This document shows positions 1-50,754 of a stretch of DNA of 50,754 nucleotides, in pieces. Positions within the stretch are counted from its first letter, which is position 1, and the number at the start of each line of letters is the position of its first letter. The stretch is from NCBI GenBank assembly GCA_017467805.1, contig JAFUKJ010000029.1, forward strand, positions 1 through 50,754, given 5' to 3'. Under the pieces are notes generated by a model that had not been told where the DNA came from, did not search any database, and worked only from the letters and a program-made list of their open reading frames with translations. The stretch comes from Lachnospiraceae bacterium. Its GTDB lineage: Bacteria > Bacillota > Clostridia > Lachnospirales > Lachnospiraceae. A program made the translations under genes and the position numbers.

Positions 1-59
1 ATATTGCTAATCTTGAGATGGTAATGTTTGACTTGGATGCAATGGAAGAATATGAATAA
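1..59 (+). CDS. 3' end of a truncated gene, product unknown
   Basis: The first bases read open in one frame from position 3 to a TAA stop at 57-59 and give an acidic tail ending in EEYE. The reading frame is followed at once by a strong terminator hairpin, which supports it being the real end of a gene. Too little is present to name the product. Confidence 0.55.
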   Translation, partial: IANLEMVMFDLDAMEEYE

Positions 60-65
60 GAGATA

Positions 66-103
66 AAAAATGGTTCGTGCTTTTTGGCACGAACCACTTT
101 TTT
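66..103. terminator. bidirectional intrinsic terminator
   Basis: A 10-bp perfect stem (TGGTTCGTGC at 71-80 with its complement at 87-96) has a short loop, an A-run before it and a T-run after it. It can stop both the plus-strand gene ending at 59 and the minus-strand SPFH gene ending at 102. Confidence 0.9.
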
Positions 104-1466
104 ATTCATTAGTCTTATCTTCATCATTAAATGGGTCACCGCACTCAGGACAGAACTTTGGTGGATTCTTAGGGTCCTTCGGCTCCCAACCACATTTGTC
201 ACACTTATAAACAAATGCAGCCTCAGGCTTCTTGGCACCACATTCCATGCAGAACTTACCCTTATTCTGTGTCTTGCAGTCAGGACACTCCCAACCTACC
301 ATAGGAGCAGCCTCAGGCTTCTTAGAGCCACAGTCGGCACAGAACTTACCTGTATTAGAGTGACCACATGTACATGTCCATACATTGACATTATCTTCTG
401 CGTCAACGTTTGTTGGTTGGTCAACAGTAGGTGCTGGCTGACTTACAGGCGCAATACCCTGTCCGTTTGCCATCATTGCACCAAATCCAGTATTGGCGCC
501 CATCATATTAGCCATATTCATTCCAGCAAATGCCATCATAGGACCTGTGCTTTCATTAGAAGCAGCTGCCTTCATAGCCTCAGCCTGAGCTAAGCCTAAC
601 TTAGCACCGAGCATACTCTGGTTAGTATAAACAGCATCTGTCTGGATATCTTTGATTCTATCCAAATCTTCAGGTGGAATATCAATGCTTCCGAAAGAAA
701 GGCTGGCAAGTACAAGACCACGATTCTTGAACCATGTAGTCTCAAGACTTTCCATAATTGCCTGACGAATCTCTTCTGAGTGAAGACCAATCTCGCTATA
801 ACGTACACCCTTTGCAGAAACAGCACTGAATGCAGGAATCATGCCATTTAATAACTCTTCTCTTAACTGGTTAATAATGCGTGATTTGTTATAACTGTCA
901 GTAATATTTCCACTTACATAGCGATAGAAGAGAATAGGGTCCTGAATTCTCATTGTATAAGAACCATGACAACGAACGCTTAAGTCAAAGTCTATGCCTG
1001 TTCTGGCATCAATTACTCGGAACGGAAGTGGATTCTGGGTTCCGAATTTGTTGTTCATAATTTCCTTAGTATTAACATAGTAAACTCTCTGGTCAGTAGG
1101 AATCTCACCACCATATGCAATACGCTTGCCGAACTGCTTAAAGCTTTCGATTAATCCTGTACCTAATTCACCGCAGAATACAGATGATTCTGTAGAGGAA
1201 TTGTATGTGAATACACCTGCCTCTGCACAGACTTCAACAACTGCACCTTCTGAAACGATAAGAGCACACTGACCTTCGTTAATAACGATACCTGACCCGT
1301 TGTTAATAACGTTGTCAGTAGCGTTATTGGTAGAATGTTTTGTATTCTTCTTGGTACCCTTTGTTACTAAGATATCATCTGATAACGACTCGCAGTAGAA
1401 ATACTCGAGATACTGGTCTGCAAGTTCGCTGGATAATGCACTTTTAAAAGCTTTTATTAATCCCAT
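102..1466 (-). CDS. SPFH/Band-7 domain protein with C-terminal zinc ribbons
   Basis: The protein has 454 aa. The N-terminal two thirds match the SPFH-domain family often annotated as virion core or YdjI-like protein: it opens MGLIKAFKSALSSELADQYLEY and has conserved stretches such as FGKRIAYGGEIP. No clear signal peptide or membrane helix is visible. A Gly/Ala/Met-rich linker (about 290-340) leads to three CxxC...CxxC zinc ribbons (about 365-379, 394-409 and 422-442). The first two are near copies separated by the same KKPEAA spacer; the third has a longer loop. SPFH proteins of this kind are thought to form membrane-associated oligomers and stress scaffolds. A near-consensus promoter lies just upstream, so it is probably transcribed alone. 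Confidence 0.85.
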   Translation of the reverse strand: MGLIKAFKSALSSELADQYLEYFYCESLSDDILVTKGTKKNTKHSTNNATDNVINNGSGIVINEGQCALIVSEGAVVEVCAEAGVFTYNSSTESSVFCGELGTGLIESFKQFGKRIAYGGEIPTDQRVYYVNTKEIMNNKFGTQNPLPFRVIDARTGIDFDLSVRCHGSYTMRIQDPILFYRYVSGNITDSYNKSRIINQLREELLNGMIPAFSAVSAKGVRYSEIGLHSEEIRQAIMESLETTWFKNRGLVLASLSFGSIDIPPEDLDRIKDIQTDAVYTNQSMLGAKLGLAQAEAMKAAASNESTGPMMAFAGMNMANMMGANTGFGAMMANGQGIAPVSQPAPTVDQPTNVDAEDNVNVWTCTCGHSNTGKFCADCGSKKPEAAPMVGWECPDCKTQNKGKFCMECGAKKPEAAFVYKCDKCGWEPKDPKNPPKFCPECGDPFNDEDKTNE

Positions 1467-1515
1467 TGTAATGTCCCCCTGTTCCTATAATTATGGTAAA
1501 CTCAATAACAATTTT

Positions 1516-1544
1516 ATTATAGGGTTTTCGACAAATATTGTCTA
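1516..1544 (-). promoter_or_regulatory. sigma-A promoter for the SPFH gene
   Basis: On the minus strand a TAGACA -35 box (1539-1544) and a TATAAT -10 box (1516-1521) are separated by 17 bp. Transcription would start near 1509, about 40 nt before the ATG at 1466. Confidence 0.75.
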
Positions 1545-1663
1545 GTGATATCTTTGGGATTACAGATGGAATAAATACTTTATTATATTATTCCGTATAT
1601 GTATTCATAGAATTAGCAGAGGAAATCCTTAGCAAAGATGACGTTGTATATAGTGTTGCATTT

Positions 1664-2260
1664 TTAAAGTTCGCACAGTACAAGTATCCTATCGTTTGCA
1701 ACAGAATAAATGTGCTTATATCTACATTCAATTCCAGGACTATTCTTTATGTATCGCTTCAATTCTTGTTTCGTGTAATGTGGAATCACTATACCATCCC
1801 AAAGTTCTAACGCAGTAAAATCAGTCATATAAACTGTATTTTTATCAAAAGATAGTGCATCTTCGATATCTTTTCCTGAAATCATAGCTCCTGCACTAGC
1901 TCCAATATATGTAACCCCTTTATTGAATAAGTCTTTAATTAATTTGTCATACCCCTTTTTTCGCATTAGCGCTAAAATCTGAAATGCATTTCCTTCTCCA
2001 ACATAAATGTACTCTACATCTAATTTCTCATAAGAACTATTAATATGCCTTGACAAAATAATATTCTCTCTTGAAAATCCCAATTCCAGACATGCATTCA
2101 CTAATGCATTATCCAAATAATCATACGGTTCGTCAAAAACCAATATCCTTTTTTTGTATAATGTATCATCATTTTTCAACGCTTTAAAAATTAACTTTCT
2201 TCCACGTTCAGATGTTAATCCATAGGATGTAAAAATCAAATTATTCTTATGATTTTCCAT
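1664..2260 (-). CDS. Type 1 glutamine amidotransferase-like / peptidase S51 family protein
   Basis: The 198-aa cytosolic protein has the peptidase E (S51) core: a glycine-rich VGEGNAFQ strand near 87-94, then the nucleophile elbow GASAGAM with Ser122, and a downstream IPHY motif with His161 as the likely catalytic histidine. Family members are Ser-His-Glu dipeptidases that cleave Asp-X dipeptides, or cyanophycinase relatives; the substrate here cannot be read from sequence. The start is supported by a GGAGG ribosome binding site 9 nt upstream. The secreted lectin/C39 gene lies upstream on the same strand, with a hairpin between them. Confidence 0.8.
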   Translation of the reverse strand: MENHKNNLIFTSYGLTSERGRKLIFKALKNDDTLYKKRILVFDEPYDYLDNALVNACLELGFSRENIILSRHINSSYEKLDVEYIYVGEGNAFQILALMRKKGYDKLIKDLFNKGVTYIGASAGAMISGKDIEDALSFDKNTVYMTDFTALELWDGIVIPHYTKQELKRYIKNSPGIECRYKHIYSVANDRILVLCEL

Positions 2261-2281
2261 TTTGTCGCTTCCTCCAAGAAT

Positions 2282-2323
2282 GCCAGCTTAATACTCAACT
2301 TTACAGTTAAGTACTAAGCTGAC
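2282..2323 (-). other. 18-bp RNA hairpin between two minus-strand genes
   Basis: An 18-bp stem with a 6-nt loop lies between the lectin/C39 gene and the S51 gene. Three positions are G-U pairs on the minus strand but A-C mismatches on the plus strand, so the structure belongs to the minus-strand transcript. It has no U-run behind it and ends about 10 nt before the Shine-Dalgarno site of the S51 gene. It may be a weak terminator, a processing site or a translation-modulating hairpin. Confidence 0.6.
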
Positions 2324-2335
2324 GATGAACTGATT

Positions 2336-3331
2336 TTACTTGACGTACCAAATGCTTGTTACATTTGAAAGGATATCATACTCGGTATCGCCCTTCAATG
2401 TTGACTCTTCAATAGTGACAACTCCCGTAGATTTCCAAGGGTCATATACCTTCAATGCACCATCATAATCTACAAGTAATACAGCATGTGGGTCAGATGT
2501 ATATAAAACAATTCCTTCTGGGTTATGAAGTAACATATCAATCAAAAACTCCTTCTTTTCCTCAGTTGAATATTTTCTTAAAGACTTATTTGTAATAGAG
2601 TATCCATTATACTTAAAATTATTCTTTAATCCCTTATTCCATGCAACCTTCTTAAGTTCACTCTCTGTCGGCAAATTTTCATTATTGACACCTGATAATC
2701 CTTCGTTGATATAAAGTTTTCTAAGCATATTTGTAGCTGATGCCAAAGTACATGTATTCTTTTCCTGCTGATTCATATAGATGTTATCATCAACATATAC
2801 TGAATAGAATGAGAAGAGCTGTGCTGACGAACAATTGCTATCATATAAACGTACATTTGTATAATCGCAACTCTGCCCTCCAGCAACATCAAATACTAAG
2901 TCCTTATTCAACTTTGTAATAAAGAAATAATATTCATCATATGTACCGATTCTAAAAAGTTGTGCATCGGTGCTATTTCTTTCATACAACTGTAAATTGT
3001 TCCCTGTTCTACTTTCTCCCCCCTGAACATCAATAGCTCTTCCGTCAGCTAAAGAAATAAATTCGTAATATCCATTCCCCGCATCACGAAAATAAAACAT
3101 TTCATTTTCTGAAAAAGACTGTGTTACAATTTCAAGATTACCATTTACATTTGCTAAACAACTATTCTCAGCACACTTAGGTACAATCATATACAAACCA
3201 CCATTCACAGGACGCTCAGCATATTCAACGGTTTCTGGATTTGTACACTGTTCACTTGCAGCCTCTGCCTTCATAATAGGCATACACGTAATTAATAAAA
3301 CCAATAACAACAATAAACTTACATTCTTCAT
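2336..3331 (-). CDS. Secreted ricin-type lectin with C-terminal C39-like cysteine peptidase domain
   Basis: The 331-aa protein starts with a signal peptide (hydrophobic 4-19, likely cleaved after KAEAA near residue 25). Residues 40-175 form a ricin-type beta-trefoil: repeated units such as GRAIDVQGG...GNNLQLYERN...AQLFRI, repeated as DLVFDVAGG...VRLYDSN...AQLF. Residues 185-331 look like a papain/C39-like domain with candidate Cys194 (NTCTLAS), His282 (DPHAVLL) and Asp297 (VYDPW). Such proteins are exported and bind glycans; the peptidase activity is inferred only from the triad-like residues. It could act on host or neighbour glycoproteins or on a secreted peptide. Confidence 0.75.
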   Translation of the reverse strand: MKNVSLLLLLVLLITCMPIMKAEAASEQCTNPETVEYAERPVNGGLYMIVPKCAENSCLANVNGNLEIVTQSFSENEMFYFRDAGNGYYEFISLADGRAIDVQGGESRTGNNLQLYERNSTDAQLFRIGTYDEYYFFITKLNKDLVFDVAGGQSCDYTNVRLYDSNCSSAQLFSFYSVYVDDNIYMNQQEKNTCTLASATNMLRKLYINEGLSGVNNENLPTESELKKVAWNKGLKNNFKYNGYSITNKSLRKYSTEEKKEFLIDMLLHNPEGIVLYTSDPHAVLLVDYDGALKVYDPWKSTGVVTIEESTLKGDTEYDILSNVTSIWYVK

Positions 3332-3469
3332 AGCAAATCTCCTTTTCTCTGATACAAAATTATTAGTTACCAGTTAACAAACATTTTTTTGTTTCATCCA
3401 TTTTATATCTCATTGAAATGAACATACTCCATAATCTTGTTTGCTCCTGTTGAGAATACTATATTATAA

Positions 3470-3505
3470 ATAAAGAAAAACAAGGTCGCAGTGAAAGCGA
3501 CCTTG
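3470..3505 (-). terminator. intrinsic terminator of the macro-domain gene
   Basis: On the minus strand a 9-bp perfect stem (CAAGGTCGC at 3497-3505 paired with 3481-3489) is followed by a U-rich run read from 3480 downward. It sits right after the stop codon at 3509. Confidence 0.85.
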
Positions 3506-3508
3506 AAA

Positions 3509-4534
3509 TTATTTTATTATACAGGGTAATTCATGATTTTCTAATGCAAAATCAATCTCAATAATATCAAATATTTTGTTTTCTATAAAATATGAAAAAA
3601 TGATATCTCGCTTATCAGAAGGAGAAAGTGCATATCCTGCTCTTAGTAGTAAATCTTTTGTTTCTCCTAAATTTAGTTTGGCGCCGATACATAATCTAAG
3701 AGCAGTATTTTTATCAGGATGATAATTTCGGTCTTGCTTAATCTTTGAAAATAACTGTTTTGTGACCATTGCCTTATTATACACTTCTGAATTTGTTAAT
3801 CCCTTAAGTTTTATCAGATACAGCAAATACTGCTGAAACGTATCTGTAATATGACTCATTCTCTCTTGTATCGCAATATCGTTATCCTCTAAAAACTTTT
3901 CGTATTTATTTTCATCTGCTAATATTTCATCTAAACTAAATTCTTTTTCTGAATCTGCTTGATCAATGTAATATTTATATCCATATTCTTCTTCACATTT
4001 ATCATATACATAATGTTTGTCTATGTATTCTTGTAAGTCTGGATTTAGGTTATATCCAAGAGCGGTGGATTTAGAATCAAAAAGAACCAAATAAACATCC
4101 ATTTTATGCCTAAATAGAAATGAATTTATTTCATCGATAGCAATTCTCATTCCCTCTTCTCTTGGATAACCGAAACTCCCTGTTGCAATCAATGGAAATG
4201 CAATACTTTTGCACTTTTTCTCATAAGCTAGTTCTAAGCTTCTTCTATAACATAAACGAAGTTTTTCATCAGCTCCCTGATTTCCATCCCCATAATATGG
4301 ACTTACCGCGTGAATAATATAGCTCGATGGTAAGTTAAAACCTGATGTTATTGCAACCTCACCCGCCTGCATCACTCCTATTTTTTGTTTTTCTTCTAAA
4401 AGTTTTTGCTCGCCTGCCGCTTTATATACAGCAGCATCTACACCACTGGAATAAATCGGCTCGGCATTTGCTGTATTTACAATCACGTCTACTTTCATCT
4501 TTGTTATATCATTACGCACAATTTTTAAAGGCAT
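3509..4534 (-). CDS. Macro-domain (ADP-ribose-binding) protein with C-terminal helical domain
   Basis: The 341-aa protein begins with a macro domain (1-165). It shows the VDVIVNTANA motif, the GVDAAVYKAAG loop, SYIIHAVSP and the IATGSFGYP glycine loop that hold ADP-ribose. Such domains bind or remove ADP-ribose from proteins or nucleic acid. Residues 200-341 form a second, all-helical part with a region resembling a helix-turn-helix (VYNKAMVTKQLFSKIKQ). Its end is not a known catalytic domain that I recognise, but the same pairing is common in Clostridia. The gene stands alone with its own terminator; a partner toxin or ADP-ribosyltransferase is not visible nearby. Confidence 0.8.
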   Translation of the reverse strand: MPLKIVRNDITKMKVDVIVNTANAEPIYSSGVDAAVYKAAGEQKLLEEKQKIGVMQAGEVAITSGFNLPSSYIIHAVSPYYGDGNQGADEKLRLCYRRSLELAYEKKCKSIAFPLIATGSFGYPREEGMRIAIDEINSFLFRHKMDVYLVLFDSKSTALGYNLNPDLQEYIDKHYVYDKCEEEYGYKYYIDQADSEKEFSLDEILADENKYEKFLEDNDIAIQERMSHITDTFQQYLLYLIKLKGLTNSEVYNKAMVTKQLFSKIKQDRNYHPDKNTALRLCIGAKLNLGETKDLLLRAGYALSPSDKRDIIFSYFIENKIFDIIEIDFALENHELPCIIK

Positions 4535-4599
4535 TCTAACATATCCCCCAGTTTCTTTTAATACTTGTACAAATAGTATTACTTATTCTATCCAAATAA

Positions 4600-4692
4600 T
4601 CAAGAACTCTTTGTGTTTGAATCACACCATACATCATCGTCAATATATCCAGTTTTGTTCATATTGCTATCATATAATTCAGTATGCCCCAT
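4600..4692 (-). CDS. Possible 30-aa small protein or gene remnant
   Basis: A minus-strand frame of 30 codons opens with ATG at 4692, preceded by a very strong AGGAGGAG ribosome binding site with 7-nt spacing, and stops with TGA at 4600. The product is MGHTELYDSNMNKTGYIDDD followed by a ten-residue tail. The first half resembles the usual N-terminus of small NUDIX hydrolases (ELWDxYDxNxNKTG), so it may be what remains of a broken gene; equally it may be a true small protein. A TTGCTA/TATATT pair with an 18-bp spacer upstream is a possible promoter. Confidence 0.4.
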   Translation of the reverse strand: MGHTELYDSNMNKTGYIDDDVWCDSNTKSS

Positions 4693-4739
4693 ATTTAAAC
4701 TCCTCCTAATTTTATTTTCTGTTACAAAAAATATACACA

Positions 4740-5014
4740 AACCTGAAAACAGGTAGCAAAGTTTGAAGAAAAGCAAGATGCGGATGTTTGCAATAACAGT
4801 TAATGTCTATACAATAGGAAAAGAATGATTAAAAATAAATGTTAAAAATTTAATGTTTATCATTAAAAACGTATTGACAAGAGAAGAAAAGAATAGTATA
4901 TTAAATTTAACGATAAACATTAAAAGTTTAATGAAATAAGTTTATCAACACATCTTGCAAGAGTGGAAATTATGTAGAGAGCAAATTAAAACAAGAGAAA
5001 GAAGAGGATGAAGT
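4740..5014 (+). promoter_or_regulatory. promoter with flanking inverted operators for the DUF2975-Xre module
   Basis: TTGACA (4874-4879), a 17-bp spacer and TATATT (4897-4902) form a strong promoter. Two 19-bp elements, one at 4849-4867 and one inverted at 4906-4924, agree at 18 of 19 positions as TTTAATGTTTATCrTTAAA and bracket the promoter with centres 57 bp apart. Each element is itself partly symmetrical (TTTAA...TTAAA). This is the layout of a repressor operator pair, and the small Xre regulator encoded at 5634 is the obvious candidate to bind. The gap from 4693 holds no other gene that I can see on the plus strand. Confidence 0.7.
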
Positions 5015-5623
5015 ATGAAGGAACAGGCAATTCAAAAGATTAATAAGATTGGAAAAATAAGTGGTATGATAGCAAGTGTAATGGGTTATTTAGCAGTGTT
5101 TGCAACGGTAGTGTATGTAATTGTAGGAATTATAGGTTTTGTGAATCAGGAAGCAAGAGATGCCTTCGCGGGAGCTATTCCTACCATTGAGATTAGAGAA
5201 GAAGCATTAGCAGAAGAGGAGACTATCGTAACACAAGAGGTTAGAATTTTAAGTATAGCCGATTTGCAGTCTAATATTGGTGAAAACTATTTATTTTTCT
5301 TCGTATCTACAAGTTTACACCTGATATTAGCCACTGTTGCAGTTTTTTGCTTTGAGAAGATGTGTAAAGCATTGGGAAGCTGTACGTCACCATTTGAAGA
5401 GGATGTTACGCAAAGGATGATTAAGTTTGCGAAAGTATTTGTTGTAACGGTTGTCTATGCAATTGTGAGTAGTTTCGTAGAGAGTGCTATTGTTAATGCT
5501 GGGGCTTCTTGGAAGTTCGATATAAGCTTCTGGGATGTGGTATTAATTGCTATAGTTATGATGCTTGTATATGTTTTCAAGTATGGTGCTGTATTGCAGA
5601 GAGAGTCTGACGAGACGTTGTAG
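5015..5623 (+). CDS. DUF2975 family membrane protein
   Basis: The 202-aa protein has four predicted membrane helices (about 15-43, 90-113, 136-157 and 170-191), with a polar, Glu-rich loop between the first two. It ends in the FKYGAVLQRESDETL signature seen in DUF2975 proteins. Function is unknown, but the family is almost always encoded next to a small Xre regulator of the YozG type, as here 10 bp downstream. The pair probably forms a self-controlled envelope or competition response unit. The start is supported by a GAGGA site 8 nt before ATG. Confidence 0.8.
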   Translation: MKEQAIQKINKIGKISGMIASVMGYLAVFATVVYVIVGIIGFVNQEARDAFAGAIPTIEIREEALAEEETIVTQEVRILSIADLQSNIGENYLFFFVSTSLHLILATVAVFCFEKMCKALGSCTSPFEEDVTQRMIKFAKVFVVTVVYAIVSSFVESAIVNAGASWKFDISFWDVVLIAIVMMLVYVFKYGAVLQRESDETL

Positions 5624-5633
5624 GAGGTAGAAT

Positions 5634-5864
5634 ATGGGAAAGATTATTTTGAGATTAGACAGAGTGATGGCGGACCGTAAGATGAGCTTGAACGAGTTAT
5701 CTGAGAAGGTTGGTGTGTCCAATGTGAATCTGTCTAAGATTAAGACTGGTAAAATCAGTGCAGTGCGTTTTTCCACCTTGGAGGCAATCTGTGAAGCCTT
5801 GAACTGCCAGCCAGGAGATATATTAGAGTATGACCCGAATGCGACGCATGAGGATGAAGAATAG
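5634..5864 (+). CDS. Xre-family transcriptional regulator (YozG-like)
   Basis: The 76-aa protein is nearly all one helix-turn-helix: MGKIILRLDRVMADRKMS, then LNELSEKVGVSNVNLSKIKTG as helices 2-3 and the FSTLEAICEALNCQPGDILEY ending typical of the small Xre/YozG class. It should bind DNA as a dimer. It is co-transcribed with the DUF2975 gene (10-bp gap with a GGAGG site in it) and is the likely ligand of the 19-bp operator pair upstream of that gene. Confidence 0.85.
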   Translation: MGKIILRLDRVMADRKMSLNELSEKVGVSNVNLSKIKTGKISAVRFSTLEAICEALNCQPGDILEYDPNATHEDEE

Positions 5865-5877
5865 AGAAGAATACAGG

Positions 5878-5909
5878 CAGGAGGATTTTAAAATCCCCCT
5901 GTTTTTTTT
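5878..5909 (+). terminator. intrinsic terminator after the first Xre gene
   Basis: A stem of about 11 bp (CAGGAGGATTTT against AAAATCCCCCTG, one mismatch) is followed by eight T. Confidence 0.85.
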
Positions 5910-5922
5910 GTTGTTGTTGTGA

Positions 5923-5972
5923 CAAAATGCAATTTATATATTGCATTTTGCTATTGTTGGTGATAGTATAAT
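5923..5972 (+). promoter_or_regulatory. perfect 11-bp palindrome at the promoter of the second membrane/Xre module
   Basis: CAAAATGCAAT (5923-5933) and its exact inverted copy (5940-5950) are 6 bp apart. A TATAAT box lies at 5967-5972, but its -35 position (5944-5949, CATTTT) is poor and is covered by the right palindrome arm. This fits an operator or activator site, presumably for the regulator encoded at 6732. Confidence 0.6.
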
Positions 5973-6025
5973 AAAAAAGACATATATATATGACATCATG
6001 GAAGATATAAAAGGAGAGAGTAAGT

Positions 6026-6742
6026 ATGTTGCAGTTAGAAAAGCCTATGGTGGATGAACGAATTCAGAAGGAGACAAATCGTTTCTTCGCAAAATTATTT
6101 TTTTTTCAGACATTGTTTGTTATTGGTGGAATGGTGATGCAGATAGTGAATCCGGTTCCTTTACGAGTATTTTGTTTGCAGATTATTTGCTTGGTAGTGG
6201 GTATAGGATTTGCATTGATACAGTTGATTACAAAAGGCGTGTTTTGGCTTAAGGCTAAGGATGATGCACTAATCTCGATTCGTGAAGAAATTCTTGCGGT
6301 TGCATATTCTTTAGAATTTATTATTTTATTATTGGGCGATTGTGTTTTTATATTCTTTGAAAAAGAGTATTCCTCGTGGAATGTATTGTATTGTTTTGAA
6401 TGGATGATTCCTGCTTGGATTTATGTTGTGATAGGAATAAAACATAGTTGGATACAGTGGGGAGGCAAGGCTCGTCAGATAAATGGAAAGAAATTGCTGA
6501 AGAAGCTTTGGATTCCAGCTATGGTTGCAGCAGTATTCATGATTATTTTGTTAGAACTTCCAGATTGGTTAGAGGATAAAGTGTTTTCAGGAAACGAGAT
6601 ATTTGCTGTTTCAGTTATTGTGATAGGAATACCTATGGGTTCATATTTTCTTATGAAGAAAATTGTAGATGCGGGCGAGAAGAGAGCAAACAAGATGTTG
6701 GAAGAGTTAGAGAAACAGGAGGAGATGACTCTTGAAGAATAA
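6026..6742 (+). CDS. Membrane protein of the DUF6773-like type
   Basis: The 238-aa protein starts with a cytosolic N-terminus and has about six hydrophobic segments (near 25-42, 47-66, 92-110, 119-137, 159-176 and 190-208), ending in a long Lys/Glu-rich amphipathic helix. It resembles the membrane proteins paired with small Xre regulators in Clostridia (I believe DUF6773), but I see no catalytic motif. It overlaps the next gene by 11 bp, so the two products are translationally coupled. Ribosome binding site AAGGAGAG. Confidence 0.65.
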   Translation: MLQLEKPMVDERIQKETNRFFAKLFFFQTLFVIGGMVMQIVNPVPLRVFCLQIICLVVGIGFALIQLITKGVFWLKAKDDALISIREEILAVAYSLEFIILLLGDCVFIFFEKEYSSWNVLYCFEWMIPAWIYVVIGIKHSWIQWGGKARQINGKKLLKKLWIPAMVAAVFMIILLELPDWLEDKVFSGNEIFAVSVIVIGIPMGSYFLMKKIVDAGEKRANKMLEELEKQEEMTLEE

Positions 6743-6932
6743 GAGAATGAAGATTGCAAGAATCGAATGTGATTTGACGCAGGAGCAGCTTGCAGAGAAG
6801 GTTGGTGTGGCAAGACAGACCATAGGTTTGATTGAAGCTGGCAATTATAATCCCAGCATTAGTCTATGCATTGATATATGTAAGGCATTGAATAAGAGTC
6901 TGGATGAGTTGTTTTGGCCACAGGAAGAGTAG
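6732..6932 (+). CDS. Small Xre-family transcriptional regulator
   Basis: The 66-aa HTH protein uses a TTG start: AGGAGG lies 7 nt before it, whereas the next in-frame ATG (6747) is too far from this site. The protein has the canonical helix-turn-helix (LTQEQLAEKVGVARQTIGLIE), followed by NYNPSISLCIDICKALNKSL and DELFW, the class of tiny one-domain repressors that partner with membrane proteins. The 11-bp overlap with the upstream membrane gene indicates coupling. It may act at the 5923-5950 palindrome. Confidence 0.85.
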   Translation: MKNKRMKIARIECDLTQEQLAEKVGVARQTIGLIEAGNYNPSISLCIDICKALNKSLDELFWPQEE

Positions 6933-7023
6933 AGAATTAAATAATTAACACTTACGGTTAACTAATTCTGTTATCTGCCGATATAGTATATGGAAGAATA
7001 ACCATTTGTAGGAGGGGATACAG

Positions 7024-7707
7024 ATGCAGTTGAATAAGATTGGCTTTTTAGCAGCGCAAATGCATGCAAAGCAGACCGCACGTAGAAGAGGTATGGCAAA
7101 GGCTGTAGAGTATAGAGAAAATAAGGCAGAGGAAAGCGAGACTACCAAGGAAAAGGATAGTACCAGTAGTACAGGCTCTTCAAGCTCTAAGCAGGTGCAG
7201 GCATATGAGGTGCTTGAACAGGCAGCAGCTAAGGTACAGGAGTATGCGGCTAAGCTTAAGGAATTAGGCAGCAAGACAGAAGAAACAGATGAGAAGAGCT
7301 TTAAGGAAGATGCTTATGACTATATTGATAAGCTGGTAGAAGCCTATAATGAATTGTACGAAGAGATGCAGGATATGGGTGATGAGACAAATCAGCTTCA
7401 TTGTGATAAATTAAGCAGTATTTGTGAGAGTTATACAGAGAATATAGCACAGCTTGGCATCACAAAGGAAAAGGATGGTACACTAACCATTGATAAAGAG
7501 CAGGCGGGGAATGCCACAGAGGAAAAGATTAATGCATGTGCATCCTGGCTGCAGGAGATTAGTGACAGATGCAATGGTATCGAGTCTGGTGCAGCAGTAA
7601 GCATCAAGCTATGGAATAGCTTATATGGAACATCGTCATATGACAGTTTAGGCACAAGCAGCACTTATTATGGTGAGAATGGAAACTGGTATAGTGCAAT
7701 TGGATAA
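7024..7707 (+). CDS. Hypothetical helical protein
   Basis: The 227-aa protein has no signal peptide or membrane segment. Residues 1-35 are basic, 36-58 are a Ser/Thr/Glu-rich low-complexity linker (several consecutive Ser), and 59-180 are strongly helical and likely coiled coil. The passage LGITKEKDGTLTIDKEQ is reminiscent of flagellar cap (FliD-type) or similar helical-bundle proteins, but nothing else supports this. The last 20 residues are Ser/Tyr/Gly-rich. It has its own GGAGGGG ribosome binding site and a strong terminator, so it is a stand-alone gene. I do not recognise a function. Confidence 0.6.
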   Translation: MQLNKIGFLAAQMHAKQTARRRGMAKAVEYRENKAEESETTKEKDSTSSTGSSSSKQVQAYEVLEQAAAKVQEYAAKLKELGSKTEETDEKSFKEDAYDYIDKLVEAYNELYEEMQDMGDETNQLHCDKLSSICESYTENIAQLGITKEKDGTLTIDKEQAGNATEEKINACASWLQEISDRCNGIESGAAVSIKLWNSLYGTSSYDSLGTSSTYYGENGNWYSAIG

Positions 7708-7710
7708 TAT

Positions 7711-7746
7711 AAAACGTCGCCGCGAGAAGCGTGGCGACGTTTTGCT
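7711..7746. terminator. bidirectional intrinsic terminator
   Basis: A 14-bp GC-rich stem (AAAACGTCGCCGCG at 7711-7724 against 7728-7741, one G-U) carries A and T runs on either side and separates the convergent genes ending at 7707 and 7747. Confidence 0.9.
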
Positions 7747-9207
7747 TTATAATAATGTTGAAAATAATCTTAAAAAAGCATTTCCCAAGTGTGTTAGAAG
7801 GTGCTGTTCGCGTACCAAAGCATCTGTTACCAGATTGCATTTGTCGAAGGTTTCTATAAAATCATCTTTAATTTCTGGTATCACTTTGGTCTGGTACATC
7901 CAGACTGCGTTTTCAAAATGATGATACATACTGCGATAATCTAAGTTGATGGTTCCAATCACTGCCAGCTCATCGTCACAGATACATTGTTTTGCATGGC
8001 AGAATCCAGGAGTGAATTCGTAAATTTGTACGCCGTGAGCCATAAGTACAGGATAATAGGAACGTGTTACACGATACACCAGCTTCTTGTCAGGAATTCC
8101 TGGTGTGATGATTCTGACGTCTACACCACGCTTTGCAGCTAACGTCAGCTCGCGAATCATCTCATTGCTTAGAATCAGATACGGCGTCATAAAGTAAATG
8201 TATTTCTTTGCATTCTTAATCATGTTCATGTATACATTTTCGCCCACACGCTCATCATCAAGCGGATTGTCAGCGTAAGGCTGAATGTAGCCCGTTTCTT
8301 TAGCAGTATATGTATATTGCTTTATGTACTTATCATAGGAACTATCTGTTTTCTCAATAAAGTTCCATAGCTCTAAGAATGCTACAGTAAGATTCATAAC
8401 AGCGTCGCCTTCCATGCGTATGCCAGTATCCTTCCAGTAGCCATACGGATTTACAATGTTGAAATATTCATCCGCAAGGTTATAGCCGCCAGTAAATCCA
8501 ACTTTATTGTCGATGACGGTAATTTTACGATGGTCGCGATTGTTCATGAAAATTTGCAGCACTGGAATGATTCGATTAAAAATACGACACTGAATGCCCT
8601 GCTTTCGCATTTCCTTAATAAATTCAGGATTGATAAAACCGATGCTGCCTACGTCATCATAAAAAATACGAACTTCTACGCCTTCTGCGGCCTTTCTAGC
8701 CAGAACCTCTTTGAGTTTGTCAAAGGCTTCGGCATCCTCGATAGCATGATACTCCATGAAAATAAACTCTTTTGCTTTTTTCAGGTCTGCAAGCTGCGCT
8801 TCAAAACCATCCTTCGCATCTTTGTAAAAGACAACGTCAGTGTTTCGGTATAACGGTGCTTTTCCATAATTGCTGATATATCGGGCTTGATTTGCCACCG
8901 CAAAGTCGGTTTGCTCTAATTGAGTGATAAGAGTGTTGTCCTGTTGTAAGGATGTTTCGAGCATATAAGCTTCCAGCTCTGCATCAATCTTCTGAATTTT
9001 GGCGAGCTTCCGTTTAGTGGCATCTTTACTTCCATACATTATGAAAAGACATAGTCCCATGATAGGAAATATCAGAATCACCATAATCCATGATAGCTTG
9101 ATATCGCTGCAATCCTCTTTGATATAGATATACATCACTACAATTGCTGTTATGACATTGGTGATTTCATTTAACAACAAAATATGACCTTTTTCAACAA
9201 ATGACAT
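7747..9207 (-). CDS. cls: Cardiolipin synthase
   Basis: The 486-aa membrane phospholipase-D-family enzyme condenses two phosphatidylglycerols to cardiolipin and glycerol. Two N-terminal membrane helices (about 9-29 and 38-58) are followed by two HKD motifs: His226-Lys228-Asp233 (HRKITVID, followed by GGYN) and His404-Lys406-Asp411 (HAKQCICD, followed by GTINLDYRS). Length fits the ClsA class. No strong ribosome binding site is seen before the ATG at 9207, but the N-terminus is the one expected. Gene stands alone, convergent with the unknown gene at 7024. Confidence 0.93.
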   Translation of the reverse strand: MSFVEKGHILLLNEITNVITAIVVMYIYIKEDCSDIKLSWIMVILIFPIMGLCLFIMYGSKDATKRKLAKIQKIDAELEAYMLETSLQQDNTLITQLEQTDFAVANQARYISNYGKAPLYRNTDVVFYKDAKDGFEAQLADLKKAKEFIFMEYHAIEDAEAFDKLKEVLARKAAEGVEVRIFYDDVGSIGFINPEFIKEMRKQGIQCRIFNRIIPVLQIFMNNRDHRKITVIDNKVGFTGGYNLADEYFNIVNPYGYWKDTGIRMEGDAVMNLTVAFLELWNFIEKTDSSYDKYIKQYTYTAKETGYIQPYADNPLDDERVGENVYMNMIKNAKKYIYFMTPYLILSNEMIRELTLAAKRGVDVRIITPGIPDKKLVYRVTRSYYPVLMAHGVQIYEFTPGFCHAKQCICDDELAVIGTINLDYRSMYHHFENAVWMYQTKVIPEIKDDFIETFDKCNLVTDALVREQHLLTHLGNAFLRLFSTLL

Positions 9208-9339
9208 CTTAATTTTCTATAAAGTAGGAAAGTCAAATAATTAGAATAATTGGTAATTTGAATAGGATTCGTTTCAGTTGAAAAACCAATACAGTAGAAT
9301 AAAAGCAGCAAGAAAAAGATATAAAGGAGTTTTACAAAT

Positions 9340-10167
9340 ATGAAGGGAAGAAAGCGATTTGGCAGGAAGCAGCATGATAAGAAAATAATTATTTTACTGG
9401 CACTAATTCCATTTGTTGGTATTACCGTGTTTTATCTTTTTCCAATTTTCTATAGTATATTTGTTTCTTTGCAGAAGAACAGAGGCGGTAATACTTATTG
9501 GTTATTGATGAAATCAGAAGCGTTCCAGCTGGCAATGCAGAATACGCTTTTGACTATTATAGCTATGGTTCCTACACTGTTGGTCATTTCCATGGGACTG
9601 GCATTTGTAGCAGAGGCAGGCTTAAAGCAAAAGTCAAGATGGTGGAGTTCCACGTTAGTACTGCATATGATTCCATTTATTATTCCTTCTACGATTATTG
9701 CGTTTGTGGTAAACTCGCTTTTTGACAGTTTGTGGATTCAGTCAGACAAGGTGTTTTGGATTCTGTTTGTGATTTATATATGGAAGAACTATGGATACTG
9801 TATGCTGATATTGCTTGGTGGAATCAGGAATATCCCGCAGGAAACCCTGGAGGCAGCAAGAGTGGATGGGGCAGGAAAGGCAAGAATACTGTTTCGAATT
9901 ATGCTGCCACAGATGAAAACCTTTATTTCCTTTTGTATCGTAATGGAAATTGTGGCAGTGTTTAAGCTGTTCAGAGAAGGCTATCTGTTGTGCGGAGATT
10001 ATCCAAATATAGCTGTTTATTTTATTCAGAACTTTATTAATAACAGCCTGTATGCTATGTCCTTTGAAAAGATATCGGCAATGGCGGTGGTATTAATTGT
10101 GGTGTTCAGCGTGATTATTTACGCATTATATCATTCGGAGTTAAGGGGTGAGAGTTATGAAGCATAA
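9340..10167 (+). CDS. Sugar ABC transporter permease (MalF-type)
   Basis: The 275-aa inner-membrane permease has six hydrophobic spans. Its cytoplasmic EAA loop (ETLEAARVDGAGKARILFRI, followed by MLP) docks the ATPase. It forms a heterodimer with the product of the following gene, which overlaps it. It is the first gene of a five-gene operon (permease, permease, binding protein, unknown, with the LytTR gene after). Ribosome binding site AAGGAG 10 nt upstream. The substrate is inferred only as a carbohydrate. Confidence 0.88.
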   Translation: MKGRKRFGRKQHDKKIIILLALIPFVGITVFYLFPIFYSIFVSLQKNRGGNTYWLLMKSEAFQLAMQNTLLTIIAMVPTLLVISMGLAFVAEAGLKQKSRWWSSTLVLHMIPFIIPSTIIAFVVNSLFDSLWIQSDKVFWILFVIYIWKNYGYCMLILLGGIRNIPQETLEAARVDGAGKARILFRIMLPQMKTFISFCIVMEIVAVFKLFREGYLLCGDYPNIAVYFIQNFINNSLYAMSFEKISAMAVVLIVVFSVIIYALYHSELRGESYEA

Positions 10168-10951
10168 GAATAGTAATCGTGGTGTGAGCTTTCTTATTTT
10201 TCAATTAATTGCAATATTAGGAATACTTGCTACAGGTGTGTTTTTACTATATGTGATATGGCAGTCTGTAGGTACAGATGGTACGGTGACGGCAGAGCAT
10301 TATCTGGAGCTGTTATTAAAAACACCCGAGTACTGGGTATTTTTCTGGAACAGCTTTAAGATTAGCCTTTTGATTCTTGGTGGAACATTGGCAGTTGCTC
10401 TGATAGGAGCATTTGTATTATATCGTTATCGTTTTAGAGGAAGTAATCTGTTGTTTGGGCTTTTGGTGCTTCTTATGCTTATGCCTTATCAGGTGTTGAT
10501 GCTTCCGCAGCTTCTAATGATACATAAGTTCCAGTTGTTTAATCATTTAGCAGGTGTTATTTTGCCTAATATTTTCAGCAGCTTTGGAATTGTACTTTTA
10601 TTGCAGTATATGAAAAAGATTCCATATGAGTCAGTGGAGGCGGCGCAGGTAGATGGTGCAGGCGATATTTTGATTTTTGGAAAAGTCGTTTTACCGCTGA
10701 TTAAGGAGGGCGTTATTACACTGGCGATTCTGAATCTGGTGGATACATGGAATCTGGTGGAGCAGCCACAGAATATTTTGACGGACAGCAGATTGTATCC
10801 GTTATCTATCTCTTTTTCAAAGTATGAGACAAGCTCAATTGAAGCATTGAGTGCAGGTAATCTGATATTTTTATTACCAATTATTCTCTTGTTCTTTATG
10901 GGAAAGGATTATCTGGTGAACGGCATCAGCAATACAGTTGTAAAGAAGTAG
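10157..10951 (+). CDS. Sugar ABC transporter permease (MalG-type)
   Basis: The 264-aa protein is the partner permease, with six hydrophobic spans and an EAA loop (ESVEAAQVDGAGDILIFGKV, then VLP). ATG at 10157 is chosen over a GTG at 10148 because AAGGGG (10143-10148) has a proper 8-nt spacing to the ATG and would overlap the GTG. The 11-bp overlap with the upstream permease gene indicates coupling. No ATPase gene is present in this operon, so a shared MsmX/MsmK-type ATPase encoded elsewhere is expected, as is common in Bacillota. Confidence 0.87.
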   Translation: MKHKNSNRGVSFLIFQLIAILGILATGVFLLYVIWQSVGTDGTVTAEHYLELLLKTPEYWVFFWNSFKISLLILGGTLAVALIGAFVLYRYRFRGSNLLFGLLVLLMLMPYQVLMLPQLLMIHKFQLFNHLAGVILPNIFSSFGIVLLLQYMKKIPYESVEAAQVDGAGDILIFGKVVLPLIKEGVITLAILNLVDTWNLVEQPQNILTDSRLYPLSISFSKYETSSIEALSAGNLIFLLPIILLFFMGKDYLVNGISNTVVKK

Positions 10952-10963
10952 GAAGGTACCAGC

Positions 10964-12283
10964 GTGAATATGAGAAAAAAACTTTTAGTAGTTTGTATGA
11001 TGATAAGCATAATGGCAGGGCTTATCGGCTGTGGCAGCACAGATAGAGAAGAAATTCAGATGGAAGCAGAACCCCAGTTGACGGTATATACGGTGGAAGG
11101 GATTGACTTCTATGACCAGGCAGTTACCGCATTTCAAGGAAAATATAAGGAAATGAAGATTGACTATGTGACCTTTGAAACAGAAGAGGATTTGGCAAGG
11201 CAATATTCTAATGATGTGGCAATGGGAACACAGCCCGATGTATTGCTTTTAACAGATGAAACAACCATAGATGTTTTTAAGGCGTGTAAGAACTACCGAT
11301 TTGCCAATTTAACTCCATATTTTGAGAGTGATGAGGCATTTTATGATGTGGTGTACTTTGAGGAAGCCTTGAAGGCTGGATGCTATGAGGATAAGCAGTA
11401 TATTGTACCGTTTCGTATGGAAATTCCCTACTATCTGTTAACAAATAAGGTAACGGATGTAATAGATGTAAAGGCTTTGCGTGAGGCGAATGGGCAGGAA
11501 CAGATGCAGCTTTTAATGGATGCCGCAGATGCGGTAAAAGAGCAGGGAATTATGGAGGACGGCGTATTTTATGCGACAACATCTGTAGAACAGATTCTGC
11601 GTTCCAGCGGAATATCTCTTTGCGGCTTGCAAGACGAGCATCTGGAGCTTGATAAGGAGCAAATCAGACTGCTGTGTGAATATACGAAGTATGTAACAGA
11701 AGATTGTATGTTGCAGATGCCCAAGCGTCAGGAAAGCACTGATGTGATGGAGCAGTTTGGCATGATGGGAATTGAGCAGAGATATGATAATCCGTTTTAT
11801 ATGGGACGTTCCTACGATATGATGTTTGAGTATCTGTTCGGAGAGGATTTGGAGTGGATACTGGCAACGGCGGTGGACGAGGCAGGGGCATATCATGCAG
11901 ATATTACTAAATACGGCATGGTGGATGCTGAAAGTGATCATGTGCGTGGTGCATATCAGTTATTAAGATACTTAATGGACTATAAGACGAGAGCGGATTT
12001 TGCCACAGAGATTTATGTACATAGAAGCAATACTACAACAGAGTTTGTTAATATGTCAGAGTATACCAATCTTGGCAGCGGGATAAGGGTATCAGCCATG
12101 GGCTATTCAAAGTATCTTCGTGTGGAGAATATGCTGAACAGCTTAACGGATATTTCGATTCCCAATCATAAGGTGGAAGAGATTTACAAAAGTGTAGCGC
12201 AGGACTATTATGCGGGAAACAGAGAATTTGAAGATATGTATATGGAATTGGAGAACAGACTTACTATTTACTGGAAGGAATAA
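10964..12283 (+). CDS. Extracellular solute-binding lipoprotein
   Basis: The 439-aa substrate-binding lipoprotein has an N-terminal lipoprotein signal with lipobox LIGCGS (Cys near 23), then a family-1-type sugar-binding fold with the TVYTVEGIDFYDQAVTAF start and LLLTDETTIDVF hinge-like segments. GTG at 10964 is the start: AGGAAGG is 7 nt upstream, while the internal ATG at 10970 is 13 nt away. It lies 12 bp after the second permease and should deliver substrate to both. Ligand unknown. Confidence 0.88.
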   Translation: MNMRKKLLVVCMMISIMAGLIGCGSTDREEIQMEAEPQLTVYTVEGIDFYDQAVTAFQGKYKEMKIDYVTFETEEDLARQYSNDVAMGTQPDVLLLTDETTIDVFKACKNYRFANLTPYFESDEAFYDVVYFEEALKAGCYEDKQYIVPFRMEIPYYLLTNKVTDVIDVKALREANGQEQMQLLMDAADAVKEQGIMEDGVFYATTSVEQILRSSGISLCGLQDEHLELDKEQIRLLCEYTKYVTEDCMLQMPKRQESTDVMEQFGMMGIEQRYDNPFYMGRSYDMMFEYLFGEDLEWILATAVDEAGAYHADITKYGMVDAESDHVRGAYQLLRYLMDYKTRADFATEIYVHRSNTTTEFVNMSEYTNLGSGIRVSAMGYSKYLRVENMLNSLTDISIPNHKVEEIYKSVAQDYYAGNREFEDMYMELENRLTIYWKE

Positions 12284-12296
12284 GGGTGATGCGAAG

Positions 12297-13034
12297 ATGA
12301 AAGGAAAGATTGGAAAACGTATTATATCAGAATTGCTAATTGTTTTCTTTGCGATAGCCATTTTTTCTACTTGTATATCCCGTTATTTATTTGAGGAGTC
12401 CATGCCTGTGGTAGAAACGGCTGTAACGGAAACTATGACGCTAAGACAGGTGGAGGAATATAGTGCCAAGCTGGTGCGAAGTGATGTAGGTAATATATTG
12501 AGCTGGGAGATTATCGGCACCTCAAGAGAGCTGGAGGTAGGCGATACGGTCATGGTAAGAACCGTGCAATATCAGGACATCAAAAACGGCTACCGAAAAT
12601 TAGAGGCGGGCTATAAAACGATTGATGAGTATGCGGCAGTGATTACCGCAACAGGCTTTGCTACAAGAAACGATTCAAGTGGAAATGAAGAAAGAGTCTA
12701 TACCTTTGAAGTAGAGGCGCAGGGGAAGCTTTCCGACACATATGCTTACTTTGTAAGTGTTGAGTATGACACACTTGAAAGGGAATACGTTTTGCCAAAT
12801 GACTGTTTTATTGGGAATCCAAGTGATTACAGCAATAATTTGACTATTATGGTAGTAAAGGAAAAGCTGATGCCTTGGGGTTATTCAAGCTATGTGCAGG
12901 AGGTGTCGGTAAATGCCATGGAAAGAAATGAAGAATATGTAGCGGTTTCCTATTACCCTGGAGATAGTATCGTTCGTAATGCTAAGGCACTTGGGTTAAA
13001 GGATGGAGACTGGATAAGGCTTTCAAATTCGTAA
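12297..13034 (+). CDS. Membrane-anchored extracytoplasmic protein, function unknown
   Basis: The 245-aa protein has one N-terminal membrane anchor (about 10-27) and an extracellular, beta-rich remainder (for example SWEIIGTSRELEVGDTVMVR and the phrase GYKTIDEYAAVITATGF). It resembles in composition the periplasmic adaptor-like proteins of Bacillota, but no barrel-sandwich or coiled-coil motif is clear. The start at 12297 follows the AAGGG site; the open frame extends upstream inside the previous gene but without a ribosome binding site. It lies 13 bp after the binding protein gene and is likely part of the transporter operon. Confidence 0.65.
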   Translation: MKGKIGKRIISELLIVFFAIAIFSTCISRYLFEESMPVVETAVTETMTLRQVEEYSAKLVRSDVGNILSWEIIGTSRELEVGDTVMVRTVQYQDIKNGYRKLEAGYKTIDEYAAVITATGFATRNDSSGNEERVYTFEVEAQGKLSDTYAYFVSVEYDTLEREYVLPNDCFIGNPSDYSNNLTIMVVKEKLMPWGYSSYVQEVSVNAMERNEEYVAVSYYPGDSIVRNAKALGLKDGDWIRLSNS

Positions 13035-13091
13035 AAATCATGTATAATCAAAGCATAACTAATGATGTAATACACAGAAGGGAAGAGTATT

Positions 13092-13805
13092 ATGGCGTAT
13101 CAGATTGGGTTATGCGATGATGAAGAATATCAGATTAAAATAAATGGAGTATTTTTAAAGAAGCTTGCAGAGAAAAAGGGCTATGATTTGGAGTATCACG
13201 GCTTTAAAACGGGAAAGGCATTAAGGGAGTATCTGGCAGATAATCATTTGGATGCTTTGCTTCTAGACATTGATTTGGGCGAAGAAAGCGGGATAGATGT
13301 TGCTTCATGGATAGCAAGAAATTATCCTGATATTGTTAAAGTGTTTGTGACTGGTCATAGGGAATTTGCGGAAGAGGCTTTTGAAGTGGAAGCGGCAGGT
13401 TATCTGGTAAAGCCTTATGATTCCAAAAAGATGGAAAATGTCATGACAAAGGTAATTACGATATTAGACCGTAAAAAGCAGGATGATGTGGGAACAGAAA
13501 TCGTGATTACAGATGAGAATATCAAGAAAAAGATAGATTGCAGAGATATTTTGTACATTGAACGCCAGCAGGCAAGAAGTATCATTAAGACAAGAGATTA
13601 TGAATATCAGGTATATGAGACAATTACCTCTCTTTGTGAGAGAATTGGTGATTCATTTATCCGCGTTAATCAGGGTGAAGTAGTGAATAAAGCTTTGATT
13701 GCTGAGATAAAGGGGAATATTGTCTACCTAAAAAATGGTATGGAGATGTCGATAGGCAGAACCTATAGAAAGAGTGTGCAGGAAAAATATTTTGGTAAAG
13801 CATAG
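13092..13805 (+). CDS. LytTR-family response regulator (AgrA/ComE type)
   Basis: The 237-aa protein has a receiver domain (1-120) with acidic pair Asp9-Asp10, phospho-acceptor Asp59 (LLLD), Thr87 (FVTGH) and Lys107 (LVKPYD). A LytTR DNA-binding domain (140-235) follows, with IDCRDILYIERQQ, FIRVNQGEVVN and NGMEMSIGRTYRK. Such regulators bind paired direct repeats about 21-22 bp apart. It follows the transporter operon on the plus strand by 57 bp; its likely kinase (AgrC-like) is encoded at 14903-16201 on the other strand, and no inducing-peptide gene is visible. A TATAAT at 13043 may be its promoter. Confidence 0.9.
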   Translation: MAYQIGLCDDEEYQIKINGVFLKKLAEKKGYDLEYHGFKTGKALREYLADNHLDALLLDIDLGEESGIDVASWIARNYPDIVKVFVTGHREFAEEAFEVEAAGYLVKPYDSKKMENVMTKVITILDRKKQDDVGTEIVITDENIKKKIDCRDILYIERQQARSIIKTRDYEYQVYETITSLCERIGDSFIRVNQGEVVNKALIAEIKGNIVYLKNGMEMSIGRTYRKSVQEKYFGKA

Positions 13806-13822
13806 CAGAAAGTAAATGGTAA

Positions 13823-13855
13823 AAAGGTGCCGCAATGTGATTTGCGACACCTTTG
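13823..13855. terminator. bidirectional terminator
   Basis: A stem of 12 bp with one mismatch (AAAGGTGCCGCAA against TTGCGACACCTTT) lies between the convergent genes ending at 13805 and 13856. A U-run is available for the plus strand within the end of the minus-strand gene, an A-run for the opposite direction. Confidence 0.75.
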
Positions 13856-14887
13856 TTAATTATTTTTTTTCAGTTTTGCGATTGTCTTAGATGGAAAAAA
13901 TACGATGTTTAGAAGGGTTATCTTCTCTGCAACCATAGCACATATAACAGGTACTACAAAGCTAAATATCAATCCAAACAAAATATGAATCCCCAGGTTA
14001 CTGATGCTAAGTTTTAATAATATAATTCGGATACCAGCGGCAAAAATTGTATGCATCAAATAAATCTGATACATATACTTTGACAGATATCTCCAGCCAA
14101 CGGACATAGAGGAGGCTTTTTTTGTAAGACATCGAATTATTTCTACGGTACCTACAATGCCTGAAAAATTCAACAGAAAGCTTAACAGATGATTTCTGGA
14201 ATCTGTTATAAAGGCGATGACGGATAGGAATAGAAATAATCCGCCAAGTAAAAAAGCTTTCGCAGAACTTAATTTAATATTTTTGTATTCCCAAATCATT
14301 CCCAATAGGAACCAGGTCTGGTGCTGCAAAAGATAGTTGACAGGCAAAGGTATTGATACGCCACGCTTACTAAGAATGCAAAATAAAGTTTTTTCACATA
14401 AGGCAATTATAAGCAGGATGTATACGTTATTCTTGCTCCGAATCAGTGGAGCAAAGAAGGTAATGAAAAGGATTGCATATAAATACCACATTTGATTGAT
14501 TGGTTTATGACATAGAATGTACAAAAAGGAACCTTCTACTTCCGAGTTTACATTACCAGATAATATAGTCTTTATAAAATATGTTATAAATGTAAAAATT
14601 ACATAAGTGACGGCAAAGTCTAAGCAGCGAATTATTTTTTCCTTAAAATAAGTACGTTTGTCTGTATATTTAGTAAAGCTTTTTTGAAACAAATATCCAC
14701 TGCAAAAAATAAATACATATACATGAAAATGATATATTGTTTTCCTGAAAAATGATGCAAATATATTATCAATAAAGCCTGCATCCTGAAAACTCATTAA
14801 AAGATGACCGATTACAACTAAAATGCAAGCAAATGCTCTGGAGTAATCTAAGTACTCTATTCTGTTTGACTGATTCATTGATTTCAT
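13856..14887 (-). CDS. Acyltransferase family 3 membrane protein
   Basis: The 343-aa integral membrane protein has about ten hydrophobic spans and the family-3 signature near its start: RIEYLDYSRAFACILVVIGH (catalytic-type His of the RxxAxxLVxxxH pattern), FRKTIYHFHVYVFIFCSGYL and MWYLYAILF. Such enzymes O-acetylate extracellular glycans or peptidoglycan. It is encoded downstream of, and probably with, the AgrC-like kinase (15-bp gap). Its substrate is unknown; the neighbourhood suggests a cell-surface glycan modified under control of the two-component system. Confidence 0.82.
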   Translation of the reverse strand: MKSMNQSNRIEYLDYSRAFACILVVIGHLLMSFQDAGFIDNIFASFFRKTIYHFHVYVFIFCSGYLFQKSFTKYTDKRTYFKEKIIRCLDFAVTYVIFTFITYFIKTILSGNVNSEVEGSFLYILCHKPINQMWYLYAILFITFFAPLIRSKNNVYILLIIALCEKTLFCILSKRGVSIPLPVNYLLQHQTWFLLGMIWEYKNIKLSSAKAFLLGGLFLFLSVIAFITDSRNHLLSFLLNFSGIVGTVEIIRCLTKKASSMSVGWRYLSKYMYQIYLMHTIFAAGIRIILLKLSISNLGIHILFGLIFSFVVPVICAMVAEKITLLNIVFFPSKTIAKLKKNN

Positions 14888-14902
14888 CCTTTCGTAGCTA
14901 AC

Positions 14903-16201
14903 CTAAATGAATTCTGTTTTAAATGGAACATTTACATTTACATGGAACTGTTCGTCTACATTAAACTCCGTTTTTCCATGATATTCTTCCACGACAGAAC
15001 GAATAGTCTTTGTTCCGATACCGTGATATGCCTTGTCGGCTTTGGTGGTGACAAAATTACCTCTTTCTAATACGGGTGCTATGGCATAGGTGTTATCACA
15101 CTGTATCAGTAATTGATTGTTCTCTTTTCGCATGGAGAAGTAAATATATGGTTCTTCATGCTTGGCGGCTGCTTCTATAGCATTTTCTAAGATGTTACCC
15201 ACAACTGCACATAAGTCACTATCTGAAAAAGGAGTGGTATTGCTTAAAAGCTCTACTTCTATCTGGATTCCTAATTGCTTTGCCTTGCTAATCTTGTTAT
15301 TTAACAAAACAGACAATATTTTGTTATCAGTAAAGATAAAGCTGTTGGCAGTAGATAACTCTTTTGTAATGTTGGAAAGATATGTTTTTGCATCCTCTAA
15401 CTCTTCTATTTCTAATAACCCTTGTAAAATGGACATATGATTGTTCATGTCATGTCTAAGAGCGCGCAAGTCCTCTACAATAATCGCCATGTCCTGATTC
15501 TGTTTATGTTCCATTTCAATTTGCTGCATTTTAAGGTTGTTTGTCATGATTTCCTCTGACTTCTTCGTAATTTTGGTGATAAGAAAGATAGTCAGGATGG
15601 TAATCAGAGTGATGACAACCATGGATAAAATAATCGCTCTTTCTGTGGTTATCTGAATGGCTGAATGATAAAACTGAACGACTATATAGTTATAAGCAAC
15701 ATTCAAAAGCATGATTAAAATAATATTTCGGTTAAATGTTTCAAATATTTTTTTCTTTGTGCGAACAAGGAATTCCACGACAATAAAAAATAATATATAG
15801 GAAAGAATGATTGCCAATGCATTGGTGGTACGAATCTGATTCATATATTTAAAAGGTGTTCCTGTAATAGCCAATGTGATAGGTATTGTAAAGGTACTGC
15901 TGGCATAGAACAGGAATAATGAAACAATAAACCAGCTAAATACCTTAGCTACAGAGTCTTTGTAGATAACGCATAGACTCAAATTAAATAATATGAAAGC
16001 CAGATAGAAGAGGGAGGTATTTGTAAATAGATTATTCCCATACAGGCATACAAGTTTTAGTCCGCAGCTTATCAAAAAGGTGATAGGGAGAGTGAACTTT
16101 GGAAAACGATATGTAAGTTTGCTGTTCATCAGACGATAATAGCAAAAAACTTCAAATAAGCTAAAAAACACATAAATAAAACGATATAATTCCTTCGACA
16201 T
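14903..16201 (-). CDS. GHKL sensor histidine kinase (AgrC-like)
   Basis: The 432-aa kinase has an N-terminal membrane domain with about six to seven helices (1-215), a coiled-coil linker rich in Lys/Glu/Met and a cytoplasmic kinase part. That part holds the RHDMNNH H-box with the phosphorylated His, the N-box VVGNILENAIEAA and the G-box GIGTKTIRSVVEE. This is the AgrC/ComD class. ATG at 16201 is preceded by a GGGG site; upstream sequence read in frame would extend through the promoter and is not translated. The gene is divergent from the pentose operon and likely acts with the LytTR regulator at 13092. Confidence 0.88.
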   Translation of the reverse strand: MSKELYRFIYVFFSLFEVFCYYRLMNSKLTYRFPKFTLPITFLISCGLKLVCLYGNNLFTNTSLFYLAFILFNLSLCVIYKDSVAKVFSWFIVSLFLFYASSTFTIPITLAITGTPFKYMNQIRTTNALAIILSYILFFIVVEFLVRTKKKIFETFNRNIILIMLLNVAYNYIVVQFYHSAIQITTERAIILSMVVITLITILTIFLITKITKKSEEIMTNNLKMQQIEMEHKQNQDMAIIVEDLRALRHDMNNHMSILQGLLEIEELEDAKTYLSNITKELSTANSFIFTDNKILSVLLNNKISKAKQLGIQIEVELLSNTTPFSDSDLCAVVGNILENAIEAAAKHEEPYIYFSMRKENNQLLIQCDNTYAIAPVLERGNFVTTKADKAYHGIGTKTIRSVVEEYHGKTEFNVDEQFHVNVNVPFKTEFI

Positions 16202-16241
16202 AATGTAACCCCGCTCGAAATATATAAATCTGATTGTTTTA

Positions 16242-16270
16242 ATAGTAGTATATGGGATTTTGAAAGTCAA
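16242..16270 (-). promoter_or_regulatory. sigma-A promoter for the histidine kinase gene
   Basis: On the minus strand TTGACT (16265-16270) and TACTAT (16242-16247) are spaced by 17 bp, upstream of the ATG at 16201. Confidence 0.6.
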
Positions 16271-16273
16271 ATT

Positions 16274-16306
16274 TAAAATATTTTATGTTTACACTAAAAT
16301 ATTTTA
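16274..16306. promoter_or_regulatory. two copies of a perfect 12-bp palindrome 21 bp apart
   Basis: TAAAATATTTTA occurs at 16274-16285 and again at 16295-16306, exactly two helical turns apart, within a GTTTAC...GTAAAC inverted frame on the right copy (16287-16292 and 16314-16319). The left copy lies 3 bp beyond the -35 box of the kinase promoter; the right copy is 19 bp before the -35 box of the kinase/epimerase operon. It may be a shared regulatory site for the two divergent units. Confidence 0.55.
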
Positions 16307-16325
16307 AAAAAGAGTAAACTAAATC

Positions 16326-16354
16326 TTGCGTCATCATACTTAGATTGTTATAAT
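16326..16354 (+). promoter_or_regulatory. sigma-A promoter of the pentose operon
   Basis: TTGCGT (16326-16331), a 17-bp spacer and TATAAT (16349-16354). It gives a leader of about 65 nt before the kinase gene. Confidence 0.7.
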
Positions 16355-16426
16355 AGCGTTGAAAGCTCGACTTATGGGCGAATGAGCAAAAACATATAAT
16401 CACAAGAGACGTGGAGGTAGTTATTT

Positions 16427-18031
16427 ATGGCACAGGATATGAATGCAATAAAGGCTTCGATTCAGAACGGTAAGACAGCATTGGGTATTGAGTTTGGTTC
16501 AACACGAATCAAGGCAATTTTGATTGATGAGAATCATAATGTTATCGCAGCAGGAAGTCATGACTGGGAGAACCAGTTAGTAGACAATATCTGGACTTAT
16601 AGTTTAGATGCGATTTGGAACGGATTACAGGACTGCTATAAGAATATGGCAGATGATGTAATGGCACAGTACGGATTGAAGTTAGAGACAGTTGGTTCTA
16701 TCGGATTCAGTGCTATGATGCATGGTTATATGGCATTTGATAAGGATGATAATTTATTAGTTCCTTTCAGAACATGGAGAAATACCATCACAGGACAGGC
16801 AAGTGAGGAGCTTACTTCATTATTTAACTATCACATTCCACAGAGATGGAGTATTGCACATTTGAGACAGGCTATCTTAAATGGTGAAGAGCATGTTAAG
16901 GATATTACATTCTTCACAACTTTAGCTGGTTATATTCACTGGAAGCTGTCTGGCGAGAAGGTGCTTGGTGTTGGTGAGGCATCAGGTATGTTCCCTATTG
17001 ATACAGCTACAAAGAACTTCAATCAGAAGATGATTGCACAGTTTGATGAATTAGTAGCAGATAAGAACTATGCTTGGAAGCTTGAGGAGATTATGCCTAA
17101 GGTTCTTGTTGCTGGACAGAAGGCTGGCGTATTAACAGAGGAAGGTGCTAAGCTTCTTGACGTAACAGGTACATTAAAGGCTGGTATTCCTATGTGTCCT
17201 CCAGAGGGAGATGCAGGAACAGGTATGACAGCTACGAATAGCGTGAAGCAGCGTACAGGTAACGTTTCAGCAGGTACATCTGTATTTATCATGGCAGTAT
17301 TGGAGAAGGAGTTATCTAAGGCATATGATGAGCTTGACCTTGTTACAACTCCAGACGGAAGCTTAGTTGCTATGGTTCATTGCAATAACTGTACATCAGA
17401 TTTGAATGCATGGGTTAATATCTTCAAGGAGTTCCAGGAAGCAATGGGCATGAAGGTAGACATGAACGAGTTATACGGTACTTTATATAGAAAGGCATTA
17501 GAGGGAGACGCAGATTGCGGCGGACTTCTTGCATACAATTACTTCTCAGGCGAGCATATCACAGGCTTTGAAGAGGGTAGACCATTATTTGTTCGTACAC
17601 CAGAGTCTAAGTTCAACCTTGCAAACTTCATGAGAGTAAACCTCTTCACAGCACTTGGTGCATTGAAGATTGGTATGGACATCATGTTCAAGCAGGAGAA
17701 CGTTGTATTAGATGAGATTATGGGACATGGCGGACTCTTTAAAACAGAGGGCGTTGGTCAGAGAATTATGGCAGCAGCAGCTAACACACCTGTAGCAGTT
17801 ATGAAGACAGCAGGTGAAGGCGGTGCCTGGGGTATGGCTATTCTTGCAGCATATATGATGAACAAGGGTGCTAATGAGGAGTTAAGCAGCTACTTAGCAG
17901 ATAAGGTATTTGCAGGTGAGGAAGCTGTCAGATTAGAGCCAAATGCAGCAGATGTAGCAGGCTTTGACGCATTTATCGAGAGATACAAGGCTGGCTTCGC
18001 AATCGAGAAGGCAGCAGTGGAGAGTTTATAG
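16427..18031 (+). CDS. FGGY-family carbohydrate kinase, probable L-ribulokinase (AraK-like)
   Basis: The 534-aa kinase phosphorylates a ketopentose with ATP. It shows the N-terminal phosphate loop [16 protein letters not shown], the internal GTGMTATN segment, and the C-terminal GGLFKTEG...AAAANTPV...[10 protein letters not shown] glycine-rich ATP site of FGGY kinases. Its immediate partner is an L-ribulose-5-phosphate 4-epimerase, so L-ribulose is the likely substrate. Clostridia use a ribulokinase not orthologous to Escherichia AraB, named AraK. I infer this is the same type, but a xylulokinase is possible. Start: GGAGG 9 nt upstream. Confidence 0.8.
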
Positions 18032-18042
18032 GAGGTAACACA

Positions 18043-18741
18043 ATGCTTGAGGAATTAAAGAAAAAAGTATATGACGCCAATATGGAATTGCCAAAGTACG
18101 GACTTGTAACCTTTACATGGGGCAACGTAAGTGCAATCGACAGAGAAAGCGGATTATTTGTTATTAAGCCAAGTGGTGTTGATTATGATTTATTAAAGCC
18201 AGAGGATATGGTAGTTATGGACCTCAATGGTAATAAGATTGAGGGTAAGTACAATCCTTCTTCTGATACAGCAACACATCTTGAGTTATATAAGGCGTTC
18301 CCAGAGATTGGTGGCGTAGTACATACACATTCAACCTATGCAACAAGCTGGGCACAGTCAGGAAGAGCGATTCCTTGCTATGGAACAACACATGCTGACT
18401 ATATGTACGGCGAGATTCCATGTGCAAGAGTTCTTACACAGGAAGAGATGGATGAGGGCTACGAGAAGAATACAGGTACAATCATTATCGAGACCTTCAA
18501 GGATAAGGACCCTATGGCAGTTCCTGCTGTATTATGCAAGAACCACGGACCATTTGCATGGGGTAAGGATGCGAAGGAAGCAGTTCACAATGCAGTTGTA
18601 TTAGAAGAGGTTGCTAAGATGGCACTCTTTACAGAGCAGTTAAAGGCTGATGTTGAGCCTGCTCCACAGAGAATTCAGGATAAGCACTACTTTAGAAAGC
18701 ACGGAGCAAATGCTTATTATGGAAATAAAATTGAAGAGTAA
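18043..18741 (+). CDS. araD: L-ribulose-5-phosphate 4-epimerase
   Basis: The 232-aa class-II aldolase-fold enzyme converts L-ribulose 5-phosphate to D-xylulose 5-phosphate. The metal-binding HTHSTYAT (His pair) and a downstream KNHGPFAWG motif with the third His are present, as are the GNVSAIDR and KPSGVDYD substrate loops. Length matches AraD/UlaF. Eleven bp separate it from the kinase gene, with the AGGAGG site overlapping that gene's stop, so the two are co-translated. Arabinose isomerase is not in the window. Confidence 0.93.
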
Positions 18742-18870
18742 TGTATAAACTTTGTTAAAAAATTAGCATTTACTACTTAGAAACTATGTGATAAAGTAAT
18801 GGTGGAACGGGTATGCTTTTATCCGTTTCCCATTCCTAATGAATATGAAAGAAATGATGGAGGAAAGAAC
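18742..18870 (+). promoter_or_regulatory. leader of the transketolase genes with a hairpin
   Basis: The 129-bp spacer holds a stem of about 10 bp with a one-base bulge (GGAACGGGTA near 18804 against TATCCGTTTCC), not followed by a T-run. I see no clear promoter. It could be a processing hairpin or attenuator between araD and the transketolase genes. Confidence 0.3.
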
Positions 18871-19698
18871 ATGACAAATTTAGAACTTCAAAAGACAGCT
18901 AATGAAGTTCGTAAGGGTATCGTTCGTGGTGTTCATGCCGCTAAGGCTGGTCATCCAGGCGGATCATTATCTGCAGCAGATATCTTTACTTACCTTTACT
19001 TCGAAGAGATGAACATTGATCCTAAGGATCCAAAGAAGGCAGACAGAGACCGTTTTGTATTATCAAAGGGACATACAGCTCCTGGTCTTTATTCTGCACT
19101 TGCTAATCGTGGTTACTTCCCAGTTGAGGACTTAACAACATTAAGAAAGTTAGGCTCTTACTTACAGGGACATCCATGTATGCAGCATATTCCTGGAGTA
19201 GATATGTCTTCAGGTTCTCTTGGACAGGGTATCTCAGTTGCTTGTGGTATGGCACTTGGTGCAAAGATGAGTAACGCTGATTACCGTGTATATACATTAC
19301 TTGGTGATGGTGAGATCGAAGAAGGACAGGTTTGGGAGGCAGCTATGTTCGCAGGACATAGAAAGCTTGACAACCTTTGCGTAATCGTTGATAACAACGG
19401 ACTTCAGATTGATGGTAAGATTGAAGATGTATGTTCTCCATATCCTATTGATAAGAAGTTTGAAGCATTTAATTTCCATGTAATTAACGTTGATGATGCA
19501 CATGACTTTGATAAGATTCGTGCAGCATTTAAGGAAGCTAGAGAGACTAAGGGTATGCCTACAGCAATTATCGTTAAGTCTACAAAGGGTAAGGGCGTTT
19601 CCTTCATGGAGAACAACTGTGATTGGCATGGTAAGGCTCCTAACGATGAGGAGTTTGCAATCGCAATGGCAGATTTAGAGAAAGTAGGTGAAGCGTGA
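18871..19698 (+). CDS. Transketolase, N-terminal (thiamine diphosphate-binding) subunit
   Basis: The 275-aa half-transketolase carries the GHPGGSLSAADI, SKGHTAPGLYSAL and GDGEIEEGQVWEAA...IVDNN motifs that hold the thiamine diphosphate and metal. It lacks the pyrimidine-binding half, which is the next gene. ATG at 18871 is chosen for its TGGAGG site; codons before it in the same frame have no ribosome binding site. The two-subunit form is usual in Clostridia. Together with the epimerase it moves xylulose 5-phosphate into the non-oxidative pentose phosphate pathway. Confidence 0.93.
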   Translation: MTNLELQKTANEVRKGIVRGVHAAKAGHPGGSLSAADIFTYLYFEEMNIDPKDPKKADRDRFVLSKGHTAPGLYSALANRGYFPVEDLTTLRKLGSYLQGHPCMQHIPGVDMSSGSLGQGISVACGMALGAKMSNADYRVYTLLGDGEIEEGQVWEAAMFAGHRKLDNLCVIVDNNGLQIDGKIEDVCSPYPIDKKFEAFNFHVINVDDAHDFDKIRAAFKEARETKGMPTAIIVKSTKGKGVSFMENNCDWHGKAPNDEEFAIAMADLEKVGEA

Positions 19699-20642
19699 TG
19701 TCAGAAGTAAAGAAAATAGCTACTAGAGAGAGCTACGGTAACGCTCTTGTTGAAATCGGTAAAGAGAATCCTAACTTAGTTGTATTAGATGCTGACCTTG
19801 CTGCAGCTACTAAGACAGGTGTATTTAAGAAGGTTTTCCCAGAGAGACATATTGACTGTGGTATCGCTGAGTGTAACATGGCTGGCGTAGCAGCAGGTCT
19901 TTCTTTAACAGGTAAGATTCCATTCATGAGTTCATTTGCTATGTTCGCAGCAGGACGTGCATTCGAGCAGGTTCGTAACTCTATCGGTTACCCACACTTG
20001 AATGCTAAGATTGGTGCTACACATGCAGGTATTACTGTAGGTGAGGACGGAGCTTCTCATCAGTGTAACGAGGATATCGCTCTTATGAGAACTATCCCAG
20101 GCATGGTAGTTATGTGTCCAGCAGATGATATCGAGGCTAAGGCAGCAGTTCGTGCAGCAGTTGAGTACGAAGGACCTGTATATATTCGTTTCGGACGTGC
20201 AGCAGTTCCTGTAATCAATGACAAGCCAGATTACAAGTTTGAGATTGGTAAGGGTACAGTTGTAAGAGAAGGTAGCGATGTTACTATCGTTGCAACAGGT
20301 ATCTGTGTAGATTCTGCACTTGGAGCAGCCGAGATGTTAGCAGCAGACGGTATCAGTGCTGAAGTTATCAACATCTGTACAATTAAGCCACTTGATGAAG
20401 AAATCATCATCAAGAGTGCTCAGAAGACAGGTAAGGTTGTAACAGCTGAGGAGCATTCTGTAATCGGTGGTCTTGGTAGTGCTGTTTGTGACGCACTTTG
20501 CAAGTCTTGCCCAACACCAGTTTATAAGATTGGTATGCAGGATATGTTCGGTGAGTCTGGTTCAGCAGCAGCTCTTATCGAGAAGTATCAGCTTGACGCT
20601 AAGGGTGTTTATGCACAGGTTAAGGGATTCTTAAATAAGTAA
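19698..20642 (+). CDS. Transketolase, C-terminal (pyrimidine-binding) subunit
   Basis: The 314-aa protein completes the transketolase: residues such as DADLAAATKTGVF, CGIAECNMAGVAAGLSLTG and the pyrimidine-domain Glu region correspond to the second half of full transketolases, and RFGRAAVPV and the final transketolase_C domain follow. It starts with ATG at 19698, sharing one base with the upstream stop (TGATG), so the two subunits are translated together. A strong terminator follows. Confidence 0.93.
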   Translation: MSEVKKIATRESYGNALVEIGKENPNLVVLDADLAAATKTGVFKKVFPERHIDCGIAECNMAGVAAGLSLTGKIPFMSSFAMFAAGRAFEQVRNSIGYPHLNAKIGATHAGITVGEDGASHQCNEDIALMRTIPGMVVMCPADDIEAKAAVRAAVEYEGPVYIRFGRAAVPVINDKPDYKFEIGKGTVVREGSDVTIVATGICVDSALGAAEMLAADGISAEVINICTIKPLDEEIIIKSAQKTGKVVTAEEHSVIGGLGSAVCDALCKSCPTPVYKIGMQDMFGESGSAAALIEKYQLDAKGVYAQVKGFLNK

Positions 20643-20694
20643 ACTTATTGCAAGTAATTCCCTACTACTAACAATCGACAAATTATGATAAAAT

Positions 20695-20726
20695 AAACCA
20701 CAGGAAGATTTCTTCCTGTGGTTTTT
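20695..20726 (+). terminator. intrinsic terminator of the pentose operon
   Basis: A 14-bp perfect stem (AAACCACAGGAAGA, complement starting at 20711) with a 2-nt loop and five trailing T. Confidence 0.95.
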
Positions 20727-20753
20727 AAGTTCCATAGAAGGAAGTGAGAATAT

Positions 20754-21677
20754 ATGTTATATTTTATCGTAAATGAAAAGTCGAGAAGTGGTAAGGGTGC
20801 GCAAATATGGAAGCAGGTTGAGAAAGAGCTACAAGCCAGAGGAATTGACTATGAAGCGCATATTACAGAATATGGCGGACACGCGACATTACTTGCGAAT
20901 AAGCTTAGCAAGCTGCCTGATGAGGAGGTTAAGCTGATTGTAGTTGGTGGTGATGGAACTGCGAATGAGGTAGTGAATGGTATTGTCAATTTTGATAAAG
21001 TAATATTTGGTATGATTCCAACAGGCTCAGGTAATGATTTGGCAAGAGGTTTAGGAAAGCTTGGAAGTCCGATAGAAGAATTAGATAAGATTTTAGAGAG
21101 CGATGGAACCGATAGAATCGACGTAGGGCAGGTAGAGTGGAAGGAAGGCGAGAAGCCAAGATTATTCCTGATTAGCGCGGGTATCGGTCTGGATGCCATG
21201 GTATGTAAAAAGGCATTGACTTCTAAGCTTAAGAAGGTATTAAATGCCATTAAGCTGGGTAAGCTTACATATATCATTTTGACGCTGCGAATGCTCTTTA
21301 GCATGACGCAGGCAGAAGCGGTAGGACGCTATGACAGAAAGAATCATAAGAAGTTCCCAAAGCTGATTTTTGCGGCTGCTATGAACTTTAGAGCAGAGGG
21401 CGGTGGTGTACCGATGGCACCAAAGGCAGATGCAAGAGATGGTAAGCTGTCCGTATGCAGTATTGGTGGAATTCCTAAGATTGTGGCGTTGTTCTTATTG
21501 CCAAGATTAGTATCGGCAACCCATGAGAAGGTTCATTGTGTGTCCATCGTTGATTGTGATAGCTGTGAGATGCGCCTGGATACACCATTTGTTCTTCACA
21601 CAGACGGTGAATACTGTGATGATGTGACAGAGGTTCGCTTTACCTGTTTACCAGGAAAGCTGAGAATATTAGCATAG
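20754..21677 (+). CDS. YegS/DagK-type lipid kinase
   Basis: The 307-aa soluble kinase of the diacylglycerol-kinase catalytic family phosphorylates diacylglycerol or a related lipid. It shows the nucleotide loop VGGDGTANE (GGDGT at 65-69), the PTGSGNDLARGLG motif, and the second-domain DARDGKLSV segment. Bacterial members use ATP and help recycle diacylglycerol or set membrane lipid balance. It precedes the CCA-adding enzyme by 55 bp. Start: GGAAGTGAG 8 nt upstream. Confidence 0.85.
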   Translation: MLYFIVNEKSRSGKGAQIWKQVEKELQARGIDYEAHITEYGGHATLLANKLSKLPDEEVKLIVVGGDGTANEVVNGIVNFDKVIFGMIPTGSGNDLARGLGKLGSPIEELDKILESDGTDRIDVGQVEWKEGEKPRLFLISAGIGLDAMVCKKALTSKLKKVLNAIKLGKLTYIILTLRMLFSMTQAEAVGRYDRKNHKKFPKLIFAAAMNFRAEGGGVPMAPKADARDGKLSVCSIGGIPKIVALFLLPRLVSATHEKVHCVSIVDCDSCEMRLDTPFVLHTDGEYCDDVTEVRFTCLPGKLRILA

Positions 21678-21732
21678 TGGGAGCTATGCTGGCTAAAAGC
21701 CATAAAAGATTTGGAAAGGCATGGTTATTTGT

Positions 21733-23064
21733 ATGCAGATTAAGTTACCTGATAAGGTAAGCTATATTATAGAGAAGCTTGAGGCGGCTGGCTATGAGGC
21801 GTATGCCGTTGGCGGCTGTGTCAGAGATTCTCTTCTTGGAAGAGTGCCTGATGACTGGGATATTACCACATCGGCGAATCCTTACGAGGTGAAGGAGATT
21901 TTCCCACGAACCATAGATACAGGGATTCAGCATGGTACGGTAACGGTCATGATGGATAGAGAGGGCTTTGAGGTTACGACCTATCGAATTGATGGTGAGT
22001 ACGAGGACAGCCGACATCCTAAGGAGGTTATTTTCACAAGGAATCTTGAGGAAGATTTGAAGCGTAGAGATTTTACGATTAACGCTATGGCATATAATGA
22101 CAGAAGCGGTATCGTAGACATTTTTGGTGGTATGGATGACCTGCAGAATAAGATAATTAGATGTGTAGGAGAGGCAAGAGAGCGTTTTACAGAGGATGCA
22201 CTTCGCATCATGCGTGCAGTGCGCTTTTCAGCGCAGCTTGGTTATGATATAGATGAGAATACCAAGAAGGCAATTATTGAGCTGGCACCTAATTTGAAGA
22301 ATATCAGTGCAGAGCGTATTCAGGTGGAGCTGGTTAAGCTTTTGGTATCGCCGAATCCTGATTTCATTAGAATCGCGTATGACTTAGGGATTACAGCGGT
22401 TATTTTACCTGAGTTTGATAAGGCAATGAAGACAGAGCAGAATAACCCACATCATATGTATACAGTAGGAGAGCATCTGATACACTGCGTGAAGAATATC
22501 AGAGCGGATAAGGCGCTAAGAATTGCGGCGCTTCTACATGACATTGGAAAGCCTGATACAAAGACTACGGATGAGGATGGTGTGGACCATTTCTATGGAC
22601 ATGTAGAACTGAGTGAAGAGATGGCTGCCAAGATATTGAGACGTTTGAAGTTTGATAATGACACCATTACAAAGGTGCGTAAATATATCAGATTTCATGA
22701 CTATCAGATTGTATCAACACCAAAGGCTGTCAGACGCGCGATGAATAAGATTGGTGTGGAGTACTTTGCACAGGTTATGGAGATTAAACAGGCTGATATG
22801 CGCGCGCAGAGTGGCTACCAGCGAGAGGAAAAGGAAGCGAAATGGCAGCAGGTACAGGAGCTGTATCAGGAGCGGCTTTTGAAGGCTGAATGTGTAACGA
22901 TTAAGGACCTGGCAATCAACGGAACTGACCTTATCAGGCTGGGAGTAGCGCAGGGTAAGGAGATTGGAGAAGTCTTGAACCGATTGCTGCAGGAGGTATT
23001 GGATGCACCAGAGAAGAATACGGTGGAATATCTGACAGCACTGGTGGAAAACTATCGAAAATAA
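21733..23064 (+). CDS. cca: CCA-adding tRNA nucleotidyltransferase with HD domain
   Basis: The 443-aa class-II enzyme adds CCA to tRNA 3' ends. Motifs: GGCVRD with DWDITT (metal Asp) in the polymerase head, RRDFTINAMAY, RFTEDALRIMRAVRF for the nucleotide-binding helices, and an HD domain (LLHDIGKPD). MQIKLPDKV at 21733 is the normal family start; an ATG 12 nt earlier is in frame but only one base from the GGAAAGG site, so I prefer 21733. The enzyme is essential here because neither complete tRNA gene in the window encodes CCA. Confidence 0.95.
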   Translation: MQIKLPDKVSYIIEKLEAAGYEAYAVGGCVRDSLLGRVPDDWDITTSANPYEVKEIFPRTIDTGIQHGTVTVMMDREGFEVTTYRIDGEYEDSRHPKEVIFTRNLEEDLKRRDFTINAMAYNDRSGIVDIFGGMDDLQNKIIRCVGEARERFTEDALRIMRAVRFSAQLGYDIDENTKKAIIELAPNLKNISAERIQVELVKLLVSPNPDFIRIAYDLGITAVILPEFDKAMKTEQNNPHHMYTVGEHLIHCVKNIRADKALRIAALLHDIGKPDTKTTDEDGVDHFYGHVELSEEMAAKILRRLKFDNDTITKVRKYIRFHDYQIVSTPKAVRRAMNKIGVEYFAQVMEIKQADMRAQSGYQREEKEAKWQQVQELYQERLLKAECVTIKDLAINGTDLIRLGVAQGKEIGEVLNRLLQEVLDAPEKNTVEYLTALVENYRK

Positions 23065-23096
23065 ATGACATATTGTGGAGAGATGAATACGAATAG

Positions 23097-23137
23097 AAAA
23101 TAACAGGTATTTTGAAAAATATTTGTTATTTTTTTTC
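23097..23137 (+). terminator. intrinsic terminator after cca
   Basis: AT-rich hairpin (AAATAACAGGTATTTT against AAATATTTGTTATTT) ending in eight T. Confidence 0.75.
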
Positions 23138-23218
23138 GCCTTTTTACATATGATAGCATATCCGACATGACAGTGCGGAGAAAGAGATTTGCAGATTATG
23201 CATGAGGGAGGAATATTT

Positions 23219-24193
23219 TTGAATGACAGAGCAGTAGTGTTATTAGAGCAGTATGATGTGGAAGTGTCAAGGACCTATAAAGGAAGAGAAAGAATTATTT
23301 TTGAAACCAATCAGGGAAATTATGCTCTGATGGAATACAAGGGGCGCACACAGAAGCTTGAATTAATGGAAAAGATGCAGGAGCATATTGGAACCTTGAT
23401 GGGGAATGATATGCTGCTTAGAAATAAAGAAGGCGAATTATTTACTAAGGATATGGATGGAACGGTATACATTGCCAAAAAACATATAGAGGGCAGAGAA
23501 TGCAACTATAAAAGTGAAGCAGAAGTGCTTTTGGCATTTGAAATGATGGCAAAGCTACATTGCGCCATGGCAGAGGTGAAGGATGAGAAAATGCAGGAGC
23601 TGCCAGTGTTTGATTATGTAGAGGAAATGCAGAAGCATACCAGAGAATGTGTCCATGTCAGAAGGTATATTCGTAATAAGGGACAAAAGACAGAGTTTGA
23701 AAGAGAGATTTTAAAGCAATATGATTACTTCTTAGAGCAGGCACAGGATGTAACAAGAAGAGCACAGCAGGAAGATATTGAGCTATACAAAGAGCGTGTT
23801 TATCAGGAAAATTTATTCTATCACGGAGATTATCAATATCATAATGTTTTGTTTGCAAGGGATGGAATCAGTGTAGTTAACTTTGAAAAATTTGGAAGAG
23901 GAAGCGGAGTAAGGGATATTTATCTATTGTTTCGTAAGATATCGGAGAAGAATGACTGGGCATTGACATTTGGAAGAAGAATGCTGGAAGCATATGAGAA
24001 GCATCGCAAGCTGTCTTCATGGGAAAAAGTACAGTTGTATGAACGCCTATCTTATCCTGATAAATTCTGGAAAATTGTTAATTTCTATGCAAACACCAGA
24101 AAATCATGGATACCTGATAAAAATCTCGAAAAGCTCGAACAGATTGTAAGGCAGGAGAAAGCAAAGCAGGGATTATTGAAGACGCTGTTTTAG
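23219..24193 (+). CDS. CotS-family spore coat / kinase-fold protein
   Basis: The 324-aa protein has a phosphotransferase (APH-like) fold: a glycine-poor N-lobe, the YHGDYQYHNVLF catalytic-loop motif (HGD-x-x-x-x-N) and VVNFEKFGRGSGVRDI in place of the usual DFD. The metal-binding Asp is replaced by Asn, so activity may be weak or structural. CotS and YtaA relatives are spore coat proteins or bacillithiol-associated kinases. Start is TTG at 23219: GGGAGG lies 7 nt before, and NDRAVVLLEQYDVEV is the usual family beginning. An upstream in-frame TTG lacks a site. Confidence 0.8.
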   Translation: MNDRAVVLLEQYDVEVSRTYKGRERIIFETNQGNYALMEYKGRTQKLELMEKMQEHIGTLMGNDMLLRNKEGELFTKDMDGTVYIAKKHIEGRECNYKSEAEVLLAFEMMAKLHCAMAEVKDEKMQELPVFDYVEEMQKHTRECVHVRRYIRNKGQKTEFEREILKQYDYFLEQAQDVTRRAQQEDIELYKERVYQENLFYHGDYQYHNVLFARDGISVVNFEKFGRGSGVRDIYLLFRKISEKNDWALTFGRRMLEAYEKHRKLSSWEKVQLYERLSYPDKFWKIVNFYANTRKSWIPDKNLEKLEQIVRQEKAKQGLLKTLF

Positions 24194-24197
24194 CCAG

Positions 24198-24226
24198 TTG
24201 CGATTTACATAAAATCAGATTATACT
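24198..24226 (+). promoter_or_regulatory. sigma-A promoter for the PEGA lipoprotein gene
   Basis: TTGCGA (24198-24203), 17-bp spacer, TATACT (24221-24226). Confidence 0.6.
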
Positions 24227-24273
24227 ATATAATAAGATGATAAATTACCACACTGCAGATAGGGGAGAAAGAC

Positions 24274-25671
24274 TTGAAGATAAAGGGGATTAGACGAAAA
24301 TTATTAACTATGGTATTTGTAGGTATGTTTTCCTGCTTGCTTGGCGGATGCAGCTTTATGAGTCCTGGGGAAACAGTACAGAGTGCAGAGATTTCGGAGA
24401 GTAGTTTTGTTACCATGAAGCCTGGATTATATGATTCAGAGGATACTGCGATTGTTGTGAAGAAGAATATAGAGGAAAGCACGGTACAACTGCAGAATAT
24501 GCAGACGGGCAAGCGCTATACTCTTTCCTATGATGGTACGACTAAGCTTTACGACAAATATGAGCAGGCAGTTTCCATGAGTCAGGTAAAGCCTGGAAGT
24601 ATTGTAACAGTTCGATTTTATAAGCCCAAGAAGGCATTGTCTTACATGATGGAGGTATCAGATGCTATCTGTTATTTGAATCTGGATAATTATGTGATAG
24701 ATACGCAGGCGGGAACGATTAGTATCGGTAAGTATGTTTTTAGTATGCAGAAGGATATGGTTATTTTGTCAAATGGCAGAGAGATAGAGCTGGAGAGTCT
24801 TAATGCTGTGGATGAGATTTCTGTATGGGGATATAATAAGCAAATATATGCAATTAATGTAGAGCAGGGACATGGATATTTACGTTTGCAGAATGAAGAT
24901 TATTTTGTGGGCGGCTGGATAGAGGTTGGACAGAATCTGATTCGTCAGATTAAAGAGGATATGCTTTTGGTAGTGCCTGAAGGCACGACTACAGTTAAGA
25001 TTAGTCACAAGGGCAGCAGTGCAACACAGGAGATTTCCTTTGCCAGAGATGAAGAAATGGTGTGGGATGTTGGAGATGTAGAGATTACATTGCCACAGTC
25101 GGGAACTGTAGTGTTCACAGTAGAGCCTGCAGATGCCAAGGTGCTGATAGATGGTGAGGAGATTAAGGCATCAACTGCAGTCACTTTAGATTATGGAGTG
25201 CATAGCCTGATTGCATCAGCAGACGGGTATGATACGATGTCTCAGTATATTCGTGTAGCAGAGCCTTCTGCAAATCTGGATGTAAAGCTGGAAAAGAGTG
25301 ATGAAGAGCAGGATTCGGATGGTGAAGAGGCTTCTGATAGTGAGGCTTCTGAAAAGGACGCTTCGGATAGTGATACATCCAAGAACGATACAACCGATAG
25401 TAAGGAGTCGGCAGAGACGGAAAAGGAAAGTAAGCAGGTTGTATCAAGCACTTCAGGATATCGTGTCTATATTGATTCACCAGTTGGTGTAGAGGTGTAT
25501 TTGGATGGCAATTATCTGGGTATAGCTCCTGTGGATTTTGCAAAGGAAGAGGGAAGCTATGTGATTTCACTTCGTAAGACAGGATATCAGACAAGAAGCT
25601 ATACCCTGCAAATTGATGGGGAGGAGAAGAATGTTAATTATTCCTTCTCGGAGTTAATGTCATTGGAGTAA
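24274..25671 (+). CDS. PEGA-domain surface lipoprotein
   Basis: The 465-aa secreted lipoprotein starts with TTG (AGGGGAG site 7 nt before) and a signal ending in the lipobox LGGCS (Cys about 26). A globular part (about 40-260) is followed by a PEGA domain (about 270-335; VEPADAKVLIDGEEI), a 45-residue Asp/Glu/Ser/Lys-rich linker (about 345-395) and a second PEGA domain (about 400-460; SPVGVEVYLDGNYLGIAPVD). PEGA domains are beta-sandwich repeats of surface proteins, often in cell-envelope assembly. It is 3 bp from mazG and probably co-transcribed with it. Confidence 0.85.
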   Translation: MKIKGIRRKLLTMVFVGMFSCLLGGCSFMSPGETVQSAEISESSFVTMKPGLYDSEDTAIVVKKNIEESTVQLQNMQTGKRYTLSYDGTTKLYDKYEQAVSMSQVKPGSIVTVRFYKPKKALSYMMEVSDAICYLNLDNYVIDTQAGTISIGKYVFSMQKDMVILSNGREIELESLNAVDEISVWGYNKQIYAINVEQGHGYLRLQNEDYFVGGWIEVGQNLIRQIKEDMLLVVPEGTTTVKISHKGSSATQEISFARDEEMVWDVGDVEITLPQSGTVVFTVEPADAKVLIDGEEIKASTAVTLDYGVHSLIASADGYDTMSQYIRVAEPSANLDVKLEKSDEEQDSDGEEASDSEASEKDASDSDTSKNDTTDSKESAETEKESKQVVSSTSGYRVYIDSPVGVEVYLDGNYLGIAPVDFAKEEGSYVISLRKTGYQTRSYTLQIDGEEKNVNYSFSELMSLE

Positions 25672-25674
25672 AAG

Positions 25675-26409
25675 ATGAAGAAGCAGTATACTTTTGAAGA
25701 ATTGGTTAAAATAATAGAAGAGCTTAGAAGTGAACATGGTTGTCCGTGGGATAAGGAACAGACACATCAAAGCCTGCGTCCGTGTATGATGGAAGAGGCA
25801 GCAGAGCTTTTGGGGGCAATCAGAATCTATGAGCGGACAGGGAATGCAGAGAATATGCAGGAAGAGCTTGGAGATATTTTGCTGCAGGCAGTCATGCATA
25901 GTGTGATTGCGAAGGAAGAAGGACTGTTTACGATTGAGGATGTAATCAGTGGAATCAGCGAGAAGATGATTCGCCGTCATCCTCATGTGTTTGGCAGTGC
26001 CGCGGCGGAAAGTTCAGGACAGGCTTTTGAAAGCTGGGAAGAGATTAAAAAGCAGGAGAAGCAGGGAAAGGAATGGATTGCCTCTCCGCTTAGAGAGATT
26101 CCGCCAGAGCTTCCATCCCTTACCAGAGCGGTTAAGGTAGCTAAGAAGCTGGACAAACTGCCTGAATATAGGTCCGCAGAAGGAGAAAGAGCAGTTTCAG
26201 ATTATGATGCTTTGATGAATCAGCTGCAGGAGCAGGCAAAAGCCTATGCAGGTTTGGGAAAGCAGGCATCTAAGGAAGAGAAAGAAGCACAGATGACAAA
26301 AATGCTTAGGATTTTGTGTCATATTTCCTATCGCGAAGGATTGCAGCCTGAGCAGTTACTTTATGATGATATTGAGATGCAGATAGAAAAGCATGAAAAA
26401 AGTATGTAA
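25675..26409 (+). CDS. mazG: Nucleoside triphosphate pyrophosphohydrolase MazG
   Basis: The 244-aa protein hydrolyses nucleoside triphosphates to monophosphates, a house-cleaning function. The MazG fold shows CPWDKEQTHQSLRPCMMEEAAEL, the metal-binding EE...ELGD (EELGDILLQAV) and RRHPHVFG. The C-terminal part has a less conserved second MazG-like stretch, matching the usual 250-260 aa length of MazG. It starts right after the lipoprotein gene, and in Bacilli its homologue (yabN) likewise precedes the rqcP (yabO) and yabP genes. Confidence 0.92.
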   Translation: MKKQYTFEELVKIIEELRSEHGCPWDKEQTHQSLRPCMMEEAAELLGAIRIYERTGNAENMQEELGDILLQAVMHSVIAKEEGLFTIEDVISGISEKMIRRHPHVFGSAAAESSGQAFESWEEIKKQEKQGKEWIASPLREIPPELPSLTRAVKVAKKLDKLPEYRSAEGERAVSDYDALMNQLQEQAKAYAGLGKQASKEEKEAQMTKMLRILCHISYREGLQPEQLLYDDIEMQIEKHEKSM

Positions 26410-26445
26410 AATCCCTTAAAATCGCAGAAAATGGGCATTTTTACC

Positions 26446-26474
26446 TTGACAAAACCATGTATATCGAATATAAA
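26446..26474 (+). promoter_or_regulatory. sigma-A promoter of the HU gene
   Basis: TTGACA (26446-26451), 17-bp spacer, TATAAA (26469-26474). The leader is about 105 nt, ending in AGAGGAGGAG before the ATG. Confidence 0.85.
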
Positions 26475-26585
26475 TAGATATAGGCATTTCGATTGTGTGG
26501 AATGCTGTAATATTCAGCTTTAGAGACGCGAGAAGGGATTTCTATAGCTTGAGAATGAGATAAAGAATAAGAGGAGGAGTTCACA

Positions 26586-26861
26586 ATGAACAAGACAGAA
26601 TTAGTTGCAGCAATGGCAGAGCAGGCAGACATGACAAAGAAGGATGCTGAGAAGGCATTAACAGCATTTACAGAGGTTGTTGCAAAAGAGTTAAGAAAGG
26701 GCGGAAAGATTCAGTTAGTTGGTTTCGGTACATTTGAGGTATCTGAGAGAGCAGCTAGAGAGGGTAGAAATCCTCAGACAGGCGAGACAATGAAGATTGC
26801 AGCTTCTAAGGCACCTAAGTTCAAGGCTGGTAAGGCATTAAAGGACGAAGTTAACAGATAA
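26586..26861 (+). CDS. hup: DNA-binding protein HU
   Basis: The 91-aa histone-like nucleoid protein of the HU/IHF family bends DNA as a dimer. The sequence shows the MNKTELVAAMA start, KKDAEKALTAF helix, the FGTFEVSERAAREGRNPQTG strand-turn arm with the DNA-intercalating Pro, and FKAGKALK at the end. Strong promoter, strong ribosome binding site and a terminator make it a monocistronic, highly expressed gene. In Bacilli it sits at the same place, between mazG and rqcP. Confidence 0.96.
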   Translation: MNKTELVAAMAEQADMTKKDAEKALTAFTEVVAKELRKGGKIQLVGFGTFEVSERAAREGRNPQTGETMKIAASKAPKFKAGKALKDEVNR

Positions 26862-26884
26862 TCTTTTACTGATAAGGAATGCAG

Positions 26885-26913
26885 GGACAACCACAATGTT
26901 GGTTGTCCTTTTT
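26885..26913 (+). terminator. intrinsic terminator after hup
   Basis: A 9-bp perfect stem (GGACAACCA against TGGTTGTCC) followed by five T. Confidence 0.9.
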
Positions 26914-26929
26914 GACTATGTGAGGACAG

Positions 26930-27004
26930 TGTGAAAATAAATTTTCACACGCAAACGCAGTTTGCGTTGTAAATATTGTACCTGCGGTCCAAATTTTGCA
27001 GGTA
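26930..27004 (+). repeat. three consecutive inverted repeats before rqcP
   Basis: TGTGAAAAT/ATTTTCACA (26930-26949, 2-nt loop), ACGCAAAC/GTTTGCGT (26949-26967, 3-nt loop) and TACCTGC/GCAGGTA (26979-27004, 12-nt loop) are all perfect. The third ends about 20 bp before the rqcP start codon. No T-run follows any of them. They may be regulatory RNA hairpins or protein sites. Confidence 0.7.
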
Positions 27005-27026
27005 TTGGAAAGGCAAGGTTGATTAT

Positions 27027-27266
27027 ATGAGATTAGATAAATATTTAAAGGTATCAAGATTGATAAAGAGAAGAACGGTTGCCAACGAGGCATGTGACGC
27101 TGGCAGAGTATTGATTAATGATAAGCCTGCAAAGGCATCTGCAAACGTAAAGGTTGGAGATATCCTTACAATTCAGTTTGGTAACAAGGATGTAAAGGTC
27201 GAAATTCTTGACGTGCAGGAAACCGTGAAGAAGGACGAGGCTAAGGAACTGTTTAAATATCTGTAA
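27027..27266 (+). CDS. rqcP: S4-domain RNA-binding protein RqcP
   Basis: The 79-aa S4-domain protein is the Bacillus YabO/RqcP type that binds the 50S subunit and tRNA during RqcH-mediated Ala tailing of stalled chains. MRLDKYLKVSRLIKRRTVANEA is the diagnostic start, followed by AGRVLINDKPAKAS and VGDILTIQFG. ATG at 27027 is used since translation from the earlier in-frame TTG would read through the hairpins. The position between hup and yabP matches the Bacillota order. Confidence 0.93.
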   Translation: MRLDKYLKVSRLIKRRTVANEACDAGRVLINDKPAKASANVKVGDILTIQFGNKDVKVEILDVQETVKKDEAKELFKYL

Positions 27267-27302
27267 GAATCTGGGATTGCTTTGAATAGTTGCAGAGAGT
27301 TA

Positions 27303-27331
27303 GCATATTTCTTCTTACTGTCACATATAGT
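27303..27331 (+). promoter_or_regulatory. sigma-E-like sporulation promoter before yabP
   Basis: GCATATT (27303-27309), a 14-bp spacer and CATATAGT (27324-27331) fit the Bacillus sigma-E consensus (KMATATT, 14-15 bp, CATACAHT) with a single clear departure in the -10 element. The transcript would begin about 20 nt before the yabP ATG at 27360. Confidence 0.65.
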
Positions 27332-27359
27332 TAATTATAGGCAGAAGGAGTGACGGAGC

Positions 27360-27653
27360 ATGGAAGATATCACTACAAATGTGAGAATTGGTCAGCATAG
27401 GATGGTGCTGGACGGACGTAAGAGCTGTAGGTTGCAGGGTGTGAAGGATGTACTTGCCTTTGATGCGAATGCAGTTGTGCTGGAAACGGTAGAGGGGATG
27501 CTTACGATTTCAGGAAGCGAGCTGCATGTGAGCAGACTGACCTTGGATAAGGGCGAGATAGATGTAGATGGCAGGGTGGATTCCTTTATATATACAGAGA
27601 ATACCTCGTTGGGTAAGAAGGGTGCAGGATTGCTTGCAAGGATGTTTCGGTAG
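27360..27653 (+). CDS. yabP: Sporulation protein YabP
   Basis: The 97-aa protein matches YabP of spore formers (MEDITTNVRIGQHRMVLDGR, then GVKDVLAFDANAVVLETVEG and the GELHVSRLTLDKGEIDVDG-like middle, ending SLGKKGAGLLARMFR). YabP and YabQ act in the mother cell during cortex formation. Its stop is followed 3 bp later by yabQ, so they are coupled. The promoter carries a sigma-E signature, as expected for this pair. Confidence 0.93.
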   Translation: MEDITTNVRIGQHRMVLDGRKSCRLQGVKDVLAFDANAVVLETVEGMLTISGSELHVSRLTLDKGEIDVDGRVDSFIYTENTSLGKKGAGLLARMFR

Positions 27654-27655
27654 TT

Positions 27656-28096
27656 ATGAGTGCTTCGATTATTGGAGAGTTTTATTTTTGGATATATTCC
27701 ATTGCAACAGGTATTGGTTTAGCACTGCTTTATGATATGCTTCGATTATGGAGACGTATGGTAAGACATAGGAGATGGCAAAGAGATATAGAGGATATTT
27801 TTTATTGGATTCTGTGTTTTTTTATCAGCTTTTATCTTTTGTATTATGGTAACAATGGTGTGATTCGTTACTTTGCAGTGATGGGAGCAGGACTCGGAAT
27901 GTTGCTTTATTCAGTCACTGTGGGACGCTTTTTGACAAGTGCGATATACCGTCTGTTATGTTGCCTTATGATGCCATTTTCTACCATAAAAAATGGGTTG
28001 ACTAGGTGGAAGAAACACCTTACAATGAAGGTGAGAGAGTCTGCTGTTGGTGAACAGCATAAAGGGGATGAGAGAGATGTCAGGGAGAAGAAGTGA
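27656..28096 (+). CDS. yabQ: Spore cortex biosynthesis protein YabQ
   Basis: The 146-aa membrane protein has about four hydrophobic segments, including FYFWIYSIATGIGLALLYDM at the start and FFISFYLLYYG. This matches the YabQ family, which locates to the mother-cell membrane around the forespore and is needed for cortex synthesis. It starts 3 bp after yabP and overlaps the start of divIC by 20 bp. The C-terminal part is polar and short of family average, but no truncation is evident. Confidence 0.88.
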   Translation: MSASIIGEFYFWIYSIATGIGLALLYDMLRLWRRMVRHRRWQRDIEDIFYWILCFFISFYLLYYGNNGVIRYFAVMGAGLGMLLYSVTVGRFLTSAIYRLLCCLMMPFSTIKNGLTRWKKHLTMKVRESAVGEQHKGDERDVREKK

Positions 28097-28394
28097 ACCT
28101 GTCTATAAGCAGAATAAAAATCAATATCGTCTTGGCATGTCTATGGCAGTTGCAGCAGTTGTTATGCTGATTGTAGTTGTTGGAAGTAACAGCATGTCCC
28201 TGAAGGCTAAGCAGGCAGAATATCAGAAGCGGGAGCAGGAGCTTCAGCAACTGATTGATGAGGAATATGCAAGAGCCGAGGAGCTTAAGGAGCTTGCTAC
28301 TTATACTAAGACGAAGAAGTATGCGGAAGAGGTCGCTAAGGACAAGTTAGGGCTTGTCTACGAAAATGAAATCATATTTAAAGAGAGCAATTAA
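28077..28394 (+). CDS. divIC: Cell-division protein DivIC/FtsB-like
   Basis: The 105-aa bitopic protein has one membrane helix (about 20-40) followed by a long Lys/Glu/Gln coiled coil and an ending LGLVYENEIIFKES typical of DivIC/FtsB. It acts in the divisome with FtsL and DivIB. ATG at 28077 is supported by AAGGGG 9 nt upstream; an ATG at 28068 is too near this site, and no site fits the earlier frame. It overlaps yabQ by 20 bp. Terminator follows. Confidence 0.87.
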   Translation: MSGRRSEPVYKQNKNQYRLGMSMAVAAVVMLIVVVGSNSMSLKAKQAEYQKREQELQQLIDEEYARAEELKELATYTKTKKYAEEVAKDKLGLVYENEIIFKESN

Positions 28395-28437
28395 CTGCAT
28401 CCGATTCACTGATAGAGAAGTGGGGATGCAGTTTTTT
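28393..28437 (+). terminator. intrinsic terminator after divIC
   Basis: A 10-bp stem (AACTGCATCC against GGATGCAGTT) with a 21-nt loop and six trailing T. Confidence 0.85.
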
Positions 28438-28468
28438 GTCATAAAAATATCAGATAAATGACTTTGTT

Positions 28469-28501
28469 TTGACAAAAAATTAAGCCTATGCTGACTATAC
28501 T
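28469..28501 (+). promoter_or_regulatory. Spo0A-type promoter with 21-bp spacer for the spoIIE-like gene
   Basis: TTGACA (28469-28474) and TATACT (28496-28501) are good boxes but 21 bp apart instead of 17. Bacillus subtilis spoIIE and spoIIG promoters, which need Spo0A, have the same over-long spacing (21 and 22 bp). A 0A-box-like TTTGTCAAAA (reverse strand) overlaps the -35 box. Confidence 0.6.
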
Positions 28502-28543
28502 TATGTGTATGTTTGTGGTGCTACATATAAGGAGGCGTAGGAT

Positions 28544-29752
28544 ATGTCTAAGACATTATATGATAACAGGAAACGCATTTATGCGGAGAATTCTTATTCA
28601 GGACATTTATTTCCTGAGTATAGTAAGAAGAAGCTGCAATGCTTATCCCAAACCTATGATGAGCTTGCCAGACTCTATGAGGAGCAGTCATATAAGGAAC
28701 AGACAGAGGAAAACAGAGGGGAATACTTATTACATAAGCAATTACAAGAGAATAAGGAAGTAGTTGCAAAGCATTTGCAGGAAATATCAGGTGCAGTATC
28801 TGAAGTGGCTGACACAGTAATACATGTCAGCATACCTGTAGAGCATAAGAGAAGGGCTTTGGTACAATTTCTAAAGAAGCATGGGATTATGGTAAAGGAA
28901 GTTGTGTTTCTGGAAAGAGAAAGACAAAGAATCAGTATTGTTGCCAGAAACGTAGGTAGACATCCTTACAATGTGGACGAGCTTGCGGCATTGCTTTCGG
29001 TTTTCTTTGACAGAAGACTATTGGCATCAGCGGAAGGTGCGACAGCTGTTTCAAGAAGCTTTGATACCTTTATATTTGAAGATGAGCCATATTTTACAGC
29101 GATGACAGCGCTAGCCAGAGCAATCAAAGAAGGAGAGAAAATCTCGGGAGATAATTATTCCATAGATGAATACTCGGATGGAAATGTTGTGCTGATGATA
29201 TCGGACGGTATGGGGAGCGGTGAAGAGGCTTGCCGTGATAGTCAGACAGTGATTGAATTTGTAGAGAAATTGTTAGAAGCAGGCTTTCGTAAGGAAAAGG
29301 CATTTTCTATGATAAATGCTGCAGTTTATGCAGGAATGCAATGTGCAAATCTTACAACTCTTGATATTTGTTCGGTGAATCTACATAATGGAGAGGTAGA
29401 GTTTATCAAGGCAGGCTCGGCAGCCAGCTTTCGAAAAAGAGGAACTGTGGTGGATGAGATTACTTCTGATACCCTGCCTCTTGGAGCGTTTTCAGATATT
29501 AACCCCATGACTCAAAGTTTGCAGCTGATGGATGGAGATGTTTTGATTCTGATGTCGGATGGCGTTGCAGATTGCTTTGAGAGTAAGAATTTTGAGAATA
29601 AGAATTGCTTGAAGGAGATTATTGCGCAGATGAATATTGTAAATCCAAAGGAGATTGCAAATTATCTGCTTCGTTATGCGATGAACTGTCAGGGTGGAAG
29701 AATCCGTGATGATATGACAATACTGGTGTTAGGGCTTTGGGAAAATAATTAA
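28544..29752 (+). CDS. Shortened SpoIIE-like protein phosphatase
   Basis: The 402-aa protein is a PP2C-type serine phosphatase of the SpoIIE class: ISDGMGSGEEA with the two metal-binding Asp-Gly steps, the AALSVFF/NLTTLDICSVNLHNGEVEFIKAGSAASFRKRG core, DVLILMSDGVADCF and DDMTILVLGLW. In Bacillus SpoIIE (over 800 aa), the phosphatase is preceded by ten membrane helices; here the N-terminal ~165 residues are hydrophilic and helical, with no membrane span. The start is firm: AAGGAGG lies 9 nt before ATG and sequence upstream is non-coding. Place between divIC and tilS identifies it as spoIIE by synteny. Confidence 0.85.
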   Translation: MSKTLYDNRKRIYAENSYSGHLFPEYSKKKLQCLSQTYDELARLYEEQSYKEQTEENRGEYLLHKQLQENKEVVAKHLQEISGAVSEVADTVIHVSIPVEHKRRALVQFLKKHGIMVKEVVFLERERQRISIVARNVGRHPYNVDELAALLSVFFDRRLLASAEGATAVSRSFDTFIFEDEPYFTAMTALARAIKEGEKISGDNYSIDEYSDGNVVLMISDGMGSGEEACRDSQTVIEFVEKLLEAGFRKEKAFSMINAAVYAGMQCANLTTLDICSVNLHNGEVEFIKAGSAASFRKRGTVVDEITSDTLPLGAFSDINPMTQSLQLMDGDVLILMSDGVADCFESKNFENKNCLKEIIAQMNIVNPKEIANYLLRYAMNCQGGRIRDDMTILVLGLWENN

Positions 29753-29775
29753 TTAGAAAGGCACGGTTAATACGG

Positions 29776-31212
29776 ATGATAAATAAGGTTATGGCTTACG
29801 TCGAAAAGCATAATATGTTTGAAGAGAATGATTATGTTGTGGCAGGGGTATCTGGAGGTGCGGATTCCGTCTGCCTTCTTTTCGTGCTGCAAGAGATTCG
29901 TAAGCGGATACCGATAGAGATACATGTGGTACATATTAATCATGGAATCAGACAGGAGGCTGGTGAAGACGCGGCATATGTAGCGTCCCTTTGCGAGCAC
30001 TTTGGTCTGCCTTTTACGCTTGTGGAGGAGGATGTAGCTAAGCTTGCTAAAGAGCAGAAGCTATCCGAGGAAGAGGCAGGAAGACAGGTGCGCTATCGGG
30101 CATTTTATCAGGTTCTTGCAAAGGAGGCCTGTGGCAGAAAAGGGAAGATTGCAGTAGCTCATAACAGTAATGATTGTGCGGAAACGACGTTATTCCATCT
30201 GTTTCGTGGGAGCGGTTTGAAGGGGCTTTCAGGGATTCGTCCTGTCAGAGACAGAGTCGTAAGACCGATACTTTGTCTTGAAAGAGTCGAGATAGAGGCA
30301 TATTTAGAGCAAAATCAAATCCACTATTGTATAGATAAAACTAATTTTGAGGATAATTATACGAGAAACCGAATCCGTCACCACATTCTGCCCTATGCTG
30401 AGCAGGAGATTTGCCAAGGGGCGGTAGCCCATGTTACGGAGGCCTGCGAGAAAATCAGTGATGCTTATGATTTTTTGGAGGATATGGTAAAAGAAGCCTT
30501 TCATCAATGCGTAAAGGTAGAGAATAAAAAATATCATATTAATGCCCAGTTATTAGCAGGAATCCACAAAACGCTAAAGAGCTATCTGCTTTTGGAGGTT
30601 ATCAGTCAGGCTGCGGGCAGGCACAAGGATATCGAAGGGATTCATGTGGAGCAGGTGGAGAACCTGTTTAATAAGCAAAGCGGCAGACAACTGCACCTTC
30701 CATATGGCTTATGTGCTGTAAGAGAGTACGAGGGTGTGTGTATTGCAAAGAACGAGGCATTTAAACCAAAAGCCTTAGCAGAGTATGTGATTGATGAAGA
30801 GAAGAAAAGACTTCTCGAGCAGGGAGAGGTATTATCGATTCCTCTGGATAATGATAATAAATTAGAAATTCGACTTTTTTGTGGCATAAAGGAAGAAAAT
30901 ATTATTGCAAAAACATATACGAAATGGTTTGATTATGATAAAATAAAAGGTAATATTCTTGTTAGAGGTCGCAGAACAGGGGACTATCTGACAATAAACC
31001 AAAAGCATGAACGCAAGACCCTGAAGGCATTTTTTATTGATGAGAAGATACCAAAGGAGGAGCGGGATTGCTCTTATCTTGTAACCGAGGATAGTCATGT
31101 GATATGGATTGTAGGTAATCGTATCAGCAGCTATTACAAGGTTAGCAGGGATACGAAAAATATAATGGAAATTAAATACATAGGAGGATTTAAAGATGGC
31201 AGAACATGTTAG
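29776..31212 (+). CDS. tilS: tRNA(Ile)-lysidine synthase
   Basis: The 478-aa enzyme makes lysidine at C34 of the tRNA-Ile CAU anticodon. The N-type ATP-pyrophosphatase loop SGGADSVCLL (residues 26-35), VHINHGIR, and AHNSNDCAETTLFHLFRGSGLKG with GIRP are the standard motifs, and the C-terminal TilS domain (VRGRRTGDYLTIN, KTLKAFFIDEKIPKEERD) is complete. It overlaps hpt by 17 bp, the common Bacillota arrangement. The gene precedes hpt and ftsH as in Bacillus. Confidence 0.95.
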   Translation: MINKVMAYVEKHNMFEENDYVVAGVSGGADSVCLLFVLQEIRKRIPIEIHVVHINHGIRQEAGEDAAYVASLCEHFGLPFTLVEEDVAKLAKEQKLSEEEAGRQVRYRAFYQVLAKEACGRKGKIAVAHNSNDCAETTLFHLFRGSGLKGLSGIRPVRDRVVRPILCLERVEIEAYLEQNQIHYCIDKTNFEDNYTRNRIRHHILPYAEQEICQGAVAHVTEACEKISDAYDFLEDMVKEAFHQCVKVENKKYHINAQLLAGIHKTLKSYLLLEVISQAAGRHKDIEGIHVEQVENLFNKQSGRQLHLPYGLCAVREYEGVCIAKNEAFKPKALAEYVIDEEKKRLLEQGEVLSIPLDNDNKLEIRLFCGIKEENIIAKTYTKWFDYDKIKGNILVRGRRTGDYLTINQKHERKTLKAFFIDEKIPKEERDCSYLVTEDSHVIWIVGNRISSYYKVSRDTKNIMEIKYIGGFKDGRTC

Positions 31213-31720
31213 AGTTATGCTGACCGAAGAAGAGGTTGATGCAAAGATTAAAGAGATAGGTGAACAGATTAGTAAGGATTATGCAGGAAGACAGGTTCAT
31301 CTTATTTGTGTTTTAAAGGGTGGAAGCTTCTTTATGTGTGAGCTTGCTAAGAGAATTACAGTACCTGTATCCTTTGACTTTATGTCTGTATCAAGCTATG
31401 GCGGAGATACAAAGTCAAGTGGTGTGGTAAAGATTGTAAAGGACTTGGATGATTCTATTAAGGATAAGGACGTTATTGTTATTGAAGACATTATCGATTC
31501 TGGTAGAACATTAAGCTATTTGTTGGAGATGTTACAGCAGAGAGGTCCTAAGAGTCTTTCGCTCTGTACGCTTTTGGACAAGCCTGAGAGACGTGTTGTA
31601 GATGTGAAGGTAGATTATACAGGCTTCCAGATTCCTGATGAATTTGTAGTTGGATATGGACTCGACTATGATCAGAGATATAGAAATTTACCATATATTG
31701 GAATTGTAGAGTTTGACTAA
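31196..31720 (+). CDS. hpt: Hypoxanthine-guanine phosphoribosyltransferase
   Basis: The 174-aa purine salvage enzyme converts hypoxanthine or guanine and PRPP to nucleotide. The PRPP motif VIVIEDIIDSGRTL is complete, with VLKGGSFFMCEL near the N-terminus and VVGYGLDYDQRYRNLPYIG near the end. It overlaps tilS by 17 bp and is 28 bp before ftsH, so the three genes form an operon; TilS and Hpt are known to act together on the ftsH promoter in Bacillus. Confidence 0.95.
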   Translation: MAEHVRVMLTEEEVDAKIKEIGEQISKDYAGRQVHLICVLKGGSFFMCELAKRITVPVSFDFMSVSSYGGDTKSSGVVKIVKDLDDSIKDKDVIVIEDIIDSGRTLSYLLEMLQQRGPKSLSLCTLLDKPERRVVDVKVDYTGFQIPDEFVVGYGLDYDQRYRNLPYIGIVEFD

Positions 31721-31748
31721 ACGAAATGGCAGATGAAGGAGAAGAACA

Positions 31749-33560
31749 GTGGGTAAAAGTTCAAAGGGAATAAATATATATTTCTTGGTAATAGCGATTT
31801 TATTGCTTGTCACGGTGTGGGTTAGTACAATAAATGAGCAGACTGATGATTATACAAAAGGTGAGTTCATAGAGCAGCTTGAGCAGGGTGAAGTCGTTTA
31901 TGTTGAGATTCATCCTAATGCAGAGGTACCGACAGGTACATTATTGATTCAGTTTAATGATGGAACTAAGAGAACCTTACATGTGTCTGATGTAGTGGCT
32001 ATGCAGGAGACGTTGACTACTGAGTATCAGATAGACCCGATTGTAGAGGATGTTCCACAGGAGAATTGGTTCCTGTCAGATATATTACCGATATTGCTGA
32101 TATTGATTTTTGGTGTGTTTATGTTCGCGATGATGAATGCACAGAATGCCAATAGCGGCGGTGGCGGTAAGATGATGAACTTTGGTAAGAGTCGCGCCCG
32201 TGTTTCTACAGGAGGCGAGATTACCTTAAAGGATGTTGCAGGTCTTCGTGAAGAGAAAGAGGACATGGAGGAAATCGTTGATTTCTTAAGATGTCCATCA
32301 AAGTATACAAAGGTAGGAGCAAGAATTCCTAAGGGTGTTCTCTTAGAGGGTGCGCCAGGTACAGGTAAGACATTGCTTGCAAAGGCAATCGCAGGAGAAG
32401 CGAATGTACCATTTTTCTCTATTTCAGGTTCTGATTTCGTAGAGATGTTTGTTGGTGTTGGTGCTTCCCGTGTACGTGATTTGTTTGCAGAGGCGAAAAA
32501 GAATGCACCATGTATCGTGTTTATCGATGAGATAGATGCAGTTGCCAGAAAGCGTGGTACTGGTATGGGCGGTGGACACGATGAAAGAGAGCAGACATTG
32601 AATCAGCTCTTGGTAGAGATGGACGGTTTTGGTACGAATGAAGGTATCATTGTTATGGCAGCGACCAACCGTGTAGATATCTTAGATCCTGCTATTTTAA
32701 GACCAGGACGTTTTGATAGAAAGATTAGTGTGCAGACACCTGATGTAGGTGGCAGAGAAGAGATTTTGCAGGTACATGCAAAGGATAAGCCGCTTGCAGA
32801 GGATGTGGATTTGAAACAGATTGCGCAGACTACAGCAGGCTTTACAGGCGCGGATTTGGAGAATCTGTTAAATGAGTCTGCGATTCTTGCCGCAAAGGAA
32901 GATAGAGCATTTATTGTTCAGGAGGATATTAAGAAGGCATTTATCAAGGTTGGTATTGGTGCAGAGAAGAAGAGTCGTATTATCTCTGATAAGGAGAAGA
33001 AGATTACTGCTTATCATGAGGCAGGTCATGCAATTCTCTTCCATGTACTTCCTGATGTAGGACCTGTATATACAGTGTCAATTATTCCTACAGGTCTTGG
33101 TGCAGCGGGTTATACGATGCCATTGCCTGAGCGTGATGAGATGTTCAATACCAAAGGTAAGATGTTACAGGATATTATGGTATCACTTGGCGGACGTATT
33201 GCTGAGGAGATTATCTTTGATGATATTACAACAGGTGCATCCAGCGATATTAAGAAGGCAACAAAGGTTGCAAGAGCAATGGTGACCAGATTCGGTATGT
33301 CAGAGAATATTGGTGTTATCAATTATGATGAAAGTGATAATGAGGTGTTCATCGGTCGTGACCTTGCTCACACCAGAAGTCATTCCGAAGAGGTGGCAGG
33401 CACTATTGATAAGGAAGTGAAGAACATTATTGATGATTGCTATGCGAAGGCTAAGAGTATCATCATGCAGCATGAGAAGGTACTTCATGCTTGTGCAGAG
33501 CTTCTTTTGGAGAAGGAAAAGATTACGCGCGATGAGTTCGAAGCATTATTTGAGTGCTAG
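31749..33560 (+). CDS. ftsH: ATP-dependent zinc metalloprotease FtsH
   Basis: The 603-aa membrane-anchored AAA+ protease has two membrane helices (about 8-25 and 110-128) around an extracytoplasmic domain. Then Walker A GAPGTGKT, Walker B VFIDEIDA, the SRH region [20 protein letters not shown] and the zinc motif HEAGH follow. It degrades membrane and short-lived proteins such as SpoVM-bound substrates in spore formers. It begins with GTG (AAGGAG 7 nt before). Coding ends with a short FECTER-less tail, shorter than the Escherichia protein but usual for Clostridia. Confidence 0.95.
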
Positions 33561-33571
33561 GATGATAAAGT

Positions 33572-33616
33572 GTCCCAGGTTTGCAGATATATTAGTGAAC
33601 CTGGGACTTATGTTTT
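33572..33616 (+). terminator. probable terminator after ftsH
   Basis: A 10-bp perfect stem (GTCCCAGGTT at 33572-33581 against 33598-33607) with a 16-nt loop; the T-run is broken (TTATGTTTT). Confidence 0.6.
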
Positions 33617-33656
33617 GCCCAATAATTTAGCACGCTAATGTACAAAATACAAAAAG

Positions 33657-33710
33657 TGTATATTGCATAAATCGACACAAAAAAACTGATTTTTGTATAT
33701 TTTGCATAAA
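33657..33710. repeat. AT-rich direct repeats upstream of an orphan promoter
   Basis: TGTATATTGCATAAA at 33657-33671 recurs as TGTATATTTTGCATAAA at 33694-33710, 37 bp away, both ahead of the promoter at 33751. Possible regulator sites. Confidence 0.35.
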
Positions 33711-33750
33711 AATACAACTGTAAAATTGTAAAGTTTGTGAAATGTAAGAA

Positions 33751-33779
33751 TAGACGAAAAAGGGGTCTATTGCTATAAT
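33751..33779 (+). promoter_or_regulatory. orphan sigma-A promoter ahead of a structured RNA region
   Basis: TAGACG (33751-33756), a 17-bp spacer and TATAAT (33774-33779). It is not followed by any protein gene for 700 bp, so it should drive an untranslated RNA. Confidence 0.65.
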
Positions 33780-33785
33780 CATACT

Positions 33786-33882
33786 TGTAACCCCCCCAAT
33801 ATATTATATAGTTTTTTGCTATACCCCATAAGAAAGAAATACCTTCTCTAAAAGAGACAGCCTGTAACGGACTGTCTTTTTT
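33786..33882 (+). ncRNA. possible ~97-nt short RNA ending at an intrinsic terminator
   Basis: From the expected start of the 33751 promoter the RNA would carry a run of seven C, an AT-rich stretch and then a terminator stem at 33855-33877 (AGACAG with CTGTCT, plus an inner CC/GG pair) followed by a T-run to 33882. Whether polymerase stops here or reads on into the large RNA cannot be told from sequence. Confidence 0.4.
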
Positions 33883-33889
33883 ACTACCC

Positions 33890-34190
33890 AAATTCGGGTT
33901 TGTCGACTTCTCTCGGCGCAAGCCCTAACAGGTTTCATTCGAAAGCTAGAGCTTCGGGTTAAGAGTTTCTAGGTGCTTTTGTCTAAGTATTCTATATGTA
34001 CGGAACCAGCGGGAATTCGGCGTCCATGCCTCAATTCCCGCCTAGCGCCTTCGTCCAGGCGGCACTTTCCTGTGTACTCAAAAAGCACTAAGAAACTCTT
34101 CTACTCGTAGCGTCTACTTTTGCGTTAAACCATAGTTCGTTCCATGGAGTAGGACAGAGTACCGTCCGTTAGTTCGACAAACCCGAATTT
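33890..34190 (+). ncRNA. large structured RNA, class not recognised
   Basis: The region is closed by a perfect 17-bp helix (33890-33906 with 34174-34190), which can be extended by ACTAC/GTAGT (33883-33887 with 34197-34201). Inside are a 19-bp helix with one A-A mismatch (33961-33980 with 34081-34100), a 9-bp hairpin (34009-34017 with 34033-34041), a hairpin at 34046-34061, a 6-bp helix (34101-34106 with 34147-34152) and GGC-GCAA-GCC with a GNRA loop (33915-33924). G-U pairs and the GNRA loop favour the plus strand. I see no protein frame. It is not tmRNA, SRP RNA or RNase P by their usual conserved cores. Details are in the findings. Confidence 0.75.
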
Positions 34191-34200
34191 AAAAAAGTAG

Positions 34201-34229
34201 TGGACAAATGTGTGTTGGGTGCATATAAT
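34201..34229 (+). promoter_or_regulatory. sigma-A promoter of ribU
   Basis: TGGACA (34201-34206), 17-bp spacer, TATAAT (34224-34229), about 50 bp ahead of the FMN riboswitch. Its -35 touches the end of the large RNA element. Confidence 0.8.
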
Positions 34230-34278
34230 AGCAATTGCAGGAGATGAACAATCACCGATTTCAAAATAGAATATTGAA

Positions 34279-34388
34279 GTCTTTGTGGCAGGGTGCAAGT
34301 CCCTACCGATGGTAAAGTCCATGACCCGCGTAAGCGGCTGAGCTGGTGAGATTCCAGCACCGACGGTATAGTCCGGATGAGAAAAGAC
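34279..34388 (+). promoter_or_regulatory. FMN riboswitch (RFN element)
   Basis: The aptamer shows the conserved strings GGCAGGGTG, AGTCCCTACCGA, GAGATTCCAGCACCGACGGT and ATAGTCCGGATGA, with GTCTTT/AAAAGAC as the closing helix. It senses FMN and turns ribU off when flavin is plentiful. Confidence 0.97.
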
Positions 34389-34406
34389 ATTTTCTGTGAA
34401 TTTTCA

Positions 34407-34443
34407 CGCCCAAGGCATAACTATGTTTTGGGCGTTTCGTTTT
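34407..34443 (+). terminator. riboswitch-controlled terminator
   Basis: CGCCCAA (34407-34413) pairs with TTGGGCG (34428-34434), with an inner CATA/TATG stem, followed by TTTCGTTTT. It is the expression platform of the FMN riboswitch and must be read through for ribU expression. Confidence 0.8.
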
Positions 34444-34506
34444 GCTCTAAGACTTGGAGCAGGACAGGGTGTCGTCAGGACACAAGAAAGGAAAGGGTGA
34501 TGTATT

Positions 34507-35151
34507 ATGACAAACGAAACAACAAATGTAACTGTTAACCAAGGTTCTAAGAGTAAGATGCGTGCAAAGGAGATTACATTTATCTCTTTAATGGGTGCGC
34601 TGGCAGCTGTATTGATGCTATTTAAGTTTCCGCTTCCAATGATGCCTCCATTTATGGATTTCGATTTTGCAGGCGTAGTGGAAATTGTTGGCGGATTAAT
34701 GTTTGGTCCCGTGGCAGCAGTTTATATCATTATTGTAAAGATACTTTTGAAGATGGTAATGATGGGGAGTACTTCAATAGGTACTGGCGAGATACAGAAT
34801 GTATTGCTTAGCTGCGCGTATGTACTTCCGGCTGTATTTCTATACAGACGAAACAAGACAAAAAAGATGGCAATCATAGGGTTGTTATTAGGAACTATTG
34901 CGGCAATTGTGGTAGCAATACTTACAAATTTGTATTTGATTATTCCGTTTTATGCAAATCTGGCAGGAATGACTGTAGAGGATATCATTGGAATGTGTAC
35001 TGCAGTAAATCCTGCGGTAACTGATATGACAAGCTTTGTAATACTTGGCATTATACCATTCAATGTGATTAAGTATGGTGGTTCTTCAATACTTACTATG
35101 GCTTTATATAAGCATTTGAGCAAGCCTATTAAGAAATTTATTAATAACTAA
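34507..35151 (+). CDS. ribU: Riboflavin ECF transporter substrate-binding component RibU
   Basis: The 214-aa membrane S-component binds riboflavin and works with a shared ECF energizing module (EcfA1A2T, not in the window). It has a polar N-terminus and about five to six membrane helices; FKFPLPMMPPFMDFDFAG is the flavin-facing loop found in RibU, with GPVAAVYIIIVKILLK after. The upstream FMN riboswitch independently supports the assignment. Ribosome binding site GAAAGGAAAGGG. Confidence 0.95.
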   Translation: MTNETTNVTVNQGSKSKMRAKEITFISLMGALAAVLMLFKFPLPMMPPFMDFDFAGVVEIVGGLMFGPVAAVYIIIVKILLKMVMMGSTSIGTGEIQNVLLSCAYVLPAVFLYRRNKTKKMAIIGLLLGTIAAIVVAILTNLYLIIPFYANLAGMTVEDIIGMCTAVNPAVTDMTSFVILGIIPFNVIKYGGSSILTMALYKHLSKPIKKFINN

Positions 35152-35222
35152 TTGCTCCAAAGTGCTAATGCGATAAGTTTTAGATTAGCTAGAATTACAA
35201 TATAAGAATCGAGGACAGATAA

Positions 35223-35702
35223 ATGAAATTCACGTTAGAGAAGGATATTACCTTTGAGAGAGCAGTAGAGAGAATGTTTGAAATCTTAGGAAACAGCAAG
35301 ATTATGGCATTGGCATCAAGCGTTAATGATTATGTTATGGTGCGTAATGTAAGCTGTTTGTTCTATGATGATAAGATTTACTTTAAGACAGATAAGAACT
35401 TTAGAAAGACAAAGCAGCTGATGGAGAATCCACAGGTAGCTATGTGCTGGAATGGTATTCAGGTAGAGGGAATTGCCTTGAATAAAGGTCTGGTGGTGGA
35501 TGAGCCTGGACATCGCTTTGAGGAAGGCTATAAGAAGTATCTTTGGGAAAGCTATAATAAGTACAGCCACACAGACACAGAGATTCTTATCGAAGTAACT
35601 CCTAAGTATGTTGAGATTTGGGATACCAGTGAGGATGGAATGGCATTCCAATTATTTTTAGACTTTGATAAGCAGGAAGTGGAAGTAAAGCAGTACGATT
35701 AG
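35223..35702 (+). CDS. Pyridoxamine 5'-phosphate oxidase-like flavin protein
   Basis: The 159-aa protein has the split-barrel fold of PNP-oxidase-like, FMN- or F420-binding proteins: MALASSVNDYVMVRNVSCLF, IYFKTDKNFRKTKQLMENPQVAMCW and GIALNKGLVVDEPGH. Substrate is unknown. It follows the riboflavin transporter by 71 bp, so a flavin link is plausible. Start: GAGGAC site 6 nt upstream. Confidence 0.8.
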   Translation: MKFTLEKDITFERAVERMFEILGNSKIMALASSVNDYVMVRNVSCLFYDDKIYFKTDKNFRKTKQLMENPQVAMCWNGIQVEGIALNKGLVVDEPGHRFEEGYKKYLWESYNKYSHTDTEILIEVTPKYVEIWDTSEDGMAFQLFLDFDKQEVEVKQYD

Positions 35703-35720
35703 GGGATAGAACATAGTCTA

Positions 35721-35749
35721 TTGACTTTTAGGAGTTAGTCACGTATAAT
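35721..35749 (+). promoter_or_regulatory. sigma-A promoter for the DEAD-box helicase gene
   Basis: TTGACT (35721-35726), 17-bp spacer, TATAAT (35744-35749). The start site would lie about 4 bp before the hairpin at 35760. Confidence 0.8.
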
Positions 35750-35759
35750 GACAAAGTTT

Positions 35760-35797
35760 GGCGCATGCTGAAACGCATGCGCCTCGTTTTGTTTTTT
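35760..35797 (+). terminator. strong terminator-like hairpin directly after a promoter
   Basis: GGCGCATGC (35760-35768) pairs perfectly with GCATGCGCC (35775-35783) and is followed by T-rich sequence to 35797. It can end the 35223 gene; for the promoter at 35721 it becomes the first 25 nt of the mRNA. Confidence 0.85.
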
Positions 35798-35810
35798 AGA
35801 AAGGAAATAT

Positions 35811-37412
35811 ATGGAAACAGTTAATTTTGACGAATTGGGCTTATGCCCTGAAATATTAAGAGGCGTAAAGGAGATGGGCTTTGAGGAGGCCTCTCCAATC
35901 CAGACAAAAGCAATTCCTATCGCTATGACGGGACGTGATATCATAGGGCAGGCGCAGACAGGTACAGGTAAGACCGCTGCATTTGGTATTCCTGTATTAG
36001 AGAAGATTCGATTGAATAAGGAAGTGAAGCATCCTCAGGCATTGATTTTGTGTCCGACAAGAGAGCTTGCCATTCAGGCGGCAGAAGAGATTAGAAATCT
36101 TGCAAAATATATGCATGGTATTAAGGTATTGCCGATTTACGGTGGTCAGGATATCAGCAAGCAGATTCGTGCTTTGAAGGGAACACAGATTATTATTGGT
36201 ACACCTGGACGTATTATGGACCATCTGCGCCGCAAGACCATCCGCTGCGAGCATGTGAATACAATCGTATTGGATGAGGCAGACGAGATGCTGAATATGG
36301 GCTTCCGTGAGGATATTGAGACGGTCTTACAGTATATTCCGACGGAGGACAGACAGACGATTCTTTTCTCAGCGACTATGCCAAAGGCAATTCTTGATAT
36401 TACAAAGAACTATCAGAAGTCTGATGCAGAGATGATTAAGGTTGTAAAGAAAGAGCTCACAGTGCCTAAGATTGAGCAGTATTATCTTGATGTGAAGCGT
36501 AAGGATAAGGTGGCTGTTTTGACCAGACTTTTGGACTATTATGAGCCAAAGCTCTCGCTTGTATTCTGTAATACCAAGAAAATGGTAGATGATTTGACAG
36601 AAGTACTTAAGGGCAGAGGATACTTTGCAGACGGGTTGCATGGAGATTTGAGTCAGGCACAGCGAGACCGTGTTATGAAGAGCTTCCGTAACGGTAAGAC
36701 AGACATTTTGATTGCGACAGACGTTGCGGCAAGAGGTATTGATGTAGATGATGTGGAGGCAGTATTTAACTTTGATATTCCACAGGATGATGAGTATTAT
36801 GTACATAGAATCGGACGTACAGGACGTGCGGGCAGAACTGGACGTTCCTTTACCTTTGTAAAGGGCAAGGAGGTCTACAAGCTTAAGGATATCATGAGAT
36901 ACTGCAAGACCAAGATTTATGCGATGCCTGTACCATCCTTAAATGATGTGAATCAGGTAAAGATTGAAAAAATCATGGATAAGATATCTGATATCATTGA
37001 GCAGGAGGATTTAACTGCCATGATTAATACCATTGAGGAGCAGGTAAATGAGTCTGACTACACTGCAATGGACATTGCGGCGGCGTTTCTTAAGATGTAT
37101 ATGAAGCAGAATGAATCTCCTGAGGAAGAACAAGAGCAGGACGGTGAGTTTGGTGATACTGGAGCAGAGGAAGGTATGGTTCGTCTGTTTATCAACATTG
37201 GAAAGTCGCAGAAGGTTAAGCCAAAGGATATTCTTGGTGCGATTGCTGGAGAAACCAAGATGCCAGGAAGACTTGTAGGTGCCATTGATGTATATGACAA
37301 GTACACCTTTGTAGAAGTACCTAAGGATAGTGCAAAGGCTGTTCTTAAGGCAATGAAGAATGTAAAGATTAAGGGTAAGGCGATTAATATTGAGCCTGCC
37401 AACGCAAAATAA
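35811..37412 (+). CDS. DEAD-box ATP-dependent RNA helicase with DbpA-like RNA-binding domain
   Basis: The 533-aa RNA helicase has the Q motif (GFEEASPIQTKAIP), Walker A AQTGTGKT, PTRELAIQ, the DEAD box (VLDEADEM), SAT (FSATMP), and the C-lobe HGDLSQAQRDRVMKSFR, ATDVAARGIDV and HRIGRTGRAGR motifs. A Glu-rich linker (about 440-455) leads to a DbpA-type RNA-recognition fold near 460-530 (MVRLFINIGKSQKVKP...). This arrangement, also in Escherichia DeaD/DbpA and Bacillus CshA/YxiN, points to ribosome or mRNA handling. Terminator follows. Confidence 0.94.
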   Translation: METVNFDELGLCPEILRGVKEMGFEEASPIQTKAIPIAMTGRDIIGQAQTGTGKTAAFGIPVLEKIRLNKEVKHPQALILCPTRELAIQAAEEIRNLAKYMHGIKVLPIYGGQDISKQIRALKGTQIIIGTPGRIMDHLRRKTIRCEHVNTIVLDEADEMLNMGFREDIETVLQYIPTEDRQTILFSATMPKAILDITKNYQKSDAEMIKVVKKELTVPKIEQYYLDVKRKDKVAVLTRLLDYYEPKLSLVFCNTKKMVDDLTEVLKGRGYFADGLHGDLSQAQRDRVMKSFRNGKTDILIATDVAARGIDVDDVEAVFNFDIPQDDEYYVHRIGRTGRAGRTGRSFTFVKGKEVYKLKDIMRYCKTKIYAMPVPSLNDVNQVKIEKIMDKISDIIEQEDLTAMINTIEEQVNESDYTAMDIAAAFLKMYMKQNESPEEEQEQDGEFGDTGAEEGMVRLFINIGKSQKVKPKDILGAIAGETKMPGRLVGAIDVYDKYTFVEVPKDSAKAVLKAMKNVKIKGKAINIEPANAK

Positions 37413-37429
37413 AGATGTAGTAAGAATGA

Positions 37430-37456
37430 AGCTGAAAGGTAATCTTTCGGCTTTTT
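37430..37456 (+). terminator. intrinsic terminator after the helicase gene
   Basis: A 9-bp stem with one G-U (AGCTGAAAG against CTTTCGGCT) then five T. Confidence 0.85.
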
Positions 37457-37471
37457 CTTGTGTATACAGAG

Positions 37472-37493
37472 ATAATGTATTAATATACATTAT
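37472..37493. promoter_or_regulatory. 9-bp-arm palindrome upstream of the CPBP protease gene
   Basis: ATAATGTAT/ATACATTAT with a 4-bp centre lies 31 bp before the ATG; a possible operator. Confidence 0.4.
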
Positions 37494-37523
37494 GTAAACT
37501 TTTAAAAGAGAAGGAGTATTGAG

Positions 37524-38528
37524 ATGAGTGAAGAACAGTTAAAAGGTGCGAGAAAGCATTTCTCAAAGCTTGGATTAATGTATTTATTGGGTGTGATTAT
37601 AATTTATGTTGTACAAGTAATAGCGGCTAAGGTTGTAGATGTAGTGGCACCGCAATTGCTGGAAAATTATGATTCCAGCTTTCTGAGCATGATGCTTCCG
37701 ATGTATTTCATTGGATATCCGATTATGATAATGCTGATTCGTCTTGTGCCTGCATCAACAGAGCCTGTTGAGAAAAAGAAAATGTCAATTGGCAATTGGA
37801 TTTGTGCATTTATCATGTGCTATGCATGCTTGTATCTAAGTAATATTGTTGGAACAATTATTACCAGTATTGTAGGCATGTTAAAGCAGGGTACAGTTAA
37901 CAATGTAGTGATGGATATTACATCAAATGTCAGCGTACCGACGATGATTTTAGTCATGGTAATTGGTGCGCCAATTGCGGAGGAAATTATCTTCCGTAAG
38001 CTTTTGGTGGACAGAGTAGTTGCTTATGGTGAAGGCTTGGCAATTTTCCTGTCAGGACTTATGTTTGGTTTATTCCATGGTAATTTGAATCAGTTTGCAT
38101 ATGCATTTGTTCTGGGGGCATTTTTAGCATTTATTTATGTAAGAACAAGAAATATTATTTATAACATCGCAGTTCATATGGGAATTAATCTTCTGGGTTC
38201 TGTGGTAGCAACCTATATTCTGGAGAAGAGCGGCTTCATGGAAGTATATGAGCAGATGATGACCATGACGGATGAAGCAGCACTTATGGAGTTGATAATG
38301 AGCAATATTAGCGGCATTGCAGTTTATATAATTTATGCCTGTATGCTGATGCTTGTTGTTTTGATTGGAATTATATTGATTGCGGTGAAACACAAAAGCT
38401 TTAAGCTGCAGCCAGTGGACGGCGCGCTTCAAAAGGGACAGCGCTTTAAAACTGTATTTTTGAATGTTGGAATGCTACTGTTCTGCGCATATTGGGTTTA
38501 TGAAATTATAATGCAATTACTGGCATAG
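37524..38528 (+). CDS. CPBP-family intramembrane glutamic protease
   Basis: The 334-aa integral membrane protein has eight or so helices. The CPBP/Abi motifs are APIAEEIIFRKLLVDR (catalytic EExxxR), MFGLFHGNLNQFAYAFVLG (FxxxH) and IYNIAVHMGINLLGS. Members cleave prenylated or transmembrane substrates or protect from bacteriocins. N-terminus starts after AGAAGGAG. Nearby palindrome suggests its own regulator. Substrate unknown. Confidence 0.88.
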   Translation: MSEEQLKGARKHFSKLGLMYLLGVIIIYVVQVIAAKVVDVVAPQLLENYDSSFLSMMLPMYFIGYPIMIMLIRLVPASTEPVEKKKMSIGNWICAFIMCYACLYLSNIVGTIITSIVGMLKQGTVNNVVMDITSNVSVPTMILVMVIGAPIAEEIIFRKLLVDRVVAYGEGLAIFLSGLMFGLFHGNLNQFAYAFVLGAFLAFIYVRTRNIIYNIAVHMGINLLGSVVATYILEKSGFMEVYEQMMTMTDEAALMELIMSNISGIAVYIIYACMLMLVVLIGIILIAVKHKSFKLQPVDGALQKGQRFKTVFLNVGMLLFCAYWVYEIIMQLLA

Positions 38529-38651
38529 GGGCATCTTACATAGCCTGAATGTACCGCTTACCGTTAATCCCTTGTATTCTCTGTTTGGAAAGGGTATTGT
38601 ACCCATAGATACAGGCGAAAAGCTTGTGAACAGAATGCGAGGGATTTATTT

Positions 38652-39242
38652 ATGAATAATGAGAAAGTTGTTTTTGAACAGATGCAGGAGCGTGTGATTA
38701 AGAGCCAGAAGAGAGGAATTCATTTCATTATAGCGTCAGTGATATTATGGATAGGTATTAGTATAATCAGAGTATTGGATTTACCTGTTATGATGCAGAA
38801 TATGCTGACCTTTTGTATGAGTACACCGTTAATGCCTATTGCATATTTAATGTCAAAGCTGTTGAGGATTCCATTTCAGGACAAGGAGAATCCTTTGTCT
38901 GTGGCAGGGATTATTCTTGCAGTGGCACAGATACCATATTTACTGATTGTGATGTGGGTATATAGTGCTATGCCTGATAAAATGGTAATGGTATATGCTA
39001 TGGTAACAGGTGCACACTTTTTGCCATATGGCTGGTATTATAGGTCGAAAGCTTATTATGCTTTTGGGGTTATGATTCCGATTGTTTCGCTAGTAATAGG
39101 ATGCAGCCTGCATTCGGTGGCAGTGGCAGCAGCTATGACAGTAATGGAAATTATTCTGGTAATCGTATTAATTATGGAAAATCGTTTGAGCAATGCAGAA
39201 AGCGAGGAAAGGTACAGTGGAGGTAGAGATTGTACACAGTAG
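38652..39242 (+). CDS. Membrane protein (DUF7010-like)
   Basis: The 196-aa protein has about six membrane helices after a charged N-terminus; the motif EQMQERVIKSQKRG is typical of a family I take to be DUF7010, of unknown function. It overlaps the end of the LytTR gene region: the LytTR gene starts 25 bp before its stop. The cluster membrane protein-LytTR-DUF3021 suggests a regulator with its membrane partners. Confidence 0.65.
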   Translation: MNNEKVVFEQMQERVIKSQKRGIHFIIASVILWIGISIIRVLDLPVMMQNMLTFCMSTPLMPIAYLMSKLLRIPFQDKENPLSVAGIILAVAQIPYLLIVMWVYSAMPDKMVMVYAMVTGAHFLPYGWYYRSKAYYAFGVMIPIVSLVIGCSLHSVAVAAAMTVMEIILVIVLIMENRLSNAESEERYSGGRDCTQ

Positions 39243-39651
39243 GCAGGATGGTATTGGTGTTACCATAGACTGTCCGAAGGTGGATAAGACGGTGGAGCGT
39301 CTGAAGACACATATTGAACAGTTTGACAGCAGAATAAAGGGTAACTGTAATGGTGAGATTTGCTTTGTGGATATAAAGGATATTTATTACTTTGATACTG
39401 TGGATAACAGAACCTTTCTATATACAGAAAATCAATGTGTAGAGGTGGCATTTCGCCTTTATGAACTGGAAGAAATGCTGACAGAGAAAGATTTTATCCG
39501 TATCTCTAAGTCGCAGATTGTTAATATCCAAAGGATGAAGAGTCTTATGCCGCAAATGAATCGTACTTTGCTGATTACCATGAATAATGAAGAACGTCTT
39601 TGCATTTCCAGACGATATGTAAAGAGCATGAAGGATAAGCTGGGATTATAG
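39217..39651 (+). CDS. LytTR DNA-binding transcriptional regulator
   Basis: The 144-aa protein has no receiver domain, only a short N-terminal part and a LytTR DNA-binding domain (about 45-142): EICFVDIKDIYYFDTVDNRT, FIRISKSQIVNIQRMKSLMP and ERLCISRRYVKSMKDKLGL. Such stand-alone LytTR proteins are commonly paired with a DUF3021 membrane protein that inhibits them, as here. GTG at 39217 (GAGGAAAGG 4 nt upstream) is preferred over an ATG at 39193 lacking a site. Confidence 0.85.
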   Translation: MEVEIVHSRQDGIGVTIDCPKVDKTVERLKTHIEQFDSRIKGNCNGEICFVDIKDIYYFDTVDNRTFLYTENQCVEVAFRLYELEEMLTEKDFIRISKSQIVNIQRMKSLMPQMNRTLLITMNNEERLCISRRYVKSMKDKLGL

Positions 39652-39660
39652 GAGGCTGTG

Positions 39661-40107
39661 ATGCGTAAAGAGAATGTGATTCAATTTCTGACGTGGTTTC
39701 GTAATGGAGTAGCATTTGTTACAGTATGGCTTTTGTTGTTAGCCATGATTCGAAATCAGGTCTATGGAATAGAGACAATAGAAACAGAATGGTTATGGAA
39801 GCTGCTTATTTCAGTGGCAGGTGGTGTGCTTTTGTTTTGCGTGGCATTTACCTCTTTGGTCATCAGACACTGGGGCTTTCAGATGAGATTGACTGCTTTT
39901 ATGTTGGCGATAAGTGTATATGAATGTGTCTGCTTTTATTGGATGGGGATATTCGGAGCAGAAGGAACGCTGATTCAATATGCAGTATTTGCAGGAATTG
40001 TCTTAGTATGTTATTTTATTTGTACATGGATTTATAGCAGATATAGCAGGGCGCAGGGTGAACTTTATACCAAGGCACTGCAGGATTATCAGGAAAGAAG
40101 TGTTTAG
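39661..40107 (+). CDS. DUF3021 family membrane protein, likely LytTR inhibitor
   Basis: The 148-aa protein has four membrane helices (about 14-32, 47-65, 75-95 and 107-125) with a short polar tail, and matches the DUF3021 family that sits downstream of LytTR genes, known in Streptococcus as membrane inhibitors (the LRS type). ATG at 39661 is chosen because GGAGG at 39651 is 5 nt away. It is 9 bp after the LytTR stop and directly abuts the MATE gene (its stop is 39658-region independent). Confidence 0.8.
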   Translation: MRKENVIQFLTWFRNGVAFVTVWLLLLAMIRNQVYGIETIETEWLWKLLISVAGGVLLFCVAFTSLVIRHWGFQMRLTAFMLAISVYECVCFYWMGIFGAEGTLIQYAVFAGIVLVCYFICTWIYSRYSRAQGELYTKALQDYQERSV

Positions 40108-41493
40108 ATGGCTGCTAAGACAAAGGATATGACAAAGGGAAGTCCCTTTAAATTATTGCTGGTATTTGCATTACCTCTTATGGTAGGTAATATTTTTCAG
40201 CAACTATATACAGTAGTGGATACAATGATTGTGGGGCAGGTGCTTGGAGTATCTGCCCTTGCTGCGTTGGGAGCGGCAGACTGGCTTAACTGGATGCTGG
40301 TAAGCGTGGTACAAGGCTTTACACAAGGCTTTTCTATAAGAATCGCACAGGATTTTGGCGCAGGTAATGCAAAGGCGATTAGAAAGGACATCGCAGCGTG
40401 TGTAAGACTGGCTGTTATACTCGCATTAGGACTATTACTTGTGTTTGAGATGTTATTGCCTACTCTGTTACAGCTTATGCAGACACCTGAGGATGTTATT
40501 GGAGGTGCTCTTTTATATCTTAGAATTATGTTTGCAGGCATTCCGATTGTGATGGCGTATAATATGCTTGCGGCGATTCTGCGTGCCTTTGGTAATGGCA
40601 AATCACCGCTTTATGCAATGGTGGTGGCTTGTTTTATCAACATTGTGCTGGATATTTGGTTTGTTGCTTTTCTTGGCTGGGGGATTGCAGGGGCGGCAGT
40701 TGCAACTTTAATTGCACAGTGCAGCTCGGCGATTTACTGTTTGGCGGCACTTCGTAAGATTAATATAGGAAAATTGGAAAAGAGAGACTGGGAATCGGAT
40801 AATGAGCTGAATGCTACATTAATGAAGCTTGGACTTCCGCTTGCATTTCAGAATGCAATTATCTGTGTAGGCGGAATGATTGTGCAGACGGTAGTAAATA
40901 GCTTTGGTATGTTATTTATTGCAGGATTTACAGCAGCCAATAAGCTTTATGGTGTTCTGGAGGTTGCGGCAACCTCTTATGGCTATGCGGTAGTAACCTA
41001 TACGGGACAAAATCTTGGAGCAGGCAAATATGACAGGATAAAACAGGGTGTAAGAAGTGCATTAATTGTTGCAGTCTTTACGTCGGCAGTAATTTCTGCC
41101 TGCATGCTGATATTTGGAAGAGATATATTGGGTTTGTTTATCTCGGGAACGCCTGAGGAGATAGAAGGAGCATTACAGATAGGGTATCGGTATCTGGCGA
41201 TTATGAGCTATTGTCTGGTTACGTTGTATTTCCTATATGTATATCGTTCTGCTCTGCAGGGCTTGGGAGATACAATTATGCCGATGCTTTCGGGAGTGGC
41301 AGAGTTTGTGATGCGTACAGGAGCAGCGTTGCTATTACCAATGCTGATAGGATCTGATGGAATCTTTTATGCGGAAATAGCTGCATGGATGGGGGCAGAT
41401 GTTATCCTGATTACGGCGTATTATGTTCGTATTCACAGGTTGAACAGAGAACAGAAGCAATCTATGGATTCTTATAAATCGACAAATATTTAA
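40108..41493 (+). CDS. MATE-family multidrug/metabolite exporter
   Basis: The 461-aa transporter has twelve membrane helices in two six-helix bundles and the MATE opening GNIFQQLYTVVDTMIVGQVLG with PLMVGN before it. MATE proteins export cationic drugs or metabolites with Na+ or H+ exchange. It begins directly after the DUF3021 stop (TAG/ATG) and thus belongs to the LytTR operon, so its expression may be governed by that LytTR regulator. Substrate unknown. Confidence 0.88.
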   Translation: MAAKTKDMTKGSPFKLLLVFALPLMVGNIFQQLYTVVDTMIVGQVLGVSALAALGAADWLNWMLVSVVQGFTQGFSIRIAQDFGAGNAKAIRKDIAACVRLAVILALGLLLVFEMLLPTLLQLMQTPEDVIGGALLYLRIMFAGIPIVMAYNMLAAILRAFGNGKSPLYAMVVACFINIVLDIWFVAFLGWGIAGAAVATLIAQCSSAIYCLAALRKINIGKLEKRDWESDNELNATLMKLGLPLAFQNAIICVGGMIVQTVVNSFGMLFIAGFTAANKLYGVLEVAATSYGYAVVTYTGQNLGAGKYDRIKQGVRSALIVAVFTSAVISACMLIFGRDILGLFISGTPEEIEGALQIGYRYLAIMSYCLVTLYFLYVYRSALQGLGDTIMPMLSGVAEFVMRTGAALLLPMLIGSDGIFYAEIAAWMGADVILITAYYVRIHRLNREQKQSMDSYKSTNI

Positions 41494-41567
41494 TAAAAAC
41501 AGTTGCATTTTGAAATGTAATATGGTATAAATAATTTCTGTTGAGACTTGATTTCAGGTTTCACTAT

Positions 41568-41649
41568 GGATGGATTCCCGAGTGGCCAAAGGGGACAGAC
41601 TGTAAATCTGCTGCATATTGCTTCGGTGGTTCGAATCCACCTCCATCCA
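41568..41649 (+). tRNA. tRNA-Tyr (GUA)
   Basis: An 82-nt type-II tRNA: acceptor GGATGGA/TCCATCC, anticodon GTA in the loop CTGTAAA, long variable arm, and GGTTCGAATCC in the T arm. CCA is not encoded. Confidence 0.95.
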
Positions 41650-41672
41650 TTAAGCTTGCATAGCAAGCTTAA
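41650..41672. repeat. perfect 10-bp inverted repeat between the tRNAs
   Basis: TTAAGCTTGC (41650-41659) and GCAAGCTTAA (41663-41672) are perfect complements with a 3-nt loop, and a second small hairpin (AAATCC/GGATTT, near 41688-41703) follows. They may guide processing of the double-tRNA transcript. Confidence 0.7.
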
Positions 41673-41725
41673 TGAATACGATGTACACAAATCCTTCGGA
41701 TTTGGCACGTGTTCATAATAGCCAT

Positions 41726-41811
41726 GCCGGCGTGGCGGAACTGGCAGACGCACAGGACTTAAAATCCTGCGGGACTAACCTCCCGTACCGGTTCGATTCC
41801 GGTCGCCGGCA
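41726..41811 (+). tRNA. tRNA-Leu (UAA)
   Basis: An 86-nt type-II tRNA: acceptor GCCGGCG/CGCCGGC, anticodon TAA in the CTTAAAA loop, long variable arm and GGTTCGATTCC T arm. CCA is not encoded. Confidence 0.96.
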
Positions 41812-41813
41812 GT

Positions 41814-41845
41814 AAAAGCAGTTACATTATGTAGCTGCTTTTTTG
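41814..41845 (+). terminator. intrinsic terminator after the tRNA genes
   Basis: AGCAGTTACA/TGTAGCTGCT stem with a T-G pair and a 3-nt loop, followed by six T. Confidence 0.9.
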
Positions 41846-41873
41846 TGTGAAAATTTGCTTAACTGCATTTATA

Positions 41874-41903
41874 TTGACAATCAATCAGACGGTGACTTAC
41901 AAT
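41874..41903 (+). promoter_or_regulatory. sigma-A promoter of the transglutaminase-like gene
   Basis: TTGACA (41874-41879), 18-bp spacer, TACAAT (41898-41903). The rest of the gap between 41494 and 41963 holds the tRNA genes, their terminator and this promoter. Confidence 0.65.
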
Positions 41904-41963
41904 AGAATGGAGTATAATTCAACAATGGAAAGCAACTACATTATTTTATGGAGGTAGCCGGAA

Positions 41964-43025
41964 ATGAATTTGTTAGATAGGAAATATGATACATACCAAT
42001 ACCATAAGTTGCTGATGGCAATTTCTGTGTTATTGGTTTTCTTGTTTTGTGGGGAAATAACCATACAAGCGGAGGAATATACTGTATCGGATGCTGCAAT
42101 GGTTCTGTATACGACGGACCAGGCAGGACTTTATGAAGAGCCTGATTTGCAGGCGGTTCCAGTTATGACTTTAGAGGCGAATCTGCCGATGCAGGTAACT
42201 GGCATTACATCGAATGGCTGGTATCAGGTGGCATTGAATGGTGTGTATTATATACCTGGTTATGCTTTGACGGATATGACAAGTATTCAGCAGCCTGTAG
42301 TGGCGCCTTATGAGATACCAATATATGCTGATCAGCTTACTTATAGAGTTAATACGATTGAGGAAGCGCAGGCGGCTAGGAATGAAGCGGCTATGAAGCA
42401 TGCAGGGACGATTACCGTATATAGCGACACATTAACATTTTATACAATTTATGATGTGTTCTCGGAAATGATGAGGTCATCGGTGTTAGATTATGGAACT
42501 GCGAATATTCATTCAGTGTATGTTAGAGGCGGTGCGGGAAAATATACAATTACCTACGATTATTTAAGCAGTGTGGAGGAAGAGGTTTATACAGAGGCAG
42601 CAGTTGCAATGCTGATACCGTATTTTAATACAGGTTCTACCTATGATAAGGTATTGCAGGTGCATGATTATATATGTGGTGATGTGAATTATTCTTATGA
42701 GACTGCGCAGGGTGTTGCGGGTTTTGATTTCCGTTCGGCTTATGATGCCCTTGATAGCAAGGTAACGGTATGCTCAGGTTATGCGCTTTTATTCCAAAAG
42801 TTTATGGATCAGATGGGAATTCCCTGCTATGTAGCAGCAGGTAAGGTAAATGGTGTAGAGCATGCATGGAATCTCGTGAACATTGATGGTCAGTGGTATC
42901 ATATAGATTGCACGAATGATGACAAAAGCTCTGGAATTGTTCGAGACTTTTTCTTAAGAGGTTCTTCTTATGCAGGTGATACGTGGGGAGGAATTACTCT
43001 TAGTAAGACAGATTATGGGAAATAG
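41964..43025 (+). CDS. Secreted transglutaminase-like cysteine protease
   Basis: The 353-aa exported protein has a signal peptide (hydrophobic about 15-33), an SH3-like wall-binding region (about 40-105) and a transglutaminase-like domain in the C-terminal half: Cys in VTVCSGYALLF, His in GVEHAWNLV and Asp in WYHIDCTNDD make the catalytic triad. The triad and the length match Clostridia surface transglutaminase-like proteases of unknown substrate. A strong upstream promoter and GGAGG site support the start. It is followed after 18 bp by a DegV gene. Confidence 0.83.
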   Translation: MNLLDRKYDTYQYHKLLMAISVLLVFLFCGEITIQAEEYTVSDAAMVLYTTDQAGLYEEPDLQAVPVMTLEANLPMQVTGITSNGWYQVALNGVYYIPGYALTDMTSIQQPVVAPYEIPIYADQLTYRVNTIEEAQAARNEAAMKHAGTITVYSDTLTFYTIYDVFSEMMRSSVLDYGTANIHSVYVRGGAGKYTITYDYLSSVEEEVYTEAAVAMLIPYFNTGSTYDKVLQVHDYICGDVNYSYETAQGVAGFDFRSAYDALDSKVTVCSGYALLFQKFMDQMGIPCYVAAGKVNGVEHAWNLVNIDGQWYHIDCTNDDKSSGIVRDFFLRGSSYAGDTWGGITLSKTDYGK

Positions 43026-43043
43026 CAGAAGGATGGAGGAATT

Positions 43044-43931
43044 ATGAGGGATTATGTATTGAGTTGTTGTTCGACAGCAGATTTGACAAGGGAACACTTT
43101 GAGAGCAGAAATATTAAATATGTATGTTTCCACTATACGATAGAAGGCGTAGAGTATCCTGATGATTTAGGAGAAACCATGAGCTTTGAGGAATTCTACA
43201 GAAGAGTATCTGCAGGCGCAATGCCTACGACATCTCAGGTAAATGTAGAGCAATACATTGAGTTTTGGGAGCCATATCTAAAGGAAGGCAAGGATATATT
43301 ACATCTGACACTTTCCAGCGGTATTTCAGGCACTTATAATTCAGCATGTGTGGCAAGAGAAGAACTGATTGAGAAGTATCCTGATTGTAAGATATATGTA
43401 GTAGATAGTCTTTGCGCTGCCAGCGGTTATGGTATGCTGATGACGATATTGGCGGATAAGAGAGATGCGGGGGCTTCAGTTGATGAGCTGTATCAGTGGG
43501 TAGAGGATAATAAGCTTAATCTTCAGCACTGGGTGTATGTGACTGATTTATCTCATTTAAGAAGAGGTGGACGTATTTCCACGGTATCAGCAGTGGCAGG
43601 TTCATTATTAAATATTTGTCCTATCATTAAGGTAAATGTAGAGGGTAAGCTTTTGAATGTAAAAAATGTTCGTGGCAGAAGGAAAGCTATGGATGAATTA
43701 TTTACTAAGATGAAGGAGCTTGCCATTGATGGCGAGAATTATAGCGGCAAATGCTATATTTCTCATTCTGCTTGCACAGATGAGGCGAGAAAGCTTGCAG
43801 ATATGGTTGAAGCAGCATTTCCGAAGCTTCAGGAGCCTGTATGCATTAACAGTATTGGTGCAGTAATTGGCAGCCACACAGGTCCTGGTACCTTGGTAAT
43901 ATTTTTTATGGGCGAGAAGAGAGCCGATTAA
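43044..43931 (+). CDS. DegV-family fatty-acid-binding protein
   Basis: The 295-aa cytosolic protein has the DegV fold: VLSCCSTADLTREHFE at the start, TSQVNVEQYIEFWEPYLKEGKDILHLTLSSGISGTYN and DLSHLRRGGRIS. DegV proteins (FakB) bind an acyl chain and deliver it to a fatty-acid kinase; which subtype this is cannot be told. It has a GGAGGA site and a terminator after it. It probably shares the transcript of the transglutaminase gene. Confidence 0.85.
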   Translation: MRDYVLSCCSTADLTREHFESRNIKYVCFHYTIEGVEYPDDLGETMSFEEFYRRVSAGAMPTTSQVNVEQYIEFWEPYLKEGKDILHLTLSSGISGTYNSACVAREELIEKYPDCKIYVVDSLCAASGYGMLMTILADKRDAGASVDELYQWVEDNKLNLQHWVYVTDLSHLRRGGRISTVSAVAGSLLNICPIIKVNVEGKLLNVKNVRGRRKAMDELFTKMKELAIDGENYSGKCYISHSACTDEARKLADMVEAAFPKLQEPVCINSIGAVIGSHTGPGTLVIFFMGEKRAD

Positions 43932-43946
43932 TATTGATAGAGCAAA

Positions 43947-43980
43947 GCCTGAAAGGATTATTAACCTTTCGGGCTTTTTT
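43947..43980 (+). terminator. intrinsic terminator after the DegV gene
   Basis: GCCTGAAAGG against CCTTTCGGGC (one G-U) followed by six T. Confidence 0.92.
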
Positions 43981-44006
43981 GTGCCAAAATATATCTGTAA
44001 ATATCA

Positions 44007-44035
44007 TGGAAAATAAATAAAGATATTGCTATAAT
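44007..44035 (+). promoter_or_regulatory. promoter of the MFS transporter gene
   Basis: TGGAAA (44007-44012), 17-bp spacer, TATAAT (44030-44035). Confidence 0.5.
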
Positions 44036-44075
44036 TTTATGTATATGATGCATAAAGAAAGAAGAGGCAATTTGT

Positions 44076-45275
44076 ATGAAACCCAATTATAACAGAACTA
44101 TAACGGCTTGCTTTATTGGTTATATCGTGCAGGCGATTGTTAATAACTTTGTACCTTTGTTATTTTTGACCTTTCAGAGTCAGTATCAGATACCGTTATC
44201 CAAGATAACCATGCTGGTAACCTTTAACTTTGGATTGCAGCTTATTGTTGATTTGATATCGGTTTCTTTCATAGATAAGATAGGCTATCGGGCTTCTATG
44301 GTGATTGCACATGTATGTGCAGCATTGGGGCTATTGATGCTTCCTGTTTTGCCTGAGGTTTTCCTAAGTATGGGGCAGGACCCATTTATTGGTATATTGC
44401 TTGCAGTATTAATTTATGCAATCGGCGGAGGTTTGCTTGAGGTGCTGGTAAGTCCGATTGTGGAGGCATGTCCATCTGACAATAAGGAAAAGACTATGAG
44501 CCTTTTGCATTCCTTTTACTGCTGGGGACATGTAGGTGTTGTAGTGATATCCACGATATTCTTTGCAGTATTTGGCATTGAGAATTGGAAATATGCAGCA
44601 GTATTCTGGGCATTGATTCCTGCGGCAAATGCTATATTGTTTACCAAGGTTCCGATTCGTCATCTCATCGAAGAGGGCGAGCAGGGACTTAAGCTAAAAG
44701 AGCTTATTGGAATGAAGACCTTTTGGATTTTTGTATTAATGATGGTATGTGCGGGTGCCAGTGAGCAGGCGGTGAGCCAGTGGGCATCGACGTTTGCAGA
44801 GAAGGGGCTTGGTGTAGACAAGACTATTGGTGATTTGGCAGGTCCTATGTCCTTTGCAATCTGCATGGGAGCAGCAAGAGCAATTTATGGAAAATACGGC
44901 GAGAAGATTCGTTTGCGCAGATTCATGCTTTATAGCACATGCCTGTGCATTATTTCCTATATGCTGATTGTATTTGTGCAAAATCCGATTGTGGGATTAC
45001 TTGGCTGTGCGTTGTGTGGTATGTCGGTTGGTATTATGTGGCCAGGTACCTTTAGTATGGCATCGGCGTCGATGAAGACAGGTGGTACGGCTATGTTTGC
45101 CTTTTTAGCACTTGCTGGAGATTTGGGCTGTTCGGGCGGACCGAGTCTAGTTGGCTTTATTTCGGGCTGCTTTGATGATGATTTAAGAAAAGGAATTTTG
45201 GTTGCAACAATTTTCCCTGTTTTATTGATTGTGGGCATTTTATTGAATCGTAACGATTCCAAGAATAAAAAATGA
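44076..45275 (+). CDS. MFS-family transporter
   Basis: The 399-aa transporter has twelve membrane helices; FNFGLQLIVDLISVSFIDKIGYRA (helix 2/loop 2-3 motif) and the inner half-symmetry fit the major facilitator superfamily, in the FucP/sugar-type rather than drug-type shape. Neither substrate nor ion is evident. It is followed after 22 bp by the lipase-like gene, so the two may be co-transcribed, and precedes the glycerol operon. Confidence 0.85.
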   Translation: MKPNYNRTITACFIGYIVQAIVNNFVPLLFLTFQSQYQIPLSKITMLVTFNFGLQLIVDLISVSFIDKIGYRASMVIAHVCAALGLLMLPVLPEVFLSMGQDPFIGILLAVLIYAIGGGLLEVLVSPIVEACPSDNKEKTMSLLHSFYCWGHVGVVVISTIFFAVFGIENWKYAAVFWALIPAANAILFTKVPIRHLIEEGEQGLKLKELIGMKTFWIFVLMMVCAGASEQAVSQWASTFAEKGLGVDKTIGDLAGPMSFAICMGAARAIYGKYGEKIRLRRFMLYSTCLCIISYMLIVFVQNPIVGLLGCALCGMSVGIMWPGTFSMASASMKTGGTAMFAFLALAGDLGCSGGPSLVGFISGCFDDDLRKGILVATIFPVLLIVGILLNRNDSKNKK

Positions 45276-45297
45276 ATGTAAAAGTGGAGGGATTCGG

Positions 45298-46224
45298 ATG
45301 AATAAAAGAACAATGAAAATTCCATCCTCAGATGGAGTACACAAGCTTCATGTAGTGATATGGGAAATAGAGGCGCCTAAGGCAATTGTACAGATATCAC
45401 ATGGTATGGTGGAGTTTATAGAGCGCTATGAGGAGTTTGCCGCGTATTTGAATGAGCGAGGTTTTTTAGTAGTTGGAAATGACCATTTAGGACATGGTCA
45501 GACTGCAGGAAGCGATGAAGATTTGGGTTATTTTTGTGATGCAAAAAGTGCTGCAGTGGTGGAGGATTTGCATCGGGTAACAACAAAGATAAAAGAAGAA
45601 TATCCTAATCTTCCTCTTTTCCTATATGGACATAGTATGGGCTCTTTTATGGCAAGACGTTACCTGATGACTTATGGGCAAGAGCTGACAGGTGCGATTA
45701 TTGCAGGAACAGGAAGAAAAAAGCCTTTAATTCTTGGCACTGCAAAGCTGATTAACGGAATGGTTGGCTTATTCAAGGGAGAACGTCATCGCTCAAAGCT
45801 TATGTCAAAGCTGGCATTTGGAACATATAATAAGAGGATTCCTAATCGACGTTCGGACAATGACTGGCTGACTAGAGATGAAAAGATTGTGGATATGTAT
45901 AATGCGCATAAGCATTGTATGTTCATATTTACGGTAAATGGCAATAGGACTTTGTTTGATGCATTAACTTTTATTCAGAAAAAGGAAAATATAGCAAAGC
46001 TTCCAAAGGATTTACCAGTGTTTATGGTGGCAGGAGCAGAGGACCCTGTGGGTGACTATGGCAAGGGTGTTGTAGAGGTATATGAGTCCTATAAGCAGCA
46101 TGGAATCAAAGACATTACATTAAAGCTTTATGAAGAGGACAGACATGAGATATTAAATGAGTTGGATAGAGAAACTGTGTATAAGGATGTGGCAGATTGG
46201 ATAGAGAGTAAGATGCCGCAATAA
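45298..46224 (+). CDS. Alpha/beta hydrolase, monoacylglycerol lipase-like
   Basis: The 308-aa cytosolic hydrolase of the serine aminopeptidase S33/monoglyceride lipase type has the nucleophile elbow YGHSMGSFM (Ser in GHSMG), the oxyanion HG region (QISHGMVEFIERYEEFAAYL), the acid AGAEDPVGDY and the His near EEDRHEILNE. It would release glycerol and fatty acid from monoacylglycerol or a related ester. It lies 12 bp before the glycerol-3-phosphate oxidation genes and is likely in the same transcript, which supports the substrate guess. Confidence 0.83.
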   Translation: MNKRTMKIPSSDGVHKLHVVIWEIEAPKAIVQISHGMVEFIERYEEFAAYLNERGFLVVGNDHLGHGQTAGSDEDLGYFCDAKSAAVVEDLHRVTTKIKEEYPNLPLFLYGHSMGSFMARRYLMTYGQELTGAIIAGTGRKKPLILGTAKLINGMVGLFKGERHRSKLMSKLAFGTYNKRIPNRRSDNDWLTRDEKIVDMYNAHKHCMFIFTVNGNRTLFDALTFIQKKENIAKLPKDLPVFMVAGAEDPVGDYGKGVVEVYESYKQHGIKDITLKLYEEDRHEILNELDRETVYKDVADWIESKMPQ

Positions 46225-46236
46225 GGAGGGGAAACC

Positions 46237-47682
46237 ATGTATGATGTAATCATCATCGGTGCAGGTGTAGTTGGATGTTGTATCGCAAGAGAATTGGCGA
46301 AAACAGAGCGTAATGTTCTGGTTTTGGAAGCATCCCTGGATGTGTGTGAGGGGACTTCAAAGGCAAATAGTGGAATCGTACACGCAGGTTTTGATGCGAT
46401 GCCTGGTACCTTGAAGGCAAAGCTTAATGTGCGTGGTAATCAAATGATGGATGAGCTTGCAGAAAAGCTGGATATACCTTTTCGAAGAAATGGTTCCTTG
46501 GTGTTGTGCTTAGAAGAGACAGGAAAAGATAAGCTACAGGAATTATATCAAAGAGGAATTGAGAATGGTGTGACAGGCTTACAGATTCTTACTGCTGATG
46601 AGGTAAGAAAGCAGGAGCCGCAGATTAGCACTCAGGTGGTGGCAGCGTTATATGCGCCTGCAGGCGGTATTGTATGCCCATTTGAGCTTACCATTGCTAT
46701 GGCAGAGAATGCTGCCGAGAATGGAGTTGTATTCAAGCGTAATCAGCAGGTAACGGCGATTGAGGAGAAGGAGCAAGGCTACCGTATTTTGACGAAGGAT
46801 GGCAATGCTTATGATGCTCAAATGGTCGTGAATGCGGCAGGTATCTATGCAGATGTGATTCACAATATGCTTCCGCCAAAGGAAGGGCATGAGCCTATGC
46901 AGTTGATTGCAAGAAGAGGTGAATACTGCCTATATGATAAAAAGGCAGGAGTGTTAACGGATAAAACCATATTTCAGTTACCTGGTGCATATGGTAAAGG
47001 AATATTGGTAACACCAACTATTCACGGCAACCAGCTTTTAGGTCCTACAGCGATGGATATTGAGGATAAAGAGGGCGTGAATACAACTGCCGATGGTTTG
47101 TCGCAGATTTTAGAGAAGGCGGCTAACAGTGTGCAGAGTCTCCCTTCCAAAGGGCAGATTATTACCTCTTTTGCAGGGCTTCGTGCGCATCATGAGAGTG
47201 ATGATTTTGTGATAGAGGAATCAAAGGCTTATCAGGGATTTATTGATGTGGCAGGTATTGAGTCACCAGGCTTGACCAGTGCGCCAGCAATAGGCGAATA
47301 TGTGGCAGAGTTGATTATGAAGCTTGCGCCAGCAAAGCTACGGCAGAATTTTATAGAGACCAGAAGGGGTATCAGAAGCTTGGAACAGGCATCTATGGAA
47401 GAACGCCAGCAGCTGATAAAGGAGAATCCTGCCTATGCGAATATTATTTGTCGATGCGAGACAGTTTCTGAGGGTGAGATATTAGATGCGATACACAGGC
47501 CTGTAGGAGCTGTTACCTTAGATGGCGTAAAACGCAGAACAAGAGCCAGCATGGGACGATGTCAGGGAGGCTTTTGTTCGCCTAAGATTATGAAATTATT
47601 GTCAGAGGAGCTGAATATCCCGATGGAGGAGGTTTGCAAGTCAGGTGCAGGCTCTGCCTCTATTATAGGAGATACAAAGTAA
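46237..47682 (+). CDS. Glycerol-3-phosphate dehydrogenase-like FAD oxidoreductase with BFD [2Fe-2S] domain
   Basis: The 481-aa flavoprotein opens with the FAD Rossmann loop IIGAGVVGCCIARELAKT. GTSKANSGIVHAGFDA and the second-domain FAGLRAH follow the GlpA/LhgO fold; the C-terminus carries CRCETVSEGEILDAI...GRCQGGFC, the four-Cys BFD-like [2Fe-2S] cluster. It is the catalytic unit that oxidises glycerol 3-phosphate to dihydroxyacetone phosphate anaerobically, in complex with the two following products. Confidence 0.87.
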   Translation: MYDVIIIGAGVVGCCIARELAKTERNVLVLEASLDVCEGTSKANSGIVHAGFDAMPGTLKAKLNVRGNQMMDELAEKLDIPFRRNGSLVLCLEETGKDKLQELYQRGIENGVTGLQILTADEVRKQEPQISTQVVAALYAPAGGIVCPFELTIAMAENAAENGVVFKRNQQVTAIEEKEQGYRILTKDGNAYDAQMVVNAAGIYADVIHNMLPPKEGHEPMQLIARRGEYCLYDKKAGVLTDKTIFQLPGAYGKGILVTPTIHGNQLLGPTAMDIEDKEGVNTTADGLSQILEKAANSVQSLPSKGQIITSFAGLRAHHESDDFVIEESKAYQGFIDVAGIESPGLTSAPAIGEYVAELIMKLAPAKLRQNFIETRRGIRSLEQASMEERQQLIKENPAYANIICRCETVSEGEILDAIHRPVGAVTLDGVKRRTRASMGRCQGGFCSPKIMKLLSEELNIPMEEVCKSGAGSASIIGDTK

Positions 47683-47725
47683 AGGTTTGTGATAGCTTGG
47701 CATATAGAGTCAGATGGGGGAAGTT

Positions 47726-48727
47726 ATGGAGAAACATAAAAAGATTGTGATAATTGGCGGCGGCCCTGCAGGAATGGCAGCGGCACTTGGCGCATATGAA
47801 GCAGGAATTGCCACACAAGATATATTGATTATTGAAAGGGACAAGGAGCTTGGCGGAATACTGAATCAGTGTATTCATAACGGCTTTGGTCTGCATACCT
47901 TTCGGGAGGAGCTGACAGGACCAGAGTATGCGCATCGGTATAAGGTGCAGATAGAGGAAAAGGGGATACCATACCTGTTAAACACAATGGTTATGGATAT
48001 TGGTGTAAGCGATTCTTCTGTGTGTAAGCAGGTAACTGTTATGAACAGAGAGCAGGGAATGCTTACGATATGTGCGGATGCAGTAATATTGGCAATGGGG
48101 TGTCGTGAGCGTCCAAGAGGAGCATTGAATATTCCAGGATACAGACCTGCTGGAATCTATTCGGCAGGAACAGCTCAGTATTATGTCAACTTAGAAGGAA
48201 AGCTTCCAGGTAAGGAAGTGGTTATCCTCGGAAGTGGTGATATTGGTTTAATCATGGCAAGAAGAATGACACTGGAGGGTGCAAAGGTTCAGGCTGTCGT
48301 AGAGATTAAACCAAAGTCAGGCGGCTTGCAGAGAAATATTGTGCAGTGCTTAGAGGATTTTGATATACCTCTTTTACTTTGCCATACAGTAGTGGATATT
48401 CGAGGTAAAGAGCGTGTAGAGGGCGTAACCGTTGCTAAGGTAGATGAGAAGGGAAAGGTAATAGATGGAACGCAGAGAGATTATGATTGCGATACACTAC
48501 TGATTTCCTGTGGTCTGATACCTGAAAATGAGCTATCGACTAAGTGTGGTATCGAGTTAGACCCGAAGACCTCAGGTCCTTGTGTAAAAGAGAATTTGGA
48601 AACGAACGTAACTGGTGTATTTGCGTGTGGTAATGTCTTGCATGTACACGACTTGGTAGATAATGTTTCAAAAGAGGCATATAGGGCTGGAAAATATGCA
48701 GCTGATTATATCGAATGTATGCAGTAA
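47726..48727 (+). CDS. NAD(P)/FAD-dependent oxidoreductase of the glp operon
   Basis: The 333-aa protein is a pyridine-nucleotide-disulfide-type flavoprotein with VIIGGGPAGMAAALGAYEAG as FAD loop, LGGILNQCIHNGFG with a redox-type Cys, GSGDIGLIMARRM as the second nucleotide loop and the ending GVFACGNVLHVHDLVDNVS. It is the Clostridial partner subunit of the anaerobic glycerol-3-phosphate dehydrogenase, receiving electrons from the flavin-iron subunit. ATG at 47726 is used (GGGGGAAG site 5 nt before); an ATG at 47714 sits inside this site. Confidence 0.86.
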   Translation: MEKHKKIVIIGGGPAGMAAALGAYEAGIATQDILIIERDKELGGILNQCIHNGFGLHTFREELTGPEYAHRYKVQIEEKGIPYLLNTMVMDIGVSDSSVCKQVTVMNREQGMLTICADAVILAMGCRERPRGALNIPGYRPAGIYSAGTAQYYVNLEGKLPGKEVVILGSGDIGLIMARRMTLEGAKVQAVVEIKPKSGGLQRNIVQCLEDFDIPLLLCHTVVDIRGKERVEGVTVAKVDEKGKVIDGTQRDYDCDTLLISCGLIPENELSTKCGIELDPKTSGPCVKENLETNVTGVFACGNVLHVHDLVDNVSKEAYRAGKYAADYIECMQ

Positions 48728-48741
48728 CGGGGGATGGGTAG

Positions 48742-49110
48742 ATGACAGAGAAGAAAGAACTGATTTGTATTGGATGTCCGAAGGGCTGCGTGCTTACTGT
48801 AACGATGGAGTCGGGTAAGGTGCAGGCAATTGGCGGTAATACCTGTCCTAAGGGAGAGGATTATGCAAGAAAGGAAATGCTTGACCCAAGAAGAACGGTT
48901 ACGAGTACGGTACGGGTGTTGCGTGGAAATATTCCTGTAGTGCCTGTAAAGACAAGTGAGGATATTCCAAAGGATAAGATTTTTGCATGTATGGAAGCTC
49001 TCAGGCAGGTGGAGGTGGAGGCACCTGTGCAAGTGGGAGATATTGTACTCAAGGATGCCGCAGGGACTGGAATTAGCGTTGTGGCAACAAGAGAGGTACA
49101 GGCGATATAA
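48742..49110 (+). CDS. DUF1667 protein, small iron-sulfur-type subunit
   Basis: The 122-aa protein has CIGCPKGCVLTV and NTCPKGEDYARKE, giving four conserved Cys likely to bind an iron-sulfur cluster, in the DUF1667 family. In Clostridia and other Bacillota this gene follows the two oxidoreductases of the glycerol-3-phosphate system and is thought to be its electron-transfer subunit. Fifteen bp after the oxidoreductase gene, 30 bp before glpK. Confidence 0.88.
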   Translation: MTEKKELICIGCPKGCVLTVTMESGKVQAIGGNTCPKGEDYARKEMLDPRRTVTSTVRVLRGNIPVVPVKTSEDIPKDKIFACMEALRQVEVEAPVQVGDIVLKDAAGTGISVVATREVQAI

Positions 49111-49116
49111 GGATAA

Positions 49117-50643
<1,527 letters not shown>

Positions 50644-50673
50644 ATTTCAAATATAAAAAATAAAAAAACTCTC

Positions 50674-50702
50674 TTGACACAGGCAGGAAACTATTGTAAT
50701 AT
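50674..50702 (+). promoter_or_regulatory. promoter of a tRNA gene
   Basis: TTGACA (50674-50679), 17-bp spacer, TAATAT (50697-50702), about 28 bp before the tRNA 5' end. Confidence 0.8.
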
Positions 50703-50729
50703 ACAAAAGTCGCTTAGTGAGCGAGAGAC

Positions 50730-50754
50730 GCCCAGATAGCTCAGTTGGTAGAGC
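50730..50754 (+). tRNA. 5' part of a tRNA gene, probably tRNA-Phe
   Basis: GCCCAGA acceptor start, then TAGCTCAGTTGGTAGAGC, the D arm, cut by the window end. The start is the one I associate with tRNA-Phe in Clostridia, but the anticodon is not included. Confidence 0.75.

Follow-up and report, generated by a model that had tools for sequence, protein, structure and literature searches.

A TwoAYGGAY module within a candidate decayed MITE-like repeat between ftsH and ribU of a Lachnospiraceae bacterium

The stretch of DNA analysed here, referred to as the window, comprises 50,754 nucleotides of a Lachnospiraceae bacterium (GenBank assembly GCA_017467805.1, contig JAFUKJ010000029.1), and the element under study occupies positions 33890-34190. 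The gene to its left encodes FtsH and the gene to its right the substrate-binding component of an ECF transporter, which was assigned as RibU since it follows an FMN riboswitch (Table 1). A preliminary description, made from the sequence alone, had regarded this riboswitch as a separate unit with its own promoter, which is borne out by the RF00050 match and by a promoter-like site on the plus strand. The terminator-like hairpin on the other side of the element has an 11-base loop, which lies beyond the rule of the scan, and it was hence not listed there. A simple sigma-70 scan of 33700-34520 detected no promoter-like site on the minus strand. Separately, a strong hairpin (GTCCCAGGTT...AACCTGGGAC) follows ftsH at 33564-33619; a match to mir-583 at these positions was far under the cut-off of that family and is surely due to chance.

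Table 1. Features of the ftsH-ribU interval in the window (C20, a contig of the same genome, G000; G209, a genome of the same genus; TIR, terminal inverted repeat)
Feature	Positions	Strand	Basis
Terminator-like hairpin AGACAG...CTGTCT with T run, left of the element	33855..33882		seen directly
Left TIR, AAATTCGGGTTTGTCGA	33890..33906	+	sequence script; recurs elsewhere in genome
Left-end arm of the element; its C20 pairing partner sits in the middle that is absent from the window	33907..33960		C20 match
TwoAYGGAY (RF01731) core: long stem around two GGA-loop hairpins	33948..34114	-	cmscan
Arm 1 of core-enclosing stem, partner 34081-34100	33961..33980		sequence script
Hairpin 2, sense tip GGC-AUGGAC-GCC, AYGGAY loop	34009..34041	-	sequence; Rfam alignment
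Hairpin 1, sense CGCC-UGGACGAA-GGCG, GGA in loop	34046..34061	-	sequence; Rfam alignment
Arm 2 of core-enclosing stem	34081..34100		sequence script; matches to C20 pair
Right-end arm; its match in C20 is to the pair's second, opposite unit	34101..34173		C20 match; close match in G209
Right TIR	34174..34190	-	sequence script; recurs elsewhere in genome
Promoter-like site of ribU/FMN, TGGACA-17-TATAAT, outside the element, starting 11 bp beyond it	34201..34229	+	promoter scan
FMN riboswitch, separate; RNA control	34275..34392	+	RF00050, 108.3 bits

The helices reported in the preliminary description were checked by script. The two ends of the element are exact complements over 17 bp, the 5-bp extension (33883-33887 with 34197-34201) does pair, both inner hairpins are present in the sequence, and the stem enclosing them is complementary save for one A-A mismatch, with one further position that is G-U on the plus strand and A-C on the minus strand. 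When 33870-34215 was shuffled 500 times with dinucleotides preserved, no perfect inverted repeat exceeded 12 bp, a length reached in two shuffles. The multi-helix structure is likewise real, with a folding energy far under that of the shuffles on both strands (z of -8.5 for plus and -6.4 for minus). Since both strands fold far better than shuffles, energy does not fix the strand.

Scanning with cmscan against Rfam 15 placed TwoAYGGAY (RF01731) on the minus strand, with 75.9 bits against a gathering score of 43 (E 3.9e-11) and a match to model positions 1-168 of 168. The claim that the stretch belonged to no known class is thereby overturned, and the accompanying remark that it might be a class not recognised at the time proved right. 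Only FMN and TwoAYGGAY reached the gathering score in 33560-34500 among the Rfam 15 classes, and an identity as OLE, raiA, ROOL, GOLLD or HEARO was rejected, none of these giving a match at cut-off there. The window copy shares with the family the full model match, the two terminal hairpins with GGA loops and the enclosing stem, but differs from it in being rearranged and in its first loop. The second loop (AUGGAC) fits AYGGAY, whereas the first (UGGACGAA) is altered and longer, retaining GGA but not the hexaloop. GGA is found in the two loops on the minus strand, with UCC at the same places on plus. Weinberg et al. (2010, PMC2864571) classed TwoAYGGAY as a likely RNA that is unlikely to be cis-regulatory; transposon-like dispersal goes unmentioned in the passages on the family in that paper, and a search of main-text passages found no literature describing TwoAYGGAY as mobile.

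The outer 17-bp helix had been taken to close a single RNA of about 300 nt. It is instead the TIR of a dispersed repeat, common to other copies in the same genome (G000), of which at least one lacks the module. A BLAST search of this genome with the element returned 17 matches, the query's own among them, and RF01731 has six matches in it, counting that of the window and one partial. By eye, one copy (C18) is a miniature of about 60 bp running from TIR to TIR, the TIR adjoins another repeat at contig ends in C53, C68 and C16, and a terminator-like hairpin adjoins several of these copies. An exact 18-mer TIR scan of genome contigs, from which own-genome records were perhaps excluded, gave nine stretches; Rfam, run on one of them (L214), found no TwoAYGGAY. 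In the own genome, no autonomous element bounded by such TIRs was recognised.

Further features of this genome were observed. A repeat of about 250 bp (L014, 1-250) has some 16 strong matches, of which many fall at the ends of contigs and some lie beside TIR ends of the family; it may represent one end of a larger element that has been collapsed. L028 (400-600) and L012 contain a tandem-like array of GGTGTACAGCAG / CTGCTGTGGTACACC units within a larger dispersed repeat. In the best-scoring own-genome copy (L018, G000:C120, 1300-1900), a quite different outer stem of about 30 bp replaces the TIR, as judged by eye.

Contig C20 of the same genome holds two units head to head, and comparison with this pair suggests how the window copy arose. 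Positions 33889-34099 of the window match C20:27564-27774 (88% by BLAST) and positions 34081-34189 match C20:28043-28150 (81%); a gap of about 270 bp separates the two matches in C20, and the window copy lacks this stretch with the second module in it. The matches overlap at 34081-34099, in a strand of the stem, which is the presumed deletion junction, and the window copy thus looks like a head-to-head pair that has lost about 270 bp from its middle. The partner of the left-end arm was read by eye in both C20 and G209. Because the stretches between TIR and core match different arms of a longer paired element, the 'closed architecture' of the preliminary description is unlike a conserved RNA fold.

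Among 39 genomes, G209 alone gave a clear orthologue of the ribU locus, and the site is occupied there as well. The G209 element closely resembles that of the window at its right end and has the same ribU side, but carries TwoAYGGAY on the strand of the FMN riboswitch, i.e. opposite to the window, and retains the middle of a C20-like pair up to the contig end, the contig stopping short of the ftsH side. The opposite module and the pair middle make it probable that a pair once stood at the ribU locus and that the window kept its other unit. Paired units also occur elsewhere: in G086, 13 of 18 opened units are preceded by a stretch that recurs in other copies. Those of these stretches that were read by eye carry the module inverted and thus make up head-to-head pairs; more pairs of this kind appear among the genomes counted in full. 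The units of G176 are single.

TwoAYGGAY was detected in 35 of 200 genomes of the family of the window, and in relatives the element is dispersed. Full counts in 11 genomes, chosen from this screen for many matches (a value of 13 in the screen meaning at least 13), were 50, 47, 40, 32, 31, 23, 20, 18, 16, 12 and 8, and a full count of G196, of the genus of the window, gave 0. In G176 the TIR pattern ATTCGGGTGTCAAAAGGT, allowing up to two mismatches, matched 72 times, compared to once for the reversed control. Some TIR pairs stand about 310 bp apart and enclose a TwoAYGGAY core, while others, 71-201 bp apart, are too short for core and TIRs; since such pairs have no room for the module, it seems unneeded for movement. 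No TIR pair 1-3 kb apart, as an autonomous partner would show, occurs among the 72 matches.

Target duplication by a mobile element, which the preliminary description had named as evidence against its structured RNA, was found in the relatives G176 and G122, but the window copy shows none to the eye, and neither do those own-genome copies that were looked at. Of 49 G176 and G122 units, 14 fitted the TIR expressions and were scored, the 7-bp length and the expressions having been set after a first look at the data. Direct repeats identical at six or seven positions flank 10 of these 14 copies, and one copy (L111) matches at 0 of 7; overall, the flanks agree at 80 of 98 positions, whereas 10000 shuffles average 55.7 and never exceed 74. 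For the G176 insertion L163, 29 genomes of its genus were searched. It is missing in all eight relatives that were opened, where both flanks are present with 16-123 bp between them and not the element of about 320 bp; because these spacers differ, the exact insertion point is unreadable. In G647, matches to the end of the element lie between the flanks (as judged from search matches), so that the site may be occupied or reused. Among G122 copies (e.g. L152, upstream 400 bp), a second type of TIR, AATTCTGATTTGTA, was seen by eye to border longer elements holding TwoAYGGAY and another conserved stretch of about 250 bp.

For the comparison of copies, 121 cores were available as units opened in 28 genomes, compared to 297 matches in the 11 full-count genomes alone. 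Duplicates were left out, as were single loci that lacked a strand assignment (G163, G083 and G034) and that of G168, which enters only the alignment described below; the strands of L069 and L070 were assigned by eye from the loops. The genes around the units lie in the same orientation on both sides in 29 cases, opposite on both sides in 31 and mixed in 17 and 14, with the 30 of 121 that lacked a called gene on both sides (at edges) kept out of these classes. Such random orientation fits insertion and not cis-regulation, and cis-regulation of ribU was rejected on account of this randomness together with the separate FMN riboswitch. The module of the window itself is antisense to both neighbouring genes. 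Random orientation and the lack of a minus-strand promoter-like site therefore favour a mobile carrier expressed by read-through.

The GGA loops direct attention to CsrA, which is encoded in the own genome (G000:C96:1965-2123, E 2.4e-25) together with FliW. At the family level, CsrA (PF02599, over cut-off) is found in 34 of 35 TwoAYGGAY genomes compared to 74 of 165 others (p 1.8e-9), and at the class level in 31 of 36 (counting matches with E up to 0.001; the figure is 23 of 27 for those above the Rfam cut-off) compared to 94 of 355 (p 2e-12), in Fisher tests that ignore phylogeny and on samples that share genomes. Positives without a CsrA match are G168 at the family level and G413, G454, G493, G511 and G553 (80-98% complete) at the class level. 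FliW is present in 105 of the 200 family genomes (32 of 35 positives and 73 of 165 others) and adjoins CsrA in many genomes. As FliW tracks TwoAYGGAY almost as closely as CsrA does, the association may reflect lineage or motility, and the two correlates are hardly separable; a single case, G143 with its 50 copies, has a divergent CsrA match and no FliW match. A second, divergent CsrA-like protein of 95-98 aa is encoded beside a flagellin-like gene in L237 (G042:C54, 1977-2264) and L238 (G143:C16, 2329-2625), with a divergently encoded protein of about 193 aa, a putative tyrosine recombinase, and weaker CsrA matches of the divergent kind occur in G008, G037, G060 and G157.

Motif matches led to the proposal, in 2014, that TwoAYGGAY sequesters CsrA (PMC4333381). 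The loop with its closing C-G resembles the SELEX consensus of CsrA, RUACARGGAUGU, as cited in a review (PMC7652899). A strict ACA(N)GGAYGT was present in hairpin 1 of 52 of 121 cores and in none of the five own-genome cores tested.

Taken together, the stretch is best explained, with a confidence somewhat above even, as a decayed MITE-like TIR repeat that carries TwoAYGGAY on the minus strand as its cargo, a predicted CsrA decoy. Copies would be transcribed by read-through or from a distant promoter, and the sense RNA would then present two GGA-loop hairpins able to bind a CsrA dimer. Jointly, the copies may act as decoys for CsrA or, alternatively, put CsrA sites into neighbouring transcripts, and a head-to-head pair would yield one sense module whichever way it is read. 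CsrA binding, expression and a benefit of the copies are what we infer from this arrangement. The window copy is one lone unit, rearranged and antisense to its two neighbours, and is probably a relic that functions weakly or not at all.

MITEs are non-autonomous elements bounded by TIRs. Like bacterial MITEs, the element has TIRs, is short and dispersed and comes in several size classes, and copies in relatives show target duplication and, for one insertion, probably unoccupied sites. It differs from them in its cargo of a conserved hairpin module, which some genomes carry twice in head-to-head arrangement, in that no autonomous partner was found among the sequences searched and in the window copy showing no visible target duplication. 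With CsrA-antagonist sRNAs of the CsrB/RsmY type, TwoAYGGAY shares GGA in hairpin loops, paired sites and co-occurrence with CsrA, but it comes as many dispersed copies with two sites per unit, no promoter was found by the scan, and FliW is present in the same genomes. FliW is absent from Gammaproteobacteria according to the review cited above (PMC7652899).

A possible, though rather unlikely, explanation is that the module works at the DNA level, its hairpins and loops acting as single-stranded or cruciform DNA in transposition or arising as by-products of template switching, with RNA and CsrA incidental. The mobile-element context, the random orientation and the lack of a detected promoter suit such a module, and so do the substitution patterns. 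In alignment A3 (35 oriented cores from 29 genomes), double-sided changes occur at 36 of 37 predicted pairs. Its helix cells are strand-symmetric, with 25 G-U, 30 A-C and 121 other non-pairs, where misaligned cells alone would by our estimate give about 30 each of G-U and A-C. As there is no G-U excess over A-C, the helices give no sign of selection for RNA wobble. The FMN riboswitch, used as control with 21 sequences from the genus of the window, had 16 G-U, 0 A-C and 4 others (Fisher 3.4e-5, the cells being non-independent and FMN the more conserved family). Counts in 120 cores (the 121 minus one core with an N) were similarly near even, at 37 G-U and 32 A-C in the main stem, 3 and 1 in hairpin 1, and 8 and 6 in hairpin 2.

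The arms outside the core gave 141 G-U against 79 A-C overall, with 30 against 24 in G122, 50 against 3 in G176 (inflated by near-identical copies) and 17 against 3 in G086, the last of which fits selection on RNA and speaks against a module acting purely as DNA. In G086, each of the 18 units has two arms that agree more closely with one another than with arms from other copies (medians 23.2 and 7.0); the same holds for 4 of 5 in G004, 2 of 9 in G143, 5 of 29 in G122 and 0 of 20 in G176, where the arms are shared TIR sequence. Template switching has been reported to create and maintain hairpins (PMC8794818), and between inverted repeats it could keep arms matched. Against a purely DNA-level role stands the one-stranded GGA, which 117 of 121 cores carry in the two loop zones alike (Rfam detection favours copies of this kind) and which 4 lack in a loop zone, compared to TCC in 39 and 37. 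The host range that tracks CsrA, and the short TIR pairs that seem to move without the module, likewise argue against it. On the preferred reading, that of a decoy-carrying repeat, the stems would be kept complementary at least partly at the DNA level, through template-switch homogenisation of inverted repeats, and the GGA loops by selection for binding. As a general caution, a mobile palindrome can show strong covariation even when the G-U signature left by selection on RNA is lacking.

Other explanations fare less well. That the window locus holds a dedicated minus-strand sRNA gene, a CsrA sponge like CsrB/RsmY with its own promoter, is improbable: the GGA hairpins, the CsrA and FliW of the genome and the element at the same locus in G209 would suit it, but the minus strand has no promoter-like site in the scan, the G209 module is oppositely oriented, the window copy matches a pair with its middle missing, and only two sites are present. 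That the element works between ftsH and ribU as an insulator or a bidirectional terminator, as might be thought of for a long stable hairpin beside a terminator-like hairpin and near the ribU promoter-like site, is very improbable, given that opened copies show no preference for gene ends (106 3' against 103 5' ends, using a crude ORF caller). Slightly less probable still is the new class of large plus-strand RNA closed by the 17-bp helix, for which the better fold on plus and the right end conserved in G209 may be adduced, but which is contradicted by the RF01731 match on minus, by UCC rather than GGA in its loops, by the recurrence of its terminal helix as a TIR at other insertions and by its GNRA loop (33915-33924), which reads GGC-GCCC-GCC in the sister copy on C20; the plus-strand argument from the G-U pair fails too, one such pair being insufficient to set the strand.

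Returning to the repeat with its predicted CsrA decoy, a wider proposal, which we regard as tentative and doubtful, is that TwoAYGGAY as a family constitutes a transposable CsrA-decoy system, in which transposition would tune the CsrA network by copy number alongside FliW. If true, RNA and protein antagonists of CsrA would act together in these bacteria, and an orphan Rfam family would be recast as the cargo of mobile elements. Whether FliW and sRNAs jointly modulate CsrA in any species was described as still to be determined in a 2020 review (PMC7652899), and the occurrence of TwoAYGGAY in genomes with FliW bears on that question.
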